Source of the DNA: Gammaproteobacteria bacterium
GTDB taxonomy: Bacteria; Pseudomonadota; Gammaproteobacteria; Enterobacterales; Alteromonadaceae
Length of the DNA stretch: 64,000 nucleotides
Assembly: GCA_017302255.1 (NCBI GenBank)
Contig: JAFLDV010000013.1
Coordinates: 1-64,000 of the forward strand
Direction of reading: 5' to 3'
In this document: in pieces, positions 1-64,000 of the stretch
Layout of the letters: the number at the start of each line of letters is the position of its first letter
Numbering within the stretch: the first letter of the stretch is position 1
Made by a program: the position numbers and the translations under genes
The notes under the pieces: generated by a model
Databases searched by the model: none
The model's input: the letters and a program-made list of their open reading frames with translations, nothing else
Told to the model about the DNA's origin: nothing

Positions 1-127
1 AATCGGATATCAGCCGTTACTTGCTGGGATATTACAACCACAGGCGACCACACAGCTTTAATGCTGGGTTATCGCCAGTAATAGCAGAACAACCTAAGTT
101 AGTGTCCGGAAATACTTGACCACTACA
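1..127 (+). mobile_element. Right end of an IS3-family insertion sequence
   Basis: The transposase frame that enters from the left edge stops at 117-119. The sequence after it ends in ACTTGACCACTACA at 127, finishing in CA as IS3-type right ends do. Kinase-derived DNA begins directly at 128, so 127/128 is taken as the element boundary. The left end lies outside the window, so the target duplication and full length cannot be checked. Confidence 0.65.
3..119 (+). CDS. IS3-family transposase OrfB, C-terminal fragment
   Basis: The frame is open from the window edge and encodes 38 residues before the stop. It contains GYYNHRRPHSFNAGLSP, the C-terminal signature of IS3-family integrase-core transposases (rve family, usually written YYNxxRPH followed by GLxPxxxE). 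The catalytic DDE residues would lie upstream, outside the window. The stop codon lies inside the terminal repeat of the element, as is common in this IS group. Whether the complete element is active cannot be judged here. Assignment to IS3 is a motif reading. The subgroup (IS3 or IS150 type) is not decided. Confidence 0.75.
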   Translation, partial: SDISRYLLGYYNHRRPHSFNAGLSPVIAEQPKLVSGNT

Positions 128-233
128 CACAGCACCTAAAGTACTCATGCTGCAGTCTTGATTAGCATTACCTTGTTCATTGGATATTTCATTCTGCCGG
201 CTGTAAATAGCATTTTGCCACTGCGAAATTTGG
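128..233 (-). pseudogene. 106-bp duplicated fragment of the adjacent Ser/Thr kinase gene
   Basis: Bases 128-233 are identical to 1225-1330, which encode about residues 915-950 of the kinase at 928-4074 (the segment with ISQWQNAIYS and NQDCSMSTLGA). The fragment is in the same orientation, 1097 bp away. Its left side is cut exactly at the IS right end (127/128). Its right side joins unrelated DNA at 233/234. It has no start signal and cannot encode a functional protein. It looks like debris from IS-mediated rearrangement, either of this kinase gene or of a paralogous copy. Perfect identity suggests the event is recent. Confidence 0.8.
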
Positions 234-279
234 TCGTCTTGCGATTTTAGCCCCCTCATTTTCCGCTCACTTTAACATG

Positions 280-663
280 CTATTTATCACGCGATTTTAA
301 AAAAACGATAATTCTTCTGATGATAAAATCCGGAATCCAAAAATAGAGCAAAAGCCTTATAACCCCAAAGTCAGTCATGAAATGTTCTAGATAGAAAAAA
401 ACAACCCCACAAAGAAGGTAAACCATCAGAAAATTCAATTTATTAAGAAGCAACCACTTCGACTTATAGAAATAAAATTTTGTAGGCACTAACTCATCAA
501 CGCAAGGTGGACCAAAAATAATCCTTTTCATAAATTCAATTAAATAGAACGATGCACCAATTGCAAGACAGAAATATATTGGATTTAAATCATCTTGATA
601 AAAGACTAAATATCCAAATACCCCTAATAAAAAAATATACGACAGCGCAAATCTAGCGTTCAT
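280..663 (-). CDS. Hypothetical four-helix membrane protein
   Basis: A 127-residue protein rich in Phe, Tyr, Leu and Ile. Hydrophobic segments lie near residues 5-22, 28-45, 75-95 and 100-118, suggesting about four membrane helices, with basic residues between them and a basic tail (KSRDK). The ATG at 661-663 has GGTG/AAAG just upstream. The coding DNA is clearly more AT-rich than the neighbouring kinase gene, which suggests foreign origin together with the IS debris on its left. It overlaps the preceding small ORF by 11 bp, so the two may be translationally coupled. I do not recognise the family. An immunity-type protein is possible, but nothing in the sequence proves it. Confidence 0.5.
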   Translation of the reverse strand: MNARFALSYIFLLGVFGYLVFYQDDLNPIYFCLAIGASFYLIEFMKRIIFGPPCVDELVPTKFYFYKSKWLLLNKLNFLMVYLLCGVVFFYLEHFMTDFGVIRLLLYFWIPDFIIRRIIVFLKSRDK

Positions 664-886
664 CTTTCACCAACCTATTTTTTAATTCATTCTCCATATC
701 GGTTATTGTAACTTTGTTTGCTGTCACCATGAAGAGTAAAGGTAACTGCATTGGCATGTACCTTTTATCTTTGTCATGAATTTCCTCATCTTCAGAAGAT
801 GGTATTGCTGCCGACTGGAATGTCTGTGTGTACACCGATGAAGCAGAAAATTTTGATGCGCCAATACTGGCTTGATGAAAGTACAA
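653..886 (-). CDS. Small orphan ORF, possibly a gene remnant
   Basis: An open frame of up to 77 residues directly downstream of the kinase terminator. The only start giving full length is a TTG immediately preceded by a stop codon and with no clear Shine-Dalgarno. An internal ATG near 760 is preceded by AAAGG and would give a peptide of about 34 residues. The predicted protein has an acidic patch (SSEDEEIHDKD) and a short hydrophobic stretch (MQLPLLFMV). It overlaps the start of the membrane-protein gene at 280-663. It may be a truncated remnant left by the rearrangement to the left. No family recognised. Confidence 0.3.
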   Translation of the reverse strand: MYFHQASIGASKFSASSVYTQTFQSAAIPSSEDEEIHDKDKRYMPMQLPLLFMVTANKVTITDMENELKNRLVKDER

Positions 887-887
887 C

Positions 888-920
888 TAGACTCTGCCGC
901 GTACTCTGCGGCAGAGTCTA
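888..920 (-). terminator. Hairpin downstream of the Ser/Thr kinase gene
   Basis: A perfect 12-bp stem (AGACTCTGCCGC at 889-900 with its complement at 908-919) and a 7-base loop sit 8 bp beyond the kinase stop codon. The T-run on the minus strand is weak (TTGTACTTTC), so termination efficiency is uncertain. Confidence 0.6.
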
Positions 921-927
921 TGCACCT

Positions 928-3900
928 TTAATAAGCTTGAAACACTGGTTTGTTGGCTTCCAAAGAACTTAGCCGACTACGTGCCGCGCTCATTTCAGCC
1001 TCATAATTGTTTATGTCTGACTGTAAGCTGTTGATCCGGTTATTGGCGTTATTGACGTCGTTCTGGCAACTTTCTACTTGGTAATTTAACTGATTCATCC
1101 GATCTTGCGCTTGTGAGCGACAGTTAGAAATACAGTATTGGTCAGTTTGCATCTCATAATAAGTGCCATTAAAGACGTTTTGGGTACAGCCCATTTCACA
1201 TGCCGCAGAGTTCAAACCTTCAGCCACAGCACCTAAAGTACTCATGCTGCAGTCTTGATTAGCATTACCTTGTTCATTGGATATTTCATTCTGCCGGCTG
1301 TAAATAGCATTTTGCCACTGCGAAATTTGGCCATTTAAGGTATTTACCTCGCTTTGCCATTGCTGCAAGGTGGCATTAAAGCCATCGTAATGCTGTTTGG
1401 CGGCATTAGTTGCAGTAGCATAACTATTGGTGGCGGCGTTATAACGGGCGGCGGCATCAGCCCAACTACCCGCGGCATTTAATTTTTCAGCTTCGCCAAA
1501 CAGCGCATCAGCTTCTGCACCACGGCCTTGGGTAGCAAATCCACCGCTGACCCAATCGCCCCAGTTTTTACGGACACCGGCGACTTGGTTTATCGCGGTT
1601 AATACTTGCTGCGCGTCCGCATTAAGCTTTTGATAACCGCGGTCTAAATCAGCAAATGATTTGGCTGCGCCCACCACTTCACCCGCTTTAAAATCGGCTT
1701 CAGCTTTGGCAAATTGACCAGCGTACTGCTCGTTTAGTTTGTGTTTCAGGCCACGTTGACTGCGAAAGGCTTCCCAAGCGGTTTTGGCTTTACTGGCGCG
1801 AGCTCTAAATTCACCGGCGTTACGCGAGGCATTTTCTAGCTCGCTGTATTGCTCAAACAACGCTTGATACTCAACACCTGCTGGCACTAAGTCACCACTG
1901 CCCCATTGTTGCTCGGCTTTATCAAACCGTGCGCCATATTCATCAGTGAACTTGGTTTGCAACCCTTTGCTCTTGGCATAGGCCAACCAGCTAGCTTTCG
2001 CTTTAGTTGCTTTTGGTTTGAATTCAGCGCCAGCAATTAAGGATTTGGTTGCAGCGGCATAACCCACCGCAACTTTTTCCAGCAATGGTGCTGCGTCGGC
2101 AAAGGCTTCTTTACTCAAAAACTCAGTCGCAGCAGTGAGATCTTTTTCCAGCAATTCTGTCGCTGGAATCGATTTGATATCGTATTTCGGTGCGGTGCTT
2201 TGCCAAATACTGCGCTCATGCGCGCTCGCAGCTTTGTAACGAGCGACATTTTCGGAAGCATCGGCTTGGCGCAACAAGTCTTCATAACCCGCAACGGCTT
2301 CTTGGTAGACTGCCAAACTTTCTTTGTAGGCTTTAGTTTGCATCAAATCTTTGGCGTGGGTGGCTCGGCCGTTGATTTCACCACGTCGATTGCTATCAAT
2401 CAGATAGGTGGTCAACAACTCCTCTTGCGCTTCTAACACCCGCTGCAGTTCTTGTTGTTCTGCCAGCTTTTGCTCAATGGCTTTTTTGTCCTTCGCACTG
2501 GCGCGCCCCAGTTCTGACTCGGTTTGCCGTGCTTCAAATTTAGTTTCTTGCAGGCGAGTTTTCACCGCATCACGCGCGCCTTCGAGGCGGTTATTCAAGG
2601 TTTTAAGCTTGCCTTCTGCGGTCGCTGCATCGGCTTTAAAGCCGTTAATTTCTTCTTGCGAATAAGGCCGGATTTGGTCCCAAAGCGGGATGAGATTGCC
2701 GGTTAAGTGCAAGCCACCTAAACCCAGCGCAACTACCACACTCGCCGCAAGCACCAACTTGGTGGTGTTGCCGCTGCCTGCTTGTGCAGATTTGCGATTA
2801 CTTTTTGCTTTGGGTTTGGAATTGCCAAAACCAAATCCTGATTTTTTCTTTAAAAACTCTTCTTGCGCTTCTTTGATGCTGGCAAAACGCTCATCCGGAT
2901 TGCCCGATAGCATCTGATCAACCACGTCCGACAAATGCTTACTGACGTCTTTGTTGATCTTGTTCAAACTATCAACACGGCCCGCTGGCACATGACCGCT
3001 GATCATTTCATATAACATCACGCCAACCGCATATTGGTCCGCGCGACCGTCGATATCGGTGCGACCTTTTAATTGCTCTGGCGCCATGTAATACGCGGTG
3101 CCCATGGCGGCGCCGGTTTTGGTCATTTGACTAGAGTTCATGACACGCGCGATACCAAAATCCATGATTTTGATTTTGCCTTCGCCCGTAATCCAGATAT
3201 TTTCAGGCTTGATATCGCGATGCACAGTGTACTCATGGGCATGCTGCAAGCCTTCGCACACATCACGCGCAATGGCTAAGGCTTCATCCACGCTCATGCT
3301 TTGCTTGGTTAATTCCAAGTTTTCCAGGTATTGCCGTAGGTTCTGGCCTTCCAACAACTCCATGGTGATGAAATACAGATCGCCATCATTTTGCACATCA
3401 AAGACATTAACGATATTTGGATGACTCAGTTGGCTGGAAATACGTGCTTCGTCGAGAAACCGCTCTTTGGCAGCCGTCGAGCTTAATAAAGCAGGCAATA
3501 ACACTTTGACGGCAATACTTTGGTCGCGGTTTTTATCAAAGGCGCGATAGACCGCGCCCATGCCACCGATGCCGATACATTCTTCAATGCGAAAGCGGCC
3601 AGCCAGCACATCACCAGCTTTAAACTGCAAGGCTGCTTGGTTTTCTTGGGCAAATCCGGCGCCAAACTGCGGTAAGTCAGCAAGTTTGGTTTGGCTGAGC
3701 GGGCTCGATGCTGGCGCCACTGGCGCTGGTTTGATCGGCGCTGCCGCATTCACTTGTTCGGCGATGACTTGTTCGGCAATGACAGGCTCTTGGGTAAAAT
3801 TGCTACCAGTGGTCAAGGTCGAAATTACCGGTTCAACACGTTCCGCATCGTCAGCCACTGCCGACGGTTCGGCAAAACTTGGATTTGCTAGCAAACTAAG

Positions 3901-4074
3901 GATCTGCTGCATTTCTGCTTGCACCGTTAGGTACTTATTGCGCAGCTCTGGTGTCGGCGCTTTTTCGGCCATCGCCACAACTTTATCAAGTTTTTGCTGT
4001 GCGGCTTGCTGTAAATCGTCTTTGCTAACTGTGTTGTCTAAGCCTAATTTGGCGGCAATTTCGCTGAATTCCAT
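928..4074 (-). CDS. Membrane-anchored Ser/Thr protein kinase with coiled-coil, Cys-rich C-terminus
   Basis: A PknB-type (Hanks) kinase of 1048 residues. Visible motifs are the glycine loop GIGGMGAVY (about 164), the AVKV lysine, catalytic HRDIKPEN (about 285), DFG (about 303) and APE (about 329), so the kinase should be active. The first 60 residues form a short helical region resembling a J-like fold without HPD. A low-complexity Ala/Pro/Val linker follows. A single membrane helix (about 436-458) separates the kinase from roughly 590 residues of mostly helical coiled coil, presumably periplasmic, ending in a segment with six Cys. The start at 4074 is chosen because TTGGAG lies 8 bases upstream; an in-frame TTG at 4086 is the SD itself. 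It is divergent from the pseudo-dynamin/Hsp70/PP2C operon at 4459-8680, whose phosphatase is the obvious antagonist. Substrates unknown. Confidence 0.9.
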   Translation of the reverse strand: MEFSEIAAKLGLDNTVSKDDLQQAAQQKLDKVVAMAEKAPTPELRNKYLTVQAEMQQILSLLANPSFAEPSAVADDAERVEPVISTLTTGSNFTQEPVIAEQVIAEQVNAAAPIKPAPVAPASSPLSQTKLADLPQFGAGFAQENQAALQFKAGDVLAGRFRIEECIGIGGMGAVYRAFDKNRDQSIAVKVLLPALLSSTAAKERFLDEARISSQLSHPNIVNVFDVQNDGDLYFITMELLEGQNLRQYLENLELTKQSMSVDEALAIARDVCEGLQHAHEYTVHRDIKPENIWITGEGKIKIMDFGIARVMNSSQMTKTGAAMGTAYYMAPEQLKGRTDIDGRADQYAVGVMLYEMISGHVPAGRVDSLNKINKDVSKHLSDVVDQMLSGNPDERFASIKEAQEEFLKKKSGFGFGNSKPKAKSNRKSAQAGSGNTTKLVLAASVVVALGLGGLHLTGNLIPLWDQIRPYSQEEINGFKADAATAEGKLKTLNNRLEGARDAVKTRLQETKFEARQTESELGRASAKDKKAIEQKLAEQQELQRVLEAQEELLTTYLIDSNRRGEINGRATHAKDLMQTKAYKESLAVYQEAVAGYEDLLRQADASENVARYKAASAHERSIWQSTAPKYDIKSIPATELLEKDLTAATEFLSKEAFADAAPLLEKVAVGYAAATKSLIAGAEFKPKATKAKASWLAYAKSKGLQTKFTDEYGARFDKAEQQWGSGDLVPAGVEYQALFEQYSELENASRNAGEFRARASKAKTAWEAFRSQRGLKHKLNEQYAGQFAKAEADFKAGEVVGAAKSFADLDRGYQKLNADAQQVLTAINQVAGVRKNWGDWVSGGFATQGRGAEADALFGEAEKLNAAGSWADAAARYNAATNSYATATNAAKQHYDGFNATLQQWQSEVNTLNGQISQWQNAIYSRQNEISNEQGNANQDCSMSTLGAVAEGLNSAACEMGCTQNVFNGTYYEMQTDQYCISNCRSQAQDRMNQLNYQVESCQNDVNNANNRINSLQSDINNYEAEMSAARSRLSSLEANKPVFQAY

Positions 4075-4378
4075 GATGAACTCCAAGAGTGTGACCGAAC
4101 GGACTCATGCCGTTTTGGTTATTGTTTTTGCTTTGAGCTTTGTTATAGCAAATGCAGTGGTTAAAACTGAAGCGAAAATCAGCAACTTAATGGCTATTTC
4201 GCAACATTACCCAAAGAAGAAACACCGAGTGCCATAGAAAGTTAATCCAGCGTGATCTCGGGGTGAATGTAAAGTGATGTAATCACTGCAGCTAAATGCA
4301 ACATGTGGCTCGGCGAAAATTAACTACAAAATTTCCGCGAAAAACCACAGGAAAAGCAGATTGCGTTCCGCTTGCCCC

Positions 4379-4408
4379 TTGTCGGACGGGCATGCTTGAA
4401 CCTATGAT
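4379..4408 (+). promoter_or_regulatory. Candidate sigma-70 promoter for the 4459-8680 operon
   Basis: The 384-bp gap between the divergent kinase and the 4459 gene holds TTGTCG (4379-4384), an 18-base spacer and TATGAT (4403-4408), about 50 bp before the ATG. I see no clear operator or hairpin elsewhere in this gap. Confidence 0.35.
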
Positions 4409-4458
4409 GAAGTTTGAGTTCGGTTGCCGTTAACGGCTGGTTTTCCTAAGGTTTTGGT

Positions 4459-6360
4459 ATGCAAGCAATAGAACAACTGAGTCGCGAATTTCGCGCCAGC
4501 ATCAGCACCAGTTTGGACATCTGCCAATTGTTGGAGCGTGGGCAAGCAAATACCCCGCTTGCGGACTTATTCCAGCAATTACAAAAGAACCTTGGCAATA
4601 AACCGCTTGGCATCACCTTAATCGGCTTAACTCCTGAAACCCGTAACGCCGCCTTAAAATGGTTGTATGGCCATAATTTTGCGGTGTTTTCTCTAGAAGT
4701 GAGTCAACAGATTGGTCTGTTAGAAGTCCAATTAAAAGACCAAGGTTATTCCTTAGAAAAAAGTACTGGTGAGCGTTTGGAATTCGATCACTGGGATGAT
4801 TTTATGGGCGCTGTGCATGATGCCAAGCTGTTTGCCGCACTGCCGCCAAACAATGCCGATAAAGGCGCGCTCAAAGTTGGCACGCAAAGCGCAACCACCG
4901 CCAGAAACTTACAAGTACTGATCCCTGAAAGCTGCGAATTTATTGCCAAGTCACCGGCGTTATTATCCAGACTTTTGGCCGAATCTAATTTAGTGATGGT
5001 AGCTGGTAGCCCAGATCAGCAATTAAGTGGCACCGACCAAGCTGTGCTGGCTCAGCTGCTTGATGATATGGTGGCTTGTTGGCCGTTGTTGCCGGTTGAT
5101 GAATTAAATCCAGACACCCGTTTTCCGGAAAAAGGCTGGTGGACTCAGCTAAAAAGCGCCGTCACTTTATCGCCAACTTTATTAACCACCCATGTGGATG
5201 CGGCTATTCCTACCCCACTGGCTGAGGTCAGTAACGACTTGCGCTTGGGTCTGCAATTTGCACTACAAAGCAAACGCTTGCATTCAATTACTGAAGCAAT
5301 GACCGAACGTTACGAGCAAGAAGTTCGGCAATTGCAAAGCCGAAAAAGTCGCGAAAGCCGCCGTACCGATGGCCCAACAACAACGCTTGACTACAGCTTT
5401 TGGAGCCAGATTAAAACTGAACTCGGCGATGAAATCCAAGCGCTGCAAAAAGACTTACAAGAATCCAGTCGTCGCCGAGAAGTGCCAACCGGCACCACCC
5501 ATGTTTCACTAAAGCAGCTGATAGATTCTATCGACTACGATGGCTTAGATCGCGAAGACCAGTACAAGATGATTAAGTTATCGCTGTCGCGGAAAACCCA
5601 AGATGATTTGACCGGTTTTATCCAACAGCAGAGTAAACAGCAGTTACGCCAAGATATTGAATCCATTCAGCAACGGATGCAGGCGCTACTGGATCGCATC
5701 AGTGAAAAATTGCACAAACAAACCGGCGCGTTAGTCGGCTGGCAACTGCCAAAGTTACCAGACTCGCAGATTTGGCAAGATATGCAGGAACTGATTAGCC
5801 TGGAGCTGCGCTACCAAGGCGAATTACCCAAACGCGGCTTTATCGATAGGCTTAGCGAAGGCCGTAAATCGGTGATGGTAGTGATGATGTCGGTGATGTT
5901 GTTAGGCTACGTCGGCATGGATTTGCGCAGCTCGCCTTGGCTCAGTTATTTGGTGGTGCCGATGTTCTTTGGCGCCATTGCTTATAGTTTTATCGGCTTT
6001 CGCAAAGACGAAGAATATCGGTTAGACAAAGAGTTAACGCGGGTTCGCGAAGAATTATTGTCAGCTGGCCGTCGCACAATTTCCGATCTGAATCGGCTCA
6101 AGCAAACCAAGTTAAACGAATTTACCGATGGCTTAAAGAAACAATGGCAACAACAACTGGAACAGTTTGGCCGCGAGCAACAAAGCAAGCAACAAGCTGA
6201 GCAAGAGCAAAGCGCGAGCAAAGCCAAGGCGCGAATTGGCGCTATTGATAGTCAATTAAGCGAACTTAACAGCATCAACAGCCAAGTGCAAAAAGTGACG
6301 AGAGACGTGCAAAGTCTGCTAGAAAAAACTCGTCAATTACTCAGCCAACTGAACAAATAA
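4459..6360 (+). CDS. Dynamin-like membrane protein with degenerate P-loop
   Basis: A 633-residue protein with a dynamin-like layout: an N-terminal alpha/beta domain (about 1-250), long coiled coils (about 270-450), a paired hydrophobic segment (about 475-515: VMVVMMSVMLLGYVG and YLVVPMFFGAIAYSF) and a C-terminal Gln/Lys-rich coiled coil (about 530-633). Where dynamin GTPases have GxxxxGKS the sequence reads IGLTPETRNAALKWLYG, so the Walker A Lys is missing and GTP binding is doubtful. It is the first gene of a three-gene run (14 bp to Hsp70, then 15 bp to PP2C). Inferred role: a membrane-bound scaffold or remodelling partner of the Hsp70 and kinase. The dynamin relation is a fold-level guess from architecture, not sequence identity. 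Confidence 0.6.
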   Translation: MQAIEQLSREFRASISTSLDICQLLERGQANTPLADLFQQLQKNLGNKPLGITLIGLTPETRNAALKWLYGHNFAVFSLEVSQQIGLLEVQLKDQGYSLEKSTGERLEFDHWDDFMGAVHDAKLFAALPPNNADKGALKVGTQSATTARNLQVLIPESCEFIAKSPALLSRLLAESNLVMVAGSPDQQLSGTDQAVLAQLLDDMVACWPLLPVDELNPDTRFPEKGWWTQLKSAVTLSPTLLTTHVDAAIPTPLAEVSNDLRLGLQFALQSKRLHSITEAMTERYEQEVRQLQSRKSRESRRTDGPTTTLDYSFWSQIKTELGDEIQALQKDLQESSRRREVPTGTTHVSLKQLIDSIDYDGLDREDQYKMIKLSLSRKTQDDLTGFIQQQSKQQLRQDIESIQQRMQALLDRISEKLHKQTGALVGWQLPKLPDSQIWQDMQELISLELRYQGELPKRGFIDRLSEGRKSVMVVMMSVMLLGYVGMDLRSSPWLSYLVVPMFFGAIAYSFIGFRKDEEYRLDKELTRVREELLSAGRRTISDLNRLKQTKLNEFTDGLKKQWQQQLEQFGREQQSKQQAEQEQSASKAKARIGAIDSQLSELNSINSQVQKVTRDVQSLLEKTRQLLSQLNK

Positions 6361-6373
6361 GGCAGGATCGCGG

Positions 6374-7885
6374 ATGTTGTATTTAGGCATCGATCTGGGC
6401 ACCACTTACTCGCTGGTCGCTTATATGAACGATCATGGTCAGCCGACGTTGTTTCCGGATTATCACGACGCCAACGAGTTTCGCACGCCATCAGTAGTGC
6501 ATATTGGCGCTGAAGGTTGTTATGTCGGTGCTACCCTCGAAGGCATTTTGGACGACGAACCGGAACTATCTCAAGCTCGCTTTTTTAAATTGCAGATGGG
6601 AAAACCCGCTGCGGTTTATCAAGACCATTTGCAGCGCACTTGGTGGCCACAAGCCTTGTCGGCTTTGGTCTTAAAGAAAATGCTGCACGATGTCGAAGCC
6701 TTTGCCCACGATGAAATTGGCGGCGCTTTAATTACAGTCCCAGCCAATTTTAATGATGCGCAGCGTCGCGCCACGCGAGAAGCCGCGCAAATGGCCGGCC
6801 TCACCCACGTTAAACTGATGGATGAACCGGTCGCGGCGGCAACTTTTTATGGCCTTAATCGCAAAGGCGCCGAGCAAACCTTGTTTGTGTATGACTTAGG
6901 CGGCGGCACTTTTGATGCCACTGTGCTACAAGCGGGTGACTCCGGCTTATATTCACTGGCAACCGAAGGCAGTAATCAACACGGCGGCATTCATGTCGAT
7001 GCGATGATTATGGACTTTATTCTCGATGAATATCAGCGCCAGCATGGCATTCGGCCGAACGACGAAACTAGCTTAATGATTTTGCGCCGGTTTGCGCATG
7101 ACACCAAACTGGCTTTGGTGAAACCTGGCAAAACTCGCGTTGGCAAAACATTTTTGCTCGGCGGCAAATCCATCGAGTTTGTGTTGACCCGTGAACTGTT
7201 TCATCAAATGATTGAACAATTTATTGATGACACTATTGCGGTCTGCCAGCGCTGCTTGGACGCTGCTGGGCTTGATTGGTCATTTGTCGATACCATTTTG
7301 CTGACTGGTGGTTCGTCGTTGCTGCCTCTGGTGCCGGAAAAGCTTGCGCGCATTAGCGGTCGTCCGGTTGATCAATTGGTTTGCAAACAACCGCATCAAG
7401 CGGTGGCTTATGGCGCAGCCATCTTAGCCGCGCAACAATTTGGTGGCGGTGGCGCAGGGCCAAAACTACAATCCATTTGCGCTTATGATCTCGGGATCCG
7501 GGTAATGGGTAAAGATCAACAGCCGACAGTTAAAGTGCTAGTGGCGAAAAACACGCCGGTGCCTGCATCGGCTCGAATGACCTTTTACACCAACCGTGCC
7601 GACCAAACCCGCTTAATTATTGAAGCGGTGCAACAACGCGATACCTCGACCGGCCTCGAGGAAAACAGTCTGGGCTATTTTGCTTTTGCCATCGACAATC
7701 CACGGGCCAACTATCCACTTGAGATTGAACTGGCCTACGATTTAGAGGGATTGGTGGTGATCACTGCTCGCGATCCAGAAACCGGCCGGCAAATTCGCCA
7801 ATTAATGGACGCACAAACCGAAGCAATGGACAACGCTTTGCTTGCCCAACAACCTTGGGTTGAAGCAATGCGGATTAACCCCTAA
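6374..7885 (+). CDS. Hsp70-family chaperone-like ATPase, short form
   Basis: A 503-residue DnaK/HscC-like protein. The actin-fold ATPase motifs are intact: LGIDLGTTYS (4-13, phosphate 1), DEPVAAATFYG (about 150), VYDLGGGTFD (about 172, phosphate 2) and LLTGGSSLLPLV (about 309, adenosine). After the ATPase domain (about 1-360) there is a beta-type substrate-binding-like region of about 130 residues. The helical lid of DnaK (usual length about 640) is absent, so client handling probably differs. It lies between the pseudo-dynamin and the PP2C gene in a tight operon. There is no J-protein or GrpE in the window; the weakly J-like N-terminus of the kinase is the only candidate partner. It is not the housekeeping DnaK, judging by length and context. 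Confidence 0.88.
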   Translation: MLYLGIDLGTTYSLVAYMNDHGQPTLFPDYHDANEFRTPSVVHIGAEGCYVGATLEGILDDEPELSQARFFKLQMGKPAAVYQDHLQRTWWPQALSALVLKKMLHDVEAFAHDEIGGALITVPANFNDAQRRATREAAQMAGLTHVKLMDEPVAAATFYGLNRKGAEQTLFVYDLGGGTFDATVLQAGDSGLYSLATEGSNQHGGIHVDAMIMDFILDEYQRQHGIRPNDETSLMILRRFAHDTKLALVKPGKTRVGKTFLLGGKSIEFVLTRELFHQMIEQFIDDTIAVCQRCLDAAGLDWSFVDTILLTGGSSLLPLVPEKLARISGRPVDQLVCKQPHQAVAYGAAILAAQQFGGGGAGPKLQSICAYDLGIRVMGKDQQPTVKVLVAKNTPVPASARMTFYTNRADQTRLIIEAVQQRDTSTGLEENSLGYFAFAIDNPRANYPLEIELAYDLEGLVVITARDPETGRQIRQLMDAQTEAMDNALLAQQPWVEAMRINP

Positions 7886-7900
7886 CTAGCAGGGCCTTGC

Positions 7901-8680
7901 ATGTCCAAACAGCAGAAAGCACAGATACAATTTACCAGCTTTAGCCATAGCGGTTGGCAGCGCAACAATAACGAAGATGCGTTGTTAGTTGATGCCAAGC
8001 TTGGTATTTTTTTGCTGGCTGATGGCATGGGCGGTCACGCCGGGGGGGAAGTCGCCAGTCAAATGGCTTGTGAACAAGTCCACATCGCCTTGAGTCAACA
8101 ACTTGATATCACAGAAGCCGTGGCCCGCGCCCATCAACAGATCCTGACACTTGGCCAGCAACAACCTGAGCTACATGGACTTGGCACCACTTTAGTCGCA
8201 GCACAAATTTGCGCTGACCAGCTACAACTTAGCTGGGTTGGTGATAGTCGCATTTATAGATATCGAAACGGTAAACTGCAGCAGCTCAGTGAAGATCATT
8301 CGTTTGTACAACAACTAATAAGCCGTGGCGTGCTTACACCAGCAGAAGCCGATGAACATCCACAGCGGCATTTGCTGCAGCAAGCGCTTGGCCAATTGTC
8401 AGGAAAAACCCCAAAGCCAAGCTTTTGTCACGAAGATTTTCAGCAAGATGATTTGTACTTGTTATGCAGCGATGGTGTGTCTGACGTCTTGTCTGAAGCT
8501 GCGCTGGTTACCTGTTTAAACCATCAGAAACCGCTGACGCAAGACGACTTGGAACTGCTAGCGCAGCGCTTACTGGCAGCGGTGCTGGCGACTGATGCGC
8601 CCGATAACGCGAGTGGCATTTTACTGCAAATCCTTTGCGGCAATAAGCCGCCACTGTGGCGGCGTTGGTTGGGACGCTGA
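7901..8680 (+). CDS. PP2C-family Ser/Thr phosphatase
   Basis: A 259-residue PPM/PP2C (Stp1/PrpC-like) metal-dependent phosphatase. Motifs in order are NNNEDALLVD (metal-binding Asp, about 22-33), LADGMGGHAGGEVAS (about 38-54), GLGTTLVAA, WVGDSRIYRYRNG, EDHSFVQQLI, LCSDGVSDVL and PDNASGILLQI. The metal-coordinating Asp residues are all present and the length is normal for the bacterial catalytic domain. No membrane segment, so it is cytoplasmic. As third gene of the operon opposite the kinase at 928-4074, it is the likely partner that reverses that kinase's phosphorylation. Confidence 0.93.
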   Translation: MSKQQKAQIQFTSFSHSGWQRNNNEDALLVDAKLGIFLLADGMGGHAGGEVASQMACEQVHIALSQQLDITEAVARAHQQILTLGQQQPELHGLGTTLVAAQICADQLQLSWVGDSRIYRYRNGKLQQLSEDHSFVQQLISRGVLTPAEADEHPQRHLLQQALGQLSGKTPKPSFCHEDFQQDDLYLLCSDGVSDVLSEAALVTCLNHQKPLTQDDLELLAQRLLAAVLATDAPDNASGILLQILCGNKPPLWRRWLGR

Positions 8681-8681
8681 T

Positions 8682-8704
8682 GCGCAAATCGACGATATTT
8701 GCGC
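8682..8704. terminator. Hairpin between convergent PP2C and coiled-coil genes
   Basis: GCGCAAAT (8682-8689) pairs with ATTTGCGC (8697-8704) around a 7-base loop, in the 40-bp gap between two convergent stop codons. The U-tract is poor on both strands, so its strength is uncertain. Confidence 0.4.
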
Positions 8705-8720
8705 TGGCGCTAGTTTAACT

Positions 8721-10397
8721 TTAGCCGCATTTTGACGCCGCTTTCGCCGCAGAACTTGCCGCTTCGCTGGCACTGGCTCGGGCTTCACGCGCTAAATCAT
8801 GAATTTCACTTAACAACTTCGAAGCACTGTCGTGAAAACCTTCAACTTGTTTCGCGCCATTCTCAGCATCACCGGCTGCAGTTTTCGCCGCTTCGGCATG
8901 TTTTTGCGCGTTTTCAACTTCTTTCCAAGCCGTAGTTTGGGCGACCTTAATATCGCCTAAAATATCGTTTGCGGTTTTTAGTACGGTTTCAAGCTGAGAT
9001 AGCAGTGTTTTCGCATGTTCAGCGGCCTGATCCATTGCCGCCCGCGCTTGGTCACGCAACACTTCGGTGGCGGTTTTCGCAGCTTCTGCACCTTGTTGCG
9101 CGGAATGGGTTTGTGACAATGACGCTTGAGCGTTACTCGCAGCAGTGGCGGCACTGTCTGCAGCACTATGTGCTTGCATAGCTGCTGAGCGCGCCTCCCC
9201 CGCCATGGCCTCCGCATTATTCGCTGAACTTTGGGCGTTACCTGCTGAAGCCTGTGCAGCACCGGCAGCACTTTGCGCAGTGCCAGCCGAACCTTGGGCA
9301 ACGTTGGCGGAACCTTGCGCTTGGCTTGCAGATCCTGCCGCCATATTCGATGAAGCCGTCGCTTCACTGGCTTCTTGTTGGGCGGTTGCCGAAAATTGCA
9401 CCGCTTCTTGCGCTTCTTTTTGCGCTAATGCCGCAGATGCTTTGGCCTCTTCGGCTTCTTTATCTGCTAATTTCGAGGCTTGCTCAGCTTCTTCAGCTTC
9501 TTTCGCCGCTTGTTGCTGCGCTTTTTGCGCTTCGGCTTCCAGTTGTTTGGCGTGCTCGCTCGCTCTTTGCGCTTCTGCTTGTGCTTGTTCCGTGGCTCTT
9601 TGCGCCGCTTCGGCCGCTTGTTGCGCAGCTTCAGCTTCTTGTTCTGACTGCTCAGCTTTTTTCGAAGCTTCTTCAGCTTCTTTCGCTTCTTGCTCTGCGG
9701 TGTTCGCTTGTTGTTTGGCTAATTCGGCAGCGGCTCGTGCACTATCCGATTGTTGATTGGCATCTTGCGCCGAATTAGTCGCCTGACTTAATTGCTGTTG
9801 CGCTTCTTGCGCAGATTGCCCGGCTTGTTGCGCTTGCTGAGACGCATCTTGCGCAGAATTTGTCGCGACATTGGCCTGTTGACTGGCTTCTTGCGCCTGC
9901 TGCGAAGCAGTTGATGCAGCAGAGCTGGCCATTGATAACTGTTGTTCAGCACTTTGTGCTGCTTGCTGTGCAGTTGACGCTTGTTGCTCCGCAACGGAAC
10001 TTGCTTGGGTGGCTTCTTGCGCCTCACGTTGCGCTTCCGCTGAGGCCGATTGCGCTTGTTGATTAAAATTCTGAGCAGAGCTGGCATCAGCCTGAACTTG
10101 CTGTACATAGTTCTCGCTTTGCTGTGCCGCAGTTTGCGCTTGTTGACTGGCTTGACTAGCATCGGCAGCAGCTGTGCTAGCTTGCTGCGAACTTTGACTG
10201 GCTTGTGCTGTTGCTTCTTGCGCTTGCTGCGCTTGAGTCCCTGCCTGTTGCGCAGCGGTTTGCGCTTGCTCGGCATCAGCTTGAGCTTTTAACTTTTCTT
10301 GTTCGGCAGCAGCAGCGGCTTGTTGAGCTCGTTCGGCTTCGGCACGCGCAGCAGCCAGTTGCGCTTGGAGTTGGGATAAGGTGTCATCAATAGCCAT
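8721..10397 (-). CDS. Ala/Gln-rich coiled-coil protein
   Basis: A 558-residue protein made almost wholly of Ala, Gln, Glu and Ser in degenerate repeats such as SQQAQEASQQAN and AEQEAKEAEEASKKAEQ. The central 400 residues have no Pro, Trp or Cys, so a very long alpha-helical coiled-coil rod is expected. Composition shifts from Ala/Gln/Ser (about 1-210) to Ala/Glu/Lys (about 210-330) to Ala/Ser/Gly (about 370-430), and the last 130 residues are less repetitive. There is no signal peptide or membrane helix. The ATG at 10397 is preceded by GAGAGA; an upstream in-frame ATG at 10448 lacks an SD. It converges on the Hsp70/PP2C operon and is included in that block by proximity. It might be a filament-like or phosphorylatable scaffold. 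Function unknown. Confidence 0.75.
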   Translation of the reverse strand: MAIDDTLSQLQAQLAAARAEAERAQQAAAAAEQEKLKAQADAEQAQTAAQQAGTQAQQAQEATAQASQSSQQASTAAADASQASQQAQTAAQQSENYVQQVQADASSAQNFNQQAQSASAEAQREAQEATQASSVAEQQASTAQQAAQSAEQQLSMASSAASTASQQAQEASQQANVATNSAQDASQQAQQAGQSAQEAQQQLSQATNSAQDANQQSDSARAAAELAKQQANTAEQEAKEAEEASKKAEQSEQEAEAAQQAAEAAQRATEQAQAEAQRASEHAKQLEAEAQKAQQQAAKEAEEAEQASKLADKEAEEAKASAALAQKEAQEAVQFSATAQQEASEATASSNMAAGSASQAQGSANVAQGSAGTAQSAAGAAQASAGNAQSSANNAEAMAGEARSAAMQAHSAADSAATAASNAQASLSQTHSAQQGAEAAKTATEVLRDQARAAMDQAAEHAKTLLSQLETVLKTANDILGDIKVAQTTAWKEVENAQKHAEAAKTAAGDAENGAKQVEGFHDSASKLLSEIHDLAREARASASEAASSAAKAASKCG

Positions 10398-10736
10398 AAA
10401 AAACAATCTCTCATGCGTTGCCTGCGCGACATCCATTAAGCGCGTTTTCTCTGCCATCCTGTACAAATACTATGTCAGAACTTAATAAGCATGACTAGCG
10501 CCTCAACAGCTTTTAACTCGCAGAAAACCGCGTCTTCCAATCGACCATAGGTGCGCATCGCCATGATCGCATCAACACATAAAAACATCTTAAAATCAGA
10601 ATCTTACAATCAAATCTGTGATGTGTAATTTCACATGAAATCAAAAACGCTCAAATAATTAACTTTATTAGATTAAAAATGAAACATTACTAAGCAACTA
10701 ATAACATCAGTCTTAACTAAAAAAGCAGAGGATGTT
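10398..10736. other. Divergent intergenic region
   Basis: About 340 bp between divergent genes. The right half (10570-10730) is strongly AT-rich and probably contains the sphingomyelinase promoter, but I cannot choose one -35/-10 pair. No repeat or palindrome stands out. GAGGA at 10728-10732 is the ribosome site of the next gene. Confidence 0.4.
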
Positions 10737-12053
10737 ATGAAACAAGTTATTGCTGCGACCGCAGCTTTATTGTTGGTCTCGCAGACCGCACAAGCAGATA
10801 GTTATGTTTACATCACCAACTCAACCGCCGATGAGGTGACTGTCAGTGTCAGGCATTTTGGCAGTAGCACATTGCTAACGCCAGGCAGTCAATGGCGACA
10901 AGAAGCCAATACCATAGCGCCTTACGCCACCAAAAGAGTGTTGGCGTTTAACCGTAATGAAGGCGTGAAACGCAATCAAACTTACCAGTTTGAAACTGCA
11001 GTCACGGCCAACGGTTCGACTATGGTTGCGATGCAAAAAATGGTCGGCAACTGGGTTGGCAGCAGCATACAACATAGTGCGCGGGCAGCTGATTTTCAGG
11101 CGCCTTGGCGCAGCGACCGTCAGATTTATCGACACAGCACCCAGTACCAATTAAAACCATCAACCGTTGGTTTTGCCGCAAGTTTTACCGGCGGATACGA
11201 TGATTTTTATTACACGGTGAGCAATAACACCCAAACCGAAGCCTTGGCACCAGCAAATACTTTAAAAGTGCTCACATACAACATCTATGCATTGCCATTA
11301 GTTGCTAGCGACATCTCTGCACGTTTGCAGGAGTTGCCAGCACATTTGCGCGGATACGATGCAATTATGCTGCAAGAAGCATTTTCTTCTGACTCGCCAG
11401 CACTGCTCCGCGCTCTGGCTAATGAATATCCTTATCAAACTACAATTTTGCGCAAACCACTGTCAGGCGTGAATGTCTACAACGGCGGTGTGGCTATTGT
11501 CAGTCGTTATCCTATTGGTCGCACAGAACAATTCGTCTATCCAGAATGTACTGGCACCGATTGTTTTGCCGACAAAGGCTTTGTGTATGCTGAAATCATT
11601 AAACAAGGCAAAGCGTATCAAGTAGTTGCAACGCATACCGCCAGTTTTGACACCGACGCAGCACGCCAATTACGTCAAGCGCAATTTCGCTTGATGAAAC
11701 AATTTGTCGAGCAAAAAGCCTTCGCCCGCACTGACACCGTGTTATATGGCGGCGACTTTAACGTCAACAAACTGAAATTCCCCGATGACTACGCGGCCAT
11801 GCAACAAAACCTAAACGCCAAGGTGCCAATGTCGACTGGATACACCGCATCAACCTTTGATCCACGAGTTAACAGCTACGCTGCGAGTTACGATACTGTC
11901 GAATACCTTGATTATGTTGTGGTAAGTAACGCTCATCGGCAGCCGTCTTTTAGCAAAAATGATGTGCGGGTACCACGAACCACCGTTGATTCTTTATGGA
12001 AACGGTGGGATTTATCCGACCATTTCCCGGTCATGGCTGAAATTCGCGAGTAA
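10737..12053 (+). CDS. Secreted neutral sphingomyelinase (sphingomyelin phosphodiesterase, DNase I fold)
   Basis: 438 residues with a signal peptide cleaved after about residue 20 (SQTAQA-D). An N-terminal beta-rich region (about 21-170) precedes the endonuclease/exonuclease/phosphatase domain (about 178-438). That domain shows LTYNIYALP, IMLQEAF (metal-binding Glu), NGGVAIVSRYPI, FADKGFVYAEI, VATHTASFD, YGGDFNVN (catalytic Asp/Asn), YLDYVVVS and LSDHFPVMAEI (catalytic Asp-His). This pattern matches bacterial hemolytic sphingomyelinases (EC 3.1.4.12), which hydrolyse sphingomyelin to ceramide and phosphocholine. The start has a good SD (GAGGA). It forms a two-gene operon with the chaperone-like gene 5 bp downstream. 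Activity on other phospholipids is possible; the sequence does not settle it. Confidence 0.85.
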   Translation: MKQVIAATAALLLVSQTAQADSYVYITNSTADEVTVSVRHFGSSTLLTPGSQWRQEANTIAPYATKRVLAFNRNEGVKRNQTYQFETAVTANGSTMVAMQKMVGNWVGSSIQHSARAADFQAPWRSDRQIYRHSTQYQLKPSTVGFAASFTGGYDDFYYTVSNNTQTEALAPANTLKVLTYNIYALPLVASDISARLQELPAHLRGYDAIMLQEAFSSDSPALLRALANEYPYQTTILRKPLSGVNVYNGGVAIVSRYPIGRTEQFVYPECTGTDCFADKGFVYAEIIKQGKAYQVVATHTASFDTDAARQLRQAQFRLMKQFVEQKAFARTDTVLYGGDFNVNKLKFPDDYAAMQQNLNAKVPMSTGYTASTFDPRVNSYAASYDTVEYLDYVVVSNAHRQPSFSKNDVRVPRTTVDSLWKRWDLSDHFPVMAEIRE

Positions 12054-12058
12054 CCGTC

Positions 12059-13039
12059 ATGAACAATCGCAAGATCGGCATATTCATATTGCTAATCTGC
12101 TGTTTCGGTTGGTGGTGGTTTGCTGCCACCACCAATTTGCCGGCGGCAGCACAACCATTTGAGAAAATTGGCGAGCATAAAAGCACAGCTAACGCGGTTA
12201 AACCCAAGCAATCCAAAGCGCAGCCAAACCAAGATGCTCTTAGCGAAGCTGCGCACTTTACTGAAGAACGGCGGCTGCAAGCGCTGACCAAACTCGCTGA
12301 TGAATACCGTCAACTTCGTGCGCAAACTCCAGGTAACTTACAGGCCTGGCTAGAGCAACTTTGGCGCCTTTGCCAAGCTGAAAACACCGAGCGCTGTGAA
12401 CAGCGATTGGCCGATTTAGCACAAGGGTTAACCGCTGAGGAAATGCTTGAGCTCAAAAAGTTACTGGCGGCTTATCAGCAATATCAACAGCAACTTGGCC
12501 AATTGGTCATGTCTACCGAATTGTCACCACAGCAACGTTTTGCCGAAATAAAGGCGCTACGCGAACAAGTGTTCGGCGAGCAGACGGAGACTATGTTTGG
12601 ACAAGAACATCAATTTGCCGAGCATCAATTTAAACTTGATGATTTTCAGCAAATCGAGGCCGCAGGTTTATCAGTGGAGCAACGACTGGCCAAACTAAAC
12701 CAATTGCAGCAACAAAGTGGCATCCAGAGCGAAGGTTTATTAGGACCGGATCAAGCCTACCAGCAAGCGTTACGACTGCTCAGTGATTTGCCGCAAGCGG
12801 AACAAGAGCAGTGGCAAGATAAACTGCGGCAACAGTATTTTGGCGATCAAGCGCAACAAGTGAAAGCATATGAGCACCAACAACGGCAACATCAGCAAAA
12901 AATGCTGGCATATCAAGAAGCTTTGCAGCAATTGGAAGCGCGATTCGCGGCATTAAAATCTCAGCTCGAGCCGCAAACATGGCAAGCACAATACGCGGAG
13001 GCCTTACTGCAACTTCGACTAGCCTACTTCCCGAATTAA
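12059..13039 (+). CDS. Lipase-chaperone (LifO)-like membrane-anchored protein
   Basis: 326 residues with an N-terminal membrane anchor (about 6-25), an Ala/Pro/Lys linker and then almost pure Gln/Leu-rich helix. The segment ALREQVFGEQTETMFGQEH followed by a helix beginning LSVEQRLAKLNQL matches the extended helical half of lipase-specific foldases (LifO/LimK), which wrap around and fold a secreted lipase in the periplasm. The first mini-domain signature of the family, RxxFDYxLSxxGE, is not found, so it is a shortened or divergent form. No lipase gene is nearby. The gene starts 5 bp after the sphingomyelinase stop, so the likely client is that sphingomyelinase. The client assignment is inference from gene order. 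Confidence 0.7.
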   Translation: MNNRKIGIFILLICCFGWWWFAATTNLPAAAQPFEKIGEHKSTANAVKPKQSKAQPNQDALSEAAHFTEERRLQALTKLADEYRQLRAQTPGNLQAWLEQLWRLCQAENTERCEQRLADLAQGLTAEEMLELKKLLAAYQQYQQQLGQLVMSTELSPQQRFAEIKALREQVFGEQTETMFGQEHQFAEHQFKLDDFQQIEAAGLSVEQRLAKLNQLQQQSGIQSEGLLGPDQAYQQALRLLSDLPQAEQEQWQDKLRQQYFGDQAQQVKAYEHQQRQHQQKMLAYQEALQQLEARFAALKSQLEPQTWQAQYAEALLQLRLAYFPN

Positions 13040-13106
13040 CACGGTTGGGGCCAAGCTTTACAGTTTGTAGATATTTAGCGGATTTGATTTAGCACTCAAC
13101 AAGGCG

Positions 13107-13138
13107 CAAAAAATAAGGAGCTGCGGTGGCAGCTCCTT
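13107..13138 (-). terminator. Terminator of the DUF3718 gene
   Basis: AAGGAGCTGC (13115-13124) and GCAGCTCCTT (13129-13138) form a perfect 10-bp stem with a 4-base loop. Read on the minus strand it is followed by ATTTTTTG, a proper U-tract, and it starts 15 bp after the stop of the minus-strand gene. Confidence 0.8.
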
Positions 13139-13152
13139 GAACAGGAAACTAG

Positions 13153-13467
13153 TTATTCAGCTAAAGCCGCAATAATTGCGTCTTTTTTCTCTGAACCCAG
13201 ATATTGAGCGACCCGCGTGAAACCGTATTGTTCAGCAAATTCCGCGATTGGCATTTCATTGCAACGTACTGCGTTGCGCACAACTGACAAGCGCTCGCCT
13301 TTTGCTTGCAGCATCGTTTGGAGTGTCACAACCTGATCACTGGTTACGGCCACACACAACTTAGTCTCGAACGACTCGTCGGTGCCTACAAACTTATATT
13401 GCTCTGCCTGCGCACTCATTGCGCTTACTGCGAAGACCCCTAACATCACTGACATTAACGTTTTCAT
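13153..13467 (-). CDS. DUF3718 family small periplasmic protein
   Basis: 104 residues with a clear signal peptide (cleavage near SAQA-E, residue 21). The mature part has two Cys (LCVAVTSD and VRCNEMPIAEF), and the C-terminal FAEQYGF pattern is typical of DUF3718 proteins of Alteromonadales. Function is unknown. The two Cys may form a disulfide in the periplasm. AAGGAG lies 9 bases before the ATG. It is a single-gene unit on the minus strand with its own terminator, between the lipase-chaperone-like gene and the M35 protease, and shows no operon link to either. Confidence 0.75.
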   Translation of the reverse strand: MKTLMSVMLGVFAVSAMSAQAEQYKFVGTDESFETKLCVAVTSDQVVTLQTMLQAKGERLSVVRNAVRCNEMPIAEFAEQYGFTRVAQYLGSEKKDAIIAALAE

Positions 13468-13907
13468 AGTACCTGCTCCTTAGCCAAGTTAACTTGTTTG
13501 GCGGGATTAGAATGCAGGCATTTGATGACCGTGACTTGACTAGTCCGTGGCAATCTCGGGAACTTTTGATGAAATGGCCGTCATAAAGTGTCTTGAGAAT
13601 TTCATATTGGCCGAAGCTAGCGAGCAAAACACTCAAGTTTGTATCCGTTTTAGATAATTTAACCGTTCACACAGCAAATCCCTAAACGCAACATCTGATA
13701 ATTATTTGATAAAGTTTTGATATTTCATATTTACCCTTGAGCAAACTCTAATTTACCCGCTAACTATTAGTTCGTTTGAAATACGCGACTTGTAATGGGT
13801 GACATATGGATTGTTCGGCGCATGCGTCGACAGCACTAGCCCCCGCTAACTCGAGTTTCAGGCGAACAAAACCATAACAGCAATAATAACTCCATTCAGG
13901 AACATTC
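13468..13907. other. Intergenic region upstream of the M35 protease
   Basis: 440 bp between divergent genes. The stretch at 13690-13760 is AT-rich (a TTGATA-like element followed by TATTTA at about 16 bases) and could be a promoter, but it lies some 150 bp from the protease ATG. A few short open frames exist without ribosome sites, and none is convincing. CAGGAAC at about 13897 is the SD of the protease gene. Confidence 0.35.
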
Positions 13908-15011
13908 ATGAAAAAAACAATTATTTCAGCCGCTTTGCTGGTCGCAGGTATTTGTAGCGGACAAGCATACGCCAAAGGCATTCAAGTCGAGTTGTCACTT
14001 CCACAAACCACTTTTGCCGCTAGCAGCGATGTTAACGTGCAAGTGACGTACAAAAACACCGGACATAAAGCAGAGAAAATCCTTAAATGGTACACACCTG
14101 AAGGTTCGGTAAAAGAAGACTTATTTGATATTTCAGTCAACGGGGTTGATGCACCGTACACTGGCATGCATATCAAACGGGCTGCACCAACTAGCCGTGA
14201 CTATATGGTATTAACCCCAGGTCAAGAGGTTAGCTACAACGTCGAACTGACTGCTTTATATGACCTGCCTGCTTCAGGTAACTATCAGATCCAATACCAT
14301 GTCGAAACATTGGCTCTGCACGATATCCCAACCAATTTAACCAAAGCGCAAGAGCAAGCGTTAAAACAAAGTTTCGTTGGTGAAGAACTGCCAAGCTTGC
14401 AGTCTGATGCAGTATTTGCCCAAATTGAAGTCGACAGCAAAATGCGTGTGGATGCACAACCGCCAACGTTTCAAGCTTTAGCCGGTTCAGTATCTTATGC
14501 GGCAAACTGCAGCAGCAGCCGTCGCACGACTATTGCAACTGCGATGACGTCAGCCAAAACTTATGCCTCAAATGCTGCCAGCTATTTAACTAACTATGCT
14601 TCAGCTTCACGGGCAAATTCTGTACGTTATAAAACTTGGTTTGGCAGTTACACCAGCACACGCTGGACAACTGTGAATAACAACTTCAACAAGATAAGCA
14701 GTGCGTTACAAAACCAAGCGGTGCAATTTGACTGCGGTTGTACCGACTCTTACTTCGCGTACGTTTACCCAAATCAACCATACAAAATCTACTTATGCAG
14801 CGCTTTCTGGTCAGCACCTAACACTGGCACAGATTCAAAAGCTGGCACTATCGTTCACGAAACCAGCCACTTTACCGTAGTAGCTGCAACTGACGACATC
14901 GCTTATGGCCAAACTGCTGCGAAAAACCTCGCGAAAAGCAGCCCTTCACAAGCGATTAAAAATGCCGATAGCCATGAGTATTTTGCTGAGAACACTCCAG
15001 CACAAAACTAG
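13908..15011 (+). CDS. Secreted M35-family (deuterolysin/AsaP1-like) zinc metalloprotease
   Basis: 367 residues with a signal peptide (about 1-22, ending QAYA-K). An N-terminal beta-sandwich propeptide-like domain (about 23-170) precedes the catalytic domain (about 200-367). The aspzincin pattern is present: HETSH (HExxH) followed by TDDIAYG, whose Asp is the third zinc ligand, as in fungal deuterolysins and the Aeromonas toxin AsaP1. Conserved Cys (NCSSS, DCGC and LCSAF) fit the family's disulfides. It is a lone gene followed by a strong terminator. It is probably exported as a zymogen and matures by self-cleavage, by analogy with AsaP1. Confidence 0.88.
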   Translation: MKKTIISAALLVAGICSGQAYAKGIQVELSLPQTTFAASSDVNVQVTYKNTGHKAEKILKWYTPEGSVKEDLFDISVNGVDAPYTGMHIKRAAPTSRDYMVLTPGQEVSYNVELTALYDLPASGNYQIQYHVETLALHDIPTNLTKAQEQALKQSFVGEELPSLQSDAVFAQIEVDSKMRVDAQPPTFQALAGSVSYAANCSSSRRTTIATAMTSAKTYASNAASYLTNYASASRANSVRYKTWFGSYTSTRWTTVNNNFNKISSALQNQAVQFDCGCTDSYFAYVYPNQPYKIYLCSAFWSAPNTGTDSKAGTIVHETSHFTVVAATDDIAYGQTAAKNLAKSSPSQAIKNADSHEYFAENTPAQN

Positions 15012-15060
15012 TAGTGCGCATGCGGGCTTAACGCATTGAAGTACCGAGCCCGAGCAAGAC

Positions 15061-15096
15061 CGGCGTCATTGTCCTAGCAGTGACGCCGCATTTTCT
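15061..15096 (+). terminator. Terminator of the M35 protease gene
   Basis: CGGCGTCA (15061-15068) and TGACGCCG (15081-15088) form a perfect stem with a 12-base loop, followed by CATTTTCTT. It begins 50 bp after the stop codon. Confidence 0.75.
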
Positions 15097-15530
15097 TAAA
15101 ACCACTTAGTTTGCCGTCCCAACCCGGCAGGCTAAGTGCGTTTCCAGAACCTGCATCAGACTTAGTCACTAATTTCGCCAGCACTATGCACGAATAGTTC
15201 CGGAATTGCCTTCCTTGCGCTTTTCCAGCACATGCCACTCCGTTCCAAAATAACAACTTAGCAGCATACAAAGTGATTTAGTACTGTAAAATAACTCTTG
15301 AGTTTCGCTAGGCTCGGTTTACACCAACAATCATATGCTATGTCACGCCCATAGCTAATCAAAACGCACCACCAAAACGCAAAACTTAAACATTTAAGTT
15401 GTTTGAAGTCATTTTTGCACCACTGCCGAAAAAAACAGCATAAATTTGCACCGAAATTGCACATTCCACTTGCAGAAAGCATAAAATGGTGGTTTATTTA
15501 GCGACATAACCGCTCCACGGAAGCTAATCC
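15097..15530. other. Intergenic region upstream of the amylosucrase
   Basis: About 430 bp with no convincing gene. Short open frames on the minus strand (15074-15482) lack ribosome sites and coding character. I looked for the CTTAATCGATTAAG palindrome found before the TonB receptor and do not see it here. CACGGAAGC before the ATG at 15531 is the likely SD. Confidence 0.4.
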
Positions 15531-17453
15531 ATGCAGAAGACCACTGTGCAGTTGTTGGATAATCCACAACTTTTGCGTTTTGAATCTGACAAGATTCTTA
15601 AACGATTAAGTTCAGCACTAAAAACCCAAGCAAAACATGCTTGGCCTGTGTTGCAACCTAGACTACAGCAACAGCTGCCGGTTTTACTTGCGCTTTATTT
15701 GCGTCTTTATGGCGACTTGTACGATTGTTATTTTCACTTGGAACAACTGCTGAAGTTATTGGCAAAGAGTGCGGCAGCACGGCCGGATTACTTACAACAA
15801 GAAGACGCAAGCCCACAGGATTGGCACAAAGCAGAAGCAGCACTTGGTGCAGCCTGTTATGTCGATTTATTTGCGAACGATTTCAAAGGGCTTGCTGAAC
15901 GCATTCCTTATTTAAAGAAAACCGGTATTAACTACCTGCATTTAATGCCGTTGTTTAAAGCGCCTGTGCCAAATAGTGATGGCGGCTATGCAGTTTCCGA
16001 TTATCGCCAAACGATGCCGGAACTTGGCACCATGCCACAGTTAGCTGAATTGATGGCGCAACTACACCAACAAGGCATCAAACCTGTGCTCGATTTTGTG
16101 TTTAATCACACTTCAGACGAGCATGCATGGGCAGAAAAAGCCAAAGCTGGTGATCCGACTTATCGCGAATTCTATTTCTTTTTTACCGAACAAGAGCGTG
16201 ATCAATTTGCACCGAGTCTGCGCGAAATCTTCCCAACCATTCGCCGTGGCAGCTTCACCCAAGATCCAAGCTCAGGCTTGTGGATTTGGACGACCTTCAA
16301 TAGCTTCCAATGGGACTTAAACTACGCTAATCCAGCGGTGTTTAATGCGATGGCAGAAGAAATGCTGTTCTTGGCGAATCAGGGTGCTTCAGTACTTCGA
16401 CTCGACGCGCTGGCTTTTGTTTGGAAACAAGCGGGCACTAGTTGTGAAAACCTACCAAAGGCACATACCTTAATTCAGGCTTTTAATGCTGTGGCACAAA
16501 TTGCCGCGCCATCGCTGCAATTTAAGTCAGAAGCCATTGTGCATCCGGATGAAGTGGTCAAATACATTGCGCCAACCGAGTGCCAACTGTCTTATAACCC
16601 GCTACTGATGGCGTTATTGTGGAATAGTTTAGCGACGCGCAAGACTCGTTTAATGACCGAATCATTGCAGCGCCGGTTTGCCATAGATCCAATGTGTAGC
16701 TGGGTGAATTACATCCGCTGTCATGATGATATCGGCTGGACTTTTGATGACAATGTGGCGTGGCAGTTAGGTATTAACCCAGATCACCACCGACAATTTC
16801 TGAATCAGTTTTATACCGGACAATTTCCGGGAAGTTTCGCCAGCGGCGTCAAATTTCAGGAAAACCCAGCCACTGGCGATTGCCGAGTCGCCGGGATGTT
16901 GGCTTCGCTGGCTGGGGTCGAAAAAGCCCAGCAAAACCAAAATGCCGAACACTTACAACACGCACTTGCACGCATCTATTTGTTAAATAGCGTCATTTTA
17001 AGCATTGGCGGTTTACCCCTACTCTACCAGGGTGATGAGTTGGGCTTACTTAACGACTACAGCTATTTGGATGACCCGGCCAAAGCGGACGATAGCCGCT
17101 GGGTCAATCGAGTGCGCGTGCATGACCAGCAATTTACTGCGGCGAATCAGCCCGAAACTATATCAGGTCAAATCTATCAGCAGTTACAGCAGCTCATTCG
17201 CTGTCGAGCGAGACTGCCGGTACTTGGCCACGGCGAAACGAAAATTTTAAGCTGTTCTAGCCCACATTTGTTCAGTTATCAGCGAACGACAGCTGAAGAA
17301 CAGCTGCTGTGTTTAGTCAATTTCTCCGAACATACGCAGCAGTCTGACGATCTTGGCCACGGCCAATGGTTGGAACAATTAACCGGCAAACCAATGACTG
17401 GAAATCGGCTGATGTTAAAGCCTTACCAAGTGCTTTGGTTGAGCCCTGTGTAA
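15531..17453 (+). CDS. Amylosucrase / sucrose hydrolase (GH13 subfamily 4)
   Basis: 640 residues, the normal amylosucrase length. It has the family-specific helical N-terminal domain (about 1-90) and then a GH13 barrel. Motifs are LHLMPLF, NSDGGYAVSDYR, DFVFNHTSDEHAW (conserved region I), SLREIFPTIRRGSF and WTTFNSFQWDLNYANP (both amylosucrase-specific), VLRLDALAF (nucleophile Asp), FKSEAIV (acid/base Glu) and YIRCHDDIGWTF (transition-state Asp). Family reaction: cleave sucrose and transfer glucose onto an alpha-1,4-glucan (EC 2.4.1.4), or hydrolyse sucrose. There is no signal peptide, so it is cytoplasmic. It is a single-gene unit with its own terminator. The downstream receptor/GH97 group and the MFS porters point to alpha-glucoside use. 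Confidence 0.9.
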   Translation: MQKTTVQLLDNPQLLRFESDKILKRLSSALKTQAKHAWPVLQPRLQQQLPVLLALYLRLYGDLYDCYFHLEQLLKLLAKSAAARPDYLQQEDASPQDWHKAEAALGAACYVDLFANDFKGLAERIPYLKKTGINYLHLMPLFKAPVPNSDGGYAVSDYRQTMPELGTMPQLAELMAQLHQQGIKPVLDFVFNHTSDEHAWAEKAKAGDPTYREFYFFFTEQERDQFAPSLREIFPTIRRGSFTQDPSSGLWIWTTFNSFQWDLNYANPAVFNAMAEEMLFLANQGASVLRLDALAFVWKQAGTSCENLPKAHTLIQAFNAVAQIAAPSLQFKSEAIVHPDEVVKYIAPTECQLSYNPLLMALLWNSLATRKTRLMTESLQRRFAIDPMCSWVNYIRCHDDIGWTFDDNVAWQLGINPDHHRQFLNQFYTGQFPGSFASGVKFQENPATGDCRVAGMLASLAGVEKAQQNQNAEHLQHALARIYLLNSVILSIGGLPLLYQGDELGLLNDYSYLDDPAKADDSRWVNRVRVHDQQFTAANQPETISGQIYQQLQQLIRCRARLPVLGHGETKILSCSSPHLFSYQRTTAEEQLLCLVNFSEHTQQSDDLGHGQWLEQLTGKPMTGNRLMLKPYQVLWLSPV

Positions 17454-17504
17454 GTACAAAAATTCCCTAAGTTTGGTATTCCTTGAATGCCGTGTGGTAG
17501 TGTT

Positions 17505-17530
17505 GCGGCCTCGTTGTAGGCCGTTTTTTT
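17505..17530 (+). terminator. Terminator of the amylosucrase gene
   Basis: CGGCC (17506-17510) and GGCCG (17519-17523) form a stem with an 8-base loop, followed by eight T. It lies 50 bp after the stop codon. Confidence 0.75.
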
Positions 17531-17801
17531 TGCCGCCAACACCCTAATTTTGTTTAATAAAAATTAAATATTGCGACTGGCGACAAACAAATTTTCTGTT
17601 GATGCCGAGGCCAAGCTAGGTAGCTATTGGCAAAAACACATCGCAGAAAATTTCAGCACAATGATTATTTTCTGGTCAGACTTGACTAATCAAAAAATCG
17701 CGAGTAAAACGTTTAAGTGACAGGGTTGAAAAATAATAACTTGTACAGATGAGCAACTTTGGATTATACGAATCTACTAGTTGTTTTTTTTGATAAGAAA
17801 A

Positions 17802-17815
17802 CTTAATCGATTAAG
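17802..17815. promoter_or_regulatory. Perfect palindrome CTTAATCGATTAAG, candidate LacI-type operator
   Basis: A perfect 14-bp palindrome with a central CG, the usual form of LacI-family operators, 137 bp upstream of the TonB receptor ATG in an otherwise gene-free 500-bp stretch. A possible promoter (TTGTAC, 18 bases, TATACG around 17742-17775) lies just upstream, which would place the palindrome downstream of the transcription start. A near-identical site (CTTAAACGATTAAG) lies before the sugar MFS gene at 55907-55920, which supports a shared regulator. Confidence 0.6.
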
Positions 17816-17952
17816 TGCATCTACAGAAAGCTTGGCTTCAATGGTGCAAAAAAAGGAATAACGCTTAATCTTTAGGTCGAGGCCCTGATCTTGCGAGAGT
17901 GACTAACATACAACGTTAAATACACCGTAAGCCGACAAAGGATAACGAGACA

Positions 17953-20868
17953 ATGAAAACAAAACTATTCAAACCAGCGTTACTGTCCATCGCTGTATCA
18001 ACAGCACTTTGGTCAGGGCACACTATTGCGCAAGAACAAGCAGCTGCGAAAGAACCAGCAAAAAATGACATTGAAGTTATCGCGGTCAAGGGGATCCGGG
18101 GTTCTTTAATTCGCTCTCAAGCAGAGAAAATGGATAATTCATCAATCGTTGAAGCCATCTCTGCCGAAGATATCGGTAAATTACCAGACTCATCTATCGC
18201 CGAGTCGTTATCTCGTTTACCAGGCCTCGCCGGTGAGCGCGTTGGCGGTCGGACATCAGGCATTTCAGTTCGTGGTTTTAAAGAAGATTTCACCGGCACC
18301 TCACTGAACGGTCGTGAGCTTATCGGTATCGGCGATAACCGCGGCGTTGAATACGATTTATATCCGTCAGAAATTATGACTGGCGCCACCATTTACAAAA
18401 CGACTGATGCCAGCCTAATGGTGCAAGGGATCGGTGGTACTGTTGATTTAAAAACTGTTCGTCCACTGCAAGCGAAGGAAACCTTAACCTTAAACGGCAC
18501 TTACGAAATGGGTAGCCGCGATTCAGATAACCCTGAATTCGACAACAAAGGGAAACGTTTTGCACTGTCGTTTGTTGAGAAGTTTGCTGACGACACCATG
18601 GGCGTGGCTGTGGCACTGGCCACCACTGAATCACCAAACAACCAACGTAAATATGGCGTCTGGGGTTACAGCGCAAACAATGCTGGCCAAATTCTGCCAA
18701 CAGGTTTGGACATTGCGTCAATCAGCACTGAATTAGAACGCGACACTATTTCTGCAGTGTTTCAATATCAACCAACTGACAAACTGAATTTAGTTTTTGA
18801 TGTATTAAGCATCGATTACTCTGACTCAGGTGTTTATCGCGGTTTTATCGAACCATTCTCGTCAACAAACGTCACAGGTTCAGGTACTGATTCAAAAGGT
18901 ACGCAAATCAACTCGAACCCTGTACTGCGGACTGACCCACTGCAAAAAGACGGTGATTTAAAAGCGATCGGCTTAAACCTCGAGTACCAATTATCTGATA
19001 ACTGGGAAATGAAAGTTGATATCGCTTCTAGCGAATCAAGCAAAAAAGATTTACGTGGTGAATCTTATGCAGGTTTAGCACGTTCAGGTGCATTAAACAG
19101 TTCACAACTCGGTTCTCGCGATTTCGTGATGAGCAAAGATGGTATTTTCTTCACCAAGTTAACTGGCTTAGATGCATTCTCTAATCCAAATGCGCTGCAA
19201 TTAACTGGCCCACAAGTATGGGGCGGTGGTTTAGCAAACTTAGCAAACCAATTCCAAACCAACGTGTTGCAAGCTAACGGTGAACCGTATAGCTACTTCA
19301 ACGCGCAAGACGGCTTCTTAAACTATGCCGACTTCAGTGAAGAGTTGAACACCTATAAACTTGAATTTGTTGGCAATATTGAAGATAGCGTGTTCACTAA
19401 AGCCACTGTTGGCTTGAACTACAGCGACCGCTACAAAGATAAAGACAACAAAGGTTTCTTCGCAACCGCCAAAACTTACCCGCTGTCAGGCGCAATTCCT
19501 AGCGCGTATTTATATAACGGTTTAGCTGATTTGACTTGGGCTGGTTTAGGTTATGTAGTCGCTTATGATGGCTTTGCCCCTTATAACGACGGTAATTACA
19601 TCCTGAACGACGCAGGTTTATTAGAGCCGGACCGTTTAGGTGACACTTATAACGTGACTGAAGAAGTAACGACTCTGTTTGCTAAGGGTGATTTCGAAAC
19701 CGAAGTGAGTGGTTTCTCAGTTACTGGTAACGTCGGCATGCAATACGTGAAAACCGACCAAGGTTCTAGCGGTTACATTGGTGTTGTTGGCTCTAACTTC
19801 GCAGTGTGTGATGCCAATAACGACAAACAAGTTGATGCAGTCTGTGTTACTGAACAAAGCACCAGCTACAACCATTTCTTGCCAAGCTTGAACGTTAGTG
19901 TCGAAGTTGCTGACGACCAGTTTGTCCGCTTCGCTGCGAACAAAACTATCAGCCGCGCTCGTATCGACCAAATGAAAGCGTCAGGTTTCGTCAAGTTCGA
20001 CCAAAACATCGACTTGATTGCTATCCCGAACACTACAGCTGCAGTTGAACAATATGGTACACCTTGGTCGAAATTCGCCGGTAACCCATTATTGAAACCA
20101 CTGGAATCAAACAACTTCGACTTAGCTTTTGAAAACTACTTCGATGAAGAAGGTTACGTTTCTGCAGCTGTGTTCTATAAAGATTTAGTGAATTGGACGC
20201 GTGATGGTAACAAACTCATCAACTTCACCAACGATGAAACCAACGCTGGCGCCAACTACTTTATCCCTGGCTTCCATGACCGCATCATCGACCAAGACGG
20301 TACTTACGGCCCTGCAGATATTTTCTACGCTGCTGGCTCTAAAGTAACGCCACCAAATTACGGCTACTTCTCATATTTTGAAGATGGCTTAAAAGGTTCG
20401 GTGAAAGGCGCAGAATTGACAGCTAACGTGCCACTAAACAAAGTGTCATCGGCTCTTGATGGTTTCGGTCTCGCAGGTTCTAGCACTTATATTGATGCCG
20501 AACTTGAAGATGGTTCACGGATCCCAGGTCAATCTGATCGCGTGTTGTCGTTGACTGCTTACTACGAGAAAGATGGCTTTGAAGTGCGTTTTGCAGGCAC
20601 TAAACGTTCTGACTTCTTAACTTATGAGCGTGGTGGTTCAAACAAAATCGCAACAGCAACCCGTAATGGTGTGACCTTGCTTGATGCGCAAGTCAGCTAT
20701 GACTTCAGCGAAAGCAGCTACACCCAGCTGAAAGGTCTGCGAGTATCGTTGCAAGGCACTAACTTGACCGACGTTGATGAAGAAACCGTTGATGGCAACG
20801 GCATCGTCACCACTCGCCGTCAGTTTGGCCCAACTTACCTGCTGAACTTCAACTACGCGTTCTATTAA
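17953..20868 (+). CDS. TonB-dependent outer-membrane receptor, probably for alpha-glucosides
   Basis: 971 residues with a signal peptide (about 1-26, TIAQE). A TonB-box-like IEVIAVKG is followed by a plug domain with SIVEAISAEDIGKLPDSSIAESLSRLPG and ISVRGF, then a large beta-barrel ending in aromatic NYAFY. The layout matches the TonB-Xanth-Caul receptor group, common in carbohydrate-scavenging Alteromonadales and Caulobacter. There is no N-terminal STN signalling domain, so control is probably by the operator at 17802 and not by an anti-sigma factor. Two halogenase-like flavoproteins and a GH97 glucosidase follow after a terminator or attenuator hairpin. Substrate inferred from those neighbours (maltose, sucrose or oligosaccharides); it is not readable from the barrel. 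Confidence 0.92.
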   Translation: MKTKLFKPALLSIAVSTALWSGHTIAQEQAAAKEPAKNDIEVIAVKGIRGSLIRSQAEKMDNSSIVEAISAEDIGKLPDSSIAESLSRLPGLAGERVGGRTSGISVRGFKEDFTGTSLNGRELIGIGDNRGVEYDLYPSEIMTGATIYKTTDASLMVQGIGGTVDLKTVRPLQAKETLTLNGTYEMGSRDSDNPEFDNKGKRFALSFVEKFADDTMGVAVALATTESPNNQRKYGVWGYSANNAGQILPTGLDIASISTELERDTISAVFQYQPTDKLNLVFDVLSIDYSDSGVYRGFIEPFSSTNVTGSGTDSKGTQINSNPVLRTDPLQKDGDLKAIGLNLEYQLSDNWEMKVDIASSESSKKDLRGESYAGLARSGALNSSQLGSRDFVMSKDGIFFTKLTGLDAFSNPNALQLTGPQVWGGGLANLANQFQTNVLQANGEPYSYFNAQDGFLNYADFSEELNTYKLEFVGNIEDSVFTKATVGLNYSDRYKDKDNKGFFATAKTYPLSGAIPSAYLYNGLADLTWAGLGYVVAYDGFAPYNDGNYILNDAGLLEPDRLGDTYNVTEEVTTLFAKGDFETEVSGFSVTGNVGMQYVKTDQGSSGYIGVVGSNFAVCDANNDKQVDAVCVTEQSTSYNHFLPSLNVSVEVADDQFVRFAANKTISRARIDQMKASGFVKFDQNIDLIAIPNTTAAVEQYGTPWSKFAGNPLLKPLESNNFDLAFENYFDEEGYVSAAVFYKDLVNWTRDGNKLINFTNDETNAGANYFIPGFHDRIIDQDGTYGPADIFYAAGSKVTPPNYGYFSYFEDGLKGSVKGAELTANVPLNKVSSALDGFGLAGSSTYIDAELEDGSRIPGQSDRVLSLTAYYEKDGFEVRFAGTKRSDFLTYERGGSNKIATATRNGVTLLDAQVSYDFSESSYTQLKGLRVSLQGTNLTDVDEETVDGNGIVTTRRQFGPTYLLNFNYAFY

Positions 20869-20885
20869 TAACCAAACCCGGTGTA

Positions 20886-20926
20886 AAGACCTCATCATTC
20901 CCAAAGAGTGTTGGGGTCTTTTTTTT
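20886..20926 (+). terminator. Hairpin between TonB receptor and halogenase-like genes
   Basis: AAGACC (20886-20891) pairs with GGTCTT (20915-20920), and an inner CCCAA/TTGGG extends the stem. Eight T follow. With only about 65 bp from it to the next ATG and no obvious new promoter, partial read-through would set the receptor above the downstream enzymes. Confidence 0.7.
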
Positions 20927-20989
20927 ACTTTCTGCGTTTTTGGTTTAAAGTCGTTGCTTAACAACAACGAAGTCTTGTGGGATGGCAGT

Positions 20990-22480
20990 ATGCAAAGTCC
21001 AATCAAAAAGGTCGTAATCGCAGGCGGTGGCACTGCTGGCTGGATGGCCGCAGCGTTATTGAAGAAAGTATTAGCCGAAAACATCGAAATCGAATTAGTA
21101 GAATCCGAAGAAATTGGCATCGTCGGTGTTGGCGAAGCCACAATTCCGCCAATCCAAATATTCAACCAATACATGGGGTTGGACGAAAAAGAATTCTTAA
21201 GAGAAACCCACGCCACCATTAAACTTGCCATCAAATTCGAAAACTGGCGAGTCGCTGGCGAAAGCTATTACCATACTTTTGGTGCGCCTGGCGCACAGCT
21301 TGGTTTCTGCCCGTTTCAACATTATTACTTGCACGCCAAGTCACTTGGACTTGAAGCCTCATTGTGGGATTTTGATCTAAATTATCTCGCAGCCGAAGCT
21401 GGCAAATTTAATATCATCAAAACGCCAAATCCGGTTTACGAAATGCAGTATGCCTATCATTTTGATTCTGCATTGTATGGTAAATATTTGCGTAAACTGG
21501 CTGAACGCGCTGGAGTTGTCCGCACCGAGGGCATGATTGCCGAAGTGCTGCTAAACCCAATCACTGGCGCAGTTGACGCTTTGCAAATGAAAGATGGCAA
21601 ACGTATTCATGGCGACTTATTTATCGACTGCACCGGCATTCGTAGCTTATTGATGCGTAAAACTTTAGGGATTGCCTACGAATCCTGGTCGCATCTGTTA
21701 CCTGCCAATTCGGCTTTAGCGGTACCGACTGAGCGTTTTGAAAAAACCTTGCCATACACCCGCAGCATCGCTCACAAGGTTGGTTGGCAATGGCGCATTC
21801 CGTTGACCCATCGTAACGGCAATGGCTTAGTTTATAGCTCGGATTATTTAAGCGACGATGCGGCTTACGATGTCTTGATGTCCAATTTGGATTCAAAACC
21901 ACTCGCTGAACCGCGCAAAATCAGTTTTGAAACTGGTCGCACGACAAAGCAATGGCATAAGAACGTGGTGGCGATTGGCCTATCGAGCGGTTTCTTGGAG
22001 CCGTTGGAATCTACCTCAATTCATCTCATCCAATCCGGCATTGTTCGCTTGTTAAAAATGTTTCCAAACCAAGGCATTAGCGATGCACTAATCACTAGCT
22101 ACAACGCTGAATCCAAAACTGAGTTCGAAACTATACGTGATTTTATCGTATTGCATTATCACGTTAACGAACGCGATGATTCAGATTTTTGGCGTGACAT
22201 GCGCAATCTGACAATTCCTGACCGATTGGCGGAAAAAATCGCCTTGTTCCGTGCTACCGGAGCCGTGTTTAACGATAGCAATGACATCTTCCGCGACGCA
22301 TCTTGGTTACAAGTGATGCTTGGCCAAGGGATCACACCAAAAGATTATCATCCAGCAGTGAAAGTCGGCACCGACCAAGCTCTGCTTGGCGCTATGCAAC
22401 AAATATTGCAGGCGAAACAGCAGCCGCTTAGCCAAATGCTAAGTCATGACGAATTCCTCAAGCGCTACACCGGAGCTTAA
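20990..22480 (+). CDS. Tryptophan-halogenase-like flavoprotein (1)
   Basis: A 496-residue FAD-dependent halogenase-fold protein (Trp_halogenase family). The dinucleotide motif GGGTAGWMAA is at 12-21 and IVGVGEATIPPI follows. The family WxWxIP motif appears as GWQWRIP, and SGFLEPLEST lies toward the C-terminus. The start at 20990 (MQSPIKK) is preferred over the in-frame TTG at 20954. In carbohydrate loci these proteins accompany TonB receptors and their true substrate is not established, so tryptophan chlorination should not be assumed. The next gene starts 4 bp after its stop. Confidence 0.85.
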   Translation: MQSPIKKVVIAGGGTAGWMAAALLKKVLAENIEIELVESEEIGIVGVGEATIPPIQIFNQYMGLDEKEFLRETHATIKLAIKFENWRVAGESYYHTFGAPGAQLGFCPFQHYYLHAKSLGLEASLWDFDLNYLAAEAGKFNIIKTPNPVYEMQYAYHFDSALYGKYLRKLAERAGVVRTEGMIAEVLLNPITGAVDALQMKDGKRIHGDLFIDCTGIRSLLMRKTLGIAYESWSHLLPANSALAVPTERFEKTLPYTRSIAHKVGWQWRIPLTHRNGNGLVYSSDYLSDDAAYDVLMSNLDSKPLAEPRKISFETGRTTKQWHKNVVAIGLSSGFLEPLESTSIHLIQSGIVRLLKMFPNQGISDALITSYNAESKTEFETIRDFIVLHYHVNERDDSDFWRDMRNLTIPDRLAEKIALFRATGAVFNDSNDIFRDASWLQVMLGQGITPKDYHPAVKVGTDQALLGAMQQILQAKQQPLSQMLSHDEFLKRYTGA

Positions 22481-22484
22481 TGTC

Positions 22485-23996
22485 ATGACACAACCACATC
22501 ATATTGTCATTGTTGGCGGCGGCACCGCCGGTTGGATGACGGCTAATTTACTGGCTCACCACTGGCGTGGGCAAAACATTGCAATTAGTTTGCTGGAATC
22601 GCCAGAAATTGGCATTGTCGGGGTCGGCGAAGGCTCGACACCTACACTGAAGAGATTCTTTCAAGAGCTCGAGATCCCTGACGAAGCCTGGATGCAGCGC
22701 TGCCAAGCAACTTACAAACTCAATATTCGATTTGCCGACTGGAGCCCGCAATCAGGGCTTGCTAGCTACAGCCATCCATTTATTTCGCAACTGGATGTAT
22801 TTAGCGAACAGGCATTTTATGTGAACTGTTTTAACCGGCGCCTTGGCTTGGCGGTGTCGACCGATCCAGAGCAATTTTTGTTTAATGGCCATCTGGCGAA
22901 ACTGCAGGCCGCGCCACATACCGGTGCCAATTTTCCGTTTCGTATCGAATATGGCTATCACTTTGACTCGGGATTGTTGGGTCAATTTCTGCGCGAGCAC
23001 GCCTTAACTCTGGGCGTAACGCACCATGCTTTGACCATCACCCAAGCAGAACAGCACCCTGATGGTCGGATCGCGGCAGTCGTCAGCAATGATGGCCAGC
23101 GTATCACTGGCGATTTATTTATCGACTGTAGTGGCTTTCAATCACTGTTGTTACAAAAAACACTGGGGGTGAAATTTAATCATTTCGCCAGCAATCTGTT
23201 TAACAATGCCGCAGTGGTGTTACCGACAGCGACCATGCCTGATCTGCCGGCAGAAACCAAGGCGACCGCCTTGAGTAATGGCTGGGCATGGCAGATCCCA
23301 TTATTACATCGCACCGGCAATGGTTATGTATATAGCTCTGATTTTATTAATAAAGATCAAGCAGAATTAGAGCTACGCCGCCATCTTGGGCTTGAGAATG
23401 ACGCCATAGTAGCGCGCCATCTGACGATGAATGTCGGGCAAGTTGCCGAACATTGGCAGCAAAATGTGGTGGCTATTGGTCTATCACAAGGGTTTATTGA
23501 GCCATTGGAAGCCACGGCACTGCACTTGGTGCAAACCACAGTCGAGACATTTATTGAAGACTACCAAGCTGGTGGTTTTAGTAATCAATACCAGCAACGG
23601 TTTAATCAAACTATCTCGGGACGTTTTGAAGCAACACGCGACTACATAGTGGCGCACTACAAATATAACACCCGCAACGATTCAGAATATTGGCAAGCGA
23701 ACCGGCAGAACCAACATTTGTCGGAATCATTTTTACAACGTCAGGACGTCTGGTTCCGCATGGGCGACCTCGGCAAAGAAATCGAACGCCAGCAACTGCA
23801 AACTATGTTTGGCAATACCTCTTGGCATTGTTTATTAGCGGGTTATGGCGTATTTCCGGCCCTCGCAGCCAAGCAGCCGGATGCCGCTACTTTGGCCAGA
23901 ACCGACCAATATCTGGCACAAGGAATTGGTGAGTTGTTTGCTGGCTGTGCCCTTAATTACAGTCCGCAGCGCGAGCTGCTTTTCGCAGGGAGTTAA
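22485..23996 (+). CDS. Tryptophan-halogenase-like flavoprotein (2)
   Basis: 503 residues, a paralogue of the preceding gene: IVGGGTAGWMTANLL (about 7-21), IVGVGEGSTPTL, GWAWQIP (WxWxIP motif), SQGFIEPLEATALHL. GGAG at 22472-22475, inside the end of the upstream gene, sits 9 bases before ATG 22485; the ATG at 22480 is out of frame and stops at once. It lies in a tight run of three genes (halogenase, halogenase, GH97, gaps of 4 and 1 bp) and is therefore cotranscribed. Together with the protein encoded at 33334-34947 this makes three family members in 14 kb. Substrate unknown. Confidence 0.85.
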   Translation: MTQPHHIVIVGGGTAGWMTANLLAHHWRGQNIAISLLESPEIGIVGVGEGSTPTLKRFFQELEIPDEAWMQRCQATYKLNIRFADWSPQSGLASYSHPFISQLDVFSEQAFYVNCFNRRLGLAVSTDPEQFLFNGHLAKLQAAPHTGANFPFRIEYGYHFDSGLLGQFLREHALTLGVTHHALTITQAEQHPDGRIAAVVSNDGQRITGDLFIDCSGFQSLLLQKTLGVKFNHFASNLFNNAAVVLPTATMPDLPAETKATALSNGWAWQIPLLHRTGNGYVYSSDFINKDQAELELRRHLGLENDAIVARHLTMNVGQVAEHWQQNVVAIGLSQGFIEPLEATALHLVQTTVETFIEDYQAGGFSNQYQQRFNQTISGRFEATRDYIVAHYKYNTRNDSEYWQANRQNQHLSESFLQRQDVWFRMGDLGKEIERQQLQTMFGNTSWHCLLAGYGVFPALAAKQPDAATLARTDQYLAQGIGELFAGCALNYSPQRELLFAGS

Positions 23997-23997
23997 A

Positions 23998-26031
23998 ATG
24001 AAACTGTGGTTGGGACTAATACTTTGCACGGGTTATTTACTGATATCGACGGCCAAAGCCGAACAATGGCACATCGCCTCGCCAAATGGCGAAATCAATG
24101 TGCAGCTCGAGCTCACAACCGATGCTCTGCAGTACCAAGTAAAGTTCCAACAACAGCCAGTCATCAAAGCTTCTAAACTTGGCTTGGCGTTTAAAAACCA
24201 AGCCAAGTTGCAAAGTAATCTGCAGGTGACAAAGGTCGCTGAGCGCCAGCAAGACCAAAATTGGCAGCCACTTTGGGGGCAACGCGCCACCATTCGCGAT
24301 AACTTCCGTGAAATCACGCTGACATTACGCGAAACAGGCGACAAAGCTCGGCAATTGCAGCTGGTTTTCCGGGTTTATGACGATGGCGTGGCTTTTCGCT
24401 ACAAAGTTCCAGCCCAAGCTGAATTACAGCAAGTGGTGATTAGCGATGAGCTCACTGAGTTTAATTTCGCCCAAAATTATGCCGCATGGTGGCAACAAGC
24501 TTACCAGCCACAAAGTTATGAATATCAATACTTAAACTCAGCGTTAAGCTCGGTGAACGTTGCCCATACCCCGCTCACACTAACCGACGATGGGATCGCT
24601 ATTGCAATTCATGAAGCGGCGTTGGTGGATTACGCAGCGATGACCTTACGCCATCAAGGGGAAAACCTCATCCAATTTACCGCTGATTTGGTGCCTTGGT
24701 CCAATGGCGACAAAGTTCGGACCCAAACGCCCTTTCAAAGCCCATGGCGCACTATCCAAATCGCCAAAAATGCCGTGGCATTGTTAAATTCCGATTTGAT
24801 CCTGAACTTAAACGAACCAGCGAACGCGAAAATCGACACTAGCTACATTAAGCCCGGCAAATACATGGGTATTTGGTGGGAGATGCATATTGGTTTAAAA
24901 GACTGGTCGCCAGGCCCAAAACAAGGCGCAACGACAGCCCGAGCCAAGCAGTATATTGATTTTGCTAGCCAGCATGATATCGATGGCGTGTTAATTGAAG
25001 GCTGGAACCAAGGTTGGGAAGGCGACTGGTGGCAACGACCGCCAACCTTCAGTTTTACCAAGCCAGTCAAAGGCTTAGATATGGCTGAAGTAACCCAATA
25101 CGCCAAAAGCAAAGGCGTGCAAATTATTGGTCATCACGAAACTGCAGCTGGTGTTGCATATTACGAAGCACAAATGACGGCGGGCATGGCCTACTATCAA
25201 AAACTGGGCATTCATTCAGTGAAAATGGGTTATGTCGGACCTTTGCTTGACCAAAAAGAATGGCACGACGGCCAATTTATGGTGAATCATTTCCAAAAAG
25301 TGGTCGATACCGCGGCGGCACATGGTTTGATGGTCAATGCCCACGAAACCGTAAAAGACACCGGCCTTAGCCGCACCAATCCGAATTTAATGACGCGGGA
25401 GTCAGTGCGCGGTATGGAATACAATGGCGGCAGTCCAGACACTGGCAATTCGCCAAACCACACCGTCATTATCCCATTCACCCGAGGTTTGGCCGGCCCA
25501 ACCGACTTTACGCCCGGGATCTTCAATTTTAATTACCAGAAATACCGCCCGAATAATCGGGTACCATCCACCTTGGCCAACCAATTATCGCTGTATGTGA
25601 CACTCTACAGCCCACTGCAGATGGTGGCTGACCTGCCAGAACATTACCAAGATAGCAAAGGCAAGATGCATCCAGCCTTTGCCTTTATTGACGCAGTACC
25701 GACAGATTGGCAGCAAAGTATTGCCCTGCAAGGCGAGATCGGCGAGTTCTTAGTCGTCGCTCGTCAAGACAAGCATTCCGAACGTTGGTTTGTGGGTGCG
25801 AGCAATAACCAAACTGCGCGCAAAATAGCACTGCCACTTAATTTCCTGAAAGCAAATACCGACTATCAACTGACTTTATATGCTGATGCAGCAGATGCAG
25901 ATTGGCGCAAAAATCCAAGTGCTTATCAGATTTTCAGCCAAGTGGTGACTGCGGATTCGGTCATTCCATTAACCCTCGCTTCTGGTGGCGGCGCGGCATT
26001 AGAACTAATTCCATTCAATGTCAAAAATTAA
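23998..26031 (+). CDS. Glycoside hydrolase family 97 alpha-glucosidase (SusB-like)
   Basis: 677 residues with a signal peptide (about 1-20, STAKA-E), so it is periplasmic. An N-terminal beta-sandwich (about 21-260) carries the GH97 pattern SPNGEINVQ and RVYDDGVAFRY. It is followed by a TIM barrel with KYMGIWWEMH, GVLIEGWNQGWEGD, HHETAAG, VKMGYVG, NAHETVKDTG and a C-terminal beta domain. The Glu-rich active site (for example VNAHE) fits the inverting SusB branch, which releases glucose from alpha-glucans. The ATG at 23998 is preceded by GGGAG; an upstream in-frame start would bury the signal peptide. Last gene of the TonB/halogenase group, followed by a strong terminator. Confidence 0.92.
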   Translation: MKLWLGLILCTGYLLISTAKAEQWHIASPNGEINVQLELTTDALQYQVKFQQQPVIKASKLGLAFKNQAKLQSNLQVTKVAERQQDQNWQPLWGQRATIRDNFREITLTLRETGDKARQLQLVFRVYDDGVAFRYKVPAQAELQQVVISDELTEFNFAQNYAAWWQQAYQPQSYEYQYLNSALSSVNVAHTPLTLTDDGIAIAIHEAALVDYAAMTLRHQGENLIQFTADLVPWSNGDKVRTQTPFQSPWRTIQIAKNAVALLNSDLILNLNEPANAKIDTSYIKPGKYMGIWWEMHIGLKDWSPGPKQGATTARAKQYIDFASQHDIDGVLIEGWNQGWEGDWWQRPPTFSFTKPVKGLDMAEVTQYAKSKGVQIIGHHETAAGVAYYEAQMTAGMAYYQKLGIHSVKMGYVGPLLDQKEWHDGQFMVNHFQKVVDTAAAHGLMVNAHETVKDTGLSRTNPNLMTRESVRGMEYNGGSPDTGNSPNHTVIIPFTRGLAGPTDFTPGIFNFNYQKYRPNNRVPSTLANQLSLYVTLYSPLQMVADLPEHYQDSKGKMHPAFAFIDAVPTDWQQSIALQGEIGEFLVVARQDKHSERWFVGASNNQTARKIALPLNFLKANTDYQLTLYADAADADWRKNPSAYQIFSQVVTADSVIPLTLASGGGAALELIPFNVKN

Positions 26032-26044
26032 ACAATTGATTTTA

Positions 26045-26091
26045 AAAAGATTGCGGCCTAAAGCCATTAAGCTGCAATCTTTTAATTTTTT
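26045..26091 (+). terminator. Terminator after the GH97 gene
   Basis: AAAAGATTGC (26045-26054) pairs with GCAATCTTTT (26074-26083). A second T-run follows at 26086-26091. It starts 13 bp after the stop codon. Confidence 0.8.
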
Positions 26092-26242
26092 GCAAACCGC
26101 TAAAAGCAGATCTTCATCGATAAAAATCATGTAAAAAAAAGGCTATTTCACTGACATTTAATTGACAATAAAAACCTCGAATTGTAGCATTAGTACGCTT
26201 TTTGGGAGCAATTATAAAAACATAGGCTTAAAGGAATATCTA

Positions 26243-26608
26243 ATGAAATCTATTTACACTGCTGTCGCTGTTGTTGCTGTTTTCGCTACTGGTTGTGCAA
26301 CCATCATCACTCCAAAAGAACAAAAAATTAACGTTTCTTCTTCTACTGGCGAAGCAATTGAAGTAACTCTGGATGGCAAAGCGTCATCAACTCCAGGTCA
26401 ATTCACTGTTCTGCGTAACGGTCAAGATAAAACAGTTAACACAACTACTCCAGGTTGTGCACCATCAACACCAGTTATGAAGTCTATCGCTCCAGCATTC
26501 TGGGGTAACATCATTATTGGTGGTTTGTTAGGTTCTACTACTGACAACTCAACTGGTAAAATGTATAGCTACGCGGACAACGTTGTTGTTCAATGTGCGC
26601 CGAAATAA
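26243..26608 (+). CDS. Small lipoprotein
   Basis: 121 residues with a lipoprotein signal ending in the lipobox FATGC (Cys about 19), so it should be lipidated. The mature part is polar and Thr/Ser-rich with a Gly-rich hydrophobic patch (GNIIIGGLLGSTT) and two more Cys. AAGGAA lies 8 bases before ATG 26243; the preceding open frame from 26162 is not used. Unlike its neighbours it uses a narrow set of codons (many GTT, GCT, ACT), which may mean high expression. I do not recognise a specific family. It lies 20 bp upstream of the DUF4105 gene and may be cotranscribed with it. Confidence 0.7.
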   Translation: MKSIYTAVAVVAVFATGCATIITPKEQKINVSSSTGEAIEVTLDGKASSTPGQFTVLRNGQDKTVNTTTPGCAPSTPVMKSIAPAFWGNIIIGGLLGSTTDNSTGKMYSYADNVVVQCAPK

Positions 26609-26628
26609 TTTAATTGTCTAATTTGACA

Positions 26629-28401
26629 ATGTTGAAGAAGAGCTGGTGGATATCAGCTCTTTTTTTATGCGGTTTTAGCAGCAATTCATTTGCAGGTTCG
26701 GAAGATTTAACCTGGGATTTGCTGATCCACAGTTTCGAGCAACAAGCGCAAGTCACAGATCCAAAATTTTTGCTCTCCGCGAAAGATTTTTCGCCGTTAC
26801 GTGAGCAAGAGTTGACTATAGCCGCTTATCAACAGAATCCAACCGAAACCTTTTGTCGTTTTCCTGCTCGACTCACGTATCTAGCGCAACAAGGTTTGGT
26901 AAAACTGGCTGAAGAGCGTTTTGAACTCTGCCCCGAATTAAAAAAATTCGTAGATTTCGTACCCATGCAATCCTTGGAACTGGTTTATGCCTCCGAAGTG
27001 TTATCTTCGGCGACCAGTATGATGGGGCATGTATTTCTAAAAGCCAGCGGGCGCAATTTCCGCGGTACTCAAGTTGCCCATTCGTTGGCATATTTCACCG
27101 AAATTACCAGTCTCAACCCATTCAAATTAGTGGTTGATAGCACAATGGTCGGGATGCCAGGCTTTTTCACTGTGCGTCCGTTTGAATTGGATGTCGAGCA
27201 ATACCTCAACAAAGAACAGCGGAATTTATGGCAATTTAAACTCAAAGCAACACCAGAACGTTTAACGTTGTTGAAGCTGCATATTTGGGAATTGCATCAG
27301 ATTGAAATCACTTATTATTTTCAATCGTTTAATTGCGCGACAATGACCTTAGAAATGTTGGCGTTACTGGACCCGCAGATTTTAGCCTCTAGGGGCACCA
27401 TAGTTTCGCCGGGCGATGTGGTCAAAGCGGTGAAGCAGTCTTCACTGATTGAACAGACCCAAGTGAATGCAGCCCCACATTGGTTGTATAGCGCGTTGAA
27501 TGACTCAATGAGCAGCGATGAGCAACAGCATGTTCGAGATTGGACAGCACAAAGCCTGCAAACAAAGGCATTGCCGACGAACGACTTTGCACCCTCAGCA
27601 ATTGAAGCCGTTACATTAAAACTGGCAATCGATCGCGCCTTTACCTTGGGCCAATTGGACGAGGCGCAAAAAAATCAGATAGTTGCAAATTTACCGCCCG
27701 AATCAAACAGTGTGCTAGATGTCAGTCGCTACAAACACCCTGCGGCAACGCCTCAAGACTCGGCATTGACCGTTAGCTTTAATCATCAAGCTGATCGCAA
27801 TCAATTGTTATTGAGCTATTTACCTGCAGGCCATCAGCTCCAAAGTGACAACCGCCAGTATTTGTCTGAATCAGAACTGGTAATCGCCAAAACAACACTA
27901 GCTATTGATTCTTTGCACCAACATCTCAAGTTGCAAGAGTTTACCGTCTACGGCGTGCAGTCATACAGCCCAGATACTGAATTGTTCCCAGTACTTTCCG
28001 GCGAATTTTATCTCGGTTATCGCCCCATGCTCGATAATGAGCTCCTGCAACAATCTTTAGGCGAAATCTCTGGCGCAGCAGGTAAAAGCTGGCAATTGCA
28101 TCCAGATGTTATTGGATTTGCAATGGCTGGAGCTGGCTTGGCCACTGATCTTCGCGATAGTCGATTATTTGGATATGCCAAAACAGGTCTATTGGTAAAT
28201 TTGGCAGGCGATCTTAAATTAATCAGCAATTATGAGGCCAATACCGGCAGAGTTACCGGCGATGCCGATTACCAGCAATGGCAGAACACGCTAAGTTGGT
28301 TTGCCAAGAACAATCATGGTTTAAGCCTAAGTGCGAACCATGCATGGCATAGCCAATTCCAGACTACGAGTCTTGGTTTGGCCTACCATTATTATTTCTA
28401 A
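26629..28401 (+). CDS. DUF4105 (Lnb N-terminal-like) periplasmic/outer-membrane protein
   Basis: 590 residues with a signal peptide (about 1-22). The middle section holds the DUF4105 core: LELVYASEVLSSATSMMGHVFLK, here given only by its start LELVYASE and end MMGHVFL, then HSLAYFTE and FNCATMTLEMLALL (conserved Cys and His, suggesting a papain-like or NlpC-type arrangement). The C-terminal third alternates polar and hydrophobic residues and ends in AYHYYF, typical of outer-membrane beta-strands. No ribosome site is obvious for ATG 26629; a TTG at 26614 is an alternative. Physiological role not established. Confidence 0.75.
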   Translation: MLKKSWWISALFLCGFSSNSFAGSEDLTWDLLIHSFEQQAQVTDPKFLLSAKDFSPLREQELTIAAYQQNPTETFCRFPARLTYLAQQGLVKLAEERFELCPELKKFVDFVPMQSLELVYASEVLSSATSMMGHVFLKASGRNFRGTQVAHSLAYFTEITSLNPFKLVVDSTMVGMPGFFTVRPFELDVEQYLNKEQRNLWQFKLKATPERLTLLKLHIWELHQIEITYYFQSFNCATMTLEMLALLDPQILASRGTIVSPGDVVKAVKQSSLIEQTQVNAAPHWLYSALNDSMSSDEQQHVRDWTAQSLQTKALPTNDFAPSAIEAVTLKLAIDRAFTLGQLDEAQKNQIVANLPPESNSVLDVSRYKHPAATPQDSALTVSFNHQADRNQLLLSYLPAGHQLQSDNRQYLSESELVIAKTTLAIDSLHQHLKLQEFTVYGVQSYSPDTELFPVLSGEFYLGYRPMLDNELLQQSLGEISGAAGKSWQLHPDVIGFAMAGAGLATDLRDSRLFGYAKTGLLVNLAGDLKLISNYEANTGRVTGDADYQQWQNTLSWFAKNNHGLSLSANHAWHSQFQTTSLGLAYHYYF

Positions 28402-28418
28402 CCTAAACACATAAAAGC

Positions 28419-28442
28419 AAAGCGCGGCAATTGCCGCGCTTT
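28419..28442. terminator. Bidirectional terminator hairpin
   Basis: A perfect 24-bp palindrome (AAAGCGCGGCAA at 28419-28430 and its complement to 28442) between the convergent DUF4105 and sugar-porter genes. It has A/T flanks on both sides, so it can serve both strands. Confidence 0.8.
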
Positions 28443-28507
28443 ACGCTTACATTTGACAGCTGGTCCCACCCCAGCTGCCAATCCTAACCCAAGCAATAGA
28501 TTTAGTT

Positions 28508-29947
28508 TTACATCTCTTCGAGCTGTTTGCCGCGAGTCTCAGTGACATAACGCACCACAAAGAAAATACTCACCAGCGCCGAAAACGCATAAAAACCATA
28601 GGCGCCAGCCAAGCCAACAGAACTCAACATAATTGGGAAAGTCATGGTAATGGCGAAGTTGGCAATCCACTGCGCGCTTGCCGCAACCGCAAGGGCGGCG
28701 CCGCGGATGCGGTTATTAAACATCTCGCCTAATAACACCCAAACCACTGGACCCCAACTGATGCCAAAAAACACCACAAATAAATTGGCAGTAATCAGTG
28801 CCACGGTGCCGGTACTGTCGCTTAACATCAATTTGCCAGCCGCATCCAAGCCGGCGGTACCGAAAATAACCGTCAGTACAGCCAAAGTGACAAACATGCC
28901 GATACTGCCCACCAGCAGCGGCGGCTTACGGCCGACTTTATCAATCAGCGCTATAGCGACAAAAGTGGAAACGATGTTGGTAGTGCCCGCTAAAACATTG
29001 ATAAATAATGATTGGCTCTCATCAAACCCTGCGGCTTGCCAAAGTTCTGCACCGTAATAAAACACCACGTTGATGCCAACAAATTGCTGGAATACCGACA
29101 AAGCGATACCAACCCAAATAATTGGCTGAATTTTACTGGTGCCTTTAACCAGGAAGTCGACAAAGCCAGGCTTTTTATCACCTGCCAGCGATTGCTGCAC
29201 ACGTTCGATTTGTGCGGCTTCATCACCTGGACAAATGCGCGAGAACACTTGATTCGCCTCAGCTATCCGACCTTGAGCCACCAAAAACCGCGGCGATTCT
29301 GGAATAAGCAAAACCCCTAGCAGAAACAAAACTGACGGCACTAACTCCATCCAAAACATCCAGCGCCACGCCGGCAGCTCTAACCAAAGCACTGCTTCGG
29401 CACCGCCAGCTGCCGCCGCGATTAAATAATTACTGACAAATGCCATGAACAAACCAAGCACGATTGCCAGTTGTTGCAGCGTCGCTAAGCGGCCGCGAAA
29501 GGCAGGTGGCGCCACTTCCGAAATATAGGCAGGAGCCAGCACTGACGCAGCACCAATGCCTAGACCACCCAATAGACGATACCAAATAAAGGCGCTGGCA
29601 GTATCGGCATCGCCAGAGCCCCAAGCACTGATAGCAAACACCAATGCCGTCAATAACATCACTGGCTTTCTGCCATATTTATCAGCGGCAGGACCAGCGC
29701 ATAAAGCGCCAACAGCGCAGCCGAGCAACACCGACGCGACATTAAAACCGGTCGCTACGGCATCGGAATTAAATGCCTTGCCAAGCGCAGTAACAGTGCC
29801 GTTGATAACCCCGGAGTCAAAGCCAAATAAAAAGCCGCCTATCGCCGCAATGGCAGAAATAAAAATGATGTAAGCCATAGCCCCAGCCGAATTTGCTGAC
29901 GTTGCCAAATTTTGCGGTTGCGAAGAGCCCGGCATGGAGTTAGCCAT
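28508..29947 (-). CDS. Sugar porter family MFS transporter
   Basis: 479 residues, 12 predicted helices. Sugar-porter signatures are clear: GFLFGFDSGVINGT in helix 1, DKYGRKPVM (loop 2-3), YRLLGGLGIGAASVLAPAYISE, PESPRFLVAQGR (loop 6-7), QQFVGINVVFYY (helix 7) and DKVGRKPPLL (loop 8-9). Family members (XylE, GlcP, SGLT-unrelated proton symporters) import hexoses or disaccharides with H+. AAGGAAC precedes the ATG. It runs in the same direction as the FecI/FecR group but 88 bp after FecR, and it converges with the DUF4105 gene. Glucose, from GH97 or amylosucrase action, is a reasonable substrate by context only. Confidence 0.9.
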   Translation of the reverse strand: MANSMPGSSQPQNLATSANSAGAMAYIIFISAIAAIGGFLFGFDSGVINGTVTALGKAFNSDAVATGFNVASVLLGCAVGALCAGPAADKYGRKPVMLLTALVFAISAWGSGDADTASAFIWYRLLGGLGIGAASVLAPAYISEVAPPAFRGRLATLQQLAIVLGLFMAFVSNYLIAAAAGGAEAVLWLELPAWRWMFWMELVPSVLFLLGVLLIPESPRFLVAQGRIAEANQVFSRICPGDEAAQIERVQQSLAGDKKPGFVDFLVKGTSKIQPIIWVGIALSVFQQFVGINVVFYYGAELWQAAGFDESQSLFINVLAGTTNIVSTFVAIALIDKVGRKPPLLVGSIGMFVTLAVLTVIFGTAGLDAAGKLMLSDSTGTVALITANLFVVFFGISWGPVVWVLLGEMFNNRIRGAALAVAASAQWIANFAITMTFPIMLSSVGLAGAYGFYAFSALVSIFFVVRYVTETRGKQLEEM

Positions 29948-30034
29948 ACATGAAGTTCCTTGTTGTTATTGTTGAGGAAAGCACACCAGTGTCGATGCGG
30001 CCTGCTGCTGTTGCAAACAGGCCGGACCCGGCAA

Positions 30035-31144
30035 TTAACCGGCAAATTTCAGTAGAATTTTGTCACGGCTTAAACGCTCATGGCTGATGTTGAAATTGGT
30101 ACGGAAAATTTCAAGCAAGCCATTCACATCACCGGTTTTGAACATACCAGCGACATGGATCTCTTTGAGTTTGGCATCATCGGCCAGTTCAAACTGAATG
30201 TCGGTATAGCGACTAATTTCGGTCAGGGCATCTTCCAGATTTTCGCCACGGAAAATCAAATTGCCGGAGCGCCAAGATAAACTGGCGGCAAGTTCGACAG
30301 CATCCATTTGCTGGACTTGCTCACGGGCTTTACCTTTTGGATCTAAATCGACCCACTCGCCCTTCGAGATAGCCAATGAGCTTTGCGGTAAGCGTTTGCT
30401 AAGCAATTGCTCTGCCGGTGGCTCATCACCAGGATTGCTACCCACCAACACTTTGCCATCGGTGACAATCAACTCAACATGATCTTTGCGCAAATCGACA
30501 TTAAAGGCAGTCCCCACTGCTTGAATGATCTTGCCGCCAGCAATCACACTGAGTGGCCGTGATGTATCGTGAGCAACATCAATGTTGATTTCACCACGTT
30601 GCAACTCGATCACCCGCGCCGCTGCGCTGTAACGCACCACCACAAAACTGTTGGTATTGAGTACAAGCTTGCTGCTATCTGGCAGCTCAATGGTAGTGTT
30701 TTCGCCAACCCGCGTTTGATAAGTCACTTGCATCGACGCGATAGACGACGATGGATTGACCATCGGCAACACTTCGCTGCGATAAATTAAGCCACCGAAT
30801 AGTAACAACGCCGCAGTTGATGCTGCCATCGCCAATGCCCGCAATGGCCGTTTATTGTTGCGGCCCGTCTGACTATCATTCTGAGCATTTTGCGGTTCAA
30901 CAGCGCCAAATAACGCCGAAAGCCGACTTAGTGCATCCATTTTGTCCCAGAGTTTGGCGACTTCAAACAGCACTTGTTGATTTAACGGCGAAGCTGCCAG
31001 CCATTGCTGCAACGCTACTTGTTCATCTTCTTGCAGTTCCCGGTCAATACGGGCGATCCATTCACAGGCCTGTTCCAGACGCTGAGCATCCAACATGGTT
31101 TGTTGGTGTTTCGACTGCAGATGGATCTGGTGAATATTACTCAT
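30035..31144 (-). CDS. FecR-family anti-sigma factor/regulator
   Basis: 369 residues. The cytoplasmic N-terminus (about 1-100) has the FecR_N pattern ACEWIARIDRELQEDE and LQQWLAASPLN, followed by one membrane helix (about 104-122, MAASTAALLLFGGLIY) and a periplasmic FecR domain (about 150-260: GENTTIELPDSSKLVLNTNS, then AVGTAFNVDL). The C-terminal region (about 285-369) resembles an STN fold (LSWRSGNLIFRGENLEDAL). It should hold the sigma factor encoded just upstream and sense the STN domain of the TonB receptor at 35081-38278. Its ATG overlaps the end of the sigma gene by 8 bp (translational coupling). Confidence 0.9.
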   Translation of the reverse strand: MSNIHQIHLQSKHQQTMLDAQRLEQACEWIARIDRELQEDEQVALQQWLAASPLNQQVLFEVAKLWDKMDALSRLSALFGAVEPQNAQNDSQTGRNNKRPLRALAMAASTAALLLFGGLIYRSEVLPMVNPSSSIASMQVTYQTRVGENTTIELPDSSKLVLNTNSFVVVRYSAAARVIELQRGEINIDVAHDTSRPLSVIAGGKIIQAVGTAFNVDLRKDHVELIVTDGKVLVGSNPGDEPPAEQLLSKRLPQSSLAISKGEWVDLDPKGKAREQVQQMDAVELAASLSWRSGNLIFRGENLEDALTEISRYTDIQFELADDAKLKEIHVAGMFKTGDVNGLLEIFRTNFNISHERLSRDKILLKFAG

Positions 31145-31712
31145 AGGATCCTCCTCTTGATTGTCGTTTTGCGATTTGCTGGCCCTGTCCTGTTTCGCTT
31201 CCCGTTGCTTTACGCATAAACAGCGTGCAACTTTTCATTCCGGTTGCGATATGTTTTTCTACTGTACTTTCACTAATGTGCAAACTCTCAGCAATTTCTC
31301 GCTGCGAGTAGCCGTAAACCTTCTTTAAAACAAACACTTTGCGACACTGCAGCGGCAACTGACGCACTGCTTCACAAAAGTGACCAAACTCATTACCGGA
31401 CAACACTTGGTCGTACACTTCATCGCGACAATTATCAGATAATAGCTGGTCCAGTAATTCAGTGTCTTCGACATGGTCGACATGTCGCACATCGGCTTGT
31501 TTGTGATAATCGAATGCCAAATTACGCGCTATGGTAAACATAAACGATTTTGGCGAACTGATTTGCGATTTGTCCTCAATCTGGCAAATCCGCACATAAG
31601 TTTCTTGCACGATATCTTCAATTTCGTGCGGTGGTACTATCCGAGACACCGCGCGGTAAATGCCACGCCGCGATGCTAGATAGACTTTATAAAACAATGA
31701 ATCGTTTGACAT
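31137..31712 (-). CDS. FecI-type ECF sigma factor
   Basis: 191 residues. Region 2 contains HEIEDIVQETYVRICQ and PKSFMFTIARNLAFDY; region 4 contains AVRQLPLQCRKVFVLKK and YSQREIAESLHISESTVEKHI. Length and motifs are those of FecI-like sigma factors. GGGA lies upstream of ATG 31712. Together with FecR (8-bp overlap) and the STN receptor it forms a surface-signalling system that probably drives the receptor gene group at 31846-38278 on the same strand. No autoregulated promoter was identified. Confidence 0.92.
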   Translation of the reverse strand: MSNDSLFYKVYLASRRGIYRAVSRIVPPHEIEDIVQETYVRICQIEDKSQISSPKSFMFTIARNLAFDYHKQADVRHVDHVEDTELLDQLLSDNCRDEVYDQVLSGNEFGHFCEAVRQLPLQCRKVFVLKKVYGYSQREIAESLHISESTVEKHIATGMKSCTLFMRKATGSETGQGQQIAKRQSRGGSYE

Positions 31713-31845
31713 TTTTCCCTTTTATATCGTTCTTATTGGTAGTCAAGTCAAGACCTTGTCGTTGTGTTTTCGCTGCAACGAATCTGCCCCGTTGCTGATA
31801 GACGAAATAGCCCCTAAAAATCCGCTAGTGATTTTCAAAAATATT

Positions 31846-32556
31846 TTAAATTAATTGCAAAAAACTACTGATGGTCAATCGACCATGGGCCGGATCGGCC
31901 GCTTTTGCGCCAATTTGTCGAATATCGCCAGAGTGCAATAAATTCCCAGGATAAATAATTGCACGATTGACCCGCGCTTCAACGTTAGTGATCTGCTGAA
32001 ACAACTCAGTGTCACCACTGATATAACTTGGGTTTTCATGCAGCCTTGCCGCCATCGCCTGTTGTTTTAACAACGTGGCATAACTTGGCAGTCGTGCCGC
32101 ATCAATCCGTTCAAAACCGGTATATTGATGGCGATAAAACGCCGTACCACCATGGCTAGCATCACATAAATAATGCACCATCGCCAATTGCATAGGCTCC
32201 ACAGTATCAAAGTGCGGCAACATCTGAATAGGCTTTAACTGCTCGGCTGGTGTGCTTGCTAATGAAAAAGCCGAAGTTAATAGCCGCAACTGCTGTGCTT
32301 TTGGCGCATAAACTCTTTGCAATAATGGCAATAATGCTGACAACGCTTGCTGGTAAAGCGCTGGCGTCTGGCAGCGAATGCCGGGATAAAAATTGGCCGG
32401 ATCCGTCTGATAATCGCCAGCCAGCGCCTGTTGCTGCAACCAATGGCTGTCGTTTAGCAGGCCATCGATAATCAGCAGCGGCGTTTGCTCTGAGCCAATG
32501 ATCTGACACTCAACCTTAGCCTGCTTATTGAGCACAATCGCTGCACTTTCCTGCAT
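31846..32556 (-). CDS. DUF6445 family protein, possible 2-oxoglutarate/Fe(II) oxygenase
   Basis: 236 residues. The pattern LPHFDTVEP (HxD), then AMVHYLCDASHGGTAFY, then LLHSGDI and GRLTISSFLQ resembles the HxD...H metal triad plus basic 2-oxoglutarate anchor of prolyl-hydroxylase-type oxygenases. The DUF6445 name comes from family recall; the oxygenase idea is my inference from these residues. ATG 32556 overlaps the end of the SapC gene (TAAAATG), indicating coupling; the in-frame TTG at 32589 is less likely. Its genes-of-company (TonB receptor, halogenase-like flavoprotein, SapC) recur in polysaccharide loci. Substrate unknown. Confidence 0.65.
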   Translation of the reverse strand: MQESAAIVLNKQAKVECQIIGSEQTPLLIIDGLLNDSHWLQQQALAGDYQTDPANFYPGIRCQTPALYQQALSALLPLLQRVYAPKAQQLRLLTSAFSLASTPAEQLKPIQMLPHFDTVEPMQLAMVHYLCDASHGGTAFYRHQYTGFERIDAARLPSYATLLKQQAMAARLHENPSYISGDTELFQQITNVEARVNRAIIYPGNLLHSGDIRQIGAKAADPAHGRLTISSFLQLI

Positions 32557-32557
32557 T

Positions 32558-33304
32558 TTAATAGCCAAGTTGCTTATTTTTGCGCGCAATTAAGCCATAA
32601 ATCTGTGCGGCAGAACCCAAAATGGCATAAACGGCACCAAGCAAACCTTGTTGATGCAACCGCACTAAGTGCTCCGCAGGCAGCTGAGCTAATTGCTGCT
32701 CGTCGATGGTGTATAGACCATTTAGCTTTGTGATGCTTTGATCGGCAAAAGTGATTTCCAGCGACATCGGCTGCAGCAAACGCAATGCCAGTAGCTCTGA
32801 GAGCAACAGCTCGCGTTGTTGTTCACCTTGCAGCAACTGCGCAAGTTTAAGTTTGGCATCGCGGTAATAGGCTGTTTCGCTGCCGTCGGCATTAAACAAG
32901 GCCTCAGCATCCGCTGGCAATCGTTGTGCGCCCAAGCGCTCGGTACTAAACAGCGTCGCCGGGCTATCCAAGTCAATGCAGACCACATAATCCGCAGCAT
33001 CAGGTGTTGCTTTACCGACAAAAAACGGCTGGCGCTGAATTTGCAAAGGCAGATAAATGCCCTGCCAATGTCCCTGCTCCAGCATTAAGTTTTCCTGCAC
33101 CGCAAAGCCCGTTAACGCCGCCAGCACGAACTGACCGGTTTGGCCGTTTTTCGCCAGCACCACGGGCAATTGCGTAGCGACATGGCTCAATTCAGCTGGA
33201 ATAAGCGGAATTAAATTTTGCCCTGCAGCATGGGTATCAATCTGACTGGGTACCACCAACAGATGTTGATGTAACGCGGGTTGCACCGCAACGAGATTAG
33301 CCAT
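32558..33304 (-). CDS. SapC family protein
   Basis: 248 residues, cytoplasmic, with no signal peptide. Sequence features of the SapC family (named after a Campylobacter S-layer locus protein) are the early VPSQIDTHAAGQNLIPLIPAELS region, LAALTGFAVQENL, YLPLQIQRQPFFVGK, VCIDLDS and LNGLYTIDEQQLAQLP. AAGGTGAACC precedes ATG 33304. It is coupled to the DUF6445 gene and lies 30 bp after the third halogenase-like gene. In TonB/halogenase loci of marine bacteria SapC is a frequent companion of unknown function, perhaps acting on receptor-imported glycans or surface layers. Confidence 0.8.
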   Translation of the reverse strand: MANLVAVQPALHQHLLVVPSQIDTHAAGQNLIPLIPAELSHVATQLPVVLAKNGQTGQFVLAALTGFAVQENLMLEQGHWQGIYLPLQIQRQPFFVGKATPDAADYVVCIDLDSPATLFSTERLGAQRLPADAEALFNADGSETAYYRDAKLKLAQLLQGEQQRELLLSELLALRLLQPMSLEITFADQSITKLNGLYTIDEQQLAQLPAEHLVRLHQQGLLGAVYAILGSAAQIYGLIARKNKQLGY

Positions 33305-33333
33305 GGTTCACCTTGTTCTTATTAGATTTGTTA

Positions 33334-34947
33334 TTAGATGTTTTGAAAGCCATATTGGCGAATTTTATCGATAAGCTCGCGATTACTCGGCAACAGCGTC
33401 AAGGCTTGATCAATCATCTTCCGATTTTGCTGAAGCTGCGAAGCGACAAAATCCCAGTTGTTTAATTGCCGGCTTTGGCGCGCCGTTTCGCTACGAAAAC
33501 CCATGCCGTAAAGCACATACTGATAACTCGCAGCCGGGAATACTTCGTTGTTGCTGGTGAAATCTAAATCGCCAGGCGCGCGGTGTTGCCATAACTGCAT
33601 CAGATCCTGCAGGCTTTGCGGAATTGTCGCGAGGTCGCGGTTATCTCGCCAAAACGCACTGTCATCGCGCTGACTTAAAATGTAATGCAGCTTCAGAAAA
33701 TCGATGATTTTGTCCCAGCGATATAAAAAGGTTTCATTAAAACGCCGTGCGACAATATCCATCACACCACGAGTCGCAGGTAACTGCTCGGCTATCATTT
33801 GCGCCGACAATTCAACTAACACCAAGGCTGAGGCTTCTAGCGGTTCGAGAAAACCGGCAGACAGTCCTACCGCCACGCAGTTATTCTGCCAAAACCGTGT
33901 GCGATGACCACTTTCAATCGGGATTTTTCGCACCGCTAAATCGGCGATGGCAGGCCCGACATAACGGGCCAAGGTTTCACGCGCTTCTGCTTCACTGCAA
34001 TAACGGCTGGCATAGACATAACCCACACCCCGGCGATGCTGCAGACCAATGTCCCAAATCCAACCACAATCTTGCGCTGTGGAAATAGTATGCGAAGCAA
34101 TTGGCGCGTCGGACGTTTCATAAGGCACTTGCACCGCCAGCGCGGTATCGATAAACAGCACATCATCACAGCGCTTAAACGGCACTTGATAGTGCTTGCC
34201 TAACAACAAAGATTTAAAGCCAGTGCAATCGACAAATAAGTCGCCAGCAATCAGCCCATGATTTTGCGTTTGTACCGCCGCGATATCGCCATTGCTGGCG
34301 CTTTGCACAGCAATCACATCATCTTGAATATGTTCAACGCCCAGTTTTTCCATGCAATGGCGCTGCAAAAACACCCCGAACTTGCCAGAATCCAAGTGAT
34401 AGGCGTAATTCGCGACTGCGGCAAATTCAGCATGACGAATTGTTTTTGGCGCAAGGCCACGCTCACAAATCGCTTCTTGATAACATAAATCGTTGGAAAA
34501 TGAGCTAAATGGCCCGACGTTTGCCATGGCTGGCGACACATCCGTTGTTGCCGATGTACCATGCAAAGAGCCATGCAATGAGCCATGCAGCCAATAGGCT
34601 GCCATATCCGCTTTGCCAAAACCTTGCGGCAGCACCAACGGATGATAATAGAAATCTTCAGGTGATCCATCAACCCAACGGGCAAACTTGGCACCTTGTT
34701 TAAAAGTGGCATCACACTCGCGGATAAAATCAGTCTCGCTGATGCCAAGCGCTAACAAAGTGCTGCGCATGGTCGGCCATGTCCCTTCGCCCACGCCAAT
34801 CGGTGGAATACCCGGTGATTCAATCAAAATCACCCGCACTTGGCCCTGATGTTTGGCCGCAATACGACCGGCCGTTAACCAACCGGCATTACCACCGCCG
34901 ACAATGACCACGGTGTTGATGTGCTGAGTATGGGATTGTTGAGTCAT
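33334..34947 (-). CDS. Tryptophan-halogenase-like flavoprotein (3)
   Basis: 537 residues, the longest of the three homologues here. FAD-binding VVIVGGGNAGWLTAGRIA at about 13-30, IGVGEGTWPTMR, GLIAGDLFVDCTGFKSLL and SAGFLEPLEASALV are present. The WxWxIP motif is altered to WIWDIGLQ, so the Pro is lost, which may matter for halogenation. A His/Gly/Ser-rich repeat (LHGSLHGSLHG, about 122-134) is an insertion relative to the two proteins at 20990-23996. AGGATTTATCTC precedes the ATG. It lies between the STN receptor and SapC in the FecI/FecR-controlled group. Substrate unknown. Confidence 0.82.
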   Translation of the reverse strand: MTQQSHTQHINTVVIVGGGNAGWLTAGRIAAKHQGQVRVILIESPGIPPIGVGEGTWPTMRSTLLALGISETDFIRECDATFKQGAKFARWVDGSPEDFYYHPLVLPQGFGKADMAAYWLHGSLHGSLHGTSATTDVSPAMANVGPFSSFSNDLCYQEAICERGLAPKTIRHAEFAAVANYAYHLDSGKFGVFLQRHCMEKLGVEHIQDDVIAVQSASNGDIAAVQTQNHGLIAGDLFVDCTGFKSLLLGKHYQVPFKRCDDVLFIDTALAVQVPYETSDAPIASHTISTAQDCGWIWDIGLQHRRGVGYVYASRYCSEAEARETLARYVGPAIADLAVRKIPIESGHRTRFWQNNCVAVGLSAGFLEPLEASALVLVELSAQMIAEQLPATRGVMDIVARRFNETFLYRWDKIIDFLKLHYILSQRDDSAFWRDNRDLATIPQSLQDLMQLWQHRAPGDLDFTSNNEVFPAASYQYVLYGMGFRSETARQSRQLNNWDFVASQLQQNRKMIDQALTLLPSNRELIDKIRQYGFQNI

Positions 34948-35080
34948 GAGATAAATCCTGAGCTAAAACCAACTGCCTCGAACAATGGCGTCTAAAAATG
35001 GAGTCAGCAGTCGACCAACTGACTCCGAAAAGAGCACAGTGGCCACCTAGGGAATGGCGGCCACTGCTTACACCACCAGG

Positions 35081-38000
35081 TTAGAACGAACCGCGAACAC
35101 CAAAGGCCACGCGTCGACCACTGTCTTCAATCAACAACAGTTGGTTAGCGAAACGACCGCGTTTATGCACGTATTCGTTGGTCAAGTTGATACCTTCAAT
35201 CACCACAGTGAAGTCTTCAGTAATGTCGTAACTCGCGCTTGCATCAATCTGCGCATAGTCTTCAACAATAGTCACACCATCACCGTTGCTTTGTGTCAGT
35301 GATTGCACGAATGCATCACGCCAGTTGTAAGCTATCCGGCCTTGGATTGGACCGTCTTCATAAAACGCCACCAAGTTGTAGGAATCACTCAAACCGGTTA
35401 AGGCAAACACTTGGTTGATGTCAGCTGGGTCCAAATCGGCATTACTACCCACCAATGTCGCGTTGGCCATTACGCCAAAGCCTGAATCAAAGGTGTGTTG
35501 CAGCGCTAATTCAAAACCATCAACAATGGCTGATTCGCCGTTGCTTGGCAGAGTGTTGCTAAACACTGCGACCGCATCGGCACTATCAGCCGCACTTGGG
35601 TTGGTGCCGGTTGACGGATCTTTTAACAAACTACCATCGGCCAGAGTGAAGGTTTTATCTTCGGTAATGTTGATGATGAAGTTCGAAACGTTTTTGCGGA
35701 AATAACCACCCGACAAGTAACTCGCATCGCTGTAATACCATTCCAACGACAAATCGAGGTTAGTTGCGCTAAACGGTTGCAGTGCTGGGTTACCCGAGGT
35801 TGAAGTTAAATCGCCGCCTTGGCGAGTAGTACCAATGACGGTAACTGGCGACATACTTTCCAATGTTGGTCGAGTCAGCGTTTGTGAAGCGGCAAACCGG
35901 CCGACTAAATCATCAGAGATATCTAATTTCACACTAAAGTTTGGCAGGATAGCTTCGTAGCTTGAGCTTTCATCAATCGGCTGTGCCGCGCCAAACTGCG
36001 CCAGCATTTCGGTTTCATCCAAAATCCGCAGGCCATTGACCGGTGCATCAGTACCGTCAACGCCAACACTGGTGCGTTCATAACGAACACCGGCAGTGCT
36101 GCTTAACGGCATACCCGCTAACGAACCTTCAAAGTCCATTTCGAAATATAACGATGCAGTATCTTCACCCACTTCAAAGGATTTGTTGCGTCTAACCGCA
36201 TCAAAGCTAATTGGGTTACCGATGGACGCCGCATATTGCTCTAAGAAGGCAAAGTTTGCTTCGCCATCATGCGCGAGCCATGAGGTTGGCATCCGGCCGC
36301 TACCGCTAACGCCACTTAAGAAATCACTACCAGCATTAAACACATATTGCGGGAAACCGGCCATATTCGGCGCATCTGGATAACCACAGAAGGTACAGTG
36401 GATACCAACACCTTCGTTATCCCAACGCTCTAAGCTCTTGGTTTCACTTGATAACATGGCACCAAATTTCACTTTGGTTAAACCACTAGTCGCATCTTCA
36501 TTCCAAACACCATCCCAACGGAACTGGTCGATATCATCTTCAACCGCCCAACCACGACGCAACATCACGTGCGCACGGCTATTGGCTGGATCTAAGTGAT
36601 TCGATACGCCATCTGGCGTTACGCCCGGCTGATAAGCGGTGCCATTAAGTTCTTGCTGACCGCTGTAGATATTTGGATTAGCACCGGCGAATTCGCTGGC
36701 GTATGGCAAGATATTATCATCTAACTGGAAGCGCACGCGGTTGGCATAACCAATCAATGATAACTGATCACCACGGCCATTATTTGGCTCGCGCTTGGCG
36801 CTTGAGTGGCTGTAGTCAAACTTCATGTTCAGGTTATTGTTGACGTCCCAATCAGCATTCAGACCAAGCGACAGCGTATCGGTCAAACGGTCAAATTTCT
36901 TCGCATGCATGTCTGTTGCCAGACCAACTTCTTGGTACAGGTCAATCACTGTACCGTTGGCGTCAACCACTGGACCTGCGGCATTGCCAAAACCTCTAAT
37001 ATTTGGCGCAGTAAACCAATGGCCGTAAGAGGTTGTATCAGCTTTAACATCAAAATCTGAGTACAACGCATCAGCGGTTAATTCGAGGTTATTGGCTGGC
37101 GCGTATTGCAACACTAAGTTGGCGTTGGTGCGAGTCCGCTCTTCAAAAGTTACTTTGTGGTCGTAGTTACGCGGCGAGAAAATGTTGCCGGTATAAGCAG
37201 CACCATTTTGAGTTTTTGGGTTTGGTACCCCAACGTTTTCCAACCAACCGTCAATTTGCGCTTGGTTTAAACGGGTATCGCGTTGCTGGTGAGAAATAGC
37301 AAGCAATGCACCCATAGTGCCGTCATTAAAAGTATTGCTAATCAAACCAGAGATTTGCGGTGAGGTTTTTTCGCTATTTTCTTCGTAAACGCCTTTGACA
37401 CTGCCAGCCACTTTAAAGCCACCAATGGCGAATGGGCGTGCGGTGTTGACGTTTACGGTAGAACCGATACCACCTGATTGCTGAGTCGCAGTCGAGGTTT
37501 TATGCACATCAAGGCTTCGGACTAATTCCGCAGCGATAGTGTCAAAACTAAAAGCGCGGCTTTGGTTTTCCGACGCCATTTGGCGGCCGTTAACCAAGAC
37601 GGTATTAAATTCTGGGCCAAAACCGCGCACGGTGATCAATTGGCCTTCACCGCCTGAACGGTCGATGGAAACACCAGTGATCCGCTGCAGCGATTCCGCT
37701 AAGTTTGTATCTGGAAATTTGCCAATGTCTTCAGCGGAAATAGAATCCACTACACCACCGGCTTCACGTTTAGAATCCATTGCGCGGCCCAAGGCTCCCC
37801 GAATACCACGCACTTCAATTACTTCGGTCTTTGCTGGTTCGCTATCCTGTTGTGCAAACGCCGGCGCTACTGCGACAGAACTAAAGACTGCCATCACTGC
37901 GGTTGCTACTTTGTTTTTGTTATAATTCGCCATGTCGTCGTTACTCTCGAAAGTCGGATCTATCAAAATAGATACCTGCCCACTTTCGCTAATCACCGGT

Positions 38001-38278
38001 TTTAGCCCGGTATCCTGTAACAGGATGCGCAACGCCTCATTGAGGCTGTACTGACCACGTAACGGATTCGTCACTTTGCCCGCCATCTTATCGATGGGGA
38101 ACAACAAGGTGATGTCAGCCTGTTCAGCAAAACTGATTAGCGAGAGATCGGCTCTTTGTTCTGGAATATTGAAAGCAATCTCAGACGGCTTTTCATTGGC
38201 TAAGGCTGCAGATGATAAATTGCAGACTAACAGCAATGACAGCAAAGGCCGTCGCGTGCGTCGATATCCCCCCCGCAT
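35081..38278 (-). CDS. TonB-dependent receptor with N-terminal STN signalling domain
   Basis: About 1065 residues from ATG 38278 (a TTG at 38356 would add 26). A signal peptide with RRTRR n-region and cleavage after about residue 28 (AALA-N) is followed by an STN domain (about 33-110: FNIPEQRADLSLISFAEQ, then LRGQYSLNEALRILLQ). Next comes a second stretch that itself looks like a signal peptide (about 116-143, MANYNKNK then VATAVMAVFSSVAVAPAFAQ), then the TonB box (TEVIEVRG), the plug (SAEDIGKFPDTNLAESLQRITG) and a barrel ending GVRGSF with terminal Phe. The STN domain means signalling to FecR/FecI at 30035-31712. The internal signal-like segment suggests fusion of an STN module onto a complete receptor precursor. 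Substrate: probably a glycoside, by neighbours. Confidence 0.9.
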   Translation of the reverse strand: MRGGYRRTRRPLLSLLLVCNLSSAALANEKPSEIAFNIPEQRADLSLISFAEQADITLLFPIDKMAGKVTNPLRGQYSLNEALRILLQDTGLKPVISESGQVSILIDPTFESNDDMANYNKNKVATAVMAVFSSVAVAPAFAQQDSEPAKTEVIEVRGIRGALGRAMDSKREAGGVVDSISAEDIGKFPDTNLAESLQRITGVSIDRSGGEGQLITVRGFGPEFNTVLVNGRQMASENQSRAFSFDTIAAELVRSLDVHKTSTATQQSGGIGSTVNVNTARPFAIGGFKVAGSVKGVYEENSEKTSPQISGLISNTFNDGTMGALLAISHQQRDTRLNQAQIDGWLENVGVPNPKTQNGAAYTGNIFSPRNYDHKVTFEERTRTNANLVLQYAPANNLELTADALYSDFDVKADTTSYGHWFTAPNIRGFGNAAGPVVDANGTVIDLYQEVGLATDMHAKKFDRLTDTLSLGLNADWDVNNNLNMKFDYSHSSAKREPNNGRGDQLSLIGYANRVRFQLDDNILPYASEFAGANPNIYSGQQELNGTAYQPGVTPDGVSNHLDPANSRAHVMLRRGWAVEDDIDQFRWDGVWNEDATSGLTKVKFGAMLSSETKSLERWDNEGVGIHCTFCGYPDAPNMAGFPQYVFNAGSDFLSGVSGSGRMPTSWLAHDGEANFAFLEQYAASIGNPISFDAVRRNKSFEVGEDTASLYFEMDFEGSLAGMPLSSTAGVRYERTSVGVDGTDAPVNGLRILDETEMLAQFGAAQPIDESSSYEAILPNFSVKLDISDDLVGRFAASQTLTRPTLESMSPVTVIGTTRQGGDLTSTSGNPALQPFSATNLDLSLEWYYSDASYLSGGYFRKNVSNFIINITEDKTFTLADGSLLKDPSTGTNPSAADSADAVAVFSNTLPSNGESAIVDGFELALQHTFDSGFGVMANATLVGSNADLDPADINQVFALTGLSDSYNLVAFYEDGPIQGRIAYNWRDAFVQSLTQSNGDGVTIVEDYAQIDASASYDITEDFTVVIEGINLTNEYVHKRGRFANQLLLIEDSGRRVAFGVRGSF

Positions 38279-38670
38279 GTACTTACGCCATGCAGAGTAC
38301 CAAGACGACAGAGCGCGAATTTTCCGCCATATCTTTTGAAACAAGCTATAAAACAATTGGTGTAAACCTCTCCCCTGTCTGGGCCGATCTATTTGTTTTT
38401 ATTATTATTTTTTTTATTTTAATTTTTTTATTTTATTCGGCTCGCGCACCCCAACACCACCGCAATAACTGCAGCGAAGAAGTGAAGGTAGGTTTGTAGC
38501 AAAGACGATATCACCGAATTTTTTTGTTTTCGCCTGGCATTTTGGTTGATGGTAATGGGATGCACAGGGCAATTTTTATCAGCGACTTACCACTTTTTAA
38601 CCGAAGTTAGTGGTTTGTACCACACTTTTTTTCAGCAAGGGGCTTCTTAGAGACAAGCTTAAAGGGAAGT
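38279..38670. other. T-rich intergenic region upstream of the STN receptor
   Basis: About 390 bp. A tract at 38390-38437 is almost pure T with a few A/G on the plus strand (A-rich on the coding strand of the receptor) and could act as an UP element or curved DNA. No gene is seen. The downstream part merges with the REP-like repeats. Confidence 0.4.
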
Positions 38671-38858
38671 GATCAATGGGGTCAGACTCATTGTAACCAA
38701 TTGGGGTCAGAATCATTGATCTAGTGAATTACCAGCTTGGAACAGCTGCCGAACTGCCCCTCAATGTTCATTAGGCCTTGCCAAAGCAACCTAACCAATT
38801 GATTTGCGGTGACTCACTTGAACAAGCGTCAATCAATGATCTCTGCCCCTATTGATCC
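38671..38858. repeat. Three REP-like copies, last one inverted (REPIN/MITE-like)
   Basis: GATCAATGGGGTCAGACTCA at 38671 and AATTGGGGTCAGAATCATTG at 38699 are direct copies. GATCTCTGCCCCTATTGATC at 38839 is the inverted copy (reverse complement GATCAATAGGGGCAGAGATC). Together they bound an element of about 190 bp without a gene. GGGGTCAGA repeats are known beside REP-associated (Y1) transposases; none is present here. A related CAATGGGGTCAATG lies at 49353. Confidence 0.6.
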
Positions 38859-38863
38859 TGCGG

Positions 38864-39670
38864 TTAGTCGAGCTTACGCAGCCAGATATTGCGGAAACTG
38901 ACTTTATCGCCGTGATCTTGCAGTTTGATTGGCGCGCAGCCATGTACCGGTTGCTGCGGATGGCCTATCCATTCGGTGGTGCCGGCAATTTCACTGTGAT
39001 TTTGTACGACCACGCCGTTATGAAGCACTGTGACAAAACCTGGGCTTAGCCGCTTTTGGCCGTTAAAACGTGGCGCTTGGTAAATAATGTCGTAAATTTG
39101 CCACTCGCCGGTTGGGCGCATGGCGTTGACTAGCGGCATTTTTTGCTTGTAAATGGCGCCAGCTTGACCGTTTGGATAGGTCTCATTTTGGTAGGAATCC
39201 AAAATTTGCACTTCGTATTTTTCTTGCAAGAAAATACCGCTGTTGTTGCGCTGTTGGCCTTTTTTCGTCGGATCTGCGGGTGGCGAACGCCACTCTACAT
39301 GCAGTTGCACATCACAAAAACTGGCTTTGGTGCGAATATCACCGGTGCCGGGCACCACAGTGAGCACCCCATCTTTTAATTGCCAACCAGCAGAGCCTTG
39401 GCTATTCACGCTTTGCCATTGTGATAAATCCGCGCCAATTAGATTTATCGCATCAGAAGGCACGCCACTCTGCGGCGCACTGACCACTGTAGGCACCGGT
39501 GTCCACACTTCAGTGCGAGCAGCTTGCGCGTGACGATCAGCATCAGACATTTTGGCAAGCTCAGCCGCCGTTGGAAACACCTCGGCAGCCGCATTTTTCG
39601 CCTCTGCAGCCATTAAATGCGGAGCCGAAACACTTGCCAGCAGCAAGCTGATGGGTAGTAACATTTTCAT
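38864..39670 (-). CDS. 3-keto-disaccharide hydrolase (DUF1080 family)
   Basis: 268 residues with a signal peptide (about 1-21, LMAA-E). The DUF1080 concanavalin-like fold is indicated by NNSGIFLQEKYEVQILDSY, QAGAIYKQKMP, GEWQIYDIIYQAP, VTVLHNGVVVQNH and the C-terminal VSFRNIWLRKLD. Family members cleave 3-keto-glycosides formed by FAD glycoside 3-dehydrogenases. The dehydrogenase and its export subunit are the next two genes upstream on the same strand, which makes this assignment firm. It is the last gene of the 3-keto group and is periplasmic, so oxidised sugars may be hydrolysed before uptake. AAGGAATAATA precedes the ATG. Confidence 0.88.
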   Translation of the reverse strand: MKMLLPISLLLASVSAPHLMAAEAKNAAAEVFPTAAELAKMSDADRHAQAARTEVWTPVPTVVSAPQSGVPSDAINLIGADLSQWQSVNSQGSAGWQLKDGVLTVVPGTGDIRTKASFCDVQLHVEWRSPPADPTKKGQQRNNSGIFLQEKYEVQILDSYQNETYPNGQAGAIYKQKMPLVNAMRPTGEWQIYDIIYQAPRFNGQKRLSPGFVTVLHNGVVVQNHSEIAGTTEWIGHPQQPVHGCAPIKLQDHGDKVSFRNIWLRKLD

Positions 39671-39780
39671 TATTATTCCTTATTCAAAACGGGCAAACAT
39701 GAAGTCTGCGCTGCGGTGGTTGCCTGCTTAAAGTCTCAGCACCGACACTCACCTTGAGTAATACCGCTAAGCATTGGCGA

Positions 39781-40386
39781 TCAGGTCGCCCAAGCTCGAT
39801 CACCCACTTTATATGGCATAGCACCGTCGTAGCCGCCCGGAATAGCGCTATAACGCAGCACTTCAGTTGCCCCCACTTTTGAGGTGAAAAATACAAAAAT
39901 TGTGAGCTGTTTCAATAAGGTAAAATAATGTGGGCCTATCAGCTTCTGCTGCCCTGGCTTAGTCTTACTCATATTGGTGCTGTCATTGCCAGCCAATTGA
40001 CCGTTGTGCAAGCGCGCTTCAGCATCTAGCTCAGTGCATAACTTCAGGCGTTCGCTAGGGGTTAAGGCGAGAAAATCGCGTTGATACTGCTTTTGGCAAC
40101 GTTGTTGCAGTTGTCGCAAACCATCTAAAAACCAGCTTTGCTCTTCTTTGCTATAGCAATCAGTAACTTGCACTGCCATTTGTGCGCCGCAGCCCGCATC
40201 TTTTGCCCCTGGCGTTTTGGTGCGCGGCAAAATAGTTTCGGCGATTTCATCGAGCAAATTTAGATCTTTTGCCGAAAACAGACTCGCACCTGCAGCTTGC
40301 ACAATGCCAGCTGCAAGCGCTTGACCACCAACAAAAGCAAAACCAGTGGCCGCGACAATCATTTTTAATAAATCACGACGCTCCAT
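39781..40386 (-). CDS. Gluconate 2-dehydrogenase subunit 3 family protein (Tat-exported small subunit)
   Basis: 201 residues with a twin-arginine signal (ERRDLLKMIVAATGFAFVGG). The mature part has LDEIAETILPRTKTPGAKDAG, the usual core of the family, and ends VLRYSAIPGGYDGAMPYK. In related FAD glucose/glycoside dehydrogenases this subunit carries the signal peptide and takes the leaderless catalytic subunit across by hitch-hiking. The GMC gene ends 1 bp before this ATG (TAATATG), fitting a 1:1 complex. Confidence 0.9.
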   Translation of the reverse strand: MERRDLLKMIVAATGFAFVGGQALAAGIVQAAGASLFSAKDLNLLDEIAETILPRTKTPGAKDAGCGAQMAVQVTDCYSKEEQSWFLDGLRQLQQRCQKQYQRDFLALTPSERLKLCTELDAEARLHNGQLAGNDSTNMSKTKPGQQKLIGPHYFTLLKQLTIFVFFTSKVGATEVLRYSAIPGGYDGAMPYKVGDRAWAT

Positions 40387-40387
40387 A

Positions 40388-42079
40388 TTACAGCTCCCCT
40401 TTTTTCAGTGCTTCGACCGCAAAATTGGCGGCGCGGGCAGTTAAAGCCATATAAGTCAGCGACGGATTGACGCAGGAGGACGAAGTCATACAAGCGCCAT
40501 CGGTAACAAACACGTTAGGCGCATCCCACACTTGGTTGTTGCCGTTAAGCACCGAGGTTTTCGCATCGCGCCCCATCCGCGCCGTGCCCATTTCATGAAT
40601 GCCCATGCCAACGCCATAATCGCCGTTGTAACCCTGCACGTTTTTCACGCCAGCGGCCTCGAAAAACGCCATGGCGTCGGTCATCATGTCTTTGCGCATG
40701 CGAATTTCGTTGGCTTTTAGCTCAACGTCCATCGCCAGCACCGGCAAGCCCCACTTATCTTTCACGCTGCGGTCGAGGAAAATGCGGTTGCTGGCGTCTG
40801 GCAACATTTCGCCAAAACCGCCCATCCCGATGGTCCAGCCGCCAGGCTCTGTCAGCGCCGCTTTTAAATCTGCGCCCACGCCTAATTCCGCAACATCCCG
40901 TCGCCAGTTGTAACGACTGGCCGAACCTTGATAGCCAAATCCGCGTAAATAATCACGTTTATCGGAACCCCAGTTGGCAAATCGCGGCACATAAAAGCCG
41001 GTTGGCCGACGTCCGGAGTAATATTTATCCAAATACCCGTCAACATCACCATAAGCGCCAGCGTTTAAGTGGTGGTCCATCACGTTACGACCTAACGCAT
41101 CGCTGCTTGAGCCTAAACCGCCTTCCCAGACATCAGTGGCAGAATTCATTAAAATCCAAGTCGAATTAAACGAGGAGGCATTTAAGAATATGATTTTGCT
41201 GGTGTATTCAATAGTTTGGTTGGTTTCACTGTCCAACACTTCCACACCGCGTGCGCGTTTTTTGTCTTTGTCATACAGCACTTGCGTGACAATAGAAAAG
41301 GGCCGAATGGTCAGATTGCCGGTTTTAACCGCCGCCGGCAGTGTCGCCGATTGCGTGCTGAAATAAGCGCCAAATGGGCAGCCCAACCAACATTTTGAGC
41401 GATATTGGCAGTTCACCCGATTCTGCTCAGGTTTTGGCTGGGTGATATTTGCGGTGCGTCCACAAATCAAATGACGGCTGCCACCAAAGGCTTTTTTGAT
41501 CCGTGCTGCAATATCTTTTTCGACGATGTTTAGCTCAAATGCTGGCAAATACTGCCCATCTGGCAGCACATCGATACCATCACGATTACCGGAGATCCCA
41601 GCAAAGCGTTCTACATAATCGTACCAAGGCGCTAAATCGGCGTAACGAATTGGCCAATCAACGGCGATACCTTCGCGAGCATTGGCAGTAAAATCAGCTT
41701 CATTTAACCGATAACTTTGCCGTCCCCATAACAGCGAGCGACCGCCCATATGATAGCCACGGTACCAATCAAAGCGCTTTTTCTCGACATAAGGGCTCTC
41801 TTTTTCATTCGCCCACATGCCAAAAGTACTTTCGTTCAGTGGGTAATCGCGCTTGAGCACCGGATAGGCATCTTTCATCAATTGCGTAGGGCGGTCACGA
41901 TGCGGATAGTCCCAAGCTTCTTTAAAAGCGTTGGTGTAATCTTTAACGTGCTCGATATTGCGACCACGTTCTAAAAGCAGCACTTTTAGGCCTTTCTCGG
42001 TCAGCTCTTTTGCTGCCCAACCACCGCTGATGCCGGAGCCGACGACGATAGCGTCGTAGTGATTTTGCGCCAATGCCAT
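40388..42079 (-). CDS. GMC-family FAD dehydrogenase (probable glycoside 3-dehydrogenase)
   Basis: 563 residues. FAD-binding VVGSGISGGWAAKELTEKG at about 12-30; substrate-channel region GGRSLLWGRQSYRL; a Cys cluster NCQYRSKCWLGCPFGAY (about 220-236) resembling the Fe-S-binding segment of FAD-dependent glucose dehydrogenases; and the C-terminal GMC motif HEMGTARMG with NPSLTYMALTARAA. There is no signal peptide, consistent with co-export with the Tat subunit directly downstream. Together with DUF1080, isomerases and a Gfo/Idh/MocA enzyme it points to oxidation at C3 of glucosides. A gluconate or glucose dehydrogenase is the alternative. Confidence 0.9.
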   Translation of the reverse strand: MALAQNHYDAIVVGSGISGGWAAKELTEKGLKVLLLERGRNIEHVKDYTNAFKEAWDYPHRDRPTQLMKDAYPVLKRDYPLNESTFGMWANEKESPYVEKKRFDWYRGYHMGGRSLLWGRQSYRLNEADFTANAREGIAVDWPIRYADLAPWYDYVERFAGISGNRDGIDVLPDGQYLPAFELNIVEKDIAARIKKAFGGSRHLICGRTANITQPKPEQNRVNCQYRSKCWLGCPFGAYFSTQSATLPAAVKTGNLTIRPFSIVTQVLYDKDKKRARGVEVLDSETNQTIEYTSKIIFLNASSFNSTWILMNSATDVWEGGLGSSSDALGRNVMDHHLNAGAYGDVDGYLDKYYSGRRPTGFYVPRFANWGSDKRDYLRGFGYQGSASRYNWRRDVAELGVGADLKAALTEPGGWTIGMGGFGEMLPDASNRIFLDRSVKDKWGLPVLAMDVELKANEIRMRKDMMTDAMAFFEAAGVKNVQGYNGDYGVGMGIHEMGTARMGRDAKTSVLNGNNQVWDAPNVFVTDGACMTSSSCVNPSLTYMALTARAANFAVEALKKGEL

Positions 42080-42116
42080 TTATAATCCCCTGTTATTTGT
42101 GTTATTCGTCATCAAC

Positions 42117-43160
42117 TTAGACATCGCAGATCTGAATAGCAGCGGCAAGTGATTGCGCTTTGCCATCGACAGTTACTGGTGTCGGCATAAATTCTTGCGC
42201 CAAGTAACCGCGATAGCCGGTGGCGAGAATAGCCTTGGCGATCGCTGGATAATTAAGCTCTTGGCTGTCATCAATTTCATGCCGACCAGGCACCCCGGCA
42301 GTGTGGTAATGGCCAAAATATTGATGATGTTTGCGGATCGTGCTGATGATGTCGCCTTCCATAATTTGCATATGGTAGATATCAAACAACAACTTAAAGT
42401 GCTCAGACTGCAGACGCTGGCAAAGCTCAATGCCAAAGGCTGAGCTATCCGCCAGATAATCTGGGTGGTCAACTTTGCTATTAAATAGCTCCATTTGCAG
42501 CACCACCCCACGTGCTTGGGCTTTCCCCAGCACTTGTTGTAAACCGCTCACCGCATTGGTTAGCGCAGTTTCTTTATCCATGCCGCGGGCATTGCCAGCA
42601 AAGCAAATCAGATTTTTGTAACCAGCATCGGCAACTAAATCAATATGTTGCAGGTAGCGCTTAATGAGCTCAGGGTGGTTTTTTCGCTCGCACCAACCGT
42701 CGACCAAATTCAATTCCGCGCCATTACACATGGCGCAGTCGATGCCATATTGTTTGAGAATTGGCCATTCCGCTGGCCCCACTAAATCAATGGCACTAAA
42801 CCCGAGCGACTGCACCAACTGACAAAGTTCCGGCAGTGACAAATGACTGTAAGTCCAACGCGCAACTGAATGGCGGATCCGGCCTTTTAGCGGCAACTTG
42901 CTAGCCAAAGCACTGGTAGCGGAATTTGTGGCCAAGGCATTTGTGGCAGAGGAATTAGTCACAGCGGCATTAGGCTGACCACTGCTGCACGCTGCCAAGC
43001 TGCCGACCACACCAAGCGCCACCGTGCTGCCTGCAATCTGCTTGAGCACAGCGCGGCGGCTTAGCAAAAGCTCGTTGTCGCTTGGCACAAGCTCGCTGTC
43101 GCCTGGCAGTTCAGCCAATTGCTCAGGTGCTGCTGACTTAATCATGAGGTTGCTCGTCAT
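42117..43160 (-). CDS. Sugar phosphate isomerase/epimerase-like TIM barrel, Tat lipoprotein
   Basis: 347 residues. The N-terminus has SRRAVLKQIAGSTVALG and the lipobox SLAAC (about 58), so it is a candidate Tat-exported lipoprotein. A short repetitive Ala/Thr/Asn linker (NSSATNALATNSATSALAS) follows. The AP-endonuclease-2-type barrel has LPELCQLVQSLGFSAIDLVGP, CAMCNGAELNL, LQMELFNSK, FDIYHMQIMEGD, HYHTAGVPGRHE and GYRGYLAQEFMP, with Glu/His/Asp metal ligands in place; it resembles hydroxypyruvate isomerase. It overlaps the MFS gene upstream by 23 bp, so the two are coupled. Likely acts on a 3-keto sugar in the periplasm (inference). Confidence 0.85.
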   Translation of the reverse strand: MTSNLMIKSAAPEQLAELPGDSELVPSDNELLLSRRAVLKQIAGSTVALGVVGSLAACSSGQPNAAVTNSSATNALATNSATSALASKLPLKGRIRHSVARWTYSHLSLPELCQLVQSLGFSAIDLVGPAEWPILKQYGIDCAMCNGAELNLVDGWCERKNHPELIKRYLQHIDLVADAGYKNLICFAGNARGMDKETALTNAVSGLQQVLGKAQARGVVLQMELFNSKVDHPDYLADSSAFGIELCQRLQSEHFKLLFDIYHMQIMEGDIISTIRKHHQYFGHYHTAGVPGRHEIDDSQELNYPAIAKAILATGYRGYLAQEFMPTPVTVDGKAQSLAAAIQICDV

Positions 43161-44367
43161 TGAGTTTTTCGTTTTTGAACACTAAGACAAACAACACCAA
43201 AACCACGGCAGCAAAGGCTGCAGGGAACAACCAAATTTGTTGCCAATCCGCGCCAGCATCAGTGGTGAACGCTTGGGTGACTTGGCCGGCGATACTAAAG
43301 CCAATCAACATGCCAATGCCATAGGTCGCCAAAGTGATTAAGCCTTGCGCCGAACTTTTAAAGGCCGCGCCCGCTTTGCTGTGGGTATAAATTTGGCCTG
43401 AGACAAAAAAGAAGTCGTAACAAATACCGTGCAGTGCAATACCTAACAACAACATCAGCATGCCAGAGCCGGCATCGCCGTATGCGAACAGCACATAACG
43501 TAGCACCCACGCCGCCATGCCAAGAATTAGGGTCCAACGAATGCCAAACCGCTGTAAAAAGATTGGCAGCGCCAACATAAAGGCGACTTCTGACACTTGG
43601 CCCAAGGTCATTTTGCCGGTAGCATTCTCAACACCCACTGCCGTTAAAAACGGATTGGCATTTTGGTAATAGAACGCCAGTGGAATACAAATCAAAATGG
43701 ATGACAGAAAAAACAGCGCAAAATTTCTATCTTTTAATAACTTCAGCGCATCTAAGCCAAGCAACTCGCCCAATTTAATGGCTTGACCGCGCGAAGCCGG
43801 CGGCGTCGCAGGCAAGCTAAAACTATAAAAACCCAGTAGAGCCGAAGCGATAGCACCCAGCATGAAGGTATTTTGCAATGCGCCTTCAGCAATCGCGGTA
43901 GTAGCATCCCAAGCAAAGCCGTAACTGATCACTAAGCCTGCAACCACCCAACCGATGGTGCCCCACACCCGGATCTGACCGAACTCGCGTTCTGGTTGCT
44001 GTAGCTGGGCAAAGGCAACGGAATTGACCAAGGCCAATGTTGGCATATAGGCCAGCATATAGCCGAGCACCAGTGGATAAAATGCTGAAAAATCAGCAGC
44101 CTGCGCCATCAAATACATGAGGACTGCGCCAATTAAGTGCAAGATCCCCAAAATGCGTTCTGCGTTAAAAAAGCGGTCGGCAATCAGCCCGACAAAAAAT
44201 GGTGCGATAATGGCGCCCCAACTTTGGCTGGCGAAAGCTGCGCCAATTTGCGGCCCATCCGCCTTGAGTGTTTGGCTTAAGAATGTCCCTAAAGTGACAA
44301 ACCACGCCCCCCAAATAAAGAACTGCAAAAACATCATACTGCCTAGGCGGATCTTGATTGCTTGCAT
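43138..44367 (-). CDS. NHS-family MFS permease (nucleoside:H+ symporter-like)
   Basis: 409 residues, 12 predicted helices. The pattern RLGSMMFLQFFIWGAWFVTLG at the N-terminus, FVGLIADRFFNAERILG, REFGQIRVWGTIGWVVAGL, and LHGICYDFFFVSGQIYTHSKAG is typical of the NupG/XapB group (MFS_NHS). Here the neighbours are 3-keto-sugar enzymes, so it more probably carries the product of periplasmic oxidation and hydrolysis into the cytoplasm than a nucleoside. The stop overlaps the start of the Tat TIM-barrel gene. GGGGATAG is upstream of the ATG. Confidence 0.88.
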   Translation of the reverse strand: MQAIKIRLGSMMFLQFFIWGAWFVTLGTFLSQTLKADGPQIGAAFASQSWGAIIAPFFVGLIADRFFNAERILGILHLIGAVLMYLMAQAADFSAFYPLVLGYMLAYMPTLALVNSVAFAQLQQPEREFGQIRVWGTIGWVVAGLVISYGFAWDATTAIAEGALQNTFMLGAIASALLGFYSFSLPATPPASRGQAIKLGELLGLDALKLLKDRNFALFFLSSILICIPLAFYYQNANPFLTAVGVENATGKMTLGQVSEVAFMLALPIFLQRFGIRWTLILGMAAWVLRYVLFAYGDAGSGMLMLLLGIALHGICYDFFFVSGQIYTHSKAGAAFKSSAQGLITLATYGIGMLIGFSIAGQVTQAFTTDAGADWQQIWLFPAAFAAVVLVLFVLVFKNEKLNDEQPHD

Positions 44368-44503
44368 CGTGCTATCCCCGTTTATTGTTATTTGTTATGT
44401 ATTTTTTCTTGGTAAGACAACTACTTGTAATAAAACTGCTTGGAACTAAACACCACTACTGTTTGGCTGACACGAGCAAAAGCGCTTCGCTCGTAAGCGC
44501 CAG

Positions 44504-45619
44504 TTACTCCAATCCTAAGATCCGGCGATTACGCGCCGCGTCACTATTGCCGCCAGCAAAATCATCAAAGGCACGTCCGGCCGGAGTAATCAGTTGCGCT
44601 GCGATAAATGGTGCGCCTTCGCGCGCGCCTTGCTCCGGATCTTTCAGACAACATTCCCACTCAAGCACGGCCCAACCTTGGTAACCATACTGGGTTAACT
44701 TGCTGAAAATACTCTTGAAATCAACTTGGCCATCGCCAGTCGAACGAAAACGTCCAGCGCGGTCTTGCCAGTTTTGATAGCCGCCGTACACGCCAGTGCG
44801 GCCGTTCGGGCGAAACTCGGCATCTTTGACATGGAACATTTTGATGCGGTCATGATACAAATCGATAAAGGCCAAATAATCCAATTGCTGCAACACAAAA
44901 TGGCTGGGGTCAAACAAGATATTGGCGCGCGGATGCTGGTTAACCGCGGCTAAAAACCGCTCGAAACTCGCACCATCGTGCAGATCTTCACCGGGATGAA
45001 TTTCATAACAAAGGTCGACGCCCGCTTCGGCAAAAGCGTCCAAAATCGGTAACCAGCGTTTGGCGAGTTCGGCGAAGCCTTGTTCGACTAAGCCGGCCGG
45101 CCGTTGTGGCCATGGATAAACCAAATGCCACAACAAAGCGCCAGAAAATGTCGCATGCGCCTTTAAACCAAGCCGTTGACTGGCGATGGCTGCACACTTT
45201 AATTGCTCGACCGCCCACGCAGTGCGCGCAGCTGGGTTTTGCCGAAGCTGTGCTGGCGCAAATTGGTCAAATAGTTCGTCATAAGCAGGATGTACCGCCA
45301 CCAATTGTCCTTGCAAATGTGTAGATAACTCACTGATCTCTACCCCTGCCGCTTGGCAAATACCGCGCACTTCATCGCAATACGCTTGGCTGGTCGCCGC
45401 CAACGCTAGGTCAAAAATAGCCGGGTCATTGGTTGGCACTTGAATACCGCGATAGCCCAAGTCAGCTGCCCATTTTGCCAAACTGCTTAACTGGTTAAAC
45501 GGCGCATTTTTACCTACAAACTGCGCAAGGAAAATAGCTGGGCCTTTGATAGTGCTGCGGACTGTCTTGTCGCTACCAACTTCAGCATTGGCAGTTGCGG
45601 GCGTTTTCGATTGCATCAT
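44504..45619 (-). CDS. Sugar phosphate isomerase/epimerase, cytoplasmic TIM barrel
   Basis: 371 residues, no signal peptide. AP-endonuclease-2-type barrel motifs are WAADLGYRGIQVPTND, GVEISELSTHLQGQ, AHATFSGALLWH, DLCYEIHPGEDLHDG, NILFDPSHFVLQQ, IKMFHVKDAEFRPNGR and VLEWECCLKDP. Glu, Asp, His and Glu metal ligands are intact. GAGG lies 9 bases before the first ATG. It lies 25 bp after the Gfo/Idh/MocA gene in the operon. Such proteins act with Gfo/Idh/MocA enzymes on inositols or keto-sugars; the probable step here is isomerisation or cleavage of the imported keto-sugar. Confidence 0.88.
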   Translation of the reverse strand: MMQSKTPATANAEVGSDKTVRSTIKGPAIFLAQFVGKNAPFNQLSSLAKWAADLGYRGIQVPTNDPAIFDLALAATSQAYCDEVRGICQAAGVEISELSTHLQGQLVAVHPAYDELFDQFAPAQLRQNPAARTAWAVEQLKCAAIASQRLGLKAHATFSGALLWHLVYPWPQRPAGLVEQGFAELAKRWLPILDAFAEAGVDLCYEIHPGEDLHDGASFERFLAAVNQHPRANILFDPSHFVLQQLDYLAFIDLYHDRIKMFHVKDAEFRPNGRTGVYGGYQNWQDRAGRFRSTGDGQVDFKSIFSKLTQYGYQGWAVLEWECCLKDPEQGAREGAPFIAAQLITPAGRAFDDFAGGNSDAARNRRILGLE

Positions 45620-45644
45620 AGCGTTGAACCTCTTGGGTTATTCG

Positions 45645-46838
45645 TTAGCCGACATCAGCAATGCTGAGCCATTTTTCTGACGACGCCGCACTTGCCGTCA
45701 CTGTTTCAATAAATGCTAAACCGCGAAGGCCAGCGCTAATGCCTGGCACACCAGTCGCAGTGCCGGTTTCACCCGCACGAATGGCGCGGGCAAACTCTTG
45801 ATAGAGATTAGCCATCGCTTCCAAATATCCTTCTGGATGACCTGAAGGTAACCGACAACGTTGCAGTGCCTGTGTGGATAACGCCGCTTGGCCGCGACCT
45901 GCGCGGTAGACTTGGATAGGTCCGCTTTGTGGGCGAAACACCAAGCTGTCTGGCGACATTTGTTGCCATTCCAAACCGCCTTTGGTGCCATACAAACGAA
46001 TTTTTAACGCGTTTTCTTCGCCAGCGCAGACTTGGCTCGCCATCAACACGCCGCTTGCACCTTGGTTAGTTTTAAATAATGCGGCGCCGTCGTCGTCTAA
46101 ACGTCGCCCCTCAATATGACTGCTAAGTTCGGCACACAGCGATACAATGCGCTGCTGGCTAATAAATTCGGCAAGGCCAAAGGCATGGGTGCCGATATCC
46201 GCCATACATCCGCTTGGCCCCGCTTGGACCGGATCGGTGCGCCATGACGCTTGTTTATTGGCAGAAGCTTCTAAATCCTCGGTGAGCCAACCTTGTGGAT
46301 ACTCGACAAAAATCTTGCGTAGCTGGCCAAGTGCCCCACTTGCCACCATCTCCCGCGCCTGCCAAACCATCGGGTAACCCAAATAAGTATGCGCAAGCCC
46401 GTACAACACCGAACTCGCTGCCAAGGCTGTAGCTAGCTGCTGAGTTTCCGCCAAACTGACCCCAGCAGGCTTTTCGCAAAACACGTGAAAACCAGCGGCG
46501 ATGGCCGCAAGGCTCATCGGCACATGACTGTGATTTGGCGTGACAATCACCACCACCTGCATCCGCTCATTGACCGGCAACGCCGCTTCACTGCTAAGCA
46601 TTTGTTCGACATTGGCATAACAACGCGATGACGGCAGCGATAAGGCCGCAGCAGTGCGTCGATTGTTCGCTTCGTCTCGGCTAAAAGCGCCACACACCAG
46701 TTGGTAATGACCATCCAGCGCCGCCGCATGACGATGCACTGCACCAATAAATGCGCCTTCACCGCCACCAACCATGCCGTAGCGGATCGGCGTTACTTGT
46801 TGTTGCGCTGTCGGTTGCTCTGCTCGCTGTTGACTCAT
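45645..46838 (-). CDS. Gfo/Idh/MocA family oxidoreductase
   Basis: 397 residues. The Rossmann domain (about 15-140) has RYGMVGGGEGAFIGAVHR (NAD(P) loop), VVIVTPNHSHVPMSLAAI and VFCEKPAGVSL (the family EKP with catalytic Lys). The C-terminal alpha/beta domain has GPSGCMADIGTHAFGLAEF (conserved D and H). The start at 46838 follows GGAG; the open frame upstream to 46877 is not used. It is the first gene of the minus-strand 3-keto operon and faces the LacI operators at 47019-47212. Likely step: reduction of a 3-keto sugar or its product in the cytoplasm, closing the pathway. Confidence 0.9.
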   Translation of the reverse strand: MSQQRAEQPTAQQQVTPIRYGMVGGGEGAFIGAVHRHAAALDGHYQLVCGAFSRDEANNRRTAAALSLPSSRCYANVEQMLSSEAALPVNERMQVVVIVTPNHSHVPMSLAAIAAGFHVFCEKPAGVSLAETQQLATALAASSVLYGLAHTYLGYPMVWQAREMVASGALGQLRKIFVEYPQGWLTEDLEASANKQASWRTDPVQAGPSGCMADIGTHAFGLAEFISQQRIVSLCAELSSHIEGRRLDDDGAALFKTNQGASGVLMASQVCAGEENALKIRLYGTKGGLEWQQMSPDSLVFRPQSGPIQVYRAGRGQAALSTQALQRCRLPSGHPEGYLEAMANLYQEFARAIRAGETGTATGVPGISAGLRGLAFIETVTASAASSEKWLSIADVG

Positions 46839-46876
46839 TACGCTCTCCAATCTATTTGTTGCCCTTGCTGTAAACA

Positions 46877-46910
46877 CTGCTTAGAACTCTGCTTAGAACT
46901 CTGCTTAGAA
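46877..46910. repeat. Tandem 12-bp repeat, 2.8 copies
   Basis: CTGCTTAGAACT occurs at 46877-46888 and 46889-46900 and in part at 46901-46910. It lies in the leader of the Gfo/Idh/MocA operon, between the operators and the gene start. Copy number may vary. Confidence 0.7.
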
Positions 46911-47018
46911 CATAGCGCAGCTGATGTTGGCGCCGAGAAATGCGATGGCGCCGAAGATAAATCCTAGTCAGCACACTCATTTTTGCCAATTGGCGAATTA
47001 TCGCGCAGCTTTCTCAAT

Positions 47019-47040
47019 AAAATGTAACGGATTACATTTT
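47019..47040. promoter_or_regulatory. Candidate LacI operator 1
   Basis: A 22-bp palindrome with arms AAAATGTAA and TTACATTTT around a CGGA centre, in the divergent region between the 3-keto operon and the LacI gene. LacI-family operators have this form (TGTAA-CG-TTACA). Confidence 0.6.
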
Positions 47041-47194
47041 AAGGCGTCAAGCGCTATTCGCACCAAAATGGCGATATTTGCCGATATTTTCTGCTGATGT
47101 GACACCAACCTTGCGCCAAAAAAGAGCATTTGCACTAAAAAAGCCCGAACATCACGAATAAAAGCCCTTTCATTTTCAGCAACAAATCGCTATA

Positions 47195-47212
47195 AATGAT
47201 ATCGGTTACATT
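47195..47212. promoter_or_regulatory. Candidate LacI operator 2
   Basis: AATGATATCGGTTACATT matches operator 1 in its right arm and AATG left edge with the same spacing. It lies 144 bp before the LacI ATG and would allow autoregulation or looping with site 1. The match is imperfect. Confidence 0.45.
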
Positions 47213-47355
47213 AAGTGTTCTCCAAAGCCCAACTTCGCACGGGTCAAAACCTCGACAAAACCAAAGCAAAGGCTCTACGCGCTTTGGTTCCATCGCGACT
47301 TTGGTTACACTCCTTGCTTACACTATGAATTTGCTACAAAAAAGATAAGAGCATT

Positions 47356-48363
47356 ATGTCGAACATTCGTGAAGTCGCACAATTAGCAGGGGTTTCAGTG
47401 GCGACAGTGTCGCGCACCTTGCAACAACCTGAACTGGTTTCACTAAAAACCCGCAACAAGGTATTGGCTGCTGTTAAGCAAGCGGGCTACAAACCCAACC
47501 TGATGGCGGTGAAATTCCGCTCGGGTAAAACCCACAATTTAGTGGTGTTGGTGCCGACTATTGCCAACGTGTTTTTCGCCCGTGTGATTAGCGGCATGCA
47601 ACAAGTTGCGCACGAGCGGGATTATTCTTTGCTGCTATGTAACACGCTGGCCGACCAAGAAATGGAAGCGAGTTATGCGAAAATGGTGCAAACCTCGCAA
47701 GCCGACGGCCTCATTCAATTACGTGCGCACAACCCGTTTGCCAGTTTAGAACCCGCCAGCGACGCGGTGTTACCCATGGTCAATGCCTGTGAAGTGCTGG
47801 ATAAAACCAATTGCCCAACCGTGGTGCTCGACAACCGCGCTGCCGCTTGCGCCATGACCGAACATCTATTGTCGCTTGGCCATCGCCGGATCGCGATGAT
47901 CAAAGGCCCATCGCGCAGCCCACTGACCCGAGATCGGGTTGCTGGCTATCGCGACGCGCTCGAAGCCGCCGGCATCGCTTATCAAGATGAACTGTTATTT
48001 CGCGGCGATTTTACTTTGCAATCGGGGCACAAAGCCGCGGCGGAATTGCTGGCGATGACTAATCGCCCCACCGCCATCTTCTGTGAAAACGATGAAATGG
48101 CGATTGGTGCCATTCAATGTTTAAAACAGCATGGCGTGAAGGTTCCAGAGGATATGTCGGTCGCCGGTTTTGATGATATTTCATTTGCACAATACTGCGA
48201 TCCGCCGCTGACGACCATTGCCCAGCCTGCTGAAGAATTCGGCAGTACCGCCGTCAGTTTGTTAATTGATTTATTGGAAGGGCGACTCACTAAGGCACCC
48301 AAGGTGATTTTGCCATTTGAATTGATTATCCGAACCAGCACTGGCCCGGTGCGCGGAGCCTAA
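47356..48363 (+). CDS. LacI-family transcriptional regulator
   Basis: 335 residues. The N-terminal helix-turn-helix NIREVAQLAGVSVATVSRTL (3-22) and hinge LMAVKFRSGKTHNLVVLVP are typical. The periplasmic-binding-like domain has VLDNRAAACAMTEHLLSLGHRRIAMIKGP in pieces (VLDNRAAA, LGHRRIAMI), FCENDEMAIGAI and VAGFDDISFAQYCDPPLTTI. It faces the Gfo/Idh/MocA operon across two candidate operators and is followed after 68 bp by another TIM-barrel gene on its own strand. Presumably it represses the 3-keto pathway until a sugar intermediate binds. It is not an obvious match to the other palindrome (17802). Confidence 0.92.
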   Translation: MSNIREVAQLAGVSVATVSRTLQQPELVSLKTRNKVLAAVKQAGYKPNLMAVKFRSGKTHNLVVLVPTIANVFFARVISGMQQVAHERDYSLLLCNTLADQEMEASYAKMVQTSQADGLIQLRAHNPFASLEPASDAVLPMVNACEVLDKTNCPTVVLDNRAAACAMTEHLLSLGHRRIAMIKGPSRSPLTRDRVAGYRDALEAAGIAYQDELLFRGDFTLQSGHKAAAELLAMTNRPTAIFCENDEMAIGAIQCLKQHGVKVPEDMSVAGFDDISFAQYCDPPLTTIAQPAEEFGSTAVSLLIDLLEGRLTKAPKVILPFELIIRTSTGPVRGA

Positions 48364-48430
48364 CCGCAAGCAAGGTTTCAGTAAACAAACATCGAGAAGA
48401 GCAACAGCTAACTTAGAACAGGAGTCACCA

Positions 48431-49342
48431 ATGTCGCACCATCCACTTTCAAACGCCGCGGTTGATCAACAACGTCGTCGGCTGCTAAAAACCTGTGGTG
48501 CGGTCTGTGGTTCCGCTGCCGCATTTGCCTATTCGGGCGTGGCATTTTCCGCAGCAAGCCGACCTGAACAAAGCAGTAAAGCTCAAGCCAAATCACCGGC
48601 CGTTGGTCTGCAGCTCTACACAGTGCGCGAGCTGATGGAGAAAAGTGTGGCCGACACCTTGAAGCTGGTTGCGGGAGTTGGTTATCAACAAGTTGAATTC
48701 GCTGGTTATTTTAATGAATCCGCCAAGAGCATTCGCGCTTTGCTCAGCGCCGAAGGTTTAACTGCGCCTTCTGCGCATATCTCGTTGGAACAACTGCAAA
48801 ATAACCTCGAGAAAGTGATTGAAGATGCTCTAATCGTTGGCCATCAGTATTTGGTATTGCCTTATCTGTTAGAAGACCAGCGCGGACGCGATATCGCAGC
48901 CTATCAACGCTTAGCGGCGGACTTAAACAAATTTGGCGAACGCTGTAAGCAAGCTGGATTACATATGGCTTACCACAACCATGCCTTTGAATTTGAAGCG
49001 GTTACCGGCGGCATTCCTTACGATACCTTACTTGGCGAGACCGATCCGGCCTTGGTCAGCATGGAATTGGATTTATACTGGACCGTCAAAGCTGGGCTTG
49101 ATCCAGTCGCGTTATTCAAAAAACATCCAGGTCGATTTGCCTTATGGCACGTTAAAGATATGGATACGTCCGGAAACTTCGCCGACGTCGGCAAAGGCGT
49201 GATTGATTTTAAATCGATTTTCGCCAATAGCGCGACCGCAGGCGTGAAGCATCAGTTTGTCGAGCGTGACCAAACGAGCAATAAAGTCGCCACCATCAGC
49301 CAAGGTTTTCAAGCAGTGAGTGGCTTGCTTAAGGCTAAGTGA
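48431..49342 (+). CDS. Tat-exported sugar phosphate isomerase/epimerase-like TIM barrel
   Basis: 303 residues. The N-terminal QRRRLLKTCGAVCGSAAAFA is a twin-arginine-type signal. The barrel shows VGLQLYTVRELMEK, YQQVEFAGYFN, PSAHISLEQL, YLVLPYL, LHMAYHNHAFEFE, SMELDLYWTVKAG, FALWHVKDMD and HQFVERDQ. Metal ligands Glu, His, Asp and Glu are in the right order. CAGGAGTCACC precedes ATG 48431. It is cotranscribed with LacI. It is the third TIM barrel of the locus and the second exported one; in characterised 3-keto loci such proteins act as eliminases or hydratases on keto-glycosides (inference for this protein). Confidence 0.87.
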   Translation: MSHHPLSNAAVDQQRRRLLKTCGAVCGSAAAFAYSGVAFSAASRPEQSSKAQAKSPAVGLQLYTVRELMEKSVADTLKLVAGVGYQQVEFAGYFNESAKSIRALLSAEGLTAPSAHISLEQLQNNLEKVIEDALIVGHQYLVLPYLLEDQRGRDIAAYQRLAADLNKFGERCKQAGLHMAYHNHAFEFEAVTGGIPYDTLLGETDPALVSMELDLYWTVKAGLDPVALFKKHPGRFALWHVKDMDTSGNFADVGKGVIDFKSIFANSATAGVKHQFVERDQTSNKVATISQGFQAVSGLLKAK

Positions 49343-49379
49343 CCAATGGGGTCAATGCTAGTGCCAGCTTGGCATGGGA

Positions 49380-49797
49380 GTGCCAGCTTGGCACTGTAGT
49401 TCCGACTGTCGTCGGTGTTCCTTTTTGCTTTGCCAAAAAGGAACCGCACTCTGCTAGTGCCGGCTTGGCACGGTAGTTCCGACTATCGTCGGTGTTCCTT
49501 TTTGCTTTGCCAAAAAGGAACCGAAAAAGGCAACGTTTGCTTGTGCCGGCTTGGCACGGTAGTTCCGACTATCGTCGGTGTTCCTTTTTGCTTTGCCAAA
49601 AAGGAACCGAAAAAGGCAACCCCTGATCGCTCGAACGCCCGAAGCAAACTCAAGCCTTTAAGGCACGGGCGAAACTCGCGGGTCGCTAACGTCGCCCCGC
49701 TCAAACAGTCGCCCGTTTAAAACCTTAAAGCCTTGTTTTGCTTCGGCTCGCTTTAAGGGGAGCTAAAAGCAAAAGCACGCTGAGCTTGGTTTGGATA
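49380..49797 (+). repeat. Interspersed hairpin repeat, copies 1-3
   Basis: Three head-to-tail copies begin at 49380, 49457 and 49543 with GTGCC(A/G)GCTTGGCAC, each containing GTTCCTTTTTG...CAAAAAGGAAC, an 11-bp perfect stem around CTTTGC. Copies 1 and 2 are short (about 70-78 bp). Copy 3 runs on for about 255 bp to 49797. The internal frames are open by chance in places, but there is no ribosome site or coding bias; not taken as genes. Confidence 0.75.
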
Positions 49798-49883
49798 TTA
49801 CGAAATGAATTTGACCGCATTGCTTCAGCTCGCTTTAAGGGGAGGTAAAAGCCAAAAGCTGTTGCTCTTTGCCCCGTAAAGTG

Positions 49884-49995
49884 AGCCGTTGAAAAAGGCT
49901 GGGCTGAGGTTTTAAGAAAACGGCTGTTTGAGCTTGCTGACGCTAGCAGCAAGCGAGTTCCGTTTTCGCCTCAGCACTGCTTTTTTCAGCGGGCT
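49884..49995 (+). repeat. Long imperfect stem-loop
   Basis: Arms pair over about 50 bases: AGCC/GGCT, GTTGAAAAA/TTTTTTCAGC, GCTGAGG/CCTCAGC, GAAAACGG/CCGTTTTC and GCTTGCTG/CAGCAAGC, with a 7-base apical loop (ACGCTAG). It lies between the repeat copies. Confidence 0.6.
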
Positions 49996-50018
49996 TTCGA
50001 ACGATCCGGGGTGCATTT

Positions 50019-50120
50019 GTAAAACCTTCGGTTTTACCCCTTCGGGGCCAACTATCGCTGTCCAAAACTGCTTCGCAGTTTTGTCTTTGGATACTTTCTT
50101 TGGGCAACAAAGAAAGTATC
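50019..50120 (+). repeat. Cluster of four perfect hairpins
   Basis: GTAAAACC/GGTTTTAC (50019-50037), CCCC/GGGG (50037-50047), CAAAACTGC/GCAGTTTTG (50063-50083), each with a TTC loop, and GATACTTTCTTTG/CAAAGAAAGTATC (50090-50120, loop GGCAA). There is no long T-run after them, so they are not ordinary terminators. Confidence 0.65.
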
Positions 50121-50141
50121 GGCTTCCATTTAATTGAGAAA

Positions 50142-50397
50142 GTGCCAGCTTGGCACGGTAGTTCCGACTGTCGTCGGTGTTCCTTTTTGCTTTGCCAAAA
50201 AGGAACCGAAAAAGGCAACCCCTGATCGCTCGAACGCCCGAAGCAAACTCAAGTCTTTAAGGCACGGGCGAAACTCGCGGGTCGCTGACGTCGCCCCGCT
50301 CAAACAGTCGCCCGTTTAAAACCTTAAAGCCTTGTTTGCTTCGGCTCGCTTTAAGGGGAGCAAAAAGCAAAAGCTCGCTTAGCTTGGTTTGGATAGT
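50142..50397 (+). repeat. Interspersed hairpin repeat, copy 4 (long form)
   Basis: About 255 bp nearly identical to 49543-49797 in the same orientation, differing by a few substitutions and a one-base deletion (TTGTTTGCTT versus TTGTTTTGCTT). Starts with GTGCCAGCTTGGCAC. Confidence 0.75.
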
Positions 50398-50424
50398 AAT
50401 CAATGACTATGAACCCATTGATCC

Positions 50425-50901
50425 TTAACTCGCTTTTCTAACCACATTTTCTTCGAGATTAAAATTCAAGATTTCAACTTCAGATTTTTTCGGATCCGAA
50501 ATCTCGATCAATAGGCTCTTCTCGAGGCTGCAAGTATTCGCAGGCAGTTTCAATTGAAATGTCACATCGTTACTTCGGTAGGGTTCAAGTAAGTTTAAAT
50601 TCGAGCCAGGCTGTGGTTTAAGCTCTTTTCTTCGAAATATTATGTTTTCGATAAAAATGCCAGAGCCTGAGTACTTTAATCGGACGGGAAATCCATCTGC
50701 ACCATAGGTAGTGACCCACACGACAGAATCTATGATAGCGAGTCGGAGAATTGGTTTGAACTGCGCTTTTTCACGGACCACGACCCAAGTACTATCGGTA
50801 GCGGTTAGCTCCGCCAAAACAAAGCGCCCATCACAGGTCTTTGCCTCGGCACAGCTAAAAATCTGAATGAAGAGAATAAAAAAATAGAAAACTTTGTTCA
50901 T
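50425..50901 (-). CDS. Hypothetical secreted protein
   Basis: 158 residues with a signal peptide (about 1-20, CAEA-K). The mature part is polar with a beta-rich pattern (VVWVTTYGADGFPVRLKYSG) and two Cys (TCDGRF, NTCSLEK) that may be bridged. AAGGATGTTTA precedes ATG 50901. The gene and the next one upstream (51034-51660) have the lower GC and Phe/Ile/Lys-rich composition of recently acquired DNA, beside the repeat region. I do not recognise a family. Confidence 0.6.
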   Translation of the reverse strand: MNKVFYFFILFIQIFSCAEAKTCDGRFVLAELTATDSTWVVVREKAQFKPILRLAIIDSVVWVTTYGADGFPVRLKYSGSGIFIENIIFRRKELKPQPGSNLNLLEPYRSNDVTFQLKLPANTCSLEKSLLIEISDPKKSEVEILNFNLEENVVRKAS

Positions 50902-51033
50902 TAAACATCCTTGTTTTTGTTAGAACACTCTCAAAAATCTAGAATTTAGGGCTGAAAAGGTGGGTGCCCAAACACGCAATCTAGATTTGGGTAGTAAGCA
51001 ATGAGGCAATGATATATAGCCTCATAAAACATT

Positions 51034-51660
51034 CTATATCGATCCTGCTGTTATTTTTATTGACTTAATCTTTCCATTGTCAGTTTCCACAATAAAACTG
51101 ACCGTATCAAAGTTCTTACTATTTTTTGCAACATATGAAAACTTCAATACCCCGTAATTTATTTCCTCTACGCTAGAAATAAAAAGTTGAGCATTAAAGA
51201 TCTCATCGATAAAATCTTTCGAAAACCCAACATCATCAGCCAAAAGAGACCTATTGTTATCGGCGAGCATCTTATCTATTATTCTTTTAATTTCAAACAC
51301 ATCCAATACAAAAACATTACCTTTTATCGAAAAGTAATCAACGCTCGCACAACCCCCGCCTAATCCGTATAAGAAATTATGCTCATACTCCAGCGGGTGG
51401 AATTTACTTTCAATTAATTCAACTGTGACATATTCATGTTCATATATACAAACCCCATTATCCATCCTATATGGAGTTGTTTTAAATTCGAAATCAAAAT
51501 ACTTTCTGTCTTCAATTTCCTGTTTTCTTAAAAAATTCATGGTTGCGCTGGGATTTTTTGAATTTTTTTTAGCTTCCAAAGACGCCTTAATAGCCAAATC
51601 ATCTTCTGCGAAAGTGGAAAAACAAAAAAATGCCAAAAATACAATGAACAAATTACTCAT
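51034..51660 (-). CDS. Hypothetical secreted protein
   Basis: 208 residues from ATG 51660, which has AAGGA 8 bases upstream; an open frame runs back to 51750 without an SD. Signal peptide about 1-17 (FSTFA-E). The mature part is Lys/Asn/Phe-rich with two Cys (GVCIYEHEY, GGGCASVDYF) and ends in beta-like VIVETDNGKIKSIKITAG-type sequence (seen as SFIVETDNGKIKSIKI). AT-rich like its downstream neighbour at 50425. Unknown function. Confidence 0.6.
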   Translation of the reverse strand: MSNLFIVFLAFFCFSTFAEDDLAIKASLEAKKNSKNPSATMNFLRKQEIEDRKYFDFEFKTTPYRMDNGVCIYEHEYVTVELIESKFHPLEYEHNFLYGLGGGCASVDYFSIKGNVFVLDVFEIKRIIDKMLADNNRSLLADDVGFSKDFIDEIFNAQLFISSVEEINYGVLKFSYVAKNSKNFDTVSFIVETDNGKIKSIKITAGSI

Positions 51661-51772
51661 TGGAATATTCCTTAGGGTCTTTCTTGGACTGGCACTAACG
51701 CCATTCGCGATAAGACAGCCACAATTCCGCGCTGAAGAGTGGCAATCCAAATTGCAGAGTAAAATTAGCAGC

Positions 51773-52159
51773 TTAATAATCCCGAGGCGGTGGATCTAAG
51801 GTGACATCCAATTTCTTGGCAATCTTCTGTAAGCTTTTTTCCTGCCACTCTTGTTCTTCGTGGGTGAAGGCGCCTTTGTCGACCAGAATGTGGGTAATGA
51901 TGCTGGCGACAATCATTGGGATCACGCAAAAAATCCAAAAGTGCGCAAACACAATCGCCATCACCCGCCCTTCCACAGTCGCCGGCGATAAATCACCATA
52001 ACCGATAGTCAGTGACGTGACACAAGCCCACCATAACCCATCAAAGAATGGGCGACCTTCAAAATGGCTAAATAAAAATGCCGCAGCAAGAATGCTCAAC
52101 ACATACATCGACAAAATAATTTGCATGCGATTGGCCACATACAACAGAAATTTCTTCAA
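51773..52159 (-). CDS. Two-helix potassium channel protein (Ion_trans_2 type)
   Basis: 128 residues. TM1 (about 12-32), pore helix and selectivity filter TIGYGDLSPAT (about 50-60), TM2 (about 67-92) and a short charged C-tail. The TxGYGD filter indicates K+ selectivity; a functional channel would be a tetramer in the inner membrane. The start is taken as TTG 52159 because AGGAGATAAAGA lies directly before it; the first in-frame ATG would delete the N-terminal basic segment only. There is no RCK/TrkA-N domain. Single gene. Confidence 0.85.
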   Translation of the reverse strand: MKKFLLYVANRMQIILSMYVLSILAAAFLFSHFEGRPFFDGLWWACVTSLTIGYGDLSPATVEGRVMAIVFAHFWIFCVIPMIVASIITHILVDKGAFTHEEQEWQEKSLQKIAKKLDVTLDPPPRDY

Positions 52160-52426
52160 TCTTTATCTCCTAATGCAACCTTGGTTTATTTCTCTGCAAC
52201 GTCGACATTTCCCTACCGATTAACCGGAGTCCGAACCGATTTTACTTTAACATTTATGCAACTATAGTTAAAATTCAACGGCAATGTGACGACCTCTCGA
52301 TTTTGACTTTATTTAGCCGAATTAAGCAAGTGGCTCATCGCAGAATCATCTTTCATATCATTGCTCGACGCAACATACTGACCATGCTTCACAACTACTA
52401 GATTTTTTTAAAAGGACTTTTCCATC

Positions 52427-54313
52427 ATGCCTCTATGGACTCGCATTTTCGCCTTAGCCACCTGCTGCAGTATCAGCGTTGCCGCCTCAGCAGACATCAA
52501 ACCCGACAAGTTAAAACTCGCAGTTAATGAAGCGCCGGTCTGTGAGAGCTTTTTGTCAGTCATCCAACAGCAGTATGAGTCGAATCAGTCGTTAGCAGTT
52601 TGGCAATCTGTGAAGTCGCAAAAGAAGGACATCCAAGCGATACCGGCCATGCAAACTCCGCGACCCATTATCAAGTTTACCCAGCCCTATGCGCATCCAA
52701 GTTGGCAATGGCTTGATTGGACGCCATGGCTTGCTCGCGAAGCGACCTTCGATACCAATTGGGGATATCCAGAGCAATACACTTTACTCACCTCCCCGCA
52801 TGCCCCAGCAGAAATTTCCGAGCGCTTGATGCTGCGAATTTACACGATTGGCTGGCGCGGTCCTTTTGTTGAGTATGCCTTGCTGCCTGCAGAGCAATTA
52901 GCGAACCTTAAAAATCCAGAGTTAGTGTCGGATAAGCTCGAAGCATTTATACAGCCATTTGCGATGCGTGAACTTAATAACTCGGCAAGAGGAGCGGCTT
53001 TCAACTTGTTCAAGTTCGAAGATGAACTCTATTATTTGGGTGAAGAACAATCACTTTGGCGAGCTTGGCCTGCACCAGCGCAAGTCTGCCTCGTTGCCAA
53101 AACTGCCTTGCCGGAAATCGCTGAAATTCGCGCGTTACACCGCGAGGTCATGGATAACTATGTCACCTTGGGTGAAAATGAAAACCACGGTACTCTTGGG
53201 TTTAGACCGCCAATTGGCAACGGCGCTTGGTATGATTTGTTGGCACGCCCATGGCTACTAAAGCCTACAAAACCGGACTGTGCTGACAATAGCTGCATCG
53301 CCAGTGATGCTGTAGCCAAGTGGCTGCAATTGTTTGGCAGAACTGATGCTTGGAGCCAGCGTGAAGCGCTCGCGCTGCAAGAATTAATGGCGTTAGCTGA
53401 GCTTCCTGCTGCCAATTTTTATCAACAGCATTTTGCAATGAGCGAGGAACTGGCGAAAGTTACTGGAGCACAGGCGATCCATAACTACATGTATCAAGCC
53501 AGTGGCGCGAGTCCAGCTGACAACAGCAGCGCAACAATCTCATGCGGCGATGATGCCGACGATAATGAAATCACCGGCATCTGCGCCTGGCAGGCAGATT
53601 ACCCGCTGGACCATTTCATAACCCTTGATAGCCAGCAACAGCAACAACTGCTGACGCAAAGCAATTGGCATGGCAAAACCGCCTTGATGTGGGCAGCTCA
53701 TTTCAACGACTACGATGCCATCGAGCAATTACTAGCACAACAGGCGCCAGTCAATGCCGTAACAGCCGTGAAAAGCAAATGGCGCTCGCTACAACAAGAC
53801 CAGCGGTCAGCGCTGATGTATGCCGCGGAAAACGCCGCGCCAGCGACTATCGCATTACTATTAAAAGCTGGTGCCAGCACCACGGCAAAAGATAGCGCCG
53901 GTAATGATTTGGCGTTTTATTTAAAGAAAAACCGTAGCTTGCAGTTGCGCGGTATCACCGGAAACTCAGTTGAACAGCTTCACCAGCAAACAGTGCCAGA
54001 ACTCTCATTTGCTTGCGACAAGGTCACACGCGCACATGAACAACTGCTATGTAGCTCAAAGGGCCTGAGAATTTATGACGCTGAATTAAGTAGTCGTTAC
54101 CAAGCGCTGCAGAAAACCGCTATTGCCAGCAATTTAAAAGACCATCAACGGCAGTGGCTGAAAAAGGTATGGGCCGAGTGCAAGCTAGTGGAAAAAGCTG
54201 AAGAATTGCCGTGTTATAAACAGCAGTATCGAGTGCGGATCCGCCTGCTAGACATGTTACTTGAGCAGCTAAAACCTTTGTCCGCCGAGCGCAATCCGGA
54301 GATTGCGTATTAG
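52427..54313 (+). CDS. Secreted ankyrin-repeat protein with LprI-like C-terminal domain
   Basis: 628 residues with a signal peptide (about 1-22, SASA-D). Residues about 23-400 match no domain I know and include DNSCIASDAVAKW and CGDDADDNEITGICAW. Ankyrin repeats follow (about 415-510: GKTALMWAAHFNDYDAIEQLL, then RSALMYAAENAAPATIALLLKAGAS). The C-terminal 110 residues have the LprI/DUF1311 pattern: FACDKVTRAHEQLLC, YDAELSSRYQAL, HQRQWLKKVWAEC, LPCYKQQY with four Cys, as in lysozyme-inhibitor-like domains. A periplasmic role in binding or inhibition is plausible. Single gene; no close operon partner. Confidence 0.75.
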   Translation: MPLWTRIFALATCCSISVAASADIKPDKLKLAVNEAPVCESFLSVIQQQYESNQSLAVWQSVKSQKKDIQAIPAMQTPRPIIKFTQPYAHPSWQWLDWTPWLAREATFDTNWGYPEQYTLLTSPHAPAEISERLMLRIYTIGWRGPFVEYALLPAEQLANLKNPELVSDKLEAFIQPFAMRELNNSARGAAFNLFKFEDELYYLGEEQSLWRAWPAPAQVCLVAKTALPEIAEIRALHREVMDNYVTLGENENHGTLGFRPPIGNGAWYDLLARPWLLKPTKPDCADNSCIASDAVAKWLQLFGRTDAWSQREALALQELMALAELPAANFYQQHFAMSEELAKVTGAQAIHNYMYQASGASPADNSSATISCGDDADDNEITGICAWQADYPLDHFITLDSQQQQQLLTQSNWHGKTALMWAAHFNDYDAIEQLLAQQAPVNAVTAVKSKWRSLQQDQRSALMYAAENAAPATIALLLKAGASTTAKDSAGNDLAFYLKKNRSLQLRGITGNSVEQLHQQTVPELSFACDKVTRAHEQLLCSSKGLRIYDAELSSRYQALQKTAIASNLKDHQRQWLKKVWAECKLVEKAEELPCYKQQYRVRIRLLDMLLEQLKPLSAERNPEIAY

Positions 54314-54440
54314 CAACGACAACAGCCAGTGCTAACCATTAGCTAGATGACAAATAGCAACACAGTAAGCAACGCAGCAATCAACGCAGAAATTATTGTT
54401 GCATTTTTAGCTGCGTTTTTAGCTGCGTTTTAATTAAGGT

Positions 54441-54481
54441 CGCATCGACGCCAGTGTGCCGAACACTATCGGAACGATGCG
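54441..54481 (-). terminator. Possible terminator of the sugar MFS gene
   Basis: CGCATCG (54441-54447) pairs with CGATGCG (54475-54481) over a 27-base interior that can also partly pair. It starts 2 bp beyond the MFS stop. The trailing T-run is weak. A 12-bp tandem (TTTTTAGCTGCG) lies just beyond, at 54404-54430. Confidence 0.4.
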
Positions 54482-54483
54482 GC

Positions 54484-55707
54484 TTAGTCGGCAAATTGTG
54501 CCAATCGCGCTGCGGCTGGTTTGGCGAAAAAATTCCACCAAAGGCCGAGGCACAGCACTAGGGCAAAACCAGTGGCGAGGTAAAAACCGTAGCTAACATC
54601 ACCAAACCAATCGCCGACAATGCCCATCAATAATGGGCCAACTGCCGCAGCTAATGCGGTAAAGGCTAAAATAAGACCAGCCGCAGCGCCGTGTTGGCTG
54701 CGCTCAAAACAGCTGATGCCTTTGGAATTGAGTGTCGGGTACATCATCGCCATAAACAGGCCTGACAACGGCATCAACCATAAAGCCCAATCCACGCCGT
54801 TAAGCATGCTTAGTGCAAAGCAGCCGAAGATCGCGGTACCAAAACAGGCCAACAATAATGCCCAATCGAACAAACTTAACAACCATTCGGCTAAGAACCG
54901 GCCCGCTGTGCGTAAGATAAAAAACAGCATGATGGCGTTGGCGGCAAAGAAGGTCCAATTGCCTTGATATTGCTGTAATAAGGTTGGAAGCCAGACGAAA
55001 ATCGCCACTTCCGCCGCGACATAAAAGGCGATAGCGAGTGAGAAACCTAAGGCGTACGGGTCTTTGACCAATTTCAAACTTTGGAACACTGAGCTTTGCT
55101 CAGCTTGTTTATATTCTGGATAATCTAAGCGATAAGCTAAAACCAACAACACTGCGCAAATAAAACCAGCGAGCAGATACAGTTGCGTCCAGGCCATGTC
55201 ATAAGCAATCAACAGACTCACCAAACCAGGGCCAAAAATTGCGCCAAGACCAAAAAAACCTTCGACTCGGTTCATCAGCCGGGTATGGCCTTCGGCATTA
55301 TGACTAACATCACCGATGAGTGCCAAAGCACCAGTTTTAAACAAACCGATACTCAAACCGCACAAACCAAGCAAACATAAATAAAACGGAAAATTCTGCT
55401 CTAAGGCAAAGGCAATACAGGCCAATGTGTACAACGCAAGACCGGCAAGGATGACTTTCTTACGGCCAATATTATCGGCCAAACGGCCCAGAAACAGCCC
55501 AGAGAAACCGATAAACACCATTGGCACATAATGGAACGCCGCCGCTTGGGTTAGGCTTAACTGAAATTGCTCCACTACTTTTGGAATAATGACCCCAACC
55601 GCGTCAGTGGTCATGGCGAACACAAAAAACATCAAGCAAGTCATCCATTTAACTTGCGTAAAATCGTGCGAAATCTTCGCCACTGCCGTGCTTGCTGGTT
55701 GTTGCAT
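54484..55707 (-). CDS. MFS sugar transporter
   Basis: 407 residues, 12 predicted helices. LADNIGRKKVILAG (loop 2-3), the NRVEGFFGLGAIFGPGL motif in helix 5 and LNSKGISCFERSQHGAAAGLIL place it in the MFS, similar to FucP/GlcP-type and related porters. The start at 55707 follows AGGAT; the frame extends upstream to 55758. The presence of an operator before it matching the one of the TonB receptor at 17802 suggests an alpha-glucoside or glucose cargo. Exact substrate not readable. Confidence 0.85.
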   Translation of the reverse strand: MQQPASTAVAKISHDFTQVKWMTCLMFFVFAMTTDAVGVIIPKVVEQFQLSLTQAAAFHYVPMVFIGFSGLFLGRLADNIGRKKVILAGLALYTLACIAFALEQNFPFYLCLLGLCGLSIGLFKTGALALIGDVSHNAEGHTRLMNRVEGFFGLGAIFGPGLVSLLIAYDMAWTQLYLLAGFICAVLLVLAYRLDYPEYKQAEQSSVFQSLKLVKDPYALGFSLAIAFYVAAEVAIFVWLPTLLQQYQGNWTFFAANAIMLFFILRTAGRFLAEWLLSLFDWALLLACFGTAIFGCFALSMLNGVDWALWLMPLSGLFMAMMYPTLNSKGISCFERSQHGAAAGLILAFTALAAAVGPLLMGIVGDWFGDVSYGFYLATGFALVLCLGLWWNFFAKPAAARLAQFAD

Positions 55708-55897
55708 TATCCTGCCCTTCTGGTTTTCGTGATGAAGATTCTGCAAAGTCGTTTGCAATAACAGGGGAATCGAGCCCCGTCATCACTCGGCTTTACAACA
55801 CTGCGGGATCCACCACAGCGCGTGGCAATCACACTTCAATCACTCTTTTAATTTTTACCCTGCGAACACTTGGTAAAGCAAGGATGTTATGATTTTT

Positions 55898-55926
55898 AAG
55901 CTACACCTTAAACGATTAAGTTTCAA
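55898..55926 (-). promoter_or_regulatory. Promoter with embedded operator for the sugar MFS gene
   Basis: On the minus strand: TTGAAA (55926-55921), 17-base spacer, TAGCTT (55903-55898). The spacer contains CTTAATCGTTTAAG (plus strand CTTAAACGATTAAG, 55907-55920), 13 of 14 identical to the palindrome at 17802-17815. A repressor there would block polymerase directly. Confidence 0.55.
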
Positions 55927-56141
55927 GATGAGACATTTAGAAAATGCTATAAATTTGAGCAGAAGCGCAGATCTTGGTTTTAGCAGCCGCTCAGGGGGAC
56001 CGGCAGCTAGTTGGAAAATTTAGTAGGCTACTATTGGAATTTACGATACGAGTTGCCACTTGCATGCGCTGCAAGCTAACAACTCATATTATTGAATATT
56101 AGTATATTTACAGATTAAACATCAGATCCACAGATACATAC

Positions 56142-56729
56142 TTAGTCTGGCTTAGTTTGACTATCTAATGCCATTTCTTTCTCTTGAAATGGCAATGCCA
56201 CTATCGACTTTACAAACAGCCACAGCACCTTAGAAACTAAAGCAATAAGCAATATTGTCAATAAGTTGAACACTAGCCATGGTTCATCACCGCCAAAAGA
56301 CAAGAAAACTTCAATTGAAAAACGTTGCTCGACAATCCACGTACTCAAGCCATTCCCAAGCAGTATACAAAGGTAACTAAAGCAAAGGCTTGACGCAGAA
56401 AACAACGACATCTTCCCGAATGAAACTTGCACATGCTGCTGCTTGCTTGCCAGATGTACACTCAACAAAACTGCCAAACTAGCAATGACACAAACGGCGC
56501 CAATACCAAAAGTCAGCAACATCATCAGCAGCCAAAGCAGTTTCACTACTCCCATTAAGGCTTGATGCTGCACAAATAGAGCGTTGCCGTTCATCAGATA
56601 TATCAAGCCAATGTATGGGACTACTGGCAAAACCATGTAAGGTAAATAACGCACAGCAGCTTGGTCATCACCACTTTTCGCTTCGGAATGTTGCCGATTT
56701 TTTTGGGCTAACTTTTCTAACGGGTCCAT
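56142..56729 (-). CDS. Hypothetical four-helix membrane protein
   Basis: 195 residues. Charged N-terminus (MDPLEKLAQKNRQHSEAKSG), then hydrophobic segments about 30-47, 60-90, 105-125 and 150-172. No family recognised; no enzymatic motif seen. GGAGAAAGA precedes the ATG. The 430-bp stretch to its right holds only the MFS promoter/operator. Monocistronic by spacing. Confidence 0.65.
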   Translation of the reverse strand: MDPLEKLAQKNRQHSEAKSGDDQAAVRYLPYMVLPVVPYIGLIYLMNGNALFVQHQALMGVVKLLWLLMMLLTFGIGAVCVIASLAVLLSVHLASKQQHVQVSFGKMSLFSASSLCFSYLCILLGNGLSTWIVEQRFSIEVFLSFGGDEPWLVFNLLTILLIALVSKVLWLFVKSIVALPFQEKEMALDSQTKPD

Positions 56730-56835
56730 TCTTTCTCCAATTTGTAACTATACGACCAGGGCAATAAAATTTGCGATTAAACTCACCGCCCCCAAAACCG
56801 ACTTTTAACGCAACTAAATCGGCCGTGCCACAATG

Positions 56836-57153
56836 TTAAATCTCACCATAAACCGGGCGGTCTGGGCCTAGCCAATGCACAGTTTTGATAGTTCCATGCA
56901 GCAAACCTTTGGCACGTAGCGCTTGGAAAATATCAGCGGGTGTCCAACCTGGACCCGCTGCAACAAAAGCAAAACCCCAAGCATTTAGTTTTGTAAGGTA
57001 CTCAACTAGCGTTGCTTCATCTGGGTATGGCAACAAAAAATGCGTTTCATCTAATTTACTAGCCCCAACCAGCGCGGTTAATTGGGTAGCTAAAGCGCGA
57101 CTTTCACAAAACACAGCAATGCGATCAGCCAATACAATTTCGATGTAATCCAT
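56836..57153 (-). CDS. Hypothetical cytoplasmic protein
   Basis: 105 residues from ATG 57153 with AGGAAC 7 bases upstream. Compact alpha/beta look: MDYIEIVLADRIAVFCESRA, HFLLPYPDEATLVEYLTKL, GFAFVAAGPGWTPADIFQALR and HWLGPDRPVYGEI. No signal peptide or membrane segment. Family not recognised. It is followed on the minus strand by about 100 bp and the 56142 gene, not clearly an operon. Confidence 0.6.
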   Translation of the reverse strand: MDYIEIVLADRIAVFCESRALATQLTALVGASKLDETHFLLPYPDEATLVEYLTKLNAWGFAFVAAGPGWTPADIFQALRAKGLLHGTIKTVHWLGPDRPVYGEI

Positions 57154-57189
57154 AGCAGTGTTCCTTTGAATTGAACCGTACGCAGCCCG

Positions 57190-57226
57190 CCGAGCTAAGC
57201 AAACCGAGCTAAGCAAACCGAGCTAA
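57190..57226. repeat. Tandem 14-bp repeat, about 2.6 copies
   Basis: CCGAGCTAAGCAAA at 57190-57203 and 57204-57217, with a partial third copy to 57226. It lies just upstream of the 56836-57153 gene. Confidence 0.7.
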
Positions 57227-57272
57227 ATGAACGATGGTTCCAACTCAATAACAACAACAGCGTTCAGCACTA

Positions 57273-57554
57273 TCATCGGTCGGTCTTGTTCTTTTGGTAA
57301 GAACCATCTTCATAAGAGGCTTGGAGCGCTTTGTTTTTGCCTGATTCATAGAACATCCAACCAATAGCCAAAAGCAGCACTGGCACTAAGTACTTGCCAA
57401 ACTCAAGGCCAACAGCGCCACTAAAGGTGGTTGGTTTCACCAACGGGGATTGCGCAACGCCAAATAATTTCATCAAAATATTTGCAGCCGCAACCATAAA
57501 GAATACATAAGCAATATTCTTTCTAGTTTTTGCTTGTTGTCTCGCCTTGCTCAT
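57273..57554 (-). CDS. Hypothetical two-helix membrane protein
   Basis: 93 residues: basic N-terminus (SKARQQAKTRKN), hydrophobic segments about 14-33 and 55-72, and a charged Lys/Asp tail. GGAGACAAT precedes ATG 57554. No family recognised. The 342-bp stretch to the next gene on the other strand holds nothing I can identify. Confidence 0.6.
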   Translation of the reverse strand: MSKARQQAKTRKNIAYVFFMVAAANILMKLFGVAQSPLVKPTTFSGAVGLEFGKYLVPVLLLAIGWMFYESGKNKALQASYEDGSYQKNKTDR

Positions 57555-57896
57555 ATTGTCTCCTTTTTCTGCGGATACGCATTCAATTTTGCCGAAACTT
57601 CGTTAAGTGTGAAAATTTACCCTAAGTTCCCAGCGATTTCACCAGTAATTTACCAGTCGTTTCAATCTTTGTGCGGCATAGCTTTTCACCGAGCTTGCAA
57701 GTACTCACCAAAGATACCTGATGCCCTGTGATAAACGGATTTGAGACGGCCGCTATATTGGTATTAGCAAATTTTAAAATCGGCAAAGCTAACACCTTCC
57801 AACCCAATAAAGAGTTGTCCCTTTAATAGTCTCAGCTAATTGTTTTTGACTGGAAGATGTAATAACCTCAAAGCGATAAACAGGAACGGAGGCAAC

Positions 57897-58412
57897 ATGT
57901 TTATTGATTGGCTATCAAAAAAAAATTTAGAAGATTCAGATAGTTTAATCATCAGAAGCGCCGCAGTTATTTTGTTTGCAGGCACAGTCTTCATGCTAGA
58001 TGAAGTCTTGATCTGGAACTTAAATTTCCTATTACTAATTGTTATTTCTGCAATCGCTGGAAGCATCGGATTTCTTGTTGCAAAAACCTGCCCTATGGCA
58101 ATTAAAGCGATTGCCCCCGTTGTATTCTTAGGGGTAACAGCTTCGTTTTCGACGGAGCTGTACCAGAGCTATTCATTCCAAAAAGAGCGATCCATATTTT
58201 TAGCTGAAACAGTAAATTGTAAGACGTTAGGCTTGCAGATTGTAAACAAAGATTCAGAGACCCCTGTATGTATGAAGCGGGCTACACTCGCCAATGAAGA
58301 ATATTGCAGTTATTTTATGGATAATCAGTGGTTTTGTTCGAGATATAGCCACTCGGATGTAATAGCCATGCCTAAAGGCCATCAACTGCCCTCGATTGCA
58401 TTTATCAAATAA
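57897..58412 (+). CDS. Hypothetical membrane protein
   Basis: 171 residues from ATG 57897, which has a strong GGAGG at 57888-57892; the in-frame extension to 57840 is not needed. Three hydrophobic segments (about 22-37, 42-63, 72-88) are followed by an apparently periplasmic C-terminal part with Cys (TVNCKTLGL, PVCMKRAT, EYCSYF, WFCSRY). No family recognised. Confidence 0.65.
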   Translation: MFIDWLSKKNLEDSDSLIIRSAAVILFAGTVFMLDEVLIWNLNFLLLIVISAIAGSIGFLVAKTCPMAIKAIAPVVFLGVTASFSTELYQSYSFQKERSIFLAETVNCKTLGLQIVNKDSETPVCMKRATLANEEYCSYFMDNQWFCSRYSHSDVIAMPKGHQLPSIAFIK

Positions 58413-58665
58413 AATTGGCCACGGTTTTATGGTGTGCCAATATCTTTGCTTTGACTCCTCCGCTAGGTTTTGCCGCAAAGCACATGACTAACCTGCAGTA
58501 GTTCGCCAATACGATGCCGAACGTAGGTGGGTAGAATGCGGTTTTTTTGCCCATAATTACGCTATTTTGTAAGTTTTCGCAGTTATCTTGGCCAGTTCAA
58601 TGTAGAATGCCGCCTTTAAAGCTGGTTCAGCTTTGACCTTTGACTGCACATCTGTTGGAATTTTA

Positions 58666-58977
58666 ATGAAAAAGACATTCGCTTTAACACACCCGAAAAT
58701 CAATCCAGCGCGTTTAGCGGACGCCATCAAGCACGAAATTAAAAAGTATCTCAACAGAGAGCGTCGTAAGACTCTGCCACAACATGCTGATTACTGGACC
58801 TTTGATTGCCGCTTTGGTGCAACTGAGGCGTCAGCAGCAAAGATTTTCACCTCGGAAATCAACAAGCATATTGATGCAGCTTTAGCACAAGATTTGCCTG
58901 AGTTTTATATTGAAATTTTGGCTCGTGCAGCCCAACACCAACCTCGTGCAGCATTTGATCACGGCGACGCGGAATAA
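58666..58977 (+). CDS. DUF6172 family protein
   Basis: 103 residues from ATG 58666. The sequence MKKTFALTHPKINPARLADA, then KYLNRERRKTLP, YWTFDCRFG and the Ala-rich C-terminal helices are characteristic of the DUF6172 family found in gammaproteobacteria. Small basic, soluble, no signal; function unknown. GGAA lies upstream. Single gene, 200 bp before the DEAD-box helicase. Confidence 0.75.
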   Translation: MKKTFALTHPKINPARLADAIKHEIKKYLNRERRKTLPQHADYWTFDCRFGATEASAAKIFTSEINKHIDAALAQDLPEFYIEILARAAQHQPRAAFDHGDAE

Positions 58978-59177
58978 GCGAACATCGTCAGCACAAATGG
59001 CCAATGCTTACTGATTTAGGTAAGCATTGGTGCAAATTGGCAGGCATTTTTCCGAGAAAATCGCCTTAGAACTGCGTTAAATTGACTTAATAACAAGCAA
59101 TTCTCTCTAATACTGCCAAAATACTGTATATTCCTCCCCTTATTTTTTGACTGTAGCAATTCTACAGAGGATCTTTT

Positions 59178-60530
59178 ATGCAATTTTCATCTTTAGATTT
59201 AGCTCCAGATTTGCAACGCGGACTGGTTGAATGTGGTTACAGCACCATGACGCCTGTGCAAATGCAGGCCATTGTGCCGGCTCGTCGCGGAAAAGACTTA
59301 CAAGTCACAGCGCAAACTGGCACCGGTAAAACCGCTGCTTTTGCCCTGCCAATTTTGCAACGCATGTTAGATGCGCCAAAACCAACTGCGGAAAAACGCC
59401 CACGCGCGTTAATTCTGACGCCTACCCGTGAACTTGCTGAGCAAATCGCTGATGCAATTAACGGCTATGCCAAATTTTTGCCAATTAGCGTCACGGCACT
59501 GTACGGCGGCGTAAAAATGGGCGGGCAAGCCAATAAATTAGCGGCTGGTGTAGACATTGTGATTAGTACGCCAGGTCGTTTGTTAGAGCACATGAGCCTT
59601 GGCAACGTTATTCTTAGCGATGTTGAATTTGTCGTACTGGATGAAGCCGACCGTATGCTTGATATGGGCTTTATCACTGACGCGCTGAAACTGTTGCAAA
59701 TGACTTCACCGAACCGCCAAACCATGTTGTTTTCTGCAACTACGTCACCGGCGGTGAACGAGTTATCGCATAAAATCCTAAAAAATCATCAGCAAATTCG
59801 CGTTGCCAAAGTAAACAGCACCGCCGACACCGTCAATCATGTGATTTATCCGGTTGAAGAAAGTCGCAAAATTGAGCTATTTGAAAAGCTGTTAGCCGAG
59901 AAAAACTGGTTCCAAGTGTTGGTGTTCACCAGCACTAAAGATCAGGCCGACCGCTTATTGGCTGGTTTGCAACAGCGTAAAATTGATGCGGCAGTCTGTC
60001 ATGGCGATAAAAGCCAAGGCGCACGTCGTCGCGCCATTGCTGAGTTCAAGTCTGCTAAGCTGCAAGTATTGATTGCGACCGAAGTTGCAGCACGCGGCTT
60101 GGATATTCAAGGCCTTGATTATGTTGTGAATTTCAACTTGCCATATTTGCCAGAAGATTACGTGCACCGTATCGGCCGTACAGGTCGTGCTGGCGCTACC
60201 GGTAACGCGATTTCGTTTGTCAGCCGTGAAGAAGAACAAACTTTAGAGCGCATCCAAAAGCTGATTGGCGGCAAAATTGAACGCATCATCACCCCTGGTT
60301 TTGAAGTGAGCAACCGTGTGTCATTGCTGAAAAGCATTTCCCGCAAAGTCTTGTCAGGTCGTGCCAACAAAGCCAGCGAAACGGTGATTGAGCCAGCAAA
60401 TGGCGGTCGCGCTAAACCGCGTAATAAAGCTGAAGGCGAACAAGCCAGCAAGAAACCAGCACCAAAATTTTTAAAGCGCACTAACGACAACAGCGCCCCG
60501 AAAAAGTCCGGCGGCCGCGGTAAGAGCTAA
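59178..60530 (+). CDS. DEAD-box ATP-dependent RNA helicase (RhlE group)
   Basis: 450 residues. All helicase motifs are present: Q motif (GYSTMTPVQMQAI), I (AQTGTGKT), Ia (PTRELAEQ), Ib (TPGRL), II (DEAD), III (SAT), IV (VLVFTSTK), V (ARGLDIQGLDYVVNF) and VI (HRIGRTGRAG). A basic, Lys/Arg-rich tail (about 395-450) would bind RNA. By motif and length it belongs to the RhlE branch. Role: RNA unwinding in ribosome assembly, decay or cold adaptation. AGAGGATC precedes the ATG. Followed by a strong terminator. Confidence 0.93.
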   Translation: MQFSSLDLAPDLQRGLVECGYSTMTPVQMQAIVPARRGKDLQVTAQTGTGKTAAFALPILQRMLDAPKPTAEKRPRALILTPTRELAEQIADAINGYAKFLPISVTALYGGVKMGGQANKLAAGVDIVISTPGRLLEHMSLGNVILSDVEFVVLDEADRMLDMGFITDALKLLQMTSPNRQTMLFSATTSPAVNELSHKILKNHQQIRVAKVNSTADTVNHVIYPVEESRKIELFEKLLAEKNWFQVLVFTSTKDQADRLLAGLQQRKIDAAVCHGDKSQGARRRAIAEFKSAKLQVLIATEVAARGLDIQGLDYVVNFNLPYLPEDYVHRIGRTGRAGATGNAISFVSREEEQTLERIQKLIGGKIERIITPGFEVSNRVSLLKSISRKVLSGRANKASETVIEPANGGRAKPRNKAEGEQASKKPAPKFLKRTNDNSAPKKSGGRGKS

Positions 60531-60588
60531 CAGCAGCAACTGTTGCAATAAAAGCGCCGTGCGTTAAGTAAAAGTCGTTACGAAAAAG

Positions 60589-60619
60589 GTCGTTTGAGGC
60601 AATTCAAACGACTTTTTTT
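60589..60619 (+). terminator. Terminator after the DEAD-box helicase gene
   Basis: GTCGTTTGA (60589-60597) and TCAAACGAC (60604-60612) form a perfect 9-bp stem with a 6-base loop, followed by seven T. Confidence 0.85.
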
Positions 60620-60695
60620 ATGCGCAAAGCGCATAGCTAGGCTCTGCCACAACAAGGTTCAAACTCAATCACTATTTAAGTAGCAACCAAGTAAT

Positions 60696-61043
60696 TTATG
60701 CAATTGCAGTTTTAGCGAACCGTTGTTTGATAAATAGCGAAAGGACGAATAAGCAGCTAGCGTAACCAGCACCAATCAGCCAGCCATAACGCCAAAGCGT
60801 ATCGCGCCAGAAAAAACCATCGGGTGCATCATCCGACATTATCTCAGCAGCGCTGGCAAACGGATCTGCGGGCGGCAAGAAATAGCCCAAAACTACTTCA
60901 ACATTAAACGACAGCACATACCAGCCAATTGCAAAGGCCGGCACCATCAGGACAGCGACCAAGTACCAGTTAAATTTTGACCACCACGGCAGCGCGATCG
61001 ACATCAACCCCAATACTACAACCAATATCAACAACGTAGTCAT
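60696..61043 (-). CDS. Hypothetical membrane protein
   Basis: 115 residues with hydrophobic segments about 3-18, 27-45 and 88-107; between them a short acidic segment (AAEIMSDDAPDG). AGGACAATTGC precedes ATG 61043. No family recognised. It is one of four small or unknown genes in a row on the minus strand (60696-63034), which may share transcription, though the gaps are 90-190 bp. Confidence 0.65.
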   Translation of the reverse strand: MTTLLILVVVLGLMSIALPWWSKFNWYLVAVLMVPAFAIGWYVLSFNVEVVLGYFLPPADPFASAAEIMSDDAPDGFFWRDTLWRYGWLIGAGYASCLFVLSLFIKQRFAKTAIA

Positions 61044-61139
61044 GCAATTGTCCTAGCTTTATTAGTCTGTATCGACAACATCCAGCTCTTGGGATCTGCG
61101 ACATTGATTTGTCGCAAAACCCGACTTTAGAAATTTCCT

Positions 61140-61472
61140 TTACGCTTTTGGCATTCCGAATAATACAATCATCAACACTTGGGTAATCATGTTAATAACC
61201 AACACTATCGCTGAGTATGCCGCAATCTTACCTGTTGAAAATTTTGTCATGTTTTTCAATAGTAAAAACGGCGCAACGAAGTAACTTAGTTCTAACACAT
61301 ACGCTAACCAGATAGGTGCAGCGAAAGATGTGATGGCAATCTTACCGACAAACACAATTATTGCAGGAACCAAGATCAGTGAAGTTGCAGCGAAGCCATC
61401 AATATCACCGTTTTTTTCTTTTACTTTGAAAAAGGCCCACACCAGAAACGCCGCAATAGCGATTTGAATCAT
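61140..61472 (-). CDS. Hypothetical membrane protein
   Basis: 110 residues, four hydrophobic segments (about 2-17, 30-47, 54-72, 82-105); the loop after the first segment (KVKEKNGDIDG) is charged. AAGGATTTTTT precedes ATG 61472. No family recognised. Confidence 0.65.
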   Translation of the reverse strand: MIQIAIAAFLVWAFFKVKEKNGDIDGFAATSLILVPAIIVFVGKIAITSFAAPIWLAYVLELSYFVAPFLLLKNMTKFSTGKIAAYSAIVLVINMITQVLMIVLFGMPKA

Positions 61473-61661
61473 AAAAAATCCTTTGTTGTTATAAATTTCA
61501 GTCCGTTGAAAAGCCTAAACAAGCAGATGACGAAAGAAATTAAAAATTGATCGGGAGTTAAACTACGAGGTACTGCAAGATTAGCCAACAATACAGCTAA
61601 AGATTAACATTAAGATCATAAAAACATCAATTGCCAAGCTGAGCCCAATTCAATAATGCTG

Positions 61662-62432
61662 TTAACTGAAACAAAAAAACAACACCCAAAATACCACGAT
61701 GCCCCACAACCAAGGATCTGTTAGCACTGCTTTTAATTTGCTAGGTTTTTCGGTACCTAGGTCTTGGCGCAACTGCTTCATGCCGGCTTGGAACTTTGGG
61801 TCATTCTCCAGAAAACTATTGAGCTCTTTGTCGAGCTGCAACAGCGAATTGTTGATAGCTTCGGCCTGCTGCAAAAACTCAGGATTGTTATTTTCATGGC
61901 CCAAATACGGCACTTTAATCTCGTTAAAATAATCAAAGCCGAGCTGCATGGGCACCAGCGTCGCGGCCAGCCATTCGGCATGCTCCGTCTGTAATTGCAA
62001 CGCCACCTCGTGGCTCAGGATTAACAAACCATGGGTATCATCACCCAACCGGCCTTCGACCAACCAGAAACTGTATTTGTCTTTAAGCACTTCAGCCAAA
62101 GAGCTAAGCGCCACGTAGCGGTCATGCCGAGTGAAGGTTAATGGCAGCAGCCAGTATTTGTCTGCCTCCGAGCCTGTGTGCGCGTCTGCATTGGCCTCTG
62201 CACTAGCACCAGATCCCAAATTGGCACCAGAATCTGCATTGGCGCCAGATTCGGCATTGGCATAACAGAGCCACAGCTTATCGTCACGCCATTCAGCAAA
62301 TATCGGCTCATTCAAATAGTCTGCGACTTCAAAGATGATTTCATCTTCTTGCGAGCGGTGATCAACCCAAAGCAGCGCATCATCAAAGGCATCTTCGTCT
62401 AACGACACTATTTGTGCAGCATTCAATAGCAT
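61662..62432 (-). CDS. Hypothetical C-tail-anchored protein with low-complexity insert
   Basis: 256 residues from ATG 62432, preceded by AAGGAAC; the frame runs upstream to 62483. The N-terminal part is acidic (VSLDEDAFDDALLWVDHRSQ). A low-complexity stretch (about 60-90) rich in Ala, Asn, Gly and Ser (NAESGANADSGANLGSGA) interrupts an otherwise ordinary domain. Helices of a Leu/Gln-rich coiled coil (about 190-230) lead to one C-terminal membrane helix (about 238-256), so the protein is probably anchored by its tail. No family recognised. Confidence 0.65.
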   Translation of the reverse strand: MLLNAAQIVSLDEDAFDDALLWVDHRSQEDEIIFEVADYLNEPIFAEWRDDKLWLCYANAESGANADSGANLGSGASAEANADAHTGSEADKYWLLPLTFTRHDRYVALSSLAEVLKDKYSFWLVEGRLGDDTHGLLILSHEVALQLQTEHAEWLAATLVPMQLGFDYFNEIKVPYLGHENNNPEFLQQAEAINNSLLQLDKELNSFLENDPKFQAGMKQLRQDLGTEKPSKLKAVLTDPWLWGIVVFWVLFFCFS

Positions 62433-62488
62433 TTTCAGTTCCTTTAACGAGTCACAGATAAGTTCATTACTATTCGAAAACACAACGC

Positions 62489-63034
62489 CTAACTTTGTAC
62501 TTGCAACAATCCACTATAGGACAATAAATGACCAAATAATGGCGCATGAAAGCCGACAAAAAAGCGATATTGGCCATTTTCGATACGTTTATATGCTTTT
62601 GATTGCGGAAACAACCAAACCGGCAATGGCACACCGAGAAACTTAAAACCAAGGCAGCGCCAATGCCAAGCCGAATCGACCACATCCACGGTTAACTTCA
62701 TGGTTAATGGACCGGTGGTTTCAAGCCAATAGCCATGCTGTTGAGTGCCTTGTGGCTGAAAAATAGATTCAACTTGATGCGTGCCATTAAACACTCGACG
62801 CCAATACAATGCCTGCTCGTCATGACTAATATCCACTTTAAGCTGCATTTTGCCAGCGCCGGGGATATTAAGTTTTTTCGCTAAACGCTGACCAATGAAT
62901 TTACTGATGCCTGTGCCCAAAATGACATCGATTTCGCCAGCTAACACGCCACCTTTGGTATGGATCTGCTGTAACTCTGGTGCTAGTTGATAAAAGTTAT
63001 CACCAAGCCATGCCTGCACAATATTCTTTGCCAT
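62489..63034 (-). CDS. DUF4166 domain protein
   Basis: 181 residues from ATG 63034. The pattern FYQLAPELQQIHTKGGVLAG, then GAGKMQLKVDISHDEQALYW RRVFNG-like (seen as EQALYWRRVFNG) and QYRFFVGFHAPLFGHLLSYSG is typical of DUF4166, a domain often fused to or near lipid or SDR-type proteins. No signal peptide. Function unknown; possibly lipid-related. Confidence 0.75.
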   Translation of the reverse strand: MAKNIVQAWLGDNFYQLAPELQQIHTKGGVLAGEIDVILGTGISKFIGQRLAKKLNIPGAGKMQLKVDISHDEQALYWRRVFNGTHQVESIFQPQGTQQHGYWLETTGPLTMKLTVDVVDSAWHWRCLGFKFLGVPLPVWLFPQSKAYKRIENGQYRFFVGFHAPLFGHLLSYSGLLQVQS

Positions 63035-63137
63035 GTTTTCCAAACCTACAGTACCTTTTGCACTGAAACTCTCACGCCTTGCCGTTCCAACTATGTCGCA
63101 TTAATCATTTAAATTTAATAACTTACTCGAGAATCAA

Positions 63138-63578
63138 TTATTGCACGCCCTGCCGTTTCAGCACTGCCGTGAGTCTATCTAAATTCTGTTCGTTTGCTGG
63201 GCCAACAATTTGTTTAACTGCCTGCGCCGTCGCTGCGTCGTCAAACTCTTGTTGCCACAATAATTCGGTTCCCTGCGCGGTCGGCAATAACTGCACATGC
63301 AAACGGAAATATGGCGGACAATCATGTCGAATCACTATTTTGGCGTTTGGCTCTAGGTGTTCGAAGTAACTTTCGTTTTGATAATTGCTGCCCTCAGGCC
63401 CGTGCATCACAAACTTCCAACGACCACCAACCACAAAGTCGAAAATTTCAAAAGTATTGGTAAATCCTTGCGGGCCCCACCAGCACGCGAGTTGTTCTGC
63501 CGATGCAAAGGCAGCATAAATTTGGCTCGCCGTAAACGGCAGTTCACGTGAGGTTGCTAACACTCGTTGCTCAGTCAT
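63138..63578 (-). CDS. SRPBCC/AHSA1-family protein
   Basis: 146 residues from ATG 63578. START-like fold of the AHSA1 (activator of Hsp90 ATPase homologue) group: REL PFTASQIYAAFASAEQ (seen as LPFTASQIYAAFASAEQL), WWGPQGFTNTFEIFDF, GGRWKFVMHGPEG, and ELLWQQEFDDAATAQ with a C-terminal helix (NLDRLTAVL). Such proteins bind hydrophobic ligands; none of them can be named as a partner here. GGAG lies upstream. Confidence 0.82.
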   Translation of the reverse strand: MTEQRVLATSRELPFTASQIYAAFASAEQLACWWGPQGFTNTFEIFDFVVGGRWKFVMHGPEGSNYQNESYFEHLEPNAKIVIRHDCPPYFRLHVQLLPTAQGTELLWQQEFDDAATAQAVKQIVGPANEQNLDRLTAVLKRQGVQ

Positions 63579-63702
63579 CGGTGGACTCCAATTTTTGGCT
63601 AAGCGCCTGCACCAAAGGCTCAATTAAAGCCTTGATGAACCATAGACGCAACCTTGCCACAAAACCAGTACGACATTGTGGCTATAGCTAGTGTGGCGAT
63701 AG

Positions 63703-64000
63703 CTAGCGAAAAATGTAAAATGCCGCTAGCGTAATAATCACCACAAGAGTCAAAATTCCGAACAAGGGCCCCGAAGACTTCTTGCCACTAAATAACACAG
63801 GCTCTTGCACTATGACCCCTCGTGGTACAACCCTAGGTGCCATCAATGTTGCGCCTTTGCTGTCATGGGCGGCTTGCACAATAGCAACAACAATAGCAGC
63901 ACCCGCTTTGTGTACAACTGGATTGAAGCCCTCGATATTGGCAATTGGTAAAAAGCCAAAACGCTCTGCACCATAGTCGACAAAAGCAGCTTCTAGACTT
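63703..64000 (-). CDS. RNase E-like S1-region fragment with transmembrane tail, partial
   Basis: The frame is open from the right window edge to a TAG at 63703-63705 (99 residues visible). The visible part begins SLEAAFVDYGAERFGFLPIA, almost identical to the S1-domain segment of RNase E/G. The rest departs from RNase E: IVVAIVQAAHDSKGATLMAP keeps only a loose echo, then VPRGVIVQEPVLFSG leads into a C-terminal membrane helix (GPLFGILTLVVIITLAAFYIF) and Arg. RNase E would continue for hundreds of residues with catalytic DID residues, so this is either a short S1-type protein with a membrane tail or a decayed copy. Its N-terminus lies outside the window. Confidence 0.6.
   Translation of the reverse strand, partial: SLEAAFVDYGAERFGFLPIANIEGFNPVVHKAGAAIVVAIVQAAHDSKGATLMAPRVVPRGVIVQEPVLFSGKKSSGPLFGILTLVVIITLAAFYIFR

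What the first reader, a model, noticed from the sequence alone, without database searches (positions are those of the whole stretch)
928..10397. Kinase / pseudo-dynamin / Hsp70 / PP2C / coiled-coil module
A membrane Ser/Thr kinase with a coiled-coil, Cys-rich presumed periplasmic region faces an operon of a dynamin-like protein without a Walker Lys, a lidless Hsp70 and a PP2C phosphatase, with a 558-residue Ala/Gln coiled-coil protein next door. Each family is known, but I know of no described system with this combination. A testable reading is a phospho-controlled chaperone/membrane-remodelling machine. SrfB/SrfC-type loci (actin-fold ATPase plus dynamin-like protein) are a possible distant parallel.
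Basis: partly seen in the sequence, partly recalled or inferred. Interest (0 to 1): 0.8.

Follow-up and report, generated by a model that had tools for sequence, protein, structure and literature searches.

The report
Kinase, chaperone and coiled-coil gene module
Five bacterial genes, for a membrane-spanning kinase, a cut-down chaperone, a phosphatase, a long coiled-coil rod and a membrane protein of unknown fold, are inherited together across unrelated bacteria, and the kinase seems to carry a relative of the domain that normally calls chaperones into action.

Summary
The five genes are there as described and form a real module. Seven sampled genomes carry the 4459-6360 protein; within about 30 kb of it lie a module kinase in 7, the lidless Hsp70 in 6, the coiled-coil protein in 6 and the PP2C in 4. 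The window's own genome also holds a partial second copy at a contig edge. Identities of the module proteins rise and fall together (Hsp70 against 4459-6360 protein: r 0.97, 15 pairs) but not with DnaK (-0.34 to -0.01, 6 pairs each), so the set is inherited jointly and passed between lineages. New here: 10 of 12 module kinases begin with a domain that looks related to J-domains, the partners of Hsp70, but lacks the HPD motif. Each single match is weak; together they are well above controls. The Hsp70 keeps its main ATP-site motifs but has lost lid and linker. The 'pseudo-dynamin' has no Walker A motif in any homologue seen, and its kinship with dynamins could not be shown. Best reading: a sensor kinase that places a dedicated Hsp70 beside a coiled-coil/membrane scaffold and remodels it, reset by PP2C. 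Docking, substrates, signal and purpose are inferred or open.

The parts
928..4074 (-). Ser/Thr kinase, from its ATG (a TTG at 4086 is a possible earlier start); J-like N-terminus, kinase domain, one hydrophobic segment, long C-terminal part
3868..4074 (-). J-like N-terminal domain without HPD (69 aa)
2881..3591 (-). Protein kinase domain (Pfam stretch)
   Evidence: catalytic motifs
2701..2757 (-). Hydrophobic segment, probable transmembrane helix
   Evidence: Kyte-Doolittle
1066..1251 (-). Cys-rich stretch of the C-terminal, presumably periplasmic part (six Cys)
   Evidence: location inferred
4459..6360 (+). 633 aa protein of no known family, no Walker A; first gene of the operon
5869..5997 (+). 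Two hydrophobic segments of the 633 aa protein, behind the conserved KRG...RLSEGR stretch
6374..7885 (+). Lidless Hsp70 without the VLLL-type linker
7901..8680 (+). PP2C phosphatase
8721..10397 (-). Ala/Gln-rich coiled-coil protein, 558 aa

Best explanation
A horizontally exchanged signalling module at the inner membrane. The kinase senses something in the periplasm through a variable C-terminal part (a Cys-rich coil in the window, an FGE-sulfatase-type domain in several relatives). In the cytoplasm its kinase domain phosphorylates module partners, most likely the Ser/Thr-rich coiled-coil rod or the membrane protein, and its J-like N-terminus docks the module's own Hsp70 next to them. The Hsp70, with ATPase and beta substrate-binding parts but no lid, remodels or takes apart the coiled-coil/membrane assembly; PP2C resets it. 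Shown here: the gene set, its joint inheritance, the domain anatomy, absence of HPD, lid, linker and Walker A. Well supported but not proven: J-domain kinship. Inferred: docking, substrates, remodelling, periplasmic sensing.
For: Gene set in relatives: G066 5 of 5 kinds in about 11.4 kb; Simiduia 5 of 5 in about 24 kb; G1238 5 of 5 in about 16 kb; G1128 4 of 5; G1277 4 of 5, its kinase without catalytic motifs; G1094 4 of 5 over three contigs. Co-divergence: Hsp70 with 633 aa protein r 0.97 (15 pairs), Hsp70 with PP2C 0.96, 633 aa with PP2C 0.92, kinase with PP2C 0.95 (6 pairs each), Hsp70 with kinase 0.74, 633 aa with kinase 0.71 (10 pairs each); with DnaK -0.34 to -0.01 (6 pairs each). Module Hsp70 at 857-953 bits in 4 of the 9 genomes, every other Hsp70 match there at most 263; none in the 4 congeners tested. 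J-like domain. Kinase motifs in 11 of 12 and one hydrophobic segment in 10 of 12. Two G066 kinases 99-100% identical over the first 1500 nt, then divergent, as if the sensor end had been exchanged.
Against: No interaction, phosphorylation or phenotype data. Both G066 kinases lack the J-like domain although G066 has the Hsp70. Single J-domain matches are weak: best E 0.12, where four WD40-type repeat constructs include the three best E-values; 0.46, with no match at E 0.001 and several non-J folds close behind; no DnaJ match by Pfam in 8 of 8 N-termini. Without HPD the domain should not stimulate an Hsp70 ATPase in the usual way. The Hsp70 position of DnaK R167 is K (4), S (G066) or E (G1277), which does not follow presence of the J-like domain. 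PP2C is not adjacent in G1128 and G1277. G1094 shows no module Hsp70 (85% complete). The correlations rest on few, non-independent pairs, with one kinase picked of four (Simiduia) and of two (G066).
Confidence: 0.5

Rival explanations
1. A conflict (anti-phage or anti-competitor) system: the kinases are sensors with exchangeable ends, the Hsp70 sets a threshold, and the coil and membrane proteins act on the envelope of the attacked cell.
For: Patchy occurrence and joint transfer; kinase copies with diverging ends; FGE-type domains, Hsp70, lidless Hsp70, DnaJ and kinase/PP2C are themes of published conflict systems (PMC7159879, section 29); PADLOC kinase models of PD-T4-6 match (1.8e-74), but such models match protein kinases broadly (my judgement).
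Against: No nuclease, toxin or other effector was recognised among the five proteins. The defining GAP1 and GTPase parts of the published systems were not seen. No match on viral contigs for the Hsp70 or on plasmids for the 633 aa protein.
Confidence: 0.25
2. An envelope-stress or wall-homeostasis pathway, in which the kinases report on the periplasm and the coil/membrane proteins support the envelope.
For: Lipoprotein genes near the module in relatives: LpoB (7.2e-20) and a TPR lipoprotein upstream in G1277, an LPP20-type one in Simiduia; single hydrophobic segment in 10 of 12 kinases.
Against: These lipoprotein genes differ between loci and none was recognised beside the window module; patchy occurrence fits poorly with homeostasis.
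Confidence: 0.2
3. A loose neighbourhood of generic signalling and chaperone genes without joint function.
For: PP2C is not adjacent in 2 of 7 genomes and gene order and strand vary.
Against: Recurrence in other families and parallel divergence that ignores the DnaK relationships; a specialised Hsp70 missing from 4 of 4 congeners.
Confidence: 0.05

Closest known systems
GAP1-N2 GTPase-centred conflict systems (Kaur et al. 2020, PMC7159879; passages and section 29 seen)
   Same: Gene sets that join a GTPase with Hsp70, a lidless Hsp70 and a DnaJ domain, or with kinase plus PP2C; FGS domains as variable parts; placement at the membrane.
   Different: That section calls the Hsp70 and the kinase/PP2C themes non-overlapping; [quoted passage not shown] No GTPase was recognised here; GAP1 was not tested with a profile.
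GAK/auxilin with Hsc70 (PMC12146748; passages seen)
   Same: One protein joins a Ser/Thr kinase and a J domain and brings Hsp70 to a protein lattice at a membrane.
   Different: Eukaryotic; C-terminal J domain with HPD; clathrin; no transmembrane sensor (recalled). A likeness of plan, not kinship.
Bacterial eukaryote-like kinase/PP2C pairs (PknB/Stp type)
   Same: Kinase domain, single hydrophobic segment, C-terminal sensor part, partner PP2C; NCBIfam best matches PknB_PASTA_kin and Stp1_PP2C_phos.
   Different: Both below the curated cut-offs (266.1 of 450 and 190.7 of 230 bits); no PASTA match by Pfam; extra J-like domain and a dedicated Hsp70.
SrfABC operon (search listing only)
   Different: No such family is listed for the window proteins.

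Membership tests
J-domain proteins (Hsp40) | Three-helix J fold | tested here: inconclusive
   AlphaFold model with helices 3-9, 18-37, 42-63, pLDDT 87.7; the four best Foldseek matches are J-domains, TM by query 0.53-0.61, but E 0.46-0.82 and none of 229 matches at E 0.001
J-domain proteins (Hsp40) | Sequence kinship to J-domains | tested here: inconclusive
   Of 25 PDB sequences returned 17 are named DnaJ or Hsp40 and two more I take as such, best of them E 0.12; hhalign 23.75, reached by 0 of 200 shuffles and 0 of 83 windows of other module proteins; no Pfam DnaJ match in 8 of 8 N-termini
J-domain proteins (Hsp40) | HPD motif | tested here: not met
   Absent in 10 of 10 aligned; Ala39-Pro40 invariant in that loop
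Hsp70 | ATP-site motifs: DLGTT, Glu of (D/E)EPVAAA, D(L/F)GGGTFD | tested here: met
   6 of 6 module Hsp70s; Pfam 2e-76 for the window
Hsp70 | Catalytic Lys (DnaK K70, recalled) | tested here: inconclusive
   A Lys lies one alignment column away in 6 of 6, beside a deletion
Hsp70 | VLLL-type linker and helical lid | tested here: not met
   6 of 6 are 498-505 aa, end after the beta substrate-binding part and lack the linker
Dynamin superfamily | Walker A GxxxxGK(S/T) | tested here: not met
   Absent in 7 of 7 homologues that have the N-terminal part
Dynamin superfamily | Detectable sequence or structural kinship | tested here: inconclusive
PP2C phosphatases | PP2C domain with DGxGG and GDSR motifs | tested here: met
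   Pfam 5.2e-15; motifs invariant in 3 of 3 aligned
GAP1-N2 systems (Kaur et al.) | GTPase component | tested here: not met
   No GTPase family at E up to 1 in the five proteins; no Walker A in the 633 aa family
GAP1-N2 systems (Kaur et al.) | GAP1 protein | not tested
   No GAP1 profile was run by name; no family was found for the 633 aa and coil proteins
SrfABC | SrfB/SrfC family match | tested here: not met
   None listed by Pfam at E up to 1 or NCBIfam at E up to 0.1; that the libraries hold them is recalled

The most novel reading that the evidence does not exclude
A bacterial counterpart in plan, not in descent, of GAK/auxilin-Hsc70: a transmembrane sensor kinase carries its own degenerate J-domain that recruits a dedicated, lidless Hsp70 to a module-encoded coiled-coil coat or rod anchored by a membrane protein that no longer binds nucleotide, so that a periplasmic signal gates assembly or disassembly of a cytoskeleton-like structure, with PP2C as the reset.
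Probability: 0.22. Interest if true: 0.9.

Novelty: new variant of a known kind. Interest (0 to 1): 0.62.

Why it matters
If the docking model holds, a bacterial Ser/Thr kinase would itself recruit its own Hsp70, and it becomes testable whether J-domains that have lost HPD can still place Hsp70s. The set is compact, mobile and comes with its natural partners, so an Hsp70 without lid and without the usual linker can be studied in context. I found no description of the combination in the listings of nine searches of open PMC text (long result lists were seen only in part); subscription papers and preprints were not searched.

Tried and rejected
Dynamin kinship of the 4459-6360 protein: PDB profile searches, AlphaFold with two rows (pLDDT 41.9, so no fold search was run on it), hhalign against six proteins with Dynamin_N matches fetched: not significant. 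In one search my script lost four of the six; one search repeats it with all six, and there a reversed control (24.49) beats the real score (20.53). In one search, after dropping the two most divergent homologues (G066, G1277), 6 of 100 shuffles reach the score.

Weak hits looked at and dropped: G818 (a gene that looks like a substrate-binding protein), G945 (a TraB-like coiled coil), G1417 (a coiled-coil OmpA-like protein); names by eye. They are not among the seven genomes.

Plasmids: no match for the 633 aa protein; 262 records match the Hsp70, all below 60% identity. Viral contigs: none for the Hsp70. Promoter-like sites are near the chance level (7 found, mean 5.1 in shuffles). Diversity-generating retroelements were not tested.

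Limits: the genome search draws are overlapping samples, and in the larger draws only up to three candidates per genome were scored, so divergent copies can be missed. The window kinase row starts one residue late with M in place of E; one search has it right. The G1238 kinase N-terminus was read from just behind an in-frame stop, so its first helix is uncertain. FGE domains were scanned by Pfam in 6 of 11 relative kinases only.
Full report
What is there. On the left of the window a kinase gene (928-4086, -) stands divergent to a tight three-gene operon (4459-6360, 6374-7885, 7901-8680, all +, gaps of 13 and 15 nt); a coiled-coil gene (8721-10397, -) converges on it. Pfam recognises a protein kinase, an Hsp70 and a PP2C; the 633 aa and coil proteins have only matches at E 0.21 or worse, none in NCBIfam, and in PADLOC and PHROGs only weak ones for the 633 aa protein (best E 0.027) and none for the coil.

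It is a module. Searches with the 633 aa protein or alignments of it gave real homologues in 2 of 147 genomes of the family, 1 of 369 of the class, 1 of 398 of the phylum, 3 of 345 of the order, 2 of 120 of Simiduia's family, 2 of 40 of G1128's family and 1 of 390 of Simiduia's order. These counts include the window's own genome or the genome taken as centre and leave out three false hits (G818, G945, G1417; looked at). The draws overlap, and in the larger ones only up to three candidates per genome were scored. A scan of the species-genome collection (84,980 genomes) with the single protein, which reaches close relatives only, gave Simiduia aestuariiviva. In all, seven genomes carry it: the window's, G066, G1128, G1094, G1157 (Simiduia), G1238 and G1277.

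Neighbourhoods. G066 has coil, PP2C, kinase, 633 aa homologue, Hsp70 and a second kinase in a row. Simiduia has all five kinds within about 24 kb, with four kinases. G1238 has all five within about 16 kb. G1128 has the 633 aa homologue, kinase, coil and Hsp70, and no PP2C in the stretches read; its best PP2C match lies some 230 kb away. G1277 has Hsp70, coil, 633 aa homologue and a kinase-like gene in one direction, no adjacent PP2C. G1094, an 85% complete draft, has a 633 aa homologue broken over two contig ends, the kinase beside its 3' part, and coil plus PP2C together on a third contig; no module Hsp70 was found. Within about 30 kb of the 633 aa gene the kinase is thus found in 7 of 7, the Hsp70 in 6, the coil in 6 and the PP2C in 4. 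The window's own genome has a second, partial set at the edge of contig 17: the 3' part of a 633 aa homologue, a kinase and two coil genes; I saw no Hsp70 or PP2C among the ORFs of the first 31.9 kb of that contig.

Inherited together, across lineages. A profile of the module Hsp70 separates it cleanly: 857-953 bits in the window's genome, G066, G1128 and Simiduia, at most 263 for every other match in the nine genomes searched, and no module copy in four congeners. Pairwise identities move together: Hsp70 with 633 aa protein r 0.97 over 15 pairs; Hsp70 with PP2C 0.96, 633 aa with PP2C 0.92, kinase with PP2C 0.95, six pairs each; Hsp70 with kinase 0.74 and 633 aa with kinase 0.71, ten pairs each; with DnaK -0.34 to -0.01, six pairs each. 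The window and Simiduia module Hsp70s are 81% identical, their DnaKs 75%. Joint horizontal transfer would give this. The pairs are few and not independent, and one kinase was picked of four in Simiduia and of two in G066.

The kinase. Of twelve module kinases eleven keep glycine loop, HRD and DFG, and the G1277 one has none of them; ten show one hydrophobic segment behind the kinase domain at the cut-off used, the two of G066 do not. What follows varies: of six relatives scanned by Pfam three have an FGE-sulfatase domain (Simiduia K2, G1128, G1277) and three have none (G066 K1 and K2, G1238); the window has none; the other five were not scanned. The two G066 kinases are 99-100% identical over 1500 nt and then diverge.

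A J-domain relative. Ten of twelve module kinases begin with a conserved stretch of about 66 residues (not the two of G066; in G1238 it begins behind an in-frame stop). For the window it is predicted as three helices, pLDDT 87.7. Foldseek's four best PDB matches are J-domains, at E 0.46-0.82; none of 229 matches reaches E 0.001, and other helical proteins follow closely. A profile of the ten against all PDB sequences returns 25, of which 17 are named DnaJ or Hsp40 and two more I take as such; the three best E-values belong to WD40-type repeat constructs, and the best J-domain has E 0.12. Against nine J-domains from these genomes hhalign gives 23.75 over 58 columns, reached by none of 200 column shuffles (maximum 14.99) and none of 83 windows from the 633 aa and Hsp70 alignments (maximum 12.66) (a first trial with 12 controls, agrees). 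Pfam finds no DnaJ in eight N-termini. HPD is missing in all ten; the loop has an invariant Ala-Pro. I read this as a J-domain that has lost its key motif.

The Hsp70. All six keep DLGTT, the Glu of the EPVAAA motif and GGGTFD, end after the beta substrate-binding part, and lack the VLLL-type linker seen in DnaK and HscA; a Lys lies one alignment column from DnaK's K70 (residue numbers recalled). The position of DnaK R167, known for its contact with HPD (recalled), is K in four, S in G066 and E in G1277. Kinase and Hsp70 have thus both left the standard J/Hsp70 scheme, which would fit docking without classical ATPase stimulation; the pattern across genomes is too thin to call co-evolution.

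The 633 aa protein. None of seven homologues with an N-terminal part has a Walker A motif. A conserved stretch ending in RLSEGR precedes two hydrophobic segments. Descent from dynamins is open: one comparison aligns 199 columns in a fitting register, but 6 of 100 shuffles score as well; others fail, and the structure model is unusable.

The coil. Of nine coil proteins eight show a 3.5-residue period above all 200 shuffles; that of G1094 (0.89) does not (maximum 1.38). As one straight helix 558 residues would span about 80 nm (1.5 angstrom per residue, recalled).

How it may work. The claim with most support is that the set acts together; next comes the kinase/Hsp70 link. Phosphorylation targets, remodelling and the signal are inference. 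G1277, with a kinase that lacks catalytic motifs and no adjacent PP2C, suggests that the scaffold and Hsp70 part can persist without phosphorylation by this kinase.

Compared with what is known. The nearest published theme is the GTPase-centred conflict systems of Kaur et al. (PMC7159879; passages, section 29), in which Hsp70, a lidless Hsp70 and DnaJ, or a kinase with PP2C, join a GTPase. No GTPase was recognised here, and GAP1 was not tested with a profile. GAK (PMC12146748, passages) offers a likeness of plan: kinase and J domain in one protein that recruits Hsp70 to a membrane coat. The listings of nine full-text searches showed no description of this combination.

Noticed in passing
L007:1-7341 (own genome, contig 17): A second, partial module at a contig edge: 3' part of a 633 aa homologue, a kinase with an FGE-like end (by eye) and two neighbouring coil genes.
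   Followed up: partly
L008:5906-8548 and 11996-14554: Two kinases on either side of the 633 aa and Hsp70 genes, 99-100% identical for 1500 nt and then divergent: looks like recent duplication or conversion with exchange of the sensor end.
   Followed up: partly
L008:1061-2466: ORFs that look like a recombinase and a transposase (by eye) upstream of the G066 module.
   Followed up: no
L048:10794-13241: Kinase-like protein without catalytic motifs but with J-like and FGE domains, in a genome without an adjacent PP2C.
   Followed up: partly
L048:5365-8925: 1186 aa coil protein with a long run of near-identical short repeats.
   Followed up: no
L042:4857-8269 and L047:15455-18997: Between module genes of Simiduia and of G1238: a gene pair that looks like a sigma factor with a regulator, and one that looks like a transglutaminase-type protein (by eye); the five of these six that were scanned have no Pfam match at E 0.01.
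   Followed up: partly
window 17953-38356: TonB-dependent receptors beside two tryptophan-halogenase family proteins and a GH97 glycosidase: looks like a sugar-uptake region, not part of the module.
   Followed up: no
window 10737-15011: Next to the module, genes with an Exo_endo_phos domain, a weak lipase-chaperone match and an M35-type peptidase.
   Followed up: no
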